Shown here in pieces: positions 1-36,370 of a DNA stretch of 36,370 nt. Source of the DNA: Promicromonospora soli (GTDB lineage: Bacteria; Actinomycetota; Actinomycetes; Actinomycetales; Cellulomonadaceae). Position numbers and translations under genes: made by a program. The stretch is from assembly GCF_014653785.1 (NCBI RefSeq), contig NZ_BNAS01000008.1, positions 1-36,370 on the forward strand. The letters run 5' to 3'. Under the pieces are notes generated by a model, which saw nothing but the letters and a program-made list of their open reading frames with translations, searched no databases and was not told the origin of the DNA. Each line of letters begins with the position of its first letter. The first letter of the stretch is position 1.

Positions 1-1
1 C

Positions 2-388
2 TGGAAGGCGCGCGGCAAGCTCGACGTGCCCAAGGAGCGGTTCGTCGCGTACCCGGACGTGCGGCACGAGGGCGACCCGACGGTCCTGCTGGGATGGGCT
101 GGTTGGTCGCACCGCGACCAGGCGCTGGCCCTGGCACGGGAGATCCTGGCGCAGCTGTCGCGTGGTGCTCCGGACGAGGCCGTGGTGCCGTTGGTCGCGG
201 GTTTGGTGGAGCTGGAGCCGTGGGTGGCGCAGTGGCACTCGGAGATCGAGCCGGCGTTCGGCACGAGCGCGGCCGCCGTGGTCTCCGGGACGATCGACCA
301 GCACCTGTCCCGCCTCGAGATGACGCGGGATCAGGTCACGGCGTGGACGCCCGAACCGACTAAACGGGGGCGTAGGGCCAACGCATGA
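2..388 (+). CDS. pglX: BREX-2 adenine-specific DNA methyltransferase PglX, C-terminal end (partial)
   Basis: This reading frame enters from outside the window and ends at the TGA at 386-388, so only about the last 128 residues are visible. The segment starts with WKARGKLDVPKERF and continues with LLGWAGWSHRDQA and a tail ending near KRGRRANA; this matches what I recall of the C-terminal (DUF7008-type) end of BREX-2 PglX. PglX methylates adenine in host DNA so that the BREX system can tell self from phage DNA. The methyltransferase catalytic domain lies upstream and is not seen. A GTG at 26 is internal, because the frame is open to the left edge with family-typical sequence. The following gene is PglY, in the canonical BREX-2 order pglX-pglY-pglZ, which supports the call strongly. 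Confidence 0.85.
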   Translation, partial: WKARGKLDVPKERFVAYPDVRHEGDPTVLLGWAGWSHRDQALALAREILAQLSRGAPDEAVVPLVAGLVELEPWVAQWHSEIEPAFGTSAAAVVSGTIDQHLSRLEMTRDQVTAWTPEPTKRGRRANA

Positions 389-470
389 CCGCGCTTGTCG
401 AAGCACGTTCACCCGACTGGCATGCGTCCGATCGACCGCCCGGGCAACAGTCGATAGTTAGGCTCCAACC

Positions 471-3400
471 ATGCAGGTGAACAGCCTCGCCCTCCCGTTG
501 CGGGACGCGATCTCGATTCCCGAAGCAGTCCACGACGATGACTTCGTCTTACGCATCCACGAGGCGCAGGAGGCCGCCGAACAGACCCTGCGCGACTACG
601 TCGTGACAGACTCGATTGCGCGCGCTTTCGACTCGGGACTGACACTCGTCGGATCGACTCTCAAGGGTGGCGCAGCGAAGGGTGCGTTCGTCCACGGGTC
701 GTTCGGTGCTGGCAAGTCGCACTACATGGCGATCATGGAGCTTCTACTTACTGGCAACTCGGTGGCGAAGGCACTGCCAGGGCTGCAGTCGACGGTCGCC
801 AAGCACTCGGCCGTCCTCGACCGGAAGCTCCTTACGGTGGACTACCACCTGTTGGGCGCGGGCTCGTTCGAGGAGGCACTGTTTTCCGGGTACCTCACCG
901 CGGTGAAGACCAAGCATCCCGATGCTCCGGTCCCGGTGTTGCACCGATCGGATGCGCTGCTCGACAACGCAGACAGCCTCCGTGCACAAATGGGCGACGA
1001 GGCGTTTTTCGCCGGCCTCGACGGGGTTGCACCGGTGTCGTCAGGCTGGGGAGCACGCGCATCGTCGGGTGTCACCCCGGCTCAGTATGAAGCGGCGCGC
1101 GGCAAGGCTGCAGGGGACAGCGACCGGCAGAAGGTCGTGGCGGCGCTTGTAGCCTCCTACTTCCCGGCGTTCGAGCAGACCGGCACGTGGCTCGACATGA
1201 CTACTGGTCTCCAGGCCATGACGGCGCACGCGAAGGACCTGGGCTACGACGGGATCGTGCTGTTCCTGGACGAGCTTGTCCTGTGGTTGGCCGGTCATCT
1301 ACGGGACACCACGTTCATCTCGAACGAAACCTCCAAGGTCGCCAAGCTCGTGGAGACAGGGACAGGCAAGCTCGCTGTGCCGCTCGTGTCGTTCGTGGCC
1401 CGGCAGCGCAACCTCTCCGACTTCCTGGGCGGCGGCTCCGTGGGCGCCGAGCAGATGGCTCTTGCCGATTCCTTCCAGTGGTGGGAGGACCGCTTCGACG
1501 CGATCACGCTGGCGGCGGCGGACCTGCCGCATATCGTGCACAAGCGCCTCCTGCAGCCGCGCAGCGAGGAGGCCAAGGAGGCGCTAACTGCCGCCGTCGG
1601 GCGCGTGCGGGCGAACCCGGCCGCATGGCAGCACCTGCTTCGTGGTGAGGCCGGATCCAGGGGCGGCGACTTCGAGCAGGTCTACCCGTTCTCGCCAGCA
1701 CTGGTGGACGCGCTGGTGGCGCTGTCGTCGATCATGCAGCGCGAGCGCACAGCGCTCAAGACAATGACGGACCTGCTGGTCCGTGGGCGCGACGAACTGA
1801 CCGTGGGCGACGTGATCCCCGCGGGCGACCTCTTCGACGTGATCGTGCTGGGCGAGGCCACGCCGACGTCGGAAGACATGCAGCAGCTGTTCCGCTCCGC
1901 GCGGGCGTTCTTCGCCATGAAGATGCAGCCGTGGCTCCTGGTCAAGCACAACCTGACGGAGCAGGAGGCCGACGGGCTTCCCCGGGACCACCAGTACCGA
2001 CGCGAAGAGCGATTGGCCAAGACGCTGTTGGTCGCAGCGATCGCGCCCGGCACAGCCTCGCTCAAGGACCTCACGGCCTCGCGGCTCGCTGCTCTGAACT
2101 TCGGGGACGTGGTCGCCATGCTCCCCGGCATGGAAGCGGGCCAGGTTGCGACACTGGCCAAACAGTGGGCAGCCGAGTTCGGCGAGATCACCGTGGGTGC
2201 TGGTGGCGACCCGATCATCACGCTGCAGCTGACAGGTGTGGACCTCGACGCGATCGTCTCTCAGGTCGACGGCGAGGACCGGGACGAGAACCGTCGCACC
2301 CTGTTGCGTCGCATGCTTGCCGAGCAGATCGGCGCAGCCGAGACCGGTCGTCTGGGTGGTACTGGATACGAGCTGAACCACGTCTGGCGCGGGCAGAAGC
2401 GCACGGTGGACGTCGCCTTTGGCAACCTACGCGACACCTCCAGCGTGCGCGTGGAGACGCTGCGTGCCGCCGACGACCGCTGGCGGCTGATCATCGACTT
2501 CCCGTTCGACGAAGGCCACGCACCTGCCGACGACGTTGAGCGCCTGCGCCGCGAGAAGATCGACGGTTTGGATACCGAGACGGTCGCCTGGCTGCCACAC
2601 TTCCTGTCGGCACAGCGGATGTCCGACGTCGGCAAGCTGGTCAAGCTCGACTTCCTGCTGACGGGCAGCCGGTTCGACCAGTACTCGCAGAACCTCCCTC
2701 TGGCCGAGCGGGAGCCGGCTAGGCGGCAGCTCACCAACCAGCGCGACTCGTTGCGGGAACAGGTCGTGGCGTCGCTACGGCAGGCGTACGGCATCGACGC
2801 GGACAACGGCGACCACCTGGGGCAGCGGCTTCAGGAGGGAAACACCTTCATGTCGCTGGCCAGCGACTACGACCCCCTGAAGCCGAACGTGCCGTCGATG
2901 CGGCAGGCGGTGACCGACCTGCTCGGCGGCGCCCTGACGTCGCGCTATCCCAAGCACCCGACCGTGGACCGCGGTGAGGAAGAGGTCAAGCGCGGCGAGC
3001 TGTCTGCAGTCCTTGAGGTCGCGCGTCGTGCTGTCGCGCTGCCCAACGGGCGCTTCGAGGGCGTAGACCGCGCGACCCAGGGCAAGATCCGGCGTGTCGT
3101 GGAGGCCTTTGGTGTGGGTCGGCTGTCCGAGTCCACCTATGTGCTGGACGCGGTCCACTTTCAGTGGACCGACGCCTTCGTCAAAGCAGGCGCTTCTGGT
3201 GATGTCACGGTAGGCGCACTGCGCGAGGCACTGAAGACGTTCGGCATGACGCGTGACGTCGAGGATCTTCTGGTGCTGGCCTGGGCAGCCTTAGCAGACC
3301 GGCAATGGTTCAGGTATGAGAGCCCGACGGCGACGCCACCGCTCGGGTCGCTCACCGATGACATGGTGTTGCATGAGCCGGTGCTGCCGACGCCTGATGA

Positions 3401-4259
3401 GTGGGAGCGCGCTCGAGCGCGGTCCAAGGCGCTGTTCGGGTTTGGTGCCAACGAGCACACGCTGTCCCTGGCCGCCGTTGGCCGGCTGGGCCAGGTGGGT
3501 GCCCGGTTCAAAGAAGCGATCCACAGCACCCGCCAGCTCGTTGATTCCCTCGACCAGCACGCGGCGCTGCTTGGGCTGAGCGACGTCTCCCCGCGGCTGT
3601 CGTTCGCTCGTCGTGCCTACGAGCTGTGCGAGACGGTCGCAGCCGGTTCCAACGACGTCGAGCGGCTGCGACTGCTGGCCGACGCTGACCTACCGGCCGA
3701 GCTCGAGCCGATGGCCAGCACGATCGCTACGGCGAGCGAGGTCTCCGCGGCAATCCAGGGTGCGGATTGGGCGTTGATCGAGCAGCTTCCCCTACTGGGC
3801 GATGCGAAGGCCGATGCTGCCCTCACGGCGCTCCGGCAGGCCGCCGGCCACGTCGAGCAGCATGCATCGCTCCGGACGGCTCTGGCGAAGGCAGCTCAAG
3901 GGGTCACCCGGATCCTGGTCGCGCGCAAGCCCGTAGTGGACCAGGAGGCCGAGGCACGCCGGCTGGCAGCGGAAGAGGCTGCACGCAAGACCCGAGAAGT
4001 GGAAGAGCGGCGGGCGGCGGACGAGCGCCAGCGGCGGCTCGACGAGGAGGAAGAGCGGCTCCGCAGGGCCCGCGTGGAATTCGAAGGGCAGCAGGCCGAG
4101 CTGCGCAAGCAGCAGGAGGAGCTCACCAAGCGGACGCGTGGCGAGTCTCGTTCGCTCCGGAGGGCCGCCGACATCGAGGACGTTGCGCAGTCTCTGGCGG
4201 TTGAGTTCACCAAGCCGGTGGCCGGCAAGAAGCTCACCGTCTCGTGGAGGTGGGAGTGA
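471..4259 (+). CDS. pglY: BREX-2 ATPase PglY (DUF6079-like)
   Basis: This is a 1262-residue P-loop protein, the size expected for PglY, the large ATPase of BREX type 2 systems. A Walker A motif GSFGAGKS lies at residues 76-83, followed by SHYMAIM. A Walker B strand ending VLFLDE lies around residues 262-268. The middle has no recognisable enzyme motif. The C-terminal part (about residues 1155-1225) is a highly charged Glu/Arg/Gln stretch that should form a long coiled coil. The ATG at 471 follows 82 bases after pglX, and no strong Shine-Dalgarno is seen. The gene overlaps pglZ by four bases (GTGA at 4256-4259), indicating translational coupling. PglY is required for Pgl/BREX-2 defence, but its mechanistic role is not known in detail. 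Position between pglX and pglZ leaves little doubt about identity. Confidence 0.9.
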
Positions 4260-6940
4260 CAGTGACAGCCGGGACGGTACGCACCGTCGTCGTCTCTCCG
4301 GCGATGGTGCGGCAGAAGGCTGCCGCTCTCCTCAAGGCGGAAGCGCAGGTGCTTGTCCTGAGGGCCAGACCGGAGTGGCCGCATGGCGACCTGGTCGTTG
4401 ACGGCCGGACGGTGCGGATAGTGGAAGGCATTTCTCAGCTTGCCATCCTCGACGCCTACGAGAACCTCGGTGAGCACGACAAGCTCGTCGTGCTCACCGA
4501 CCGCACGCGAGAGGATCTGGGCGAGAGCGTCCTGGTGCGGGCCCACAGGCAGCAGGTCGACCAACCTGACGAGTGGGCCGCGGTCCCGGGGCTCTTCGTC
4601 GGTGCGCACGAGGTCAGCAGCGAGTTGCGGCGTCGCAAATGGGTTGCAACAGCTCTGCTTGACCACGAGCCCACGGCGGGTTGGCCGGCTTCGGCCGAGC
4701 CCGCGCTGACCGCGCAGCACGCACTCGGTTCCCTTCTGGCGCACCTGCTGCGGCTCGACCCAGCCACCGATCTGGACAGCGTCCTGTTGCTCACCGGTCT
4801 CGGGCGCCGCGAGGTTCGCGCCGCGTGGGCAGAGATCGACGAGGTCCTGCGCGGCCACTTGATCGACTGGGCGGGAGACGACCTCGGAGTGGGTGCCGCC
4901 TTCGCGCTGCAGGTGGCGCAACGGACCGAACATGTCGCACCGCTCTCGGTGGCGCTGGCCATGGATGTGCTGTGGCCAGAGAACGGAGGCGACCCGTCGG
5001 CGGAGCAGCTCGCTGCACGTGTTCGGGTGGAGCGGTATGTGGACGGTCGTACTGTCGCAGAAACGCAGGCGAAGGCCGTGGCGCGTCTCGCCAGGACTGC
5101 CATGCTCCGGCTGGGCACGGACAATGCCCCCGAGGCTGCCGGAGCACTCCGGCAGGCGGAGGTGTTGCTGAGCGACCTCGGCTGGCCCGAGGGTGCCCGC
5201 GAGTCCACTGTGCTGCGACCTGGGCTTCAGGTCCGGCTCGAAGCACTGGGGACCGCGCTCGATGCAGGGACCGGCTTTGAAGAGGCACTGACGCGAGTCC
5301 GCGAACACCGCGATGGGCGCGATCTTGATGCTCCAGAGATGGCGGTCCGGCTCGCCCGATGGCTTGCCGCACCGGAGGCCAGCACCGCAAACCTGGCCGA
5401 AGACCTGGGCCGCCAGATGGACGACGGGGCATGGGCCGATGCCGCCCTCGGAGTTCTGTGGACCGGAGCGGATGAGCCAGTAGTCGGCGCCGCGTACCGA
5501 CGGCTGATCGAGAGGGTGCGTGGACGCCGTCGGGCTCGAGACGAGATCGCTGGGGGTCGCCTGGGCGAGGTTGCGCCTGTGGAAGTTGCGAGCTCTGGTG
5601 TGCTGGGCTCAGTCGCGCTGGGCGTGGAGGGCCTGCTCCGTGGCGTGGTCGGCCCGTGGAAGGGCGGTCGGGGTGTCCTTCTTGTCGTGCTCGACGGAAT
5701 GAGTGCGGCGATCGCCACACAGCTGGCCGGCGAAGTAGCAAGGATCGGAATGGCCGAGTGGGTGCCGAGTAGCACTCGTCGGCGGCTGGCACTGGCAGCG
5801 GCGTTGCCCTCGCTCACCGAGGTCTCGCGGACGACGCTGTTCTCCGGTGCTGTCCGGTCCGGCGACGCTGCGATCGAGAAGTCGGCTCTTGCGGCTGCCT
5901 TCCCGGGGTCGGTCGCGTTCCACAAGGGCGAACTGCGAGCCGAGGGCGGCCTGGCGTTGGCGGCTCCCGTTGCACAGGCAGTCACCGACCCGAAGGTGCC
6001 CGTGGTCGGCGTCGTGATCAACGCGATCGACGACGCAGCACACAAGAACGACACTTCCTCGACCACGTGGGATTTGCGGCAGCTTGCGCCGCTGCGAGCG
6101 CTGCTGGAGGCAGCTTGGCAGGCAGGTAGGGCAGTCGTGATCACCTCCGACCACGGTCACGTGGTCGAGCGGGGTACCACTGCGCGTCCAGAAGGCGGTG
6201 CGGATTCGCGATGGCGGCTCGCTACCTCTGGGCCGGTTGGCGACGGCGAGGTGCAGGTGAGTGGGCCACGCGTCGTCGGACCCGACGACGGCGTCGTTCT
6301 GCTCTGGCGCGATGACCTTCGGTACGGGCGGACTCATGCTGGGTACCACGGCGGCGCATCACTGGCGGAGATCACCGTGCCGGTTCTCGTCTTCCAGGAC
6401 GTGAATACGAGTGGCGGAGCTAAGGGCTGGGAGCCTGCCCCGGTGCAGACCCCGGGCTGGTGGACCACTCCGGTTGAGGGGCCCGCAGCGCCCGCTGACG
6501 CGACGCCGGTAAAGGGCCAGCGGGGCCGAAAGAAGTCAGCTCGCGCCACGGATCTCTTCTTCAGCGACAACCAGGACGCACTGTTCGACATCGCGGAGCC
6601 GACCCATGCGCCGGGCGGAAAGCCCGGTGCCGATCTGGTGGACCAGATCCTGGCGTCAGAGACGTATGCCGAGCAGCGCGAGGGCGCCGGCCGTTTCGTG
6701 GTGGACGACTCGGTAACGGCGGCGGTGCTGCGAGTGCTTCTGGCGCACCATGGCCGTGCGCATCGCGACGCCGTTGCGGCGGCCGCCGAGGTGGCCGCGA
6801 CCACCGTCGATCAGATGCTGTCGGTGCTCAAGCGGCTGTTGAACGTCGACGGATACTCGGTTCTCTCGACGGAGGACGGCGGCGAGACGGTGCGGCTCGA
6901 CGTGGCGATGCTGCGGGAACAGTTCGGAGTTGAGCAATGA
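4256..6940 (+). CDS. pglZ: BREX-2 phosphatase-like protein PglZ
   Basis: This protein of about 894 residues carries the alkaline-phosphatase-superfamily fold typical of PglZ, the signature protein of BREX systems. Metal-ligand segments are visible: VVLDGMS near residue 477 and TSDHGH near residue 630, with [12 protein letters not shown] between them. The C-terminal 100 residues look like a winged-helix unit. Several in-frame GTG codons lie at the start (4244, 4250, 4256, 4262). I chose 4256 because it gives a GTGA overlap with the pglY stop and sits five bases after GGAGG at 4246-4250; 4262 is equally possible. Segment 6480-6545 encodes an Ala/Pro/Lys-rich linker. PglZ proteins have been linked to phosphatase or nuclease-like activity; which applies here cannot be read from sequence. 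Confidence 0.9.
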
Positions 6941-7021
6941 CCGGGCCGTGCCTCAGATGCCGCGGTTCCGCGCCATGCCACGATGAGTGGGTAACGCCCC
7001 GATCCTGAGGAGCCTGTCTGC

Positions 7022-8365
7022 ATGACTTCCCGCGCTGTCCGCATGAGCCCGCGTCGTCGTCGAGAAGTCATCGACGCGTTGCGCCGCGGAACGGTTCCGC
7101 AGCAAGGGCTCGACATCCTTGCGGTGGGGCTGGGGAGGTTCGAAGCGACGATCGACGACGAGCTGTCCTCGGTCAAGGGTGGTGGCGCACAGTTCAAGGC
7201 GGTCCGCGGCGAGTATGGCTCCGGCAAGACCTTCTTCGCTCGCTGGCTCACGGAGCGTGCTAGGAAGAGCGGGTTCGTGACCGCGGAGGTGCAGGTCTCC
7301 GAGACCGAGACACCACTTCACAAGCTTGAGACGGTCTACCGGCGGGTGATCGAGAGCCTGTCGACGTCGTCCACTCCGACGAGTGCCTTCCGGGACGTGA
7401 TCGACGGATGGCTGTTCGTTCTTGATCGCGAAGTCCGCGAGTCCGGCGCATCGACGACGAGCGCCGTAGAAGCGGGCACCGAGAAGCTGCTCGAGAAGCG
7501 GCTCGAGTCCGTGTCGAGGGAGGCTCCGGCATTCGCCGCTGTTCTTCGTGCCTATCGGCGCGCCGTTGCGGATGGCGACCGGGCTCATGCAGACGCCCTC
7601 CTTGCGTGGCTTGCCGGCCAGCCCCACGTGGGCGCAGCGGCCAAGCGGTCGGCCGGCGTCAAGGGCGACCTTGATCATTTCGGCGCGCTCGGGTTCCTGC
7701 AGGGCCTGCTGACCGTTCTGCGTGACTCGGACTATGCCGGTCTCATCCTGGTGCTCGACGAGGTCGAGACCCTGCAGCGGATGCGGTCCGACGTCAGGGA
7801 GAAGTCGCTGAATGCACTGCGTCAGCTCATGGACGAGATCGATGCTGGTCGCTTTCCCGGTCTGTATCTGGTGCTGACGGGAACACCGGCGTTCTTCACC
7901 GGAACGAACGGCGTTCAGCGGCTCGCACCTCTGGCGCAGCGGCTGGAGACCGACTTCGCGACCGACGCCCGTTTCGACAATCCCCGTGCTCCGCAGATCC
8001 GGCTGCACGGCTTTACCGGTGATTCGCTCGTCGAGCTCGGTATTCGGGTTCGTGACATCTTCGCTACGGGATCGAAGGCAGCCGATCGGATCGAGGTCCT
8101 GGTCGATGATGAATATGTCGCCACGCTTGGGTCCGCCGTTACTGGTGAGCTGGGTGGCAAGGTTGGCGTAGCGCCGCGCGTGTTCCTCAAGAAGCTGGTC
8201 GCGGACGTGCTCGATCGCGTGGACCAATTCGAAGCCTTCGACCCACGTCGCGACTACGCGCTCACCGTGGGCGCGTCGGAACTTACCGAGTCCGAGCTGG
8301 AAGCGCGAAGCCTGGGCCGTCCACTAGCTGCGACATCGATCGACGACATCGACCTGAAGTTCTGA
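7022..8365 (+). CDS. brxD: BREX-2 ATP-binding protein BrxD
   Basis: This 447-residue AAA-like ATPase matches BrxD, found in BREX type 2 and type 3 loci downstream of pglZ. Walker A is GEYGSGKT at residues 63-70 and Walker B is LILVLDEVE with the acidic pair at about 246-247. The N-terminus MTSRAVRMSPRRRREVIDAL and the GRFEATIDDEL segment before Walker A are typical of the family. The ATG at 7022 is preceded by GAGGAG at 7007-7012, nine bases away, which is the best ribosome site in this locus. The gap to pglZ (81 bases) is larger than elsewhere in the locus, so a separate promoter is possible. BrxD probably works with the helicase BrxHI encoded next. Confidence 0.87.
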   Translation: MTSRAVRMSPRRRREVIDALRRGTVPQQGLDILAVGLGRFEATIDDELSSVKGGGAQFKAVRGEYGSGKTFFARWLTERARKSGFVTAEVQVSETETPLHKLETVYRRVIESLSTSSTPTSAFRDVIDGWLFVLDREVRESGASTTSAVEAGTEKLLEKRLESVSREAPAFAAVLRAYRRAVADGDRAHADALLAWLAGQPHVGAAAKRSAGVKGDLDHFGALGFLQGLLTVLRDSDYAGLILVLDEVETLQRMRSDVREKSLNALRQLMDEIDAGRFPGLYLVLTGTPAFFTGTNGVQRLAPLAQRLETDFATDARFDNPRAPQIRLHGFTGDSLVELGIRVRDIFATGSKAADRIEVLVDDEYVATLGSAVTGELGGKVGVAPRVFLKKLVADVLDRVDQFEAFDPRRDYALTVGASELTESELEARSLGRPLAATSIDDIDLKF

Positions 8366-8395
8366 GCGACCTCGACGGACGGCGGTGAGACCGTA

Positions 8396-10501
8396 GTGGC
8401 AGGAGTTTCCGGCCTGGACGAGGCGCTTGAGTACCACCTGGTCAACTCCTTGGGGTGGCCCGCCCTGCGACCTCTGCAGCGTGACGCGGTGAAGCCCGTC
8501 CGGTCGGGCGCGGACTGTGTGCTCCTGGCGCCGACTGCCGGCGGAAAGACCGAGGCGGCGACCTTCCCGCTGCTGTCCGAGATGGCAAAACAGAACTGGC
8601 AGGGCCTGTCGGTCCTGTACGTCACGCCGCTGCGGGCTCTCCTGAACAACCTCTACCCGCGCGTCGAGCGTTACGCGGGATGGCTGGGGCGGACGGTTGG
8701 GCTCTGGCACGGCGACGTCAGCCAAGCCGCTCGCCGACGGATGCGGGCAGAGCCGCCCGACATTCTGCTGACCACTCCCGAGTCACTCGAGGCGATGCTT
8801 GTCTCCGGTGCCACGGAAAATCGAACGTTCTTCTCCGGTGTGCGGGCGGTGGTGATCGACGAGCTGCATGCCTTTGCGGGATCTGATCGGGGATGGCACC
8901 TGCTAGCTGTGCTCGAGCGGTTGCAGAGGATCGCTGCCCGCGACGTCCAGCGGATCGGGTTGTCCGCCACCGTGGGCAACCCCTCCGAGATCGGCACATG
9001 GATGCAGGGTTCCGGCGCTGCGGCGCGTGAGGTCCAGGTGATTGCTGAGCAACCTGCACCGGGCGCACCTGAGCCCGAGGTTCTGCTCGACTTCGTTGGC
9101 TCTGTTTCGAATGCTGCGCGAGTGGTTGCTGCGCTGTACCGGGGCGAGAAGAGGCTCGTGTTCTGTGAGTCGCGACGAACGGCTGAGGAAGTCGCATACG
9201 AGCTGCGTGAGATGGGCGTGCAGACATTCGTCTCGCACTCGTCTCTCTCGGCGGAGGAACGCCGGCTGTCCGAGCAGGCGTTCGCCGAGGCGCACGACGT
9301 CGTGATTGTGGCTACCTCTACCCTTGAGCTCGGCGTCGACATCGGTGACCTGGATCGAGTGATCCAGATCGACGCGCCACGCAGCGTGGCTTCGTTCCTC
9401 CAGCGTCTTGGCCGCACCGGAAGACGTCCGAGGACGGTACGCAACGCCCTGTTCCTGGCGACGTCGTCGGACACGTTCCTAGAGGCCGCAGGGCTCCTGC
9501 TGCTGTGGCGGCGTGGGTACGTGGAACCGGTGCGCCCGTCGCCGCACCCCCGACACCTGGCCGCGCAGCAACTTTTGGCGCTCTCGCTGCAGGAAGGCGC
9601 CTACGGCGCTTCGACCTGGCGCGACTGGTGGGGATCGCTGTCCTTGATGGACGACGGCGAGGAAGTCCTTGCCTACCTTCGTGGGGCCGGATTCCTCGTG
9701 GACGACGGCGGTCTGCTGATGGTCGGGCCTGCGGCTGAGAAGGCTTTCGGCCGTCGGCACTTCATGGACCTGCTGAGCTCGTTCACGGCGGAGAAGGAAC
9801 TTCGGGTCCTGCACGGGAACAAGGAGCTCGGCTTCATCTCGCCGTTGGCACTTCCGCGCAGCGTGACCGACCCGGGTGATCGGAGCGAGCGGAAGCCGAT
9901 CCTGATCAACGGCCGTGCCTGGTGGGTGGAGGCCGTGGACTGGAAGGCGTTCGAGGTCGCGGTGACTCCCGTTGGGGAGAAGGGCGACGTGAAGTGGCAC
10001 TCCGACCCGATCGCGTACTCGTTCGAGATGATGCGCGCCCAGAGGGAGGTATTGCTGGGGGCGGATCCGGACGTGCCGCTGTCGCGGCGTGCTGAGGAGC
10101 GGTTGGTGGCAGTGCGGGAAGAGCACCGTGAGGCAGTGGCCCAGGACTCCTTCGTCATTGAAGCAAGAGGGCACGACGTCGTCTGGTGGACCTGGGCTGG
10201 TCTACGGGCCAATGAGACACTCCGGGCCGCGCTAGGTGGGCCGGAAGGCAAGTCAGACAACCGGAACCTGGTGGTGCGAGGAGCCGATTCAATCAGGAGA
10301 CTGCGGGATGAGGACCTTGACGGTGCCGTGCCCTATGTTCCAGTCGAGATGGTCGAGACGCTGAAGTTCTCCGCTGCGCTCCCGCCGGCGATGGCGGTGC
10401 GGACGTTAGCGGAGAGGTTCGCGGACCGTACTGGAGCCCGGGCAACGGTCGCGGGTACCAACAGCCCGGGGCGCCGCACCATGGAGTCTGGTGGCGCGTG
10501 A
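8396..10501 (+). CDS. brxHI: BREX-2 DEAD/DEAH-box helicase BrxHI
   Basis: This 701-residue superfamily 2 helicase is the last complete gene of the BREX-2 locus. Motif I is APTAGGKTE at residues 45-53, motif II is DELH near residue 155, motif III is LSAT, and motif VI is QRLGRTGR near residue 336. These place it with Lhr-like DEAD/DEAH helicases, the class called BrxHI in BREX-2 and BREX-3 systems. The gene starts with GTG at 8396, 30 bases after brxD, with only a weak GGTGAG upstream, so it is probably co-transcribed with brxD. The C-terminal third lacks helicase motifs and is likely the accessory domain seen in family members. The ORF ends at a TGA at 10499-10501, 29 bases before a truncated MazG-like fragment. 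Confidence 0.87.
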   Translation: MAGVSGLDEALEYHLVNSLGWPALRPLQRDAVKPVRSGADCVLLAPTAGGKTEAATFPLLSEMAKQNWQGLSVLYVTPLRALLNNLYPRVERYAGWLGRTVGLWHGDVSQAARRRMRAEPPDILLTTPESLEAMLVSGATENRTFFSGVRAVVIDELHAFAGSDRGWHLLAVLERLQRIAARDVQRIGLSATVGNPSEIGTWMQGSGAAAREVQVIAEQPAPGAPEPEVLLDFVGSVSNAARVVAALYRGEKRLVFCESRRTAEEVAYELREMGVQTFVSHSSLSAEERRLSEQAFAEAHDVVIVATSTLELGVDIGDLDRVIQIDAPRSVASFLQRLGRTGRRPRTVRNALFLATSSDTFLEAAGLLLLWRRGYVEPVRPSPHPRHLAAQQLLALSLQEGAYGASTWRDWWGSLSLMDDGEEVLAYLRGAGFLVDDGGLLMVGPAAEKAFGRRHFMDLLSSFTAEKELRVLHGNKELGFISPLALPRSVTDPGDRSERKPILINGRAWWVEAVDWKAFEVAVTPVGEKGDVKWHSDPIAYSFEMMRAQREVLLGADPDVPLSRRAEERLVAVREEHREAVAQDSFVIEARGHDVVWWTWAGLRANETLRAALGGPEGKSDNRNLVVRGADSIRRLRDEDLDGAVPYVPVEMVETLKFSAALPPAMAVRTLAERFADRTGARATVAGTNSPGRRTMESGGA

Positions 10502-10530
10502 CGGCGCGTGGCCCCGGCACAATCAACCCC

Positions 10531-10659
10531 ATGAACGACGACGCCACGATCGAGTCCGTACGGGACCGGCTCCGCGAGTTCGCTGTCGCGCGGGACTGGG
10601 GCCAGTTCCACACACCGAAGAACCTCGCGATCGCGCCGCCGCCGCAGACCATGTCCTGA
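10531..10659 (+). pseudogene. MazG-like nucleotide pyrophosphohydrolase, N-terminal fragment
   Basis: The frame encodes only 42 residues. It begins MNDDATIESVRDRLREF and runs through ARDWGQFHTPKNLAIA, which is the N-terminal helix region of MazG-like dNTP pyrophosphohydrolases (about 110 residues when complete). The resemblance stops at KNLAIA. The usual next helix with its metal-binding Glu residues is absent and is replaced by PPPQTMS and a stop. No downstream continuation is visible in any frame, so the 3' part was lost by deletion or replacement rather than by a simple frameshift. A CACAAT at 10519-10524 six bases before the ATG could be a leaderless -10 box. The product could not be a functional pyrophosphatase. 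Family assignment rests on recall of N-terminal sequence pattern. Confidence 0.6.
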
Positions 10660-10914
10660 TTGCATGAATCGCCCGTGTGCTGCGCGGTCTCAAGCGACTG
10701 ACCTGCATGGACTCGCCCTGCCCACGCGGCACCGACGGACTTCCGTTTCCGACAAGCGGACAGGTCCCCGCAGCACGTTCATTCGTGCTGCTCAGGGGAC
10801 GTTCTTGTCTTCGGGGAGCGGTTCGCGGACCGGGACGGGGCCTTGGCAGTCGTGCGATCCGTAGAGGCCTGAGACGAACGTACGACATCTAAATGCCGAG
10901 CGGTCCCGGCTTTT
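10660..10914. other. Non-coding stretch at the BREX right boundary
   Basis: No convincing gene is seen in these 255 bases between the MazG fragment and the convergent OGG-fold gene. Short open frames on both strands have no family resemblance. The stretch contains a GC-rich hairpin at 10764-10800 and a weaker CCGG-type hairpin followed by TTTTT at about 10893-10914. The latter could end transcripts coming from the BREX side. Confidence 0.5.
10764..10800. terminator. Stem-loop, possible terminator between convergent genes
   Basis: GTCCCCGCAGCAC at 10764-10776 can pair with GTGCTGC at 10785-10791 and, after a three-base bulge, GGGGAC at 10795-10800. The loop is AT-rich (TTCATT). The sequence after the stem, GTTCTTGTC, is only moderately T-rich, so termination is an inference from the stem strength and the position between the + strand BREX locus and the - strand OGG-fold gene. 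Confidence 0.4.
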
Positions 10915-11649
10915 TCACCCAGCCTGGTTGAACAGGGCGCGCTCGATCTGGTCGGGCGCGACATGCGTGGCTGACGTGGTGAGTTCATCGGCCCAACGCG
11001 CGAGTAGCTCGCAGTATGCGACGTAAGTGGCGGTGTACCAGTTCGCGCGCCGGGGCGGCAGGCTACTCCAGCCCGCGTGGTGGAGGCTTATTGCAACACG
11101 CTCATCGAGAATGACGCAGGGATGTGACGCTGCACCGTTCCCCGCGAAGTAGAGGTACTTGGTGAAGAACGACGGGCCTAGGTAGGGGATCGCGGCCTTC
11201 CCGGGCCGGATCAGCGTGCGGTACGCGTCAGCAGTGTTACCGGACCGTGCATGTTCCGCCGACTGCCGAAGCAGTGCGACGTTCGCTCGCGCCTCAGCCG
11301 GGTCGGCGAACGCGGCGATGCGTCGACCGTTGTTCCGGACCTTCGGCCCTGAGCCCCAGGCCAGGATGTGCCACAGCAGATTCAGGTAGGCGTCATCATC
11401 AGTATCTGGCCCGACTGCGGTGGCAAGGCCAAACAGCGACCCACGTGTCAGCTGAAGCTCACCGGAACCGTTCGGATCCGACGTGACACTGAACCGGCCG
11501 AGCCCAGAGTCAGTCAGCGTTCGGTTCCACCAGGGCAGGGCCAGCCTCGAAGCTGCCGGCCCGTGGCCGAGGATGTCGGTCTTCCGGTCGCTCACCGCAG
11601 CAGCGACGTCAGCAGGGAGTTGCAGGTCGGCGGGCGGAACGGGTGCCAT
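10915..11649 (-). CDS. OGG-fold DNA glycosylase-like protein
   Basis: This is a 244-residue protein of the family usually annotated '8-oxoguanine DNA glycosylase OGG fold protein'. The core reads AAIPYLGPSFFTKYLYFAG (residues 152-170) and then HPCVILDERVA (176-186). The first segment resembles the helix-hairpin-helix of OGG1. Lys164 and Asp182 are 18 residues apart, close to the 19-residue spacing of the OGG1 catalytic Lys249 and Asp268. This suggests an intact glycosylase/lyase active site, although the substrate is unknown. I chose the ATG at 11649, giving MAPVPPADLQ; an in-frame TTG at 11691 would add 14 poorly matching residues. The gene is convergent with the BREX-2 locus and divergent from the small membrane protein gene at 11722. 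Location suggests a defence-island accessory gene. Confidence 0.7.
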   Translation of the reverse strand: MAPVPPADLQLPADVAAAVSDRKTDILGHGPAASRLALPWWNRTLTDSGLGRFSVTSDPNGSGELQLTRGSLFGLATAVGPDTDDDAYLNLLWHILAWGSGPKVRNNGRRIAAFADPAEARANVALLRQSAEHARSGNTADAYRTLIRPGKAAIPYLGPSFFTKYLYFAGNGAASHPCVILDERVAISLHHAGWSSLPPRRANWYTATYVAYCELLARWADELTTSATHVAPDQIERALFNQAG

Positions 11650-11721
11650 CTCGCGACAGTAGTGGAACGACTCTTGTTCGCGCTTGCGCAAACCCTGGGC
11701 GCAAATGGGACGATGCCGCCT

Positions 11722-12243
11722 ATGTTAGACGCCCAGTACGTCACGGACCTAGTCGTAGCCATCGCGACCGTCGCCGCCGCAGTATTCGCAGGAGGGCAGG
11801 TGGGCGCGCTCTTGCGTCAACGACGGGCCGAACAACGGCTCGAAATCGAGGCCGTGTCGATCACGTGGCGCCCGACGCAGGCGCCGTATGAGGCCGGCCC
11901 CGACGGGAAGGCGCTCTGGAAGTTTGAGATCACCCTGGCGAACCCGGGCCGGATGCCGATCGACAACGTTCGTTGCGCTATCACCTTCGATCGCCCCATA
12001 GAGCGCAGGCACTGGGACCGTACCTTCGAGCCTCCGGCAACGTCGATCGAGCTCGGCCAAGCGGTGGTACTTGGCCAGTCGACCCGTGTCTGGGAGAGAA
12101 CTCTTCGGGCCGATTTCACGCCGGGCATCAGGTTGGATCACCGCATGTCGGCCACCATCATCTTCACCGACATGAATGGCGACGAGCAGACGAACAGGTG
12201 GCCTCGAGCCATCGCTGCACCGAGGCCTGCCGACCAGGATTAA
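11722..12243 (+). CDS. Hypothetical protein with one N-terminal membrane segment
   Basis: I do not recognise this 173-residue protein. Residues 7-30 (about DLVVAIATVAAAVFAGGQ) form a single hydrophobic segment followed by positively charged RQRRAEQR, so the bulk of the protein should face the cytoplasm. The remainder looks like a beta-rich domain with LANPGRMPIDNVRCAITFD, a pattern common in small single-pass proteins with an Ig-like domain. The ATG at 11722 is chosen because GGGAC at 11707-11711 is at a usable distance; an in-frame ATG at 11713 is also possible. It is divergent from the OGG-fold gene with 72 bases between start codons. Similar single-pass proteins occur near defence genes, but no function can be assigned. 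Confidence 0.6.
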   Translation: MLDAQYVTDLVVAIATVAAAVFAGGQVGALLRQRRAEQRLEIEAVSITWRPTQAPYEAGPDGKALWKFEITLANPGRMPIDNVRCAITFDRPIERRHWDRTFEPPATSIELGQAVVLGQSTRVWERTLRADFTPGIRLDHRMSATIIFTDMNGDEQTNRWPRAIAAPRPADQD

Positions 12244-12504
12244 GCACCGGATCAACCCACGCTGAGCAGTGCAGATAGACGCCCTAGTACTACAGCCGTA
12301 GATCGTGATCCTGGCCCGCGGTGATGCGTCGATAAGGCTCCCGGCGTGCCTCTCGACGGTGCCGTCCTCCTGTGCGCTGAGCAACCTGTCGCCAGCGCCT
12401 GGCTCTTCCCTTGTCACTGGACGCCTGCACGTGCGCGATCTGCTGGCGTTGTGTGCGCGGCCATGCCGATCTGCGACGGACTCTGACGCTCACGCGCTGG
12501 CCGG

Positions 12505-12933
12505 CTACCCCGAGTGCGCCTGGCGCCACGAGAGCTGCCCGACCTCAGCCTCGAAGGCAGGTCGGACATCGACCGTGTCGTAGATGATGTGGAGCTCGCT
12601 GATCTTCCCGTCCGATCCGAGCGTGGCCACGTCGACGACGTCGAACGGCGCCGCCGCGCCAGAGGGAAGGCGCCAGTCGAAGTGGAACCAGAAGCTCACC
12701 GTCGTCTGGCCGTCCTGGTTCTTGCCGCTCATCACAGACTTCAAAGTCAGGTTCGCCTGACTCGTGTCCGCGAACAGCTCCGAGTAGAAGTCCTGGGCTG
12801 GTCGGGGGCCGTAGAGCGGTGAGTGGACCACGCCATCGGCCGTGAAGAGACTGACCGCCAGCCCCACATCCGCGGCGCCGAGAGCACGAAGGTAGGTGGC
12901 TACGAGCTCATCCGCTGCCGTTTGCACGTCCAC
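12505..12933 (-). CDS. NTF2-like / SnoaL-like domain protein
   Basis: This protein of about 142 residues has the pattern of a nuclear transport factor 2-like fold: an N-terminal helix QTAADELVATYLRALGAADV, then the typical LFTADGVVHSPLYGP strand and a C-terminal strand pair ending SELHIIYDTVDVRPAF. Such proteins may be small hydrolases, isomerases or ligand carriers, and the family gives no specific function. The open frame extends to a GTG at 12999, but the extra 22 residues do not resemble the family, so the GTG at 12933 is preferred; GTG at 12927 is an alternative. It stands alone on the minus strand with 261 non-coding bases on its downstream side, in which I see nothing notable. Confidence 0.65.
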   Translation of the reverse strand: MDVQTAADELVATYLRALGAADVGLAVSLFTADGVVHSPLYGPRPAQDFYSELFADTSQANLTLKSVMSGKNQDGQTTVSFWFHFDWRLPSGAAAPFDVVDVATLGSDGKISELHIIYDTVDVRPAFEAEVGQLSWRQAHSG

Positions 12934-13330
12934 AAGGTAACTCAGCCTCGAATCAAGCTCCGGCGGGAGGCTCCATAGCCGGCTGCCATGGAACCGCACG
13001 CCCTAACGGCCGAACCGCTGTCCTGAGCTTGCGCCAGCACGCACGCACTGAACCAAAGCGATGCTCGCGCCAGAATCATCATCGACCCATTGCGACGGCC
13101 AGCGCGATTCGAGCCGCGCGGCGGACGCGACGGCGCACGGCGCTCCGGGGTGGTATCCGGATCCCGAGCGACCCCGTGGCGCATCGCTGGTGGGATGAGT
13201 CAGGTTCGCGGCTGCAACCGGGGCGGCCTACTGCCTGACCTGACCGAACGCCGAGGCGCGGTAGCTCGAATGGGCGCTCCGACGCCAGACACCCCTGGAT
13301 CAGGAGCGGCACGGAGCCTGGGCAGCTAGG
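12934..13330. other. Non-coding stretch with a degraded gene
   Basis: These roughly 400 bases between the NTF2-like gene start and the epimerase stop hold no intact gene. The only coding trace is a DUF2510-like motif split over two frames on the + strand at about 13118-13238. Other open frames are low-complexity Arg-rich readings of GC-rich DNA. Confidence 0.5.
13118..13238 (+). pseudogene. DUF2510-like remnant with a frameshift
   Basis: Reading from 13142 gives APGWYPDPERP, and reading from 13176 in a different frame gives VAHRWWDESGSRLQPG. Together these recreate the DUF2510 signature, normally PGWYPDP followed some ten residues later by RWWDG. The frames join at a run of four C at 13172-13175, where one extra base would explain the shift. 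No start codon with a ribosome site and no downstream domain is visible, so this is most likely a leftover of a small actinobacterial membrane-associated protein gene. A sequencing error at the C run could also explain the shift. Confidence 0.4.
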
Positions 13331-13915
13331 TCAGTCCTCCGGATCAGACAGGACGACAACGCCCGAAGCCGCCTCCAGCAGCGGGACCGTCCGCTGAGCG
13401 GCATCGCTCACGTGGATACGTGGGCGCGCGGGCGGCTCCGTCTCGTAGTACGTGCCAGGGCCGTAGAGCTGGCCATAACGAACCACGACGCCGCCCGCCT
13501 CCAGTACGGCGGCTTCGTGCCACTCGACGGCGTCGCTCGGTCCCGGCGGCGTCCAGGCAATCGACTGCGCCAGCACCCGCGCCCCACCCGCGGCTCGCGC
13601 CGCCGCGAGGAGGTTGGCCGTGCCCTCGGTGCGGATCCGCGAGTTCGCGGCAGCGCGCGCCGGGATCGCGGCGGGGTCGTCGGGCAGATCTGTGAGCTGA
13701 TGCATCACCAGGTCGGGTCGGGACGCGACGACGGCGGTGGTGAGCGCGTCGACGTCGTACACGTCCACGACGACCGGACTGCCGCCAGCCTCCTCGATCA
13801 TGCCTGCGCGCTCGGGGGAGCGCGTGGTCCCCGTGACGTCATGGCCGGCAGTGACGAGCAGAGGCAGCAACCGGGCCCCGATCACGCCAGTCGCACCGGC
13901 GAGGAAGATGCGCAC
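13331..13915 (-). CDS. NAD(P)-dependent epimerase/dehydratase-like protein, short form
   Basis: This 194-residue Rossmann protein starts with a GTG at 13915. Its N-terminus MRIFLAGATGVIGARLLP has the nucleotide-binding GATGVIG motif of extended short-chain dehydrogenases. Later segments VRYGQLYGPGTYYE and RIHVSDAAQRTVPLL are typical of the substrate-side half of the same family. The classical YxxxK pair is not evident. It is about 50-80 residues shorter than common relatives, with the shortening spread over the C-terminal half, so it may be an atypical or partly degraded member. Substrate unknown. It is divergent from the DedA gene at 14059. Confidence 0.7.
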   Translation of the reverse strand: MRIFLAGATGVIGARLLPLLVTAGHDVTGTTRSPERAGMIEEAGGSPVVVDVYDVDALTTAVVASRPDLVMHQLTDLPDDPAAIPARAAANSRIRTEGTANLLAAARAAGGARVLAQSIAWTPPGPSDAVEWHEAAVLEAGGVVVRYGQLYGPGTYYETEPPARPRIHVSDAAQRTVPLLEAASGVVVLSDPED

Positions 13916-14058
13916 CGGAGCAACCTATGGGCTGGTCACATCACGGGCAAAGCCCGAACCGGGTAGGTCAACCGTCCAGCGGGTCACCCGGCGCACCCCC
14001 ACAACCAGGACGGATGAGCTCAGCGCGCCCGCAGCCGCGGCCGCATAGCGTAGTGGGC

Positions 14059-14712
14059 ATGACGACACAGAGCCTCGCCACCACCGTCGCCGACTGGGCC
14101 ATCGGCCTCATGGAGACGCTCGGCGCACCGGGCGCAGGCGTTGCGATCGCCCTGGAGAACCTGTTCCCGCCCCTGCCGAGCGAGGTGATCCTGCCCCTGG
14201 CCGGCTTCACCGCGGCGCAGGGCAGCCTCGTGCTCTGGCACGTCCTCGTGTGGACGACGGCGGGCTCCGTGGTCGGCGCGGTCCTCCTGTACGGGCTGGG
14301 GGCGTGGCTGGGGCGCGTCCGGCTGCGCAACATCGTGGACCGAATGCCGCTGGTGAAGCTGGAGGACGTCGACAAGGCCGAGGCCTGGTTCACGCGGTAC
14401 GGCAGCTGGGCGGTGCTCATCGGCCGGCTCATCCCGATCGTGCGCAGCCTCATCTCGATCCCCGCCGGCGTCGAGCGGATGCCGCTGGGGCGCTTCCTCG
14501 CCTTCACGACGCTCGGCTCCGCCGTGTGGAACACGCTGCTCGTCGGCGCCGGGTACCTGCTGGGGGAGCAGTGGCACATCGTCGAGCAGAGCGTCGGGGT
14601 GTTCCAGAGGGCAGTGATCCTCGCGATCGTCGTCCTGGTGGCGTGGTGGCTCGTGCGGGCTCTGCGCGGCCGCCAGGACCAGGACACGCCGCGGCACGTG
14701 CGCAAGCGCTGA
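14059..14712 (+). CDS. DedA family membrane protein
   Basis: This 217-residue integral membrane protein matches the DedA (SNARE-associated/VTT) family. The N-terminal segment LENLFPPLPSEVILPLAG has the conserved acidic and proline-rich re-entrant region, and RLIPIVRSLISIPAGVERM is the second family signature with its key Arg residues. About four to five hydrophobic segments are present, and the tail is basic. DedA proteins are thought to move lipid carriers such as undecaprenyl phosphate or phospholipids across the membrane and to support envelope homeostasis. The ATG at 14059 lies nine bases after TAGCGT with no Shine-Dalgarno, so it could be a leaderless transcript. The stop is three bases from the convergent TetR-type gene. 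Confidence 0.85.
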   Translation: MTTQSLATTVADWAIGLMETLGAPGAGVAIALENLFPPLPSEVILPLAGFTAAQGSLVLWHVLVWTTAGSVVGAVLLYGLGAWLGRVRLRNIVDRMPLVKLEDVDKAEAWFTRYGSWAVLIGRLIPIVRSLISIPAGVERMPLGRFLAFTTLGSAVWNTLLVGAGYLLGEQWHIVEQSVGVFQRAVILAIVVLVAWWLVRALRGRQDQDTPRHVRKR

Positions 14713-14715
14713 GAA

Positions 14716-15342
14716 TTAGCCGCCCGACGTGTACTGGCGCACCGATACCTCCAGGCCGTCGGCGATCATCGTCAGCGCCTCCCCGAAATCCCCGTCTTCC
14801 GCCGGCTGCGCGCTCGCGTCCTCCGGGTTCAGTGACGTGGCCTCGGGCAGCAGCCCGAACGAGTCTGCGGTCAGGCGCTGCTGCTCATGGAACGTGTACC
14901 CGACGACGAAGTGCATGACGGCCTCCGCGGCAACCCGCGACAGCGAGTCCGGCACCCCGTCGCGGCGGGTGACCGCCATCAGCTGCGGCCGGATCGGCGA
15001 GTCGACGAGCCCGAGTGCGAGCGAGCTCGACACCAGCTCGGCGGCGTCGCGATAGGCGAGAAGGCACTCGCGCAGGCGTGCGCCCAGCTGGCGGACGGCC
15101 TCGGACACGGTCATCTCCTCGACGCGCACGTCGTCCATGGGCGCGAGAATCCGCGCACTGACCGCGGCGAGCAGCGTCTGCTTGTTCGGGAAGTGCCAGT
15201 ACAGGGCACTCGCCTGCACCTCGAGGGCCGTGGCGATATGGCGCATCGTCAGGTCGGGCAGCCCGTACTCGTCCAGGAGGCGGAGGGCCATCTCGGACAC
15301 GTCGTCGCGGCTGTGCCGCCGTCCGTTTGGGGATCCGCTCAT
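14716..15342 (-). CDS. bioQ: TetR-family repressor, BioQ-like biotin regulator
   Basis: This 208-residue protein has a TetR-type DNA-binding domain at the N-terminus (MALRLLDEYGLPDLTMRHIA, then SALYWHFPNKQTLL at residues 46-59). The C-terminal ligand or dimerisation part is typical of TetR proteins of the AcrR/TetR_C class. It is divergent from bioY, with 54 bases between starts, and two copies of GAACACCGTT[C/A] lie in that space. These resemble the BioQ box TGAAC-N3-GTTAC that I recall from Corynebacterium. I therefore infer that this is BioQ, the actinobacterial repressor that controls biotin genes and uses BirA-made biotinoyl-AMP as an indirect signal. A CATACT six bases before the ATG suggests a leaderless, autoregulated transcript. 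Confidence 0.72.
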   Translation of the reverse strand: MSGSPNGRRHSRDDVSEMALRLLDEYGLPDLTMRHIATALEVQASALYWHFPNKQTLLAAVSARILAPMDDVRVEEMTVSEAVRQLGARLRECLLAYRDAAELVSSSLALGLVDSPIRPQLMAVTRRDGVPDSLSRVAAEAVMHFVVGYTFHEQQRLTADSFGLLPEATSLNPEDASAQPAEDGDFGEALTMIADGLEVSVRQYTSGG

Positions 15343-15348
15343 CGCCCC

Positions 15349-15390
15349 AGTATGGTGCAGAACACCGTTCAGGTGAACACCGTTAAGGAG
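15349..15390. promoter_or_regulatory. Divergent bioQ/bioY promoter with two BioQ-like boxes
   Basis: Box 1 is GAACACCGTTC at 15360-15370 and box 2 is GAACACCGTTA at 15375-15385, each with GAAC and GTT[C/A] arms around ACC. They are 15 bases apart, so they fall on roughly the same helix face with a further half-turn offset. TATGGT at 15351-15356 is a plausible -10 box for bioY, which puts the start point inside box 1. The reverse strand gives CATACT at 15354-15349, a -10 box six bases from the bioQ ATG. The ribosome site of bioY, AAGGAG at 15385-15390, overlaps the end of box 2. Binding at the boxes should repress both genes. Confidence 0.65.
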
Positions 15391-15396
15391 AAGCTA

Positions 15397-16026
15397 GTGC
15401 GAGACGATCACGGACCACAGCGAAGAGGGCTCGACGCGACCGACCTGGCCCGCGTGGCCGTGTTCGCCGCTCTGGTCGCCGCCCTCGGCCTGCCGGGCAG
15501 CTTCAGCGTCTTCGGCGGCGTGCCGATCACGGCGCAGACCTTCGGGGTCATGCTCGCCGGCGCGATTCTCGGACCGCGACTCGGGGCGCTCTCCATGGTC
15601 GCGCTGCTCGCCCTCACCGCAGCGGGGCTTCCTCTGCTGGCAGGCGGCCGCGGCGGGATCAGCGTCTTCGTCGGACCGTCCGCCGGCTATCTGATCGGCT
15701 GGATCGCGGGGGCGTTCGTCATCGGGCTGATCGTGCACTCGTCCGCTCGCAAGCCGGCGGCGTGGAGAACGGCGCTCGCCATGCTCGTCGGTGGAGTCCT
15801 CGTGATCTATGCCTTCGGCATCCCCGTCCAGAGCGTGGTCACCCGGCTGTCGCTCGCGCAGACGGCGATGGCCAGCCTCGTGTTCATCCCCGGCGACCTG
15901 GTGAAGGCTGTACTGGCGACGCTCACCGTCAGCACGCTCCTGCGCGCGTATCCCCGCGCGTTCCGGCGGACGTGGCGCTCGAGCGAACGCCAGGAGGTCG
16001 ACGCCCCGACACCGCCGGCCGGATGA
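15397..16026 (+). CDS. bioY: Biotin ECF transporter S component BioY
   Basis: This 209-residue integral membrane protein is the substrate-binding unit of the biotin ECF transporter. FSVFGGVPITAQTFGVMLAGAILG near residues 36-60 and GGRGGISVFVGPSAGYLIG (about 86-104) are BioY signatures; the second segment helps to form the biotin site. Six hydrophobic helices are visible. The GTG at 15397 has AAGGAG six bases upstream, so the longer open frame to the left is not coding. The stop overlaps the next start (ATGA at 16023-16026). Expression should be controlled by the BioQ-like boxes just upstream. Together with bioM and bioN in the same operon it makes a complete dedicated biotin importer. Confidence 0.9.
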   Translation: MRDDHGPQRRGLDATDLARVAVFAALVAALGLPGSFSVFGGVPITAQTFGVMLAGAILGPRLGALSMVALLALTAAGLPLLAGGRGGISVFVGPSAGYLIGWIAGAFVIGLIVHSSARKPAAWRTALAMLVGGVLVIYAFGIPVQSVVTRLSLAQTAMASLVFIPGDLVKAVLATLTVSTLLRAYPRAFRRTWRSSERQEVDAPTPPAG

Positions 16027-17159
16027 CACCGCGCATCGTCGTCGTGTACGGCGCCGCGCACGAGGTGGTCGACCACGTTCGCGCGGTGCGCGCCGCGGGC
16101 GACATCCCGCTCGTCGGCGACGGACGCTGGCCCGCGGCGCAACGGGAAGCAGTGCACGATCTTGTCCGCGACGCGCGCCCGCCGCTCGGCGCGGCCTGGG
16201 CGTCGCTCACCTCCGGGAGCAGCGGCACGCCACGTGTCGTGCTGCGCACGGCCGCATCCTGGGAGCAGTCGTTTCCCGCCGTCTCCGCGCTCCTGGACCA
16301 CCCCGCCGCGGCCGAACGGGTGGTCGCCCTGCCCGCGCCGCCGTCGTCCTCGCTCACCCTGTTCTCCGTGGCGCACGCACTGAGCGGCGGCCCGCGTCCC
16401 GTGTTCCCGGGGCACGACGGGAGCCTCGCGGAGGCCACCTCGTTCCATGGAACACCGCAGGCGCTGCGCGCACTGCTCGACAGTGGAAAGCTCCCGCGCG
16501 TGCAGACGGCGCTCGTCGGCGGCTCCCGTCTGGACGAGGGTGTGCGTGCGCACGCCGAATCCAGAGGTATCCGGGTGATCGCCTACTACGGCGCGGCGGA
16601 GCTCTCGTTCGTGGCCGTCGACGACGGCACCGGCCTGCGCCCCTTCCCCGGGGTGGACCTCGACGTGCGCCACGGCGAGCTGTGGGTGCGATCCCCATTC
16701 GCGGCCCTCGGTTACCTGGGGGACGGCGGACCTCTTCGAACCGACGGGGCCTGGGCGACGGTCGGCGATCTCGCCGAGCTCGAGACCGGGACCGATACCA
16801 GGACGCTGCGGCTGCGCGGTCGCGCGGACGGCGCCATCATCACTGCTTCGGCAACGGTGATCCCCGAGGAGGTCGAAGCCGAGCTCCGTCAGATCCCCGC
16901 GATCGCGGACGCCGTCGTCTTCGGATACCCCGCAGCAGGTGTCGGAGCCCTCGTCGCCGCGATGCTGGAACCGGCTCCCGGTTCTCCCAAGATCACCACG
17001 GGCTCGCTGCGCAGCATCGTGTCCGCCCGACTGGGCCCAGCACACCGGCCCCGGATCTGGTTCACGGGGGAGCTGCCGCGCACTGCGTCGGGAAAGCCAG
17101 CTCGGGCCGAGGTCGTCCGCCGCGCGCTCGCCGGGGAGGTGAGCAGGGTTGCCGGATGA
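16023..17159 (+). CDS. AMP-forming acyl-CoA ligase of the biotin operon (YhfT-like)
   Basis: This 378-residue protein is a compact member of the acyl/aryl-CoA synthetase superfamily. The core motifs are all present: SLTSGSSGTPRVVL (ATP phosphate loop), YYGAAELSFV (the YGxxE motif), VGDLAEL, GRADGAIITASATVIPEEVE (hinge and C-terminal subdomain) and PRTASGKPAR with the catalytic Lys. It is about 130 residues shorter than typical members, like MenE-type ligases, because the N-terminal part is reduced. It lies between bioY and a thiolase gene. I recall that Bacillus subtilis has a biotin-regulated operon yhfU-yhfT-yhfS with the same three functions. By analogy it may activate a biotin precursor such as pimelate or a related fatty acid; this is inference. 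The start overlaps the bioY stop by four bases. Confidence 0.8.
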   Translation: MTPRIVVVYGAAHEVVDHVRAVRAAGDIPLVGDGRWPAAQREAVHDLVRDARPPLGAAWASLTSGSSGTPRVVLRTAASWEQSFPAVSALLDHPAAAERVVALPAPPSSSLTLFSVAHALSGGPRPVFPGHDGSLAEATSFHGTPQALRALLDSGKLPRVQTALVGGSRLDEGVRAHAESRGIRVIAYYGAAELSFVAVDDGTGLRPFPGVDLDVRHGELWVRSPFAALGYLGDGGPLRTDGAWATVGDLAELETGTDTRTLRLRGRADGAIITASATVIPEEVEAELRQIPAIADAVVFGYPAAGVGALVAAMLEPAPGSPKITTGSLRSIVSARLGPAHRPRIWFTGELPRTASGKPARAEVVRRALAGEVSRVAG

Positions 17160-18276
17160 GGCGGTCATCATCGCTGCCCGCCGAACGCCGGTCGGGACCC
17201 GCGGGCGGGCACTGGCGTCCCTGAACGTCGAGCAGCTCGCCGCACCCGTCATCCGTGCCGTGCGCGACGACGCCGAGGCCGCGGCCGGGCGCGGGCTCGC
17301 GGTCGCCGACGTCGTGCTCGGCAACTGCATGGGCCCCGGCGGCAACCCGGGCCGTGTCTCCGCACTGGCGGCCGGGCTGGGTGTCGAGGTCACAGGCGCG
17401 ACCGTGGACCGGCAGTGCGGCAGCGGCCTCGCCGCCGTGCTCGACGCTGCGACGGCGATCCGTGCCGGGGACGACCGTCCGCGGATCGCCGGCGGCGTCG
17501 AGAGCGCGTCAACGGCTCCGGTCCGGTCCGTCGACGGCGTGCGATACGACCGTGCCGCGTTCACCCCGCAGGGGTGGCCCGACCCGGACATGGTGCAGGC
17601 CGCTGAGGACTTGGCCACTGTCGACGGCATCAGCAGGGAACGGCAGGACGCGCACGCCGCACGCAGCCATCGCCGGGCGCGCACCGCCCGCGACGCGGGG
17701 CGGTTCGCGGCCGAGCTCGTCCCGGTGGCAGGACTGACCGCCGACGACTCCATCGGGGTAGCCGAGCGGTTGTTGTCCCGGCTGCCTGTCCTGTTCGCGG
17801 GCGGCACTCTCACCGCCGGAACGGCCACGCGCATCAGCGACGGAGCCGCGGCGGTCGCCGTTGTGCCGCGCCGGCTCGCGGGCCACGCACCGGGCCTTGC
17901 CGTTCGGGGGCATGCTGTGGTCGGCTGCGATCCGGCACTGCCTGGAGTCGGGGCAGCGCCGGCCGTGCAGGCGGCCCTCGACCTCGCTGGAGTCGACATC
18001 CGCGACGTTGCGGCGTTCGAGATCGTCGAGGCGTTCGCGTCCCAGTCGTTGGCCGTGCTCGGCCGCCTCGGCATCGACGACGACGACGCGCGCGTGTGCG
18101 CCGACGGCGGAGCTCTGGCTCTGGGCCATCCGTGGGGCGCGAGCGGCGCGATCAGCGTGGTGCGACTGTTCGGGCGGCTCGTCCGTGCAGGTGCACCCGC
18201 TGGGACGTTCGGTGTTGCGGCAGCGTCCGTGGGCGGCGGAATGGGCGTCGCGGCGGTTGTCGAGGTGATCCGATGA
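17149..18276 (+). CDS. Thiolase-like protein of the biotin operon (YhfS-like), altered active site
   Basis: This 375-residue protein has the thiolase fold with the nucleophile Cys90 in DRQCGSGLAA and His327 in GHPWGASGA. Two usual active-site residues are changed. The NEAF motif reads VEAF (Val293 in place of Asn), and the second catalytic Cys, normally in CxGGGxG near the C-terminus, is Ser360 in SVGGGMG. An acyl transfer step at Cys90 may still work, but normal condensation or thiolysis would be impaired. The start is TTG at 17149, nine bases after GGGGAGG, overlapping the ligase gene by 11 bases. The 3' end overlaps bioM by four bases (ATGA). With the ligase it probably acts on an acyl-CoA linked to biotin supply; the exact reaction is unknown. 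Confidence 0.8.
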   Translation: MPDEAVIIAARRTPVGTRGRALASLNVEQLAAPVIRAVRDDAEAAAGRGLAVADVVLGNCMGPGGNPGRVSALAAGLGVEVTGATVDRQCGSGLAAVLDAATAIRAGDDRPRIAGGVESASTAPVRSVDGVRYDRAAFTPQGWPDPDMVQAAEDLATVDGISRERQDAHAARSHRRARTARDAGRFAAELVPVAGLTADDSIGVAERLLSRLPVLFAGGTLTAGTATRISDGAAAVAVVPRRLAGHAPGLAVRGHAVVGCDPALPGVGAAPAVQAALDLAGVDIRDVAAFEIVEAFASQSLAVLGRLGIDDDDARVCADGGALALGHPWGASGAISVVRLFGRLVRAGAPAGTFGVAAASVGGGMGVAAVVEVIR

Positions 18277-18959
18277 GTGGCATCGCGCTCCAGGGCGTGA
18301 GCGTGCGCCTGGGCGATACGGACGTCCTGCGCGACGTCACCCTCTCGTTGGACGCGCGGACGATCGCCGTCGTCGGAGAGAACGGTTCGGGCAAGTCGAC
18401 GCTCGCGCGCCTGCTCAGCGGCCTGGTCGTCGCGAGTGACGGCACCGTGCGGGTCCTCGGTCTGGACCCGGTGCGTCAGGCCGCAGAGCTGCGCCGCCGC
18501 GTCGCGGTGATCTTCAGCAATCCGGACGCGCAGATCGTCATGCCCACCGTGGCGGAGGATGTCGCGTTCTCGCTGCGCACCGAGAAGTCGCCGCGCAGCG
18601 AGAAGAACGAGCGAGTCATCGCAGCACTCGACCGGTTCGGCCTCGCCGACCTCGCTGCACGGTCGTCGCACGATCTGTCCGGGGGCCAGAAGCAGCTGCT
18701 CGCCCTGTGCGGCGCCTTCGTCCGGCGCCCGGACCTGGTGGTCGCCGACGAGCCGACCGCGTACCTGGATGCGCGCAATGCCCGCCGGGTCGCCGACCAC
18801 CTGCTCGCGGACACGTCTCATCGACTGGTCCTGGTGACGCACGATCTGGAGCTCGCACAGCGCTGCGAAACGGCGGTGCTCGTCCAGGACGGGACGGTGA
18901 CCGAGGTCGGGGCACCTGAGCAAGTGATCGCCACGTACGAGGCGGGAATCCCATGGTGA
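18273..18959 (+). CDS. bioM: Biotin ECF transporter ATPase BioM
   Basis: This 228-residue ABC ATPase powers the biotin ECF transporter. Walker A is GENGSGKST (about residues 35-43), the signature is LSGGQKQ, Walker B is LVVADEPT, and the H-loop is LVTHD. The Q-loop region has FSNPDAQIVMPTVAEDVAF, typical of energy-coupling factor ATPases. It starts with ATG overlapping the thiolase stop (ATGA) and ends by overlapping bioN by seven bases. Only one ATPase gene is present, as expected for the BioMNY type in which BioM forms a homodimer. Confidence 0.9.
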   Translation: MSGIALQGVSVRLGDTDVLRDVTLSLDARTIAVVGENGSGKSTLARLLSGLVVASDGTVRVLGLDPVRQAAELRRRVAVIFSNPDAQIVMPTVAEDVAFSLRTEKSPRSEKNERVIAALDRFGLADLAARSSHDLSGGQKQLLALCGAFVRRPDLVVADEPTAYLDARNARRVADHLLADTSHRLVLVTHDLELAQRCETAVLVQDGTVTEVGAPEQVIATYEAGIPW

Positions 18960-19549
18960 CGCTGTACCGGCCCGGGGACGGTCCGTGGCATCGGCTCCGA
19001 CCGGGACGGAAGACCGCCCTTCTCCTCCTGCTGGTGCTCGGGATCTGTCTGCTGCCGGCGACATGGTGGGCCGCCGGGGTCATGGCCGGTGTCTGTCTCG
19101 CGTGCTACGCGATACCGGGCGCGGGGATGCGCGAGCTCGGCCGCCAGCTCGTCGCAACCCGCTGGATGGTCGGCGTGACCCTCATCGGTCAGCTGATCTT
19201 CCTCGGGCCGGAGAGTGCCGCGGCGAACACCACCCGGGTCGCCGTGGCCTGCGCGCTCGCCGCGCTGCTTGCGCTGACCACCCCGGCGACCGAGCTGCTG
19301 GAGACGTTCGAGCGGGCAATGGGGCCGCTGACATGGCTGCGTCTCGACCCGCGGCGCGTCGCGCTGACGCTCGCACTGACGCTGAGCACGCTGCCCGTGC
19401 TCGCCAACCTTGCCCGTGACGTGCGCGAGGCACAGCGCGCCCGCGGCGGCGGGCGGAGCCTTCGACACTTCGCGATGCCGTTCCTGGTCATGGCGCTCAA
19501 GCACGCGGACGAGCTCGGCGACGCCCTGACCGCACGCGGTGTGCGATGA
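18953..19549 (+). CDS. bioN: Biotin ECF transporter T component BioN
   Basis: This 198-residue membrane protein is the EcfT-type scaffold that couples BioM to BioY. Several hydrophobic helices occupy residues 20-130. The cytoplasmic coupling helices carry the two Ala-Arg-Gly signatures expected for EcfT: QRARGGG and LTARGVR, the latter at the very C-terminus. The gene overlaps bioM by seven bases and the CHY zinc-finger gene by four (ATGA), so all are translated from one message. Short loop sizes fit BioN proteins of actinobacteria. Confidence 0.87.
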   Translation: MVTLYRPGDGPWHRLRPGRKTALLLLLVLGICLLPATWWAAGVMAGVCLACYAIPGAGMRELGRQLVATRWMVGVTLIGQLIFLGPESAAANTTRVAVACALAALLALTTPATELLETFERAMGPLTWLRLDPRRVALTLALTLSTLPVLANLARDVREAQRARGGGRSLRHFAMPFLVMALKHADELGDALTARGVR

Positions 19550-19857
19550 AGCCGGTGGTGCTCGGCCCCACGGTCGACGAGCAGACCAGGTGTATCCACT
19601 ATCGGACGCCGCTGGACATCATCGCGATACGTTTCGCGTGCTGCGGCCAGTACTACCCGTGCCACCTGTGCCACGACCAGACCGCCGACCACCCGTCGCG
19701 GCCGTGGCCGGCCGGAGCAGGCGGGCCGGCGGTGCTGTGCGGCGTGTGCTGGACAGAGCTGACCGTCGCGGAGTACCGGGGCGCCGAGCGATGCCCGGCC
19801 TGCACAGCCGGGTTCAACCCGCGATGCGCTCGGCATCATTCAATCTACTTCGGATAG
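19546..19857 (+). CDS. CHY zinc-finger protein
   Basis: This 103-residue protein is built from Cys/His pairs in the CHY zinc-finger order: RCIHY, FACCGQYYPCHLCHDQ, LCGVCW, RCPACTAGFNPRC and HH near the end, enough ligands for about three zinc ions. The family name comes from the C-x-H-Y motif, here C16-I-H18-Y19. It follows bioN with an ATGA overlap, so it is the last gene of the biotin operon. The eukaryotic relative Hot13 handles redox or zinc in mitochondrial import, but bacterial members have no settled role. Placement with a biotin importer may be physiological or simply operon hitchhiking. No clear terminator follows. Confidence 0.82.
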   Translation: MKPVVLGPTVDEQTRCIHYRTPLDIIAIRFACCGQYYPCHLCHDQTADHPSRPWPAGAGGPAVLCGVCWTELTVAEYRGAERCPACTAGFNPRCARHHSIYFG

Positions 19858-19884
19858 TGCGTTCGACCTGACAGAGTCGTCCCC

Positions 19885-21339
19885 GTGACTGACGACCGCA
19901 TCGCCCAGACCCTCCGCTCGATCGCCCCCTACCTCGCCGACTGGGCCTCGTTCCAGGCCGCGTACCACGGCATCCCGGGCCTGCAGCTCGCCGTCGGCCG
20001 TCGCGGCGAGGTCTTCGTGGACCTGGCGTGGGGCAAGGCCGACGTCGAGACGGGGGAGGACCTCACCAGCGACCACCTGTTCCGCGTCGCGTCCCACTCC
20101 AAGACGTTCACCGCCGTCATCGTGATGCAGCTGGTCGAGCGCGGCGAGCTGCGTCTGGACGACCACGTGGGCGACCTCGTGCCGGAGATCGACGGCTCGC
20201 GTGCCGCCGGCGTCACCGTCCGCGAGCTGCTCGGCCACCAGGCCGGCATCATCCGCGACTCCTCCGACGGCGACTTCTGGCAGCACCACCGGCCCTTCCT
20301 CGACCGCGCCGAGGTGCTGGAGTGCGTCCGCACCGAGGGCGTCGTTTTCGAGCCCAACGAGCACTTCAAGTACACGAACATCGGGTACAGCCTGCTCGGG
20401 ATCGTCATCGAGCAGGTCACCGGCAAGACGTACGACGAGGTGGCGCGCACCGCCGTCGTCGAACCGCTGGGGCTGACCCGGACCGGGACCGAGCTGGACC
20501 CGGCCCGTGCCACCGAGTACGCAGCCGGCCACACCGGCCGCATCGCCCACGGCGACGCACGCCGCGTCATCCCCCACGTCGACACCCGCGCCATGGCCGC
20601 CGCCACCGGCTGGTACTCCACCGCGCTGGAGATGGTCCGCTACGGCGCGACGCACGTGTTCGGCGACACCACGCTGATCAGCGACGCGAGTAAGCGGATC
20701 ATGCAGCGCGAGGAGTCCCGTGTCGTGGTCCGGGGGTCGGAGCACGGCCGGTACGGCGTCGGCATGGCGCTCGCCAAGATCGGCGACCGCGAGGTCGTGG
20801 GGCACTCAGGCGGGTACCCCGGCCACATCACCCGCACCTTGATCGATCCGGTCGACGGGCTCGTGGTCTCGTCCCTGACCAACTCCGTCGACGGCGCCGC
20901 CGACCAGATCGCCACCGGCGTCATCCAGCTGATCAACCTGGCGCTCAGTGCGGCTGAAGAAGTGGCGGCCGACGAGGTGGCGGCAGCCGCCTCCGGGAAG
21001 GGCACCTCCGGGAAGGGCGTCGACGGCGACCCCGTACCGACCGTCCCGGCGGACGCGCCTATCGGGCGCTTCGCCAACCTGTGGGGCGTGTCCGACGTCG
21101 TGGACCTCGGCGGGATCCTGCACACCCTCAGCCCGCGCTTCGCGGAGCCGGCCGAGGTCGCGCAGCGGCTCGTCGTGTCCGACGGCCGCCTGGTGCAGGA
21201 GCCCGTCCCCGGCTACGGCACGGTGGGGGAGCCTGTCCAGGTGGAGCACGACGCCGACGGCGCGATCACGTCCGTCCGGATCGGCGCGCTGACGGCGTGG
21301 CCGGTCGAGGAGTACCGGGCGCGGGTGCTGGGCGGGTAG
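19885..21339 (+). CDS. Serine hydrolase of the beta-lactamase class C / DD-peptidase family
   Basis: This 484-residue protein has the three motifs of penicillin-recognising serine hydrolases: SHSK with the nucleophile Ser70 and Lys73, YTN at 163-165, and HSGG at about 307-310. These are usual for class C beta-lactamase-like esterases and peptidases (PF00144). No signal peptide or membrane segment is seen, so it is probably cytoplasmic and more likely an esterase or D-amino-acid peptidase than a true lactamase. Residues about 365-390 form an Ala/Gly-rich linker with repeated SGKG. After it comes a separate C-terminal domain of about 90 residues. The GTG at 19885 has no ribosome site and may be leaderless; the transcript appears separate from the biotin operon. 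Confidence 0.82.
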   Translation: MTDDRIAQTLRSIAPYLADWASFQAAYHGIPGLQLAVGRRGEVFVDLAWGKADVETGEDLTSDHLFRVASHSKTFTAVIVMQLVERGELRLDDHVGDLVPEIDGSRAAGVTVRELLGHQAGIIRDSSDGDFWQHHRPFLDRAEVLECVRTEGVVFEPNEHFKYTNIGYSLLGIVIEQVTGKTYDEVARTAVVEPLGLTRTGTELDPARATEYAAGHTGRIAHGDARRVIPHVDTRAMAAATGWYSTALEMVRYGATHVFGDTTLISDASKRIMQREESRVVVRGSEHGRYGVGMALAKIGDREVVGHSGGYPGHITRTLIDPVDGLVVSSLTNSVDGAADQIATGVIQLINLALSAAEEVAADEVAAAASGKGTSGKGVDGDPVPTVPADAPIGRFANLWGVSDVVDLGGILHTLSPRFAEPAEVAQRLVVSDGRLVQEPVPGYGTVGEPVQVEHDADGAITSVRIGALTAWPVEEYRARVLGG

Positions 21340-21350
21340 AAGGGGCCCCC

Positions 21351-21560
21351 GTGGCCTCGATCGCACTCCTGAAAGTGCGGGCGGCTGTCGCCGACCTTCT
21401 CCAGGCCGCACGAAGCTCGGACGAACTCAAGTCGGACTCGAAGGTGGGATCGGCGCGCCGGCAATGGGTGAACGAGATGCGGGAGCGCTCGGCCTTGCCA
21501 CGACCGCCGATCAGGCCGCAGACGATCGACACTTTCCTTGACGGCCATGTGCGGGCGTGA
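21351..21560 (+). CDS. Possible small protein, unrecognised
   Basis: A 69-residue frame starts with GTG at 21351, 11 bases after the hydrolase stop, with GAAGGGG upstream. Codon use is moderately GC3-rich, and the predicted protein is a hydrophilic helix pair (about ALLKVRAAVADLLQAA). No family is recognised. It could be a real small gene or an open frame left by chance in GC-rich DNA; I see no further support. Confidence 0.25.
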   Translation: MASIALLKVRAAVADLLQAARSSDELKSDSKVGSARRQWVNEMRERSALPRPPIRPQTIDTFLDGHVRA

Positions 21561-21614
21561 AAATGTCCGCATTGCGACGCTGGCGCCAGCGTGGCGCGTT
21601 CCAAACCCACACAA

Positions 21615-21781
21615 TGAGGTTTTCTCGCCTCGTTTTTCAGCGCGATGATGCGTCCTTGAGGAAGGGGTTGAACGCGGGAGGTCGTCGCGCAGGGCCGTGA
21701 CCTGCGGGTTCACGGTGTGTCGCGGCCAGGACGCGGGGTCCTGACCGAAAGGATCGGGAATCCGCCAAGACACCCAGTTCC
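21615..21781 (+). repeat. 167-bp direct repeat, copy 1 (IS left-end fragment)
   Basis: These bases match 23557-23723 without gaps at a constant offset of 1942, with five mismatches that I counted (about 97% identity). Copy 1 stops matching at 21782, in the middle of a stem-loop that is complete in copy 2, so it is a truncated end of the same element. It is in the same orientation as copy 2. The two copies flank the arabinofuranosidase gene. Confidence 0.8.
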
Positions 21782-21808
21782 TGGAGCTGGGGCGGCACTG
21801 CGGCTTGC

Positions 21809-21844
21809 GAACGGCGTCGGCCCCGGGTGGGGTCGACGCCGTTC
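21809..21844 (-). terminator. Stem-loop downstream of the arabinofuranosidase gene
   Basis: GAACGGCGTCG at 21809-21819 pairs perfectly with CGACGCCGTTC at 21834-21844 around a 14-base loop. It lies about 80 bases past the stop codon of the minus-strand arabinofuranosidase. There is no T-run, as is common for actinobacterial terminators. Confidence 0.6.
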
Positions 21845-21923
21845 GGCGTCTCAGGTCAGGCGCTGGCGCGCAGTCACTGCTGGTTGTTGCTGTCGTTGCA
21901 CGGGTAGATGTCTGGTGGGAGGG

Positions 21924-23444
21924 TCAGTCGACCAGGCGGAACGTGGCGTCCTGGCGGGCGGCGTCGGTGCCGATGGTGTCGATCCGGAGCACGTAGTTCG
22001 AGTGCCGGATGTACCGGTCGGGGAAGTTGTACGACTGGAACGAGGACCATCCGGAGCCGGCCAGCCCGGCGACCTGCTTGAACGTCGCGTCACTCTTGAA
22101 CGTCGAGGACCCGTCGTTCGGGGCGAGCTTCAGCACGTAGTTGTCGTGCCGCAGGTAGTGGCCGGGGTAGTTCTCCGACTCGAACGAGACGTACTCCGAG
22201 CCGCTGTTCGCCAGCCCCGTGACGACGCGGAACCTGCCGTCGAGCGCCGGGCTGACGTTCGGGTCGATCCGCACGGCGAAGTTCGCGTGGCGAACGTAGC
22301 GGTCCTGGAAGTTGTAGGACTGCAGACGGCGCACCGGGACGGCGCCCGGGTTGTTGTTCTCGCCGGACGGGCCGGCCAGGACCGTGGAGGTCGAGACCGG
22401 GACGCCGAGGTTCGGGGTGCCGTCGGGGTTCCAGGAGATCCGCTGCGCTCGGCTGGTGCGGGTGGTGCCGCAACCCTGGGAGGACGAGGAGTTGGCGTGG
22501 TAGACGATCCAGTCCTCGGTGCCGTCGGGCGACTTGAAGAAGGAGTGGTGGGCGGGCCCGTACACCCCGTTGGCGTCGCTGCGCTGGAACAGCGGGTTGG
22601 ACATCTTGGTCCAGTGGCTGCGGTTCGTCGGGTCGGACCCGGTCAGCTCGAGCGCGCCGATCTTGTAGTCCGGCGTCTGGCAGAGGCTTGCCGAGTAGGT
22701 GAGGAACGTGCGGCCGCCGCGCTGCAGCACAACTGGGCCCTCGTTGACCGGGTTGCCCTGGGTCTCCCACGAGTGCGTTGGCTGGGAGATCAGCGTGCCG
22801 TGGGCGGCGACCGTCCACGGATCCGTCATCCGGGAGATGTACAGGTTCTGGGTGGCTCCCGACTCGAAGTTGCCGTTGTTCGTGAAGGCGGAGAACACGA
22901 AGTAGTTCGCGCCGCCCACGGTCATGACGCTGCCGTCGATCGCCCAGCCGTCGTTCGGCATGAGGTTGAGCTTGGCCTTGTAGGTGTACGGACCCATCGG
23001 GTCCGAACCCGCGCTCTCGAGCACGTGCTGACGCTGGCCGCCGCAGCACGAGCTGGGGCCGGCCGAGTAGTACAGGTACCACTTGCCGTTCAGCTGGTGC
23101 AGGCTCGGGGCCCACATGTTCGACGTCGCGTTGGGCTGCGACATCTGGAACACCTGGGTCTCGGCCGCCGTTTTCAGGCCGGACAGCGTGGACGACTTGC
23201 GGATGTAGATGCTCCCGGTCCACGTCGTGGCCGCGTAGTAGTAGTTGCCGTTGTGGTAGCCCAGCCACGGGTCGGCGCTGTTGGGCGTGCCGACGATCGG
23301 GTTCTGGAACGTCGGGCCGGGGGCGGCTGTGGCGACCGTGCCCGACACGGTCAAGGGGAGCAGGACCGCCAGCGCCGCTAGAGCGGCAAAGAGCATACGT
23401 GCGCCACGTCGTCGACGATGTGGCTGATTTTTACGTGCGTTCAT
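21924..23444 (-). CDS. Secreted GH43 exo-alpha-L-arabinofuranosidase with CBM42 domain
   Basis: This 506-residue enzyme has a Sec signal peptide (basic RRRRGAR, hydrophobic MLFAALAALAVLLPLTV, cleavage near ATAAPG at about residues 40-42). The GH43 five-blade propeller follows: SADPWLGYHNGNYYY gives the general base Asp, WAIDGSVM the pKa-tuning Asp and VNEGPVVL the acid Glu. From about residue 370 comes an arabinose-binding AbfB/CBM42 beta-trefoil with three repeats, each with an RYVRH, HYLRH or RYIRH core. The layout matches GH43 subfamily 26 exo-1,5-alpha-arabinofuranosidases such as that of Streptomyces avermitilis. It should release arabinose from plant arabinan or arabinoxylan outside the cell. 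The ATG at 23444 has AAGGAGGAGAG seven bases upstream. A LacI-type operator lies just upstream of the gene. Confidence 0.9.
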   Translation of the reverse strand: MNARKNQPHRRRRGARMLFAALAALAVLLPLTVSGTVATAAPGPTFQNPIVGTPNSADPWLGYHNGNYYYAATTWTGSIYIRKSSTLSGLKTAAETQVFQMSQPNATSNMWAPSLHQLNGKWYLYYSAGPSSCCGGQRQHVLESAGSDPMGPYTYKAKLNLMPNDGWAIDGSVMTVGGANYFVFSAFTNNGNFESGATQNLYISRMTDPWTVAAHGTLISQPTHSWETQGNPVNEGPVVLQRGGRTFLTYSASLCQTPDYKIGALELTGSDPTNRSHWTKMSNPLFQRSDANGVYGPAHHSFFKSPDGTEDWIVYHANSSSSQGCGTTRTSRAQRISWNPDGTPNLGVPVSTSTVLAGPSGENNNPGAVPVRRLQSYNFQDRYVRHANFAVRIDPNVSPALDGRFRVVTGLANSGSEYVSFESENYPGHYLRHDNYVLKLAPNDGSSTFKSDATFKQVAGLAGSGWSSFQSYNFPDRYIRHSNYVLRIDTIGTDAARQDATFRLVD

Positions 23445-23466
23445 GTCTCTCCTCCTTGAGAGTAAA

Positions 23467-23480
23467 TGTGAGCGCTAACA
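23467..23480. promoter_or_regulatory. LacI-family operator upstream of the arabinofuranosidase
   Basis: TGTGAGCGCTAACA is a near-perfect palindrome centred on GCGC and fits the operator shape TGTTAGCGCTAACA common for LacI-type sugar repressors in actinobacteria. It lies 23 bases upstream of the arabinofuranosidase ATG, so a bound repressor would block transcription until inducer sugar is present. No repressor gene is next to it in this window. Confidence 0.72.
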
Positions 23481-23556
23481 TTCGAGCGCAGTCTTCCGGG
23501 CGGGCAGTGGCGTGTCAATGCCTTGTGGCGGGCGGTGCCGGTGTTGTCGAGCGCAG

Positions 23557-23723
23557 TGAGGTCTTCTCGCCTCGTTCCTCAGCGCGATGATGCGTCCTTG
23601 AGGAAGGGGTTGAACGCGGGAGGTCGTCGCGCAGGGCCGTGACCTGCGGGTTCACGGTGTGTCGCGGTCAGGACGCGGGGTCCTGACCGGAAGGATCGGG
23701 AATCCGCCAAGACACCCAGTTCC
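23557..23723 (+). repeat. 167-bp direct repeat, copy 2 (IS left end)
   Basis: This is the second copy of the repeat at 21615-21781. Here it continues into a long stem-loop and the transposase gene, so it is the left end and leader of the insertion sequence. The element's exact outer end cannot be fixed because no right inverted repeat is left for comparison. Confidence 0.8.
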
Positions 23724-24508
23724 CCAGCGAGGACCCCGCGTTGATCACCTATCCTGCCAGCCTCGACGTGCCCCGAGCCACCCTGGAAACAGTGACGAGG
23801 TGGCTGGCCGCCCACCGGCGCCGGCCAGGTTCCCGCCCGGTGCAGCGCGCCGCGACCGCCCGCACGCAGGCGCTGCTGGTGCTGCGCTGGTTCAAGGACG
23901 CCACGAAGCTGCGGATCCTGGCCCTGGACGCCGGCATCAGCATCGCGACCGCCTACCGCTACCTGCACGAAGCGATCGACGTGATCGCGCAGAAGGCACC
24001 CACACTCGGGCAGGTCCTGGAACACGCCAACGCCCAGGACTGGCCCTTCCTCTGCCTGGACGGCACGCTGATCCCCGCCACGAAGATCGCCGCCCACGGG
24101 GCCGGGGCCGCGGACCTGTGGTGGTCGGGCAAGCACGCCCAGCACGGCGGGAACCTCCAGGTCCTGACCGGCCCTGCCGGCTACCCCGAATGGGTCAGCC
24201 CCGTCGAGCCCGGCACGGTCAACGACATCGTCACCGCCCGCACCCACGTCCTGCCCTGGCTGTATCCCGCCGCTGCCGCGGGACTGCCCACGCTGACCGA
24301 CAAGGGCTACGAGGGCGCCGGGATCGGCATCATCGTGCCGTTCAAGGGGACCACCCTGAACGCCGACGCGGTCAGCCGCAACGCCGCGATCAACGCGCTA
24401 CGCGCACCGGCCGAACGGGCCAACGCCCTGCCGAAAGCGACCTGGCCCGTCCTACGACGCATCACGCTCGACCCCTGGCGCATCACCGCGATCGACGCCG
24501 CCGCACTC
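23557..24508 (+). mobile_element. IS5-family-like insertion sequence, right end missing
   Basis: The element comprises repeat copy 2, a leader hairpin and a transposase gene that loses similarity after codon AAL at about 24508. No matching right inverted repeat is visible after this point; the DNA runs straight into the promoter of the zinc metallopeptidase gene. The element is therefore a right-truncated remnant, and it should not move by itself. Confidence 0.65.
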
Positions 24509-24631
24509 GACCCATTCCAGTACGTCGGTGGTGGTCGGCGGCAGTGGTCTTGTCGTCATGGCGGGCGACCGGGCCGCCGTAGCGGACTTCGTAGCCGGAG
24601 GGCCGCGCCACGTTGCTGCGGCCCCCGGTAA
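23741..24631 (+). pseudogene. IS5-like transposase, truncated 3' end
   Basis: The frame starts with TTG at 23741 and is open for 296 codons. Residues 1-256 look like an IS5-family DDE transposase: a helix-turn-helix with TKLRILALDAGISIATAYRYLHEAI (residues 46-70), CLDGTLIPATK with the first Asp, LTDKGYEGAG with the second Asp, and APAERANAL with the Glu. The family end, usually AAALVLLHxEHGRTT, is broken after ITAIDAAAL. The last 41 residues are an accidental Arg/Gly-rich readthrough of unrelated DNA to a stop at 24629-24631, ten bases before the next gene. The catalytic triad is intact, but the missing C-terminal residues and right end make it a remnant. Confidence 0.7.
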
Positions 24632-24640
24632 CGTGGCGGT

Positions 24641-25525
24641 GTGACATTCAACGAGGGTGGCCAGTTCGAGGGTGGCCGCGTCCGCAAGGGCGGCGGACGC
24701 CGCGGCGCCATCGCAGTGGGCGGCGGTGGCGGCGCGGTGATCGTCATCGCGCTGCTGTACATGCTGCTGACCGGCAACAACCCGGCCGAGATCCTCGGCG
24801 GCACCAGCTCCGACGGCGGCGGCGAGCAGGGCTACATCGGTGAGTGCACCGCCGAGGAGGCCAACACCAACCGCGAGTGCCGGCTGAACGCGGCGGTCCA
24901 GTCGCTCGACGCGTACTGGGCCGCCACCCTCCCGGAGCAGGGCGGCGTCGAGTACGAGCTGCCCGACGTCGTCAGCTTCACCGACGCGGTCGACACCGGC
25001 TGCGGCTCCGCGACGTCGGCGACCGGGCCGTTCTACTGCCCCGCGGACACCACCGTGTACGAGGACCTCGCGTTCTACGACGAGCTGTCCAGCCGGTTCG
25101 GCTCCTCGGGCGGGCCGCTGGCGGAGATGTACGTGACCGCGCACGAGTTCGGGCACCACATCGAGAACCAGCTCGGACTGTTCGAGCGGGCCGACCGGTC
25201 GGGAACCGGCCCGGAGTCCGACTCCGTGCGCATCGAGCTCATGGCGGACTGCCTCGCCGGGATGTGGGTCGGCAACGCCGCGACCACCGAGGACCCGGAC
25301 ACCGGCGTCACGTTCCTCGATCCGATCACGGAAGCCCAGCTGCGCGACGCGCTGTCCGCCGCTTCGGCCGTCGGCGACGACAACATCCAGCGCAGGTCCA
25401 GCGGCGACGTGAACCCCGAGGCGTTCTCGCACGGCTCCTCCGACCAGCGCGTCCAGTGGTTCACGATCGGCTACAACGGCGGCACCATCCAGGACTGCAA
25501 CGCGCTGGACGCGTCCAACCTCTGA
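24641..25525 (+). CDS. Neutral zinc metallopeptidase (YpfJ family), membrane anchored
   Basis: This 294-residue protein has an N-terminal signature MTFNEGGQFEGGRVRKGGG, one transmembrane segment at about residues 24-46 (IAVGGGGGAVIVIALLYMLL), and a zinc-peptidase domain with HEFGHHIEN at about residues 168-176. The HExxH-like motif here is HEFGHH; a downstream IELMADCLAG supplies the expected Glu ligand, and Cys pairs in TGCG and FYC may form disulfides. This matches the KPN_02809/YpfJ family (PF04228), with the peptidase domain outside the membrane. The start is GTG at 24641. The DNA just upstream is the truncated insertion element, so its original promoter may have been replaced. Substrate unknown. 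Confidence 0.85.
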   Translation: MTFNEGGQFEGGRVRKGGGRRGAIAVGGGGGAVIVIALLYMLLTGNNPAEILGGTSSDGGGEQGYIGECTAEEANTNRECRLNAAVQSLDAYWAATLPEQGGVEYELPDVVSFTDAVDTGCGSATSATGPFYCPADTTVYEDLAFYDELSSRFGSSGGPLAEMYVTAHEFGHHIENQLGLFERADRSGTGPESDSVRIELMADCLAGMWVGNAATTEDPDTGVTFLDPITEAQLRDALSAASAVGDDNIQRRSSGDVNPEAFSHGSSDQRVQWFTIGYNGGTIQDCNALDASNL

Positions 25526-25528
25526 CGT

Positions 25529-25534
25529 TACGGT
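25529..25534 (+). promoter_or_regulatory. Putative leaderless -10 box of the threonine leader
   Basis: TACGGT fits TANNNT and is separated by seven bases from the ATG at 25542, which is the spacing of leaderless actinobacterial transcripts. No good -35 box is evident. It lies three bases after the stop of the preceding gene. Confidence 0.5.
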
Positions 25535-25541
25535 TACAGAC

Positions 25542-25592
25542 ATGCACCTCAGCGCACGCACGACGACGCCGGACACCTCCGGCGCGCGCTGA
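25542..25592 (+). CDS. Threonine-rich leader peptide (putative attenuator)
   Basis: A 16-codon frame reads MHLSARTTTPDTSGAR and ends at TGA 25590-25592. Four codons are threonine: three consecutive ACG codons at 25560-25568 and ACC at 25575-25577. It precedes a threonyl-tRNA synthetase paralogue and ends 17 bases before a strong stem-loop. This is the arrangement of amino-acid leader peptides in classical transcription attenuation, with ribosome stalling at Thr codons as the signal. The start codon is at position +1 of a predicted leaderless message. The peptide itself has no expected function beyond being translated. Identification rests on position, composition and RNA pairing options; no homologue could be checked. 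Confidence 0.62.
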   Translation: MHLSARTTTPDTSGAR

Positions 25593-25637
25593 CCTGCAAC
25601 TCAGCAACCAGGCCCCGGAGCTCGCTCCGGGGCCTTT
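25577..25637 (+). promoter_or_regulatory. Threonine attenuator: antiterminator pairing and terminator
   Basis: The terminator is an 11-bp perfect stem, AGGCCCCGGAG (25610-25620) with CTCCGGGGCCT (25625-25635), a CTCG loop and a TTT tract ending at 25637. CTCCGG at 25577-25582, inside the leader frame, can instead pair with CCGGAG at 25615-25620, the loop-proximal part of the 5' arm, which would block the terminator. CCGGA (25569-25573) with TCCGG (25578-25582) forms a competing small hairpin just after the three Thr codons. A ribosome stalled at 25560-25568 would cover CCGGA and free CTCCGG for antitermination. A ribosome at the stop codon would hide CTCCGG and allow termination. Confidence 0.6.
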
Positions 25638-25681
25638 GTCATGTCGGGCGCCGGGGCAGCTCCTCCATCGAAGGAGTAGCC

Positions 25682-27046
25682 ATGAACATCCCCGCACCCG
25701 GCAGCCCGGCCGTGCACGACGCCCCGCCGGTCCTTGATCACCGCGAGCTAGGCCGCGACATGCGGATCTTCGACTCCAGCCCGCTGGTCGGCCCCGGCCT
25801 GCCGCTATGGCTGCCCGCCGGGGCGGCCGTGCGGTACGAGCTCGAGCAGTACGCGCGAGAGGTAGCGCTTCGCACCGGCTGCGAACCCGTGTACTCGCCG
25901 GTGCTCGGCAAGCGGTCGCTGTACGAGCGGTCGGGCCACTGGGCCAAGTTCGCCGACGACATGTTCCCGCCCATGTCGCTCGGCAGGTCCGACGCCGCCT
26001 CCGGTTCGGACGGCGCAGGGCCCGGTTCCGACGGCGAGGCCGCCGACGCCGACCCCTTCGTGCTGCGCCCCGCCAACTGCCCGCACCACGCGCAGATCTA
26101 CGCGTCCGAGCCCCGCTCGTACCGCGACCTGCCCGTGCGCTACTCGGAGCTCGGGTCGATGTTCCGTGCGGAGCGGTCCGGCGTGCTGTCCGGGCTGAGT
26201 CGCGTGCGGCAGATCAACCTCGACGACGCGCACGTCTTCTGCCGCCCTGACCAGGTCGGGGCGGAATTGCGCACCGCACTGGCCGCGATCCTGGAGGTGC
26301 TCGACACCCTGGGCATCAAGGTGTCGTACCTGCGCCTGTCGGGACGCGACGACTCGGACAAGTGGCTGGGCGAACCCGAGCAGTGGGCCTCGGCAGAGGC
26401 GGCGCTGCGCGCGGTGCTCGGCGACGTCGCCGCCGGGCTTGACTGGCGCGCCGAGGCGGGCGAGGCGGCCCCCTACGGCCCCAAGATCGACGTCCAGGTG
26501 CTCGACGCGCGCGGCCACGAGGAGACCCTCGCGACCGTGCAGCTCGACTTCAACCAGCCCGAGCGGTTCGACCTGACCTACTTCGCCGCCTCGGGCGAGC
26601 GCGAGCGGGTGGTCATGATCCACCGCGGCACCGTCGGGGCCATGGAGCGGATGGTCGCGTTCCTCCTGGAGCGGCACGCCGGACGCCTGCCGTTCTGGCT
26701 CGCGCCGGTGCAGGTCTGCCTGCTGCCGGTGTCCGACCCTTCGGCGGGCTCGGGGCAGCGCGCCGATGATCCCGGCGCCGACGAGGTCGGGGAGCTGGCG
26801 GCCGACCTGCGCGCCCGGGGTCTGCGCGTCCGGGTGGAGCGGGACGGGTCGCTGGGCAACCGGATACGGCTGTCCCGCAAGCGCCGGGACGCGCTGCTGG
26901 GCGTGCTCGGACCGCGCGAGGTCGAGGCGGGTGTGCTCGCGGTGACCGACCCGGCGTCGGGCGCGAAGGTCTCCGTGCCGCTCGCAGAACTGGGCGACCG
27001 GCTCGCGGACGCGGCAAAGCGGCGTGTCCTTCGGGTCGCGCTCTGA
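25682..27046 (+). CDS. Short threonyl-tRNA synthetase paralogue lacking TGS and editing domains
   Basis: This 454-residue class II synthetase corresponds to the catalytic plus anticodon-binding part of ThrRS; standard bacterial ThrRS is about 640-680 residues. It starts directly at DHRELGRDMRIF, the beginning of the catalytic domain. Zinc-ligand positions are kept: Cys133 in ANCPHH, His184 in DDAHVFC and His314 in IHRGTVG. Motif 2 contains FRAERSG with Arg162, and motif 3 is GAMERM. A Ser/Gly/Asp-rich insert fills residues 100-125. The C-terminal anticodon-binding domain begins near residue 335. The enzyme should charge tRNA-Thr but cannot remove misattached serine. ATG 25682 has AAGGAG seven bases upstream, and the ribosome site could pair with CTCCT at 25661-25665. 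The leader suggests induction by threonyl-tRNA shortage. Confidence 0.82.
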   Translation: MNIPAPGSPAVHDAPPVLDHRELGRDMRIFDSSPLVGPGLPLWLPAGAAVRYELEQYAREVALRTGCEPVYSPVLGKRSLYERSGHWAKFADDMFPPMSLGRSDAASGSDGAGPGSDGEAADADPFVLRPANCPHHAQIYASEPRSYRDLPVRYSELGSMFRAERSGVLSGLSRVRQINLDDAHVFCRPDQVGAELRTALAAILEVLDTLGIKVSYLRLSGRDDSDKWLGEPEQWASAEAALRAVLGDVAAGLDWRAEAGEAAPYGPKIDVQVLDARGHEETLATVQLDFNQPERFDLTYFAASGERERVVMIHRGTVGAMERMVAFLLERHAGRLPFWLAPVQVCLLPVSDPSAGSGQRADDPGADEVGELAADLRARGLRVRVERDGSLGNRIRLSRKRRDALLGVLGPREVEAGVLAVTDPASGAKVSVPLAELGDRLADAAKRRVLRVAL

Positions 27047-27058
27047 GCAGGTCTCGAC

Positions 27059-27114
27059 AGGCTCGACCGGCGAGGGCAGGCCGACCAGCGAGGTCAGGCT
27101 CGACCAGCGAGGGC
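27059..27114. repeat. Three tandem 18-19-bp repeats between convergent genes
   Basis: The units are AGGCTCGACCGGCGAGGGC (27059-27077), AGGCCGACCAGCGAGGTC (27078-27095) and AGGCTCGACCAGCGAGGGC (27096-27114). Together with the preceding GGTCTCGAC they resemble the dispersed 'TCGACAGGCTCGACC' repeats common between genes in Micrococcales. The block fills the gap between the stops of the ThrRS paralogue and the NERD-like gene. Confidence 0.7.
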
Positions 27115-27771
27115 TCAGCCCGCCCAGGTGCGCAGGTCGCGGGCCGCCAGGTGCACGATCTCCAGCTCGCGCTCGGTGAGCACCGGCTTGAGCTTCTGGA
27201 GCCACGGCACCAGCTCGTCCGCGGTGAGCACCTCGAAACCGTTGGGGGGCCCTGCCACTTGCGGCTCGTCGGCGCGTACGAAGACGATCACCGGCTGCAC
27301 GGTGATCGGCACCCGGGTCGCCCGGCCCAGGATCTCCTGGGTCCGGCGCGCCTCGTTCAAGGCGGCGTCGGCGGTGATCTCCTGCTCGGGGCGGTACACG
27401 GTGTGGATGGAGAAGATGCCGCCGGGCCCGATCACGAGCTGGTCGAGCTCCAGCGCGCCGCCGTCGGACTGTACCGACTGCAGCACGCGCCAGGTGGGGC
27501 GCCGCGCGACGAGCTCCCAGAGCTCCCCGGCGACGGCCCGCGCGCCGGAGATCCGGCGTCGAATCGCCCGGTGCTGCTCGTCCGGGTGGCCGGTCAGCAG
27601 GCCGCGCAGCACCGTTACGGCGTGCTGCCGGAAGTACGCGCGGTGCCGGTCGATCAGATGCTTCGCCGGCCGGTTGTTGGTCAGGTCATCACCGCGGGCC
27701 AGACGGCCGGTGCGGAGCTGAGGTAGAGCGTCGGTGACGGTGATCGGAACGCTGAGGGATTCTGAGCCCAT
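27115..27771 (-). CDS. NERD-like domain protein
   Basis: This 218-residue protein contains a region near residues 110-145 that resembles the nuclease-related NERD domain: GALELDQLVIGPGGIFSIHTV. In active-looking NERD proteins this region ends with an Asp/Glu-x-Lys element, for example VIDSK or INTKH; here it reads IHTVY, so the usual catalytic Lys is missing. The N-terminal 60 residues (with HLIDRHRAYFRQHAVTVLR) are helical. I chose the ATG at 27771 because it starts MGSESLSVPITV; the frame remains open far upstream only as a shadow of the MFS gene. Function is unknown, and a DNA-binding or inactive nuclease-like role is possible. Confidence 0.6.
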   Translation of the reverse strand: MGSESLSVPITVTDALPQLRTGRLARGDDLTNNRPAKHLIDRHRAYFRQHAVTVLRGLLTGHPDEQHRAIRRRISGARAVAGELWELVARRPTWRVLQSVQSDGGALELDQLVIGPGGIFSIHTVYRPEQEITADAALNEARRTQEILGRATRVPITVQPVIVFVRADEPQVAGPPNGFEVLTADELVPWLQKLKPVLTERELEIVHLAARDLRTWAG

Positions 27772-27827
27772 GCGGCGGACGTTACGTCCGCTATGGCATC
27801 GGCGCGCGTTCTGGCAGTGAAGAAGCG

Positions 27828-29033
27828 TCAGACCTGCGTCGATGGGAATGCCCGGCGCGCCACCACCACGACGACCAGCGCCGTCACGACGAGCGCAGCC
27901 CCCGTGTACGGGATTGCCGCGGCCCCCGCGCCGTCGAGCACGAGCGCCCCGAGTGCGGCGCCGCCGCCGATCCCGATGTTGGCCGTGGCGTTGACGAGCG
28001 CGCCGACGACGTCGGGCGAGGCCCCGCGCGTCCGGATGGCCGCCGTCTGGAAGACGGCGGCGACGGCGCCGAAGCCGATGCTCCACACGGCCGCGGCGGC
28101 GAGCGTGCCCACTGTGCTGGGGAAGGTAAGTCCGAGGGCGAGGATGCCGCCGGCGACGACGACCAGGGTGACGACGGTGGTCTGCCGGGGCCGCACGTCG
28201 AGCCGGGCGGCGGCATAAGCGGCCCCGATGAGGCCGAGGGCGCCGACGAACAGGAGGGCCGGGCCGACCGCGGCCATGGCGAGCCCCGCGGCCAGGAGCA
28301 GCACCGATATATACGTGTAGACGGTGTAGTGGCCCAGGTAGACGAGGGCGTTCGCCGTGGTGACGGTGGCCAGCGCGGTGCGGCGCGCGCCGCGGGCGGC
28401 GTCGTTCGGGGGAGTGCCGCCTCCCGGGACGGACGGCAGGAGCACCGCAGTGAGCACGCCGGCGAGCGCGCACGCACCGGCCAGGACCAGGAAGGACGTG
28501 CGCCAGCCGACCGCGGTGCCGAGCGACGTCGTCAGGGGCACGCCCAGGACGAACCCGACAGACGCCCCCAGCGTGACGAGCGCCAGCGCGCGGCCCGCGA
28601 GGTGCGGGCGCACCAGGCGCGACACGTACCCGATGCACACGGAGAAGAAGACGGCGTGTGCCGCTCCGCCCAGCGCCCGGGCGACGGCGACCACCTCGAA
28701 CGTAGGCGCCAGCACGACGATCAGGTTGCTCGCGGTGTAGACGGCGAGCGCGCCGAGCAGCACCGCCTTGCGCGGCAGCCGGCGCGTGGCGGACGTCAGG
28801 GGGAGGGCGAGCGCCGCGACCATGAACGCGTACGCCGTCACGAGCAGCCCTGCCAGGGACTCGGAGACCTCGAGGTCGTCGCTGATCAGGGGGAGCAGAC
28901 CCACCGGGACCAGCTCCGTCGTGATGGCGACGAACGTCGCCAGCGCCAGGGCGAACAGGCCGCCGGCGGCGCCGCGTACGTCGCCGGGATGCCAGGTCGG
29001 GGGCCGGGGGCTCGAGGTAGGCATGGGTTCCAT
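27828..29033 (-). CDS. MFS transporter, DHA1 drug/sugar efflux type
   Basis: This protein of about 401 residues has 12 hydrophobic segments and the DHA1 family start ELVPVGLLPLISDDL in the first helix. The loop after helix 2 carries TSATRRLPRKAVL, the place of the classical MFS motif A. The helix-5 region GASVGFVLGVPLTTSLG matches the antiporter motif C. Relatives are annotated as AraJ- or chloramphenicol-type exporters. Substrate cannot be read from the sequence. Starts at 29033 (MEPMPTSS) and 29024 are both possible. The gene is divergent from the ABC-F gene with 158 bases between starts. Confidence 0.82.
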   Translation of the reverse strand: MEPMPTSSPRPPTWHPGDVRGAAGGLFALALATFVAITTELVPVGLLPLISDDLEVSESLAGLLVTAYAFMVAALALPLTSATRRLPRKAVLLGALAVYTASNLIVVLAPTFEVVAVARALGGAAHAVFFSVCIGYVSRLVRPHLAGRALALVTLGASVGFVLGVPLTTSLGTAVGWRTSFLVLAGACALAGVLTAVLLPSVPGGGTPPNDAARGARRTALATVTTANALVYLGHYTVYTYISVLLLAAGLAMAAVGPALLFVGALGLIGAAYAAARLDVRPRQTTVVTLVVVAGGILALGLTFPSTVGTLAAAAVWSIGFGAVAAVFQTAAIRTRGASPDVVGALVNATANIGIGGGAALGALVLDGAGAAAIPYTGAALVVTALVVVVVARRAFPSTQV

Positions 29034-29191
29034 CCCAGACCTGACGTGCCCGGATGGCAAGGTGAAATGAGCGGTAGTGACATTCGTCGCGGCCTGCCCG
29101 ACGTCGGACCGGGACCCCCTAGACTGGAGCGGCCCCCGTCGCCGTGGGCCGAACCACCACCTGCCACCCCCCAACTGTGAGGAACACCTGC

Positions 29192-30790
29192 GTGATCACT
29201 GCCCATGGCGTCGAGCTGCGCGTCGGCGCGCGCGTGCTGCTGAGCGAGGCCACCTTTCGGGTCGCCTCGGGCGACCGGATCGGCCTGGTCGGCCGTAACG
29301 GTGCCGGCAAGACCACGCTGACCAAGACCCTCGCGGGCGAGACCCAGCCGTCGGGCGGGCAGATCGTGCGCGGCACCGACATCGGCTACCTGCCGCAGGA
29401 CCCGCGCACCGGCGACCTGGACGTCCTCGCGATGGACCGCGTGCTGTCGGCGCGGAACCTCGACAAGGTCATCGCGCAGATGCGCCGGGCCGAGGGTGAG
29501 ATGGCGTCGGCGGACCCGGCGACGCACGAGGCCGCGATGGAGCGGTACCCCAAGCTCGAGGCGCGTTTCCTGGCCGCCGGCGGTTACGCCGCCGAGTCGG
29601 AGGCGCAGATCATCACCGCGAACCTGGGCCTGGACGAGCGAGTCCTGGCGCAGCCGCTCGGCACCCTGTCCGGTGGCCAGCGCCGCCGGATCGAGCTGGC
29701 GCGCATCCTGTTCAGCGGCGTCGAGACGCTGCTCCTGGACGAGCCCACCAACCACCTCGACGCGGACTCGATCCTCTGGCTGCGCGACTACCTCCGTGCG
29801 TACAACGGCGGGTTCATCGTGATCAGCCACGACACCGAACTGCTGCGGGCCACCGTGAACAAGGTGTTCCACCTGGACGCCAACCGAGGTGAGCTCGACC
29901 AGTACAACCTGGGCTGGGACGGCTACCTGGAGCAGCGCGATACCGACGAGCGGCGTCGTCGGCGGGAACGGGCGAACGCCGAGAAGAAGGCCGGCACGCT
30001 GCTCGCCCAGGCCGAGAAGATGCGCGCCAAGGCCACCAAGGCGACCGCGGCGCAGAACATGATCAAGCGCGCCGAGAAGATGCTCGGCGGGCTCGAGGCC
30101 GAGCGCGCCTCGGACCGCGTGGCCAACCTGCGCTTCCCGACGCCGGCGCCCTGCGGCCGCACGCCGCTCACCGCGAGCGGGCTGTCGAAGGCGTACGGGT
30201 CCCAGGAGGTGTTCGCCGGGGTGGACCTGGCGATCGACCGCGGATCCCGCGTGGTCATCCTCGGCTTCAACGGCGCCGGCAAGACGACGCTCCTGCGCAT
30301 CCTGGCGGGCGTCGAGGCGCCCGACACCGGCGAGGTGGTGCCCGGTCACGGGCTCAAGCTCGGCTACTACGCCCAGGAGCACGACACGCTCGACATGAAC
30401 GTGACGGTCGTGGAGAACCTGCGGCACGCCGCGCCCGACCTCACGGACACGCAGGTCCGCTCGGTGCTCGGCTCGTTCCTCTTCAGCGGGGACGACGCCT
30501 ACAAGCCGACCAACGTGCTGTCCGGCGGCGAGAAGACGCGCCTGGCGCTGGCGACGATCGTGGTGTCCGGCGCGAACGTGCTGCTGCTGGACGAGCCCAC
30601 CAACAACCTCGACCCCGCGTCGCGCGCCGAGATCCTCGGGGCGCTCAAGACGTACGAGGGCGCGGTGGTCATGGTGACCCACGACGACGGCGCCGTCGAG
30701 GCGCTGGAGCCCGAGCGCGTCCTGCTGCTGCCCGACGGCGACGAGGACCTCTGGAACGACAGCTACCAGGAGCTCGTCTCCCTGGCGTGA
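29192..30790 (+). CDS. ABC-F family ribosome-associated ATPase
   Basis: This 532-residue protein has two ABC domains and no membrane segment. NBD1 has GRNGAGKTT (about residues 34-42), LSGGQRRR and LLLDEPTNHLD. NBD2 has GFNGAGKTT, LSGGEKTR and LLLDEPTNNLD. A long charged Lys/Arg/Ala linker (about residues 245-300) sits between them, as in ABC-F proteins that enter the ribosomal E site. Such proteins either tune translation (EttA, Uup) or protect ribosomes from antibiotics. The conserved intact motifs and housekeeping-like neighbours favour a cellular role, but resistance cannot be excluded. The GTG at 29192 has GAGGA 13 to 9 bases upstream. TAGACT at 29120-29125 may be the -10 box. Confidence 0.87.
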   Translation: MITAHGVELRVGARVLLSEATFRVASGDRIGLVGRNGAGKTTLTKTLAGETQPSGGQIVRGTDIGYLPQDPRTGDLDVLAMDRVLSARNLDKVIAQMRRAEGEMASADPATHEAAMERYPKLEARFLAAGGYAAESEAQIITANLGLDERVLAQPLGTLSGGQRRRIELARILFSGVETLLLDEPTNHLDADSILWLRDYLRAYNGGFIVISHDTELLRATVNKVFHLDANRGELDQYNLGWDGYLEQRDTDERRRRRERANAEKKAGTLLAQAEKMRAKATKATAAQNMIKRAEKMLGGLEAERASDRVANLRFPTPAPCGRTPLTASGLSKAYGSQEVFAGVDLAIDRGSRVVILGFNGAGKTTLLRILAGVEAPDTGEVVPGHGLKLGYYAQEHDTLDMNVTVVENLRHAAPDLTDTQVRSVLGSFLFSGDDAYKPTNVLSGGEKTRLALATIVVSGANVLLLDEPTNNLDPASRAEILGALKTYEGAVVMVTHDDGAVEALEPERVLLLPDGDEDLWNDSYQELVSLA

Positions 30791-30797
30791 CCGCGGC

Positions 30798-31724
30798 TCA
30801 GCGCAGCTGGGCCTCGATCAGCGCGTCTTCGTCGTCCTCCGCGGTCCGACGGCGGTCGCGGGCCGGCCTGCGCGCCCGCACGCCGTCGGCGTCGGCCTCG
30901 TTCTCCGAGGCCAGCAGCAGGTCGCCGGCCGACACGCTCTCGCCGCGCAGCGCCCCGCGCTCGCGGCGCCACAGCAGCACGTACCCGCCGATCGCGCCGA
31001 TCGCGAAGATGACCCACTGGAACGCGTACGACAGGTGCGAGCCCGGGTCGGTGTCCGGCTTCGGCAGGGCGGCGAGCTGAGTCTCGGGCGCGGGCTCCTC
31101 CGACCGGAGCGCGCCGTACGCGCCGACGGTGCGGCCCTCGGCCCACGCGCCGCCGTCCGGACCCGCCGCGAGCACCTGCTCGGTCGAGATCGCCTGCACC
31201 TGCCCAGGGGGCGTGCCGCGGCTCGACGGGGGCTCGTCCGCGCGCAGCGACGCCACCACGGTCACCGTGCCCGACGGCGGCGCGGGCACTGCATCGGGCG
31301 CCGACCCGTCGGACCCGAGCGGCACGAACCCGCGGTCGACGACGATCACGATGTCCTGCCCGGGGAGCTGCGCCTCGAACGGGACCAGCACGTGGTACCC
31401 GCCGCGCCCGCCCACGGGCCGGTTGCGCAGCAGCACCGTCGCGTCGGTGACGTAGCTCCCCTCGAGCTCCACCTGCTGCCAGATGTCGGTCGCCGGCACG
31501 ACGGCGCCGGGGCCGTCCAGGATCTCCTCCACGGGCACCGTGGGTGCGGACCAGTTGGCGTTGACGAGGTCGATCTCGGCGTTGCGGGCCTCGGACCGGT
31601 TCCACTGCCAGCGCCCGGCCACGAGGCACAGGGCGGCCAGGACCACGGCGGCCACCGCGAGGATCACCCACTGCCGGGTGGTGCGGGGGCCGCGGGCGTC
31701 GTCGGGCGCAGCGCTGCCGCTCAC
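30798..31724 (-). CDS. SURF1-like cytochrome oxidase assembly protein
   Basis: This 308-residue protein has two transmembrane segments flanking an outer domain, the SURF1 arrangement: WVILAVAAVVLAALCLVAG near residues 19-37, and FQWVIFAIGAIGGYVLLW around 240-257. Family patterns include GRWQWNR just after the first helix, LLRNRPVGGRGGYHVL and VDRGFVPLG. SURF1 helps in the assembly of cytochrome c oxidase, including heme delivery. The C-terminal about 50 residues are charged and disordered. The GTG at 31724 overlaps the stop of the next minus-strand gene (GTGA). It is convergent with the ABC-F gene, with seven bases between stops. Confidence 0.85.
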   Translation of the reverse strand: MSGSAAPDDARGPRTTRQWVILAVAAVVLAALCLVAGRWQWNRSEARNAEIDLVNANWSAPTVPVEEILDGPGAVVPATDIWQQVELEGSYVTDATVLLRNRPVGGRGGYHVLVPFEAQLPGQDIVIVVDRGFVPLGSDGSAPDAVPAPPSGTVTVVASLRADEPPSSRGTPPGQVQAISTEQVLAAGPDGGAWAEGRTVGAYGALRSEEPAPETQLAALPKPDTDPGSHLSYAFQWVIFAIGAIGGYVLLWRRERGALRGESVSAGDLLLASENEADADGVRARRPARDRRRTAEDDEDALIEAQLR

Positions 31725-31972
31725 GACACCCGGTCCAGTTCCGCCACCGCCACTGTCTGCTTCCAGAACGACCGCGCCGCCAGGAACTGCTCGAGGTGCT
31801 CGCGGTGGTCGTCGCACGCGAGCCACACCTTGCGCCGCTCGGGGGTGTGCAGCTTCGGGTTGTTCCACAGCAGGCCCCACGTGGCCTGCGCGCGGCAGCC
31901 CTTCGAGCTACAGATCAGCTCGCCGTCGGGCACGGGGTCGGGTGCGGGGCCGGAGAGGCCGAGGAGGTCCAT
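31721..31972 (-). CDS. Small conserved protein with Cys/His motif
   Basis: This 83-residue protein has CSSKGC and, about 20 residues later, CDDH, enough to bind one zinc ion. It reads MDLLGLSGPAPDP at the start and HREHLEQFLAARSFWKQTV near the end. Proteins of this type regularly occur next to SURF1 genes in actinobacteria and are annotated as hypothetical. The four-base overlap with SURF1 suggests a joint role in respiration, but no function is known. ATG 31972 is the first Met after the upstream gene. Confidence 0.72.
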   Translation of the reverse strand: MDLLGLSGPAPDPVPDGELICSSKGCRAQATWGLLWNNPKLHTPERRKVWLACDDHREHLEQFLAARSFWKQTVAVAELDRVS

Positions 31973-31983
31973 CGGTAGTCCGC

Positions 31984-32340
31984 TCAGTCGTCCACGTGGT
32001 CGATGACGCGGCCGGAGCCCGGGCCGTTCGGCACATCGGGGGAGGCCGGGGAGCCAGGGGCGTCGGGCAGCTCGGTGAGCGCGGGGGCGGCCTTGGGCGT
32101 CACGGGGGAGGTGTCGTGCTCGGCGTGGTCCCGCCCGGCGTTGGCGATGAGCACCGCCGAGTACGGCAGCACCACAGCGGCGGCTACGAGCGCCCACCGG
32201 AGCCAGCCGTCCACCGCGACGGCGCCGATGATGCAGACCACGCGGATGGACATCTGGATGAAGTAGCTACGCGTGCGGCGCGCCTGGTCCACCGCCAGCG
32301 GCTCGGGGGCCGAGGTGATGGAGGGTACCGGCTCGCTCAT
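31984..32340 (-). CDS. DUF3099 family membrane protein
   Basis: This 118-residue protein matches DUF3099: ITSAPEPLAVDQARRTRSYFIQMSIRVVC at residues 8-36, then GWLRWALVAAAVVLPYSAVLIAN at about 45-67. Two membrane helices are predicted, with a Pro/Gly/Asp-rich cytoplasmic tail. It is the first gene of the minus-strand cluster DUF3099, small Cys/His protein and SURF1, 11 bases before the second gene. No role is known. Its divergent neighbour is fabG. Confidence 0.82.
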   Translation of the reverse strand: MSEPVPSITSAPEPLAVDQARRTRSYFIQMSIRVVCIIGAVAVDGWLRWALVAAAVVLPYSAVLIANAGRDHAEHDTSPVTPKAAPALTELPDAPGSPASPDVPNGPGSGRVIDHVDD

Positions 32341-32404
32341 CCTGCCAGTCTACGTGCGTCGGGAACCCGTCGAGCACCCCGTCGGCGCGCCCCGGACGCG
32401 CGGG

Positions 32405-32410
32405 TAGATT
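32405..32410 (+). promoter_or_regulatory. Candidate -10 box upstream of fabG
   Basis: TAGATT fits TANNNT and would give a leader of about 160 bases before fabG. No convincing -35 box is seen. The long leader (32411-32578) contains GCGCGC repeats and no reading frame I would support. Confidence 0.3.
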
Positions 32411-32578
32411 GTAGGAAACCGACAAGGACGAGTGGATCCCTGTGGCCCGCCGCGCGCGGCGAGTGTCAGACGCGCGGGGTAGCGTCGCAGCGGACCCGGA
32501 CGACCGAGGTTCTGGCCGCGGCCCCAGACTCGTGCGGCCTCCCGTGCAGCACCATCCAGCATCGAGGAGCTTCAGGTG

Positions 32579-33316
32579 ATGACCACCTCTCAGAGCATTG
32601 CCGCAGGCCCGACCGGCCGTGTCGTCGTCGTGACGGGTGCCGCTCGCGGCATCGGCCGCGCAATCGCCGAGCGTTTCGTGGCCGACGGCGACCGCGTCGC
32701 CACGATCTACCGCGGCGGCGAGCTGCCCAAGGGCGTCGAGGCCTATGTGGCGGACGTCACCGACTCCGCGGCCGTCGACGCCGCGTTCACCGCCATCGAG
32801 GCGGACATGGGCCGCGTCGAGGTGCTGGTGGCGAACGCCGGCGTGACCAAGGACCAGCTCCTCATGCGGATGAGCGACGAGGAGTTCCAGTCGGTGATCG
32901 ACGTGAACCTCACCGGGACCTTCCGCTGCGTGCGCCGCGCGTCCAAGGGCATGATCCGGGCCCGGAAGGGCCGCATCGTGCTGGTCGGCTCGATCGTGGG
33001 CACGCTCGGTGGGGCCGGCCAGGTCAACTACGCCTCGTCGAAGGCGGCCCTGGTGGGCATGGCCCGCTCGATCACCCGCGAGCTCGGCTCGCGCGGCATC
33101 ACGGCGAACGTCATCGCGCCGGGCTACGTCGAGACGGACATGACCGCGGCACTGTCCGAAGAGGTGCGCAAGACCTATCTCAAGAACATCCCCGCCGCGC
33201 GCTTCGCCAGTGTGGACGAGATCGCGTCGGTGGTCTCGTTCGTCGCGTCCGACGCCGCGGGCTACATCTCGGGTGCGCTCATCCCCGTCGACGGTGGTCT
33301 CGGGATGGGTCACTGA
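32579..33316 (+). CDS. fabG: 3-oxoacyl-ACP reductase FabG (MabA-like)
   Basis: This 245-residue short-chain dehydrogenase has the NADPH site TGAARGIG at residues 19-26, NAGV and the catalytic set Ser138, Tyr151 and Lys155 in YASSK. It reduces 3-oxoacyl-ACP to 3-hydroxyacyl-ACP in type II fatty acid synthesis. The start is ATG at 32579, with GAGGAG at 32564-32569; GTG at 32576 would add one residue. The next gene is the enoyl-ACP reductase, so the pair corresponds to the mabA-inhA arrangement of actinobacteria. C-terminal SGALIPVDGGLGMGH is typical for FabG. Confidence 0.9.
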   Translation: MTTSQSIAAGPTGRVVVVTGAARGIGRAIAERFVADGDRVATIYRGGELPKGVEAYVADVTDSAAVDAAFTAIEADMGRVEVLVANAGVTKDQLLMRMSDEEFQSVIDVNLTGTFRCVRRASKGMIRARKGRIVLVGSIVGTLGGAGQVNYASSKAALVGMARSITRELGSRGITANVIAPGYVETDMTAALSEEVRKTYLKNIPAARFASVDEIASVVSFVASDAAGYISGALIPVDGGLGMGH

Positions 33317-33380
33317 GCCGTACGCTGGCGCCGCTACCTGCGGGTTTGCCCGTACATATCCAACATTCTCGACAACAAAC

Positions 33381-33407
33381 ACGGCGCGGAGTTTCGTTCC
33401 ACGCCGT
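33381..33407 (+). terminator. Stem-loop between fabG and fabI
   Basis: ACGGCG (33381-33386) pairs with CGCCGT (33402-33407), extended by GGA with TCC inside, around GTTTCG. It lies 65 bases after fabG and 70 bases before fabI in a 160-base gap. It could be a partial terminator that lowers fabI readthrough or an mRNA processing site. Confidence 0.4.
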
Positions 33408-33476
33408 ATTCCGCATTACGCTCGCACCCAGCACAGGGGTCGCCTCGGCACGCCTGCGCCTGAACGGAAGGACAAC

Positions 33477-34247
33477 ATGGGTCTCCTCGAAGGTAAGAAG
33501 CTGCTCGTCACGGGCGTGCTGACGGACTCGTCGATCGCATTCCACGCCGCCAGGCTCGCCCAGGAGGAGGGCGCGGAGGTCGTGCTCTCGTCCTTCGGAC
33601 GACAGATGAAGCTCACCCAGGCCTTCGCCAAGCGCCTGCCGGTCGAGGCGCCTGTGGTCGAGCTGGACGCCACGAGCCAGGAGAACCTCGACGCCCTGGC
33701 GGACGCCGTGCGCGCGGAGGGCTTCGACCGGCTCGACGGCGTCGTGCACTCGATCGGGTTCGCGCCGCAGTCCGTCATGGGCGGCAACTTCCTCACGGGC
33801 ACCTGGGAGGACGTCGCCACCGCGCTGCACGTCTCCACGTTCTCGTACAAGTCGATAGCCGTGGCCGCCAAGCCGCTGATGACCGACGGCGGTGCCGTCG
33901 TCGGGCTGACGTTCGACGCGCAGTTCGCCTGGCCGGTCTACGACTGGATGGGCGTGGCCAAGGCAGGCCTCGAGTCCGCGAACCGCTACCTGGCGCGCGA
34001 CCTCGGCCCCGAGGGCATCCGCTGCAACCTCGTCTCGGCAGGGCCCATCCGGACCACCGCCGCCAAGTCCATCCCGGGCTTCGCGACGATGGAGGACGCC
34101 TGGCCGACCCGAGCCCCGCTCGGCTGGGACCAGACCACCGCGGAGCCGGCGGCGCGTGCCGTGTGCGCGCTCCTGTCGGACTGGTTCCCGGCGACCACCG
34201 GCGAGATCGTGCACGTCGACGGCGGCGTGCACGCCATGGGCCAATAG
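33477..34247 (+). CDS. fabI: Enoyl-ACP reductase FabI (InhA-like)
   Basis: This 256-residue protein has the FabI/InhA features: MGLLEGKKLLVTGVLTDSSI at the N-terminus (a modified NADH site with the family's TGxLTDxSIA), a cofactor-lining segment VHSIGFAPQ, and the catalytic Tyr155 and Lys162 in YDWMGVAK. The product performs the last reduction step of fatty acid elongation. Residues LVSAGPIRTTAAKSIPGF form the substrate-binding loop. It is the target class of isoniazid, triclosan and related inhibitors. ATG 33477 has GGAAGG eight to ten bases upstream. It follows fabG after a 160-base gap. Confidence 0.9.
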   Translation: MGLLEGKKLLVTGVLTDSSIAFHAARLAQEEGAEVVLSSFGRQMKLTQAFAKRLPVEAPVVELDATSQENLDALADAVRAEGFDRLDGVVHSIGFAPQSVMGGNFLTGTWEDVATALHVSTFSYKSIAVAAKPLMTDGGAVVGLTFDAQFAWPVYDWMGVAKAGLESANRYLARDLGPEGIRCNLVSAGPIRTTAAKSIPGFATMEDAWPTRAPLGWDQTTAEPAARAVCALLSDWFPATTGEIVHVDGGVHAMGQ

Positions 34248-34264
34248 ATGGGCAGGAGGCACTG

Positions 34265-34807
34265 ATGGGCAGAGCGCCGGGCACGGAGCCCACAAGGGAG
34301 CCCTTGCGGCGACGACTTGTGTTGCTCCGGCACGCGAAGGCGGAGCCGCCGTCGGACCTTCCCGACGAGAAGCGGCCGCTCGCCCTGCGTGGCCGGGACC
34401 AGGCAGCGAAGGTCGGTGTGGCTCTGGTCGCATCCGGCCTCGTGCCCGACGCCGTCCTCGTCTCCGGGGCGGTCCGCACGCGGCAGACCTGGGACCTCGC
34501 GCGCAAGCACCTCGGGGACCCGCCGGTGGCCTTCACGGACGAGCTGCTGGGGGCGATGCCGCGTGGTGTCCTCGCGCTGGTGCGCGAGCTCGACCCTGCG
34601 ACCCGGACCGTCCTGGTGATCGGCCACGAGCCCGCGATGGCGGGCACGGCCGAGCTCCTGGCCGGTCCGGGGTCCGAGGACGGCGCGCTCGCGCAGGTGC
34701 GCGTCGGCGTCCCGACGGCGACGTACTCGGTGCTGGAGGCCGACGTCGCCTGGGCCGAGTGGGACCGCAAGATGGCCCGCCTGACAGAGGTCACCCGCCC
34801 GGCCTGA
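34265..34807 (+). CDS. SixA-type histidine phosphatase
   Basis: This 180-residue member of the histidine phosphatase superfamily has LLRHAKAE near residues 20-27, with the phosphate-accepting His23 preceded by Arg22. A second core site is VIGHEPAM with His at about residue 122. The RHAK form and size match SixA-like phosphohistidine phosphatases. In other bacteria SixA removes phosphate from His phosphotransfer proteins; here the target is not known. ATG 34265 is nine bases after AGGAGG, and fabI lies 17 bases upstream, so the genes may be co-transcribed. A palindromic repeat starts nine bases after the stop. Confidence 0.82.
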   Translation: MGRAPGTEPTREPLRRRLVLLRHAKAEPPSDLPDEKRPLALRGRDQAAKVGVALVASGLVPDAVLVSGAVRTRQTWDLARKHLGDPPVAFTDELLGAMPRGVLALVRELDPATRTVLVIGHEPAMAGTAELLAGPGSEDGALAQVRVGVPTATYSVLEADVAWAEWDRKMARLTEVTRPA

Positions 34808-34815
34808 CCCCTTTG

Positions 34816-34874
34816 TTGTGGGCGCGATCGTTGCGCCTAAAACGGGCACGATGTCGCAACGATCACGCCCACAA
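34816..34874 (+). repeat. 59-bp palindromic element, copy 1
   Basis: TTGTGGGCGCGATCGTTGCG (34816-34835) pairs with CGCAACGATCACGCCCACAA (34855-34874), one G-T wobble in 20 positions, around a centre beginning CCTAAAACGGGC. It starts nine bases after the stop of the phosphatase gene and overlaps the 3' end of the DUF559 remnant. The stem could end transcription from both sides. A relative lies at 35610-35668 in opposite orientation, and a partial one at 36359. Confidence 0.85.
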
Positions 34875-35558
34875 CTCGTAGGCGGGCGTGGAGCGGGTGC
34901 GGATCGCTGTCCTCAGGTCGTCCAGGAACGGTCCCGGCCGGTCGTGATCGGCTTTGACCACGACGATGACGATCCATCCGAGCGCGCGCAGCAGGCGCCG
35001 CTTGCGGATGTCGCCCTGCCACGTCGCCCGGTCGGTACGGTGCAGGTCCCCGTCGTACTCGATGGCGATCTTCCACCGTCGGTAGAGCAGGTCGACCCGG
35101 GCGACGTGGCGGCCTTCGGCGTCCAGCACGTCCCCGTTGACCTCGGGGCACGGCAGCCCCGCATCGACGATCAGCAGTCGGGTACGGGTCTACTGCCGGG
35201 TTCGGTGCCCGACGACGTCAGGCCGCTGCGGCCGGTCCTCGGCATTCCGGGTCGTGACGTGCAGGCGCTCGTCGTCCGCCATGGTCCAAGGCACGTCCAC
35301 GCCGAGGAGTCGTAGTGCGGTGACGTGGGAGAACGCGACGTCGTCATCGAGCACCGTTGCGAGTGCTCGGCAGCGGGCCAGCAGATCGGTCGGCGTGCCC
35401 GGCGCGATCCGGACGCCGGTGAACGGCACGTCCCAACCGGCGCGGAGCTCGTAGGGTTTGGCGCCGTCGGCCAGTGCGGACGGGACGCTGAAGGGGCCGT
35501 GGCCGAAGCGCGGGTCGGATGGACGTCGTGGGCGAGGCGTACCAAGAACGATGGCACG
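34863..35558 (-). pseudogene. DUF559-domain protein, disrupted gene
   Basis: The upstream half (35558 to about 35193) encodes RFGHGPFSVPSALADG and VAFSHVTALRLLGVDVPW, the N-terminal domain seen in actinobacterial proteins of about 290 residues with a C-terminal Vsr-like endonuclease domain (DUF559). After VVGHRTRQ there is a TAG at 35192-35190. The same frame then continues as LLIVDAGLPCPEVNGDV and ARVDLLYRRWKIAIEYDGDLH, the nuclease core. About 80 residues normally in between are missing. So an internal deletion and a stop split the gene. There is no clear start codon at the 5' end. The 3' end reads into the palindromic element, which supplies the last residues LWA and the TGA at 34863-34865. 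Confidence 0.65.
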
Positions 35559-35604
35559 TCACCAAAGGCCAGCAATCAACCCATCCACACCTCTGGAGCC
35601 GTCT

Positions 35605-35673
35605 CTTGGCTGTGGGCGTGATCGTTGCGTCTACCAGCCCGTTTTAGGCGCAATGATCGCGCCCACAGCCAAG
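35605..35673 (-). repeat. Palindromic element, copy 2 (inverted), with extended stem
   Basis: The core 35610-35668 is the reverse complement of copy 1 with changes mainly in the central seven bases and one C-to-T type change. Its arms extend to CTTGGC (35605-35610) and GCCAAG (35668-35673), giving a stem of about 25 bp. It ends seven bases from the serB stop codon, so like copy 1 it lies in a terminator position. Confidence 0.85.
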
Positions 35674-35679
35674 AGGCGG

Positions 35680-36300
35680 TCAGAGGAGGTCGAGGACGGC
35701 GTCCAGGCGGCCCTCGATCGAGTAGGGCGCCTGCTCGCGGACGACGGGCTTGGCGTTGAACGCCACTCCGACGCCGGCGATGCCGATCATGCCGAGGTCG
35801 TTCGCGCCGTCGCCCACGGCGACCGTCTGCTCCATCGGGATCCCGAGATCCTCGGCCCACTCGCGGAGCGTCGCGGCTTTGGCCTCGCGGTCGATGACGG
35901 GGCCGACGGTGCGGCCGGTCAGCACGCCCTCGGCGGCCTCCAGCCGGTTGGCCCGCACGAGCTCGATCCCGAGCTCCTGCGCGATCGGCACCACGATCTC
36001 CTCGAACCCGCCCGACACCAGCCCGAACGCCCAGCCGCGATCCTTGCACGCCGCGACCAGCTCGCGGGCGCCCGGCGTCAGCTCGACCGCGGCACGCACC
36101 TTGTCCAGGGCCGCGACGGGCACGCCGGCCAGGGTCGCGACGCGCTCGCGCAGGGACGCGGCGAAATCGAGCTCGCCGCGCATCGCCCGCTCGGTCACCG
36201 CCGCCACCTCGTCGCGGGTACCGGCGTGCTCGGCGATGAGCTCGATGACCTCCTGGCGAAAGAACGTCGAGTCGGCGTCGGTCACGATGAGTCGCTTCAC
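35680..36300 (-). CDS. serB: Phosphoserine phosphatase SerB
   Basis: This 206-residue HAD-family phosphatase catalyses the last step of serine synthesis, phosphoserine to serine. Motif I is TDADST with the nucleophile Asp8 and general acid Asp10; motif II is LVSGGFEEI; and motif IV is VGDGANDLGM. The spacing and the cap region (EVIELIAEHAG to RVATLAGV) match SerB without an ACT domain. The GTG at 36300 is used because the family starts right before the RLIVTDAD strand; upstream sequence to 36330 is not family-like. It stands alone between two palindromic elements. No ribosome site stands out. Confidence 0.87.
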   Translation of the reverse strand: MKRLIVTDADSTFFRQEVIELIAEHAGTRDEVAAVTERAMRGELDFAASLRERVATLAGVPVAALDKVRAAVELTPGARELVAACKDRGWAFGLVSGGFEEIVVPIAQELGIELVRANRLEAAEGVLTGRTVGPVIDREAKAATLREWAEDLGIPMEQTVAVGDGANDLGMIGIAGVGVAFNAKPVVREQAPYSIEGRLDAVLDLL

Positions 36301-36358
36301 GCGCCCAGTCTGCCCGAACGCTGGACCCATCCGTGCAGCCGTCTCGCTCTCACCCTGG

Positions 36359-36370
36359 TTGTGGGCGTGA
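36359..36370 (+). repeat. Palindromic element, copy 3 (cut by window edge)
   Basis: TTGTGGGCGTGA repeats the outer end of the elements at 34816 and 35610, and is cut by the window edge. The rest of the element should lie just outside. The preceding 58 bases hold no gene besides the serB upstream region. Confidence 0.6.

Follow-up and report, generated by a model that had tools for sequence, protein, structure and literature searches.

Attenuators of the E. coli type, such as those of the trp and thr amino-acid operons, work by a 1:2, 2:3, 3:4 pairing logic that is common to the leader studied here, which differs from them in that its RNA would start at the leader ATG, its target is a synthetase gene and a second hairpin lies over the Shine-Dalgarno (SD) sequence. 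An auxiliary, antibiotic-resistant TrpRS of Streptomyces was reportedly placed under ribosome-mediated attenuation by Vecchione and Sello in 2010, and it resembles the present case as a regulated actinobacterial synthetase gene behind a leader peptide that contains its cognate codon. The trpS and leuS attenuators differ in reading Trp or Leu instead of Thr, and antibiotic resistance is said to figure in the title of the work on that TrpRS. Attenuators of trpS and leuS were predicted in PMC1262725, where conserved RNA structures are reported to be lacking upstream of threonine operons. The mechanism proposed for the window leader is of a known kind with one published relative, thrL/thrS of S. 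lividans TK24 (SLIV_19412/19410), in which thrL lies before thrS and is leaderless by RNA-seq, with its termination unclear; alaL, trpL2 and leuL2 likewise precede synthetase genes in this species (PMC8079986). In a limited look at the literature, PMC8079986 was the only source found to describe a Thr leader or attenuator of thrS, and a Thr-leader system of the window type was not found in the available parts of PMC2965389, PMC4833913 and PMC9437257.

S. lividans thrL is similar to the window leader as a leaderless Thr leader before thrS, and its peptide MKRVRPFLETTPGFVPAR clearly resembles that of locus L132 in our set, MKRAQPFLTTTPDSVPAR. Judged by its leader pattern, thrL would belong to the same family as the window leader, and the Streptomyces-like members of this family carry the same kind of leader. 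The published case differs in that it comprises one species, a single hairpin and a peptide with two threonines, and the account, as far as its available text goes, is given without alternative pairing, codon partition, SD hairpin or distribution (PMC8079986). SLIV_19410 presumably encodes the short form of ThrRS, and thrS2, SCO3778 (called threonyl-tRNA synthetase in PMC10771440) and SLIV_19410 would be one gene. The preliminary description of the window knew of no leader-peptide attenuator for a short ThrRS, a statement that the publication of S. lividans thrL/thrS overturns (PMC8079986). S. lividans metL, the leader peptide of metNIQ, contains ATTTPGAR, similar to the Thr leaders considered here (PMC8079986), and its methionine assignment may be worth a second look. 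In the T1/T2 pair of Anabaena, the second ThrRS is editing-impaired and stress-induced, and the housekeeping enzyme can edit in trans (PMC4787780). T2 is comparable to the window ThrRS as a second ThrRS with impaired editing alongside a housekeeping ThrRS. However, low zinc is the inducer of T2, which has retained its N-terminal editing domain, interrupted by an insert (PMC4787780), whereas both N-terminal domains are absent from the window ThrRS, which is predicted to be under leader control.

The window is the whole stretch of 36,370 nucleotides of Promicromonospora soli DNA that was analysed, and the features of the locus are listed in Table 1. The preliminary description had noted a TANNNT box seven bases before an ATG, a 16-codon frame with a run of Thr codons, an 11-bp terminator-like stem, and a CTCCGG in the leader able to pair with CCGGAG of that stem, all in front of a ThrRS paralogue. 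Every one of these was found again at its place; the SD hairpin and the codon partition had been overlooked.

Table 1. Features of the leader and short ThrRS locus in the window.
Feature	Position	Strand	Basis or remark
TACGGT, -10 box of TANNNT type	25529-25534	+	read directly; 7 nt before leader ATG
Leader ORF MHLSARTTTPDTSGAR, 16 codons + stop	25542-25592	+	read directly
ACG ACG ACG, Thr codons 7-9, proposed stall site	25560-25568	+	read directly
CCGGA	25569-25573	+	read directly
Segment 2, CTCCGG, antiterminator 5' arm	25577-25582	+	duplex test, alignment, geometry
P0	25543-25546 with 25595-25598; 25549-25555 with 25586-25592	+	fold, duplex test
P1, hairpin 1:2	25567-25573 with 25578-25584	+	fold, alignment
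Segment 3, CCGGAG	25615-25620	+	in 3:4 5' arm
Terminator-like hairpin 3:4, AGGCCCCGGAGCTCGCTCCGGGGCCT, 11 bp	25610-25635	+	fold, duplex test
Weak tail TTTGT of 3:4, TTGT right after stem	element end 25639	+	
Hairpin 5:6 over Shine-Dalgarno AGGAG (25672-25676)	25655-25681	+	fold, duplex test
Short threonyl-tRNA synthetase (ThrRS), 454 aa, ATG 25682	25682-27046	+	profiles, alignment
Zinc peptidase gene upstream of leader	24641-25525		NF050010, PF04228

P0 is the outer part of the 1:2 structure; it adjoins the start codon and encloses P1. In comparison with shuffled sequences, both structures are strong: positions 25542-25598 fold with -27.5 kcal/mol (z -3.55) and the 3:4 hairpin with -23.9 kcal/mol (z -3.91). 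Farther upstream, a DDE_Tnp_4 transposase-like ORF lies just before the zinc peptidase gene (window 23741-24631), and a 170-nt direct repeat (96%; 21612-21781 and 23554-23723) stands on either side of a GH43/AbfB gene.

Both strands of the window were scanned for ORFs of the leader type (TANNNT, 6-7 nt, ATG or GTG, 6-30 codons), and the ORF at 25542 was the single one found. Applied to 1.24 million strand-bases of loci, some of which overlap or are duplicates, the same type of scan returned 116 ORFs, 94 of them with the threonine run TTT. A ThrRS core motif follows within 700 nt downstream of all 94 TTT ORFs (78 different sequences), for which the background outside ThrRS loci is small because the loci were mostly chosen for holding ThrRS. 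The model R1, built from 25 sequences with the window among them, scored 88 bits at the window site and at most 23 elsewhere in the same genome; each of 78 loci, 25 of which had built R1, gave one match of at least 34 bits, and the next best was 22. TANNNT was present in 76 of 77 parsed homologues, at 6 nt in 16 and at 7 nt in 60, with CATGGT in L053; the parsing script required [TC]ANNNT, present in all but L074, and L074 has TACCGT 7 nt before its start. A scan for the strict sigma-70 consensus found no promoter at the leader. Since TACGGT stands 7 nt before the ATG, the leader RNA probably starts at the A of this codon, i.e. is leaderless; RNA-seq supports such a start for the S. lividans homologue (PMC8079986). 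Across the 77 homologues the peptide varies widely outside its Thr run, but this run, the reading frame and the TANNNT box are constant.

The gene behind the leader encodes a ThrRS that has the catalytic core and the anticodon-binding domain but lacks the TGS and editing domains, because profile and structure matches begin at the catalytic core: TIGR00418 aligned at profile positions 172-562 of 565 (378.3 bits, just under the cut-off of 383.65) and the S. aureus ThrRS structure 1nyq aligned from residue 241 onward. The stretch ahead of the core is 2-76 residues long in the 67 short proteins, compared to 291, with the start chosen by us, in the normal full-length ThrRS that is also encoded in the same genome as the window. 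In an alignment of these 67 proteins, made without L044, a Cys, two His and two arginines, which we take to be the zinc ligands and the motif arginines of ThrRS, are invariant, and from these residues the short ThrRS is predicted to be catalytically competent. We also considered an ObaO-type resistant ThrRS and rejected it, since Gly463 (E. coli numbering), the glycine that follows the catalytic tyrosine, is unchanged in all 67 proteins.

The leader and the short ThrRS were found together well beyond the window, too regularly for chance. A scan of named genomes found the TTT leader in 35 of 35 loci, from Promicromonospora, Antribacter, Isoptericola (MAGs), Luteipulveratus, Nocardioides, Rhodococcus, Occultella, Geodermatophilus, Phytoactinopolyspora, Galactobacter, Flexivirga, Microbacterium, Microlunatus and Actinocatenispora. 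Among 394 genomes of the class, a protein search at 1e-88 yielded 42 matches, which were sorted by identity and open frame into 39 short forms (window included) and three taken as full-length (G558, G698 and G752; 42-43% identity, open frames of 671-846). The leader precedes 38 of the 39 short-ThrRS genes, and the remaining one, L139, is at a contig end. Every testable homologue thus has the Thr leader whose absence would have spoken against the preliminary description. Within the genus, 12 of 13 genomes, including that of the window, have the short ThrRS, and G008 is without it. In the stretches examined, no Thr leader was found before the full-length thrS of 13 same-genus loci or in L001.

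At least nine of 396 genomes of the phylum searched with R1 have both leader and short ThrRS (G000, G035, G054, G140, G174, G194, G217, G259 and G382), a lower bound because ten candidates were scored in each listed genome and at least one true site, that of G183, escaped the search. G054, G174, G217, G259 and G382 are labelled 'same phylum', not 'same class'. The placement of G054 and G382 outside the class may be doubtful, since they are fragmented assemblies (360 and 390 contigs) with 5% and 3% listed contamination and leaders very like class leaders. The leader of G217 reads TTTTTG and that of G259 TTTG, and their P1 differs and is complementary by eye. The weak R1 matches L073-L095 were not counted as members except L074 and L079, the only two retained by the leader-ORF scan, both before a short ThrRS; L073 (37.9 bits) is without a leader and without a ThrRS in view, and L084 begins near a contig start. 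The set of 78 loci leaves out L139 (contig end), L142 (the L054 sequence), L079 (found later), L070/L071 (the sites of L122/L116), and L007-L010 and L012-L017 (taken as repeats of named loci). Scripted counts refer to 77 loci because the TTTG of L074 misses the script pattern, and L074 was read by eye, as was L109, with a leader too long for the script.

The RNA pairings were compared across the family without an alignment: in 26 representatives (<80% alike) of the 77 homologues, two segments taken from one and the same sequence were set, by duplex energy, against the same two segments taken from different sequences. The CDS start had to be placed manually in 8 loci and the hairpin in 4. Matched versus mismatched z values were -4.7 for P0, -2.5 for 2:3 (140 of 20000 permutations as good), -11.5 for 3:4, -5.8 for 5:6 and -4.8 for 3:5, and those of the control pairings were -0.7 for 4:6, +0.6 for 2:5, +0.6 for 5'-end:5, -0.3 for 2:6 and -1.8 for 5'-end:3. 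The last, an intended control that was slightly better matched than mismatched, unlike the other four, reached -2.5 (127/20000) with all 77, where 2:3 reached -5.1. The two pairings at the heart of the proposed switch, 2:3 and 3:4, are mutually exclusive, and covariation, by which the preliminary description had proposed to judge both, supports 3:4 strongly and 2:3 modestly. The gain of 2:3, the weakest coevolving helix, is small (-13.1 kcal/mol matched versus -12.3 mismatched), an average advantage of under 1 kcal/mol over partners from other species. Segments 2 and 3 are able to form 5-11 pairs in all 77 homologues, to which the alternative pairing claimed for the window is thus open. In a model-based alignment of 76 rows, the 2:3 column pair 42:117 is CG in 37, UA in 31, UG in 6 and unpaired in 2. 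Two other pairs of 2:3 are poor (32 and 28 rows unpaired, which we put down in part to alignment register) and three are nearly or fully invariant; the covariation score of 2:3 is above all 500 shuffles, but 78 of the 500 reach its number of double-sided changes. The near-invariance of P1 gives hardly any covariation support and tells little either way; in L074 and L079 its sequence differs and is complementary by eye.

The geometry of the leader fits the two ribosome positions that the preliminary description had envisaged. Segment 2 begins 16-24 nt past the first Thr nucleotide in all 77 homologues, so that 5 nt or more of the segment stay free in 77 of 77, whichever of the three Thr codons holds the ribosome. 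A ribosome at the stop codon covers the stretch from 20 nt upstream of the first stop nucleotide to 13 nt downstream of it, and segment 2 lies wholly within this stretch in 75 of 77, consistent with its masking upon completion of the peptide. The far greater stability of 3:4 over 2:3 means that the switch has to be a kinetic one.

The leader, the alternative pairing and the geometry argue overall for the attenuator reading, and the element very probably controls an auxiliary ThrRS that lacks editing, by way of ribosome-mediated transcription attenuation. The RNA would start at the A of the leader ATG, with the ribosome trailing the polymerase. With the ACG-reading tRNA-Thr charged, translation would proceed to the leader stop, where the ribosome would cover segment 2; 3:4 would form and transcription would end. 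When this tRNA is short, the ribosome would wait at ACG-ACG-ACG and cover the 5' arms of P0 and P1, so that 2 could pair with 3 ahead of the synthesis of segment 4 and transcription would continue into thrS. In the absence of translation, P0 and P1 would form and transcription would end by default. During the inducing shortage thrS would stay translatable because it has almost no ACG codons. The ORF, codon choice, pairings with their coevolution, geometry and codon partition are the parts of this proposal that the sequences show; the transcription start, stalling, termination, isoacceptor specificity and physiological trigger are inferred.

The codon contrast between leader and gene is pronounced. 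At the three Thr positions of the leader, the conservation anticipated by the preliminary description was found in the form of ACG in 73, 75 and 77 of 77 homologues and ACC otherwise, i.e. in 225 of 231 Thr codons. The 67 short thrS genes have 4 ACG among 624 Thr codons, and 63 of them have none; with L044 added (68 genes) the count is 4 of 635, with 64 genes free of ACG versus 2.3 expected. All 8 Thr codons of the window ThrRS gene are ACC. Nine of the 77 genes were left out of the codon counts (L134-L138, L140, L141 and L065 for a short stretch or frame, and L059). The open frame of L044 runs on to 706 codons and that of L059 stops after 90, as in a broken gene or an assembly error. In flanking ORFs ACG makes up 37-38% of Thr codons (565/1497 in 57 ORFs of the representatives; 1597/4307 in 199 ORFs with at least 5 Thr codons from all loci), and just 3 of the 62 that contain 5-16 Thr codons are free of it; these ORFs were picked mechanically as the longest non-overlapping ones (at least 200 or 150 codons, GC3 above 0.8 or 0.7), and a part of them may be no genes. 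In 13 same-genus genomes the full-length thrS has ACG at 223 of 470 Thr codons (47%), and at 92 of 214 in the core alone. GCG, CCG and TCG take normal shares of their families in the same short genes (42%, 55% and 46%), therefore the lack of ACG is not a general dislike of NCG. Thr makes up 2.2-2.3% of the short proteins versus 4.1% of the full-length core, which is weak evidence because Lys and Phe differ more. As a separate observation, the housekeeping ThrRS (L018-L030, with L021 from the genome of the window) has a Thr-rich N-terminal stretch, e.g. TEATTTTATTTG, and ACG takes 131 of 256 Thr codons before the core in the 13 genes, the opposite of the short paralogue.

Because ACG is near-exclusive in the leader and near-absent from the synthetase gene, the leader probably senses the ACG-reading tRNA-Thr, and the thrS gene escapes its shortage. 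The genome of the window has tRNA-Thr genes with CGT, TGT and GGT anticodons. Uneven charging of isoacceptors shapes leader codons according to selective-charging theory. RNA pairing may contribute to the choice of ACG in the leader, since the third ACG is partly fixed by P1 and some terminator tails carry GTCGT, complementary to the ACGAC of the Thr codons; such a role would not explain the avoidance of ACG in the synthetase gene.

The tail of the 3:4 hairpin is often poor in T. Counted over 8 nt from the last 2 stem nucleotides, 4 T is commonest and 18 of 77 homologues have 1-2; the Streptomyces-like members have few T in their tails. At the T-poor tail of the window hairpin, a strict scan (5 T in 8) found no terminator. 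Given the poor U-tracts and the remark on termination in PMC8079986, termination may go by another route in some clades, or control there may lie in translation. GTCGT occurs in the tails of 30 of 77 homologues and 11 of 26 representatives, compared to 2 of 54 other hairpins (one of them L079's own attenuator) and 3.6% of 19-nt locus stretches; the window's tail (25633-25651) is without it. We claim no mechanism for these tails because the control hairpins are few and many perhaps lie in coding DNA, and they may add a further layer in part of the family. In L115, L128 and their relatives the terminator loop has its complement in a stretch that precedes the SD (GGGCGAACG with CGTTCGCCC, then TTT, in L115), which could be a second terminator or a switch.

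The hairpin over the SD raises the alternative that the same leader takes its main decision on translation, with 5:6, tied to segment 3 by 3:5, silencing the gene unless the ribosome stalls. The coevolution of 5:6 and 3:5 and the weak U-tracts of many members fit this reading, as does the SD stem pair 14:53, which is CG in 10, UA in 9, UG in 3 and other in 11 of 33 Streptomyces-like members, aligned out of the 77 for their peptide ending and a 20-60 nt tail. One of 500 shuffles had as many double-sided changes in this stem, and 67 of 500 had as high an overall covariation score. However, the SD is modelled as about equally closed in every state, at about 0.2 unpaired in the free RNA, under a ribosome placed at the stop and after 2:3 has been imposed, and the stalled state opened it by more than 0.1 in none of 26 representatives and closed it further in 4. 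The closure also exceeds that of shuffles only modestly (0.20 versus 0.32 unpaired; a median 0.21 of shuffles as closed), and the window hairpin 5:6 has a z of -1.43, with 22 of 200 shuffles as good. Control mainly at translation is accordingly an unlikely reading, and the SD hairpin is probably an extra brake on the synthetase. An anti-sequestor, in which the terminator loop would free the SD via 3:5, was rejected despite the coevolution of 3:5 because folding with 2:3 forced does not open the SD.

Other alternatives concern what the attenuator responds to. It may serve tolerance of ThrRS-targeting antibiotics (such as borrelidin or obafluorin) and not starvation, as is said of the auxiliary TrpRS of S. 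coelicolor (Vecchione and Sello, 2010). That thrS2 is among the WblC-activated genes of S. coelicolor (PMC7157823) is in keeping with such a role, but the ObaO resistance glycine (PMC11252418) is unreplaced in all 67 short ThrRSs, this one route alone having been examined, and we hold tolerance to be a possible, minority explanation. The ACG run could also sense loss of the ACG-reading tRNA-Thr by cleavage or modification, with the short ThrRS maintaining charging meanwhile. The codon partition, pointing to one isoacceptor and not to threonine generally, would suit this; the same codon pattern, however, follows from simple starvation with uneven charging under selective-charging theory, and tRNA damage seems rather improbable as the signal. 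Control by tRNA binding through a T-box, or by another known Rfam element, was suggested by the thrZ gene of B. subtilis, which the preliminary description gave as T-box-controlled; a paper in EMBO J in 1992 is said to have dealt with the two ThrRS genes of that species. In the window, neither the T-box nor the enterobacterial threonine leader nor any other Rfam family was found at gathering score, and the RNA before the hairpin is just 68 nt, mostly ORF, which makes this type of control very improbable indeed.

Transcription attenuation at the ACG run is thus the reading we prefer, and on balance we favour a codon-partitioned circuit built on it, in which the leader would read one Thr isoacceptor, the ACG-purged thrS would stay translatable in the very shortage by which it is induced, ACG is as frequent as usual in the housekeeping thrS, and the SD hairpin and tails perhaps add further layers. 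The comparison turns one published single-species annotation into a large family with a testable mechanism and suggests a function for the class of editing-less ThrRS paralogues. With one synonymous codon near-obligatory in the sensor and near-absent from the gene it would control, a contrast that spans several families of actinobacteria, the family offers a natural experiment on isoacceptor sensing.
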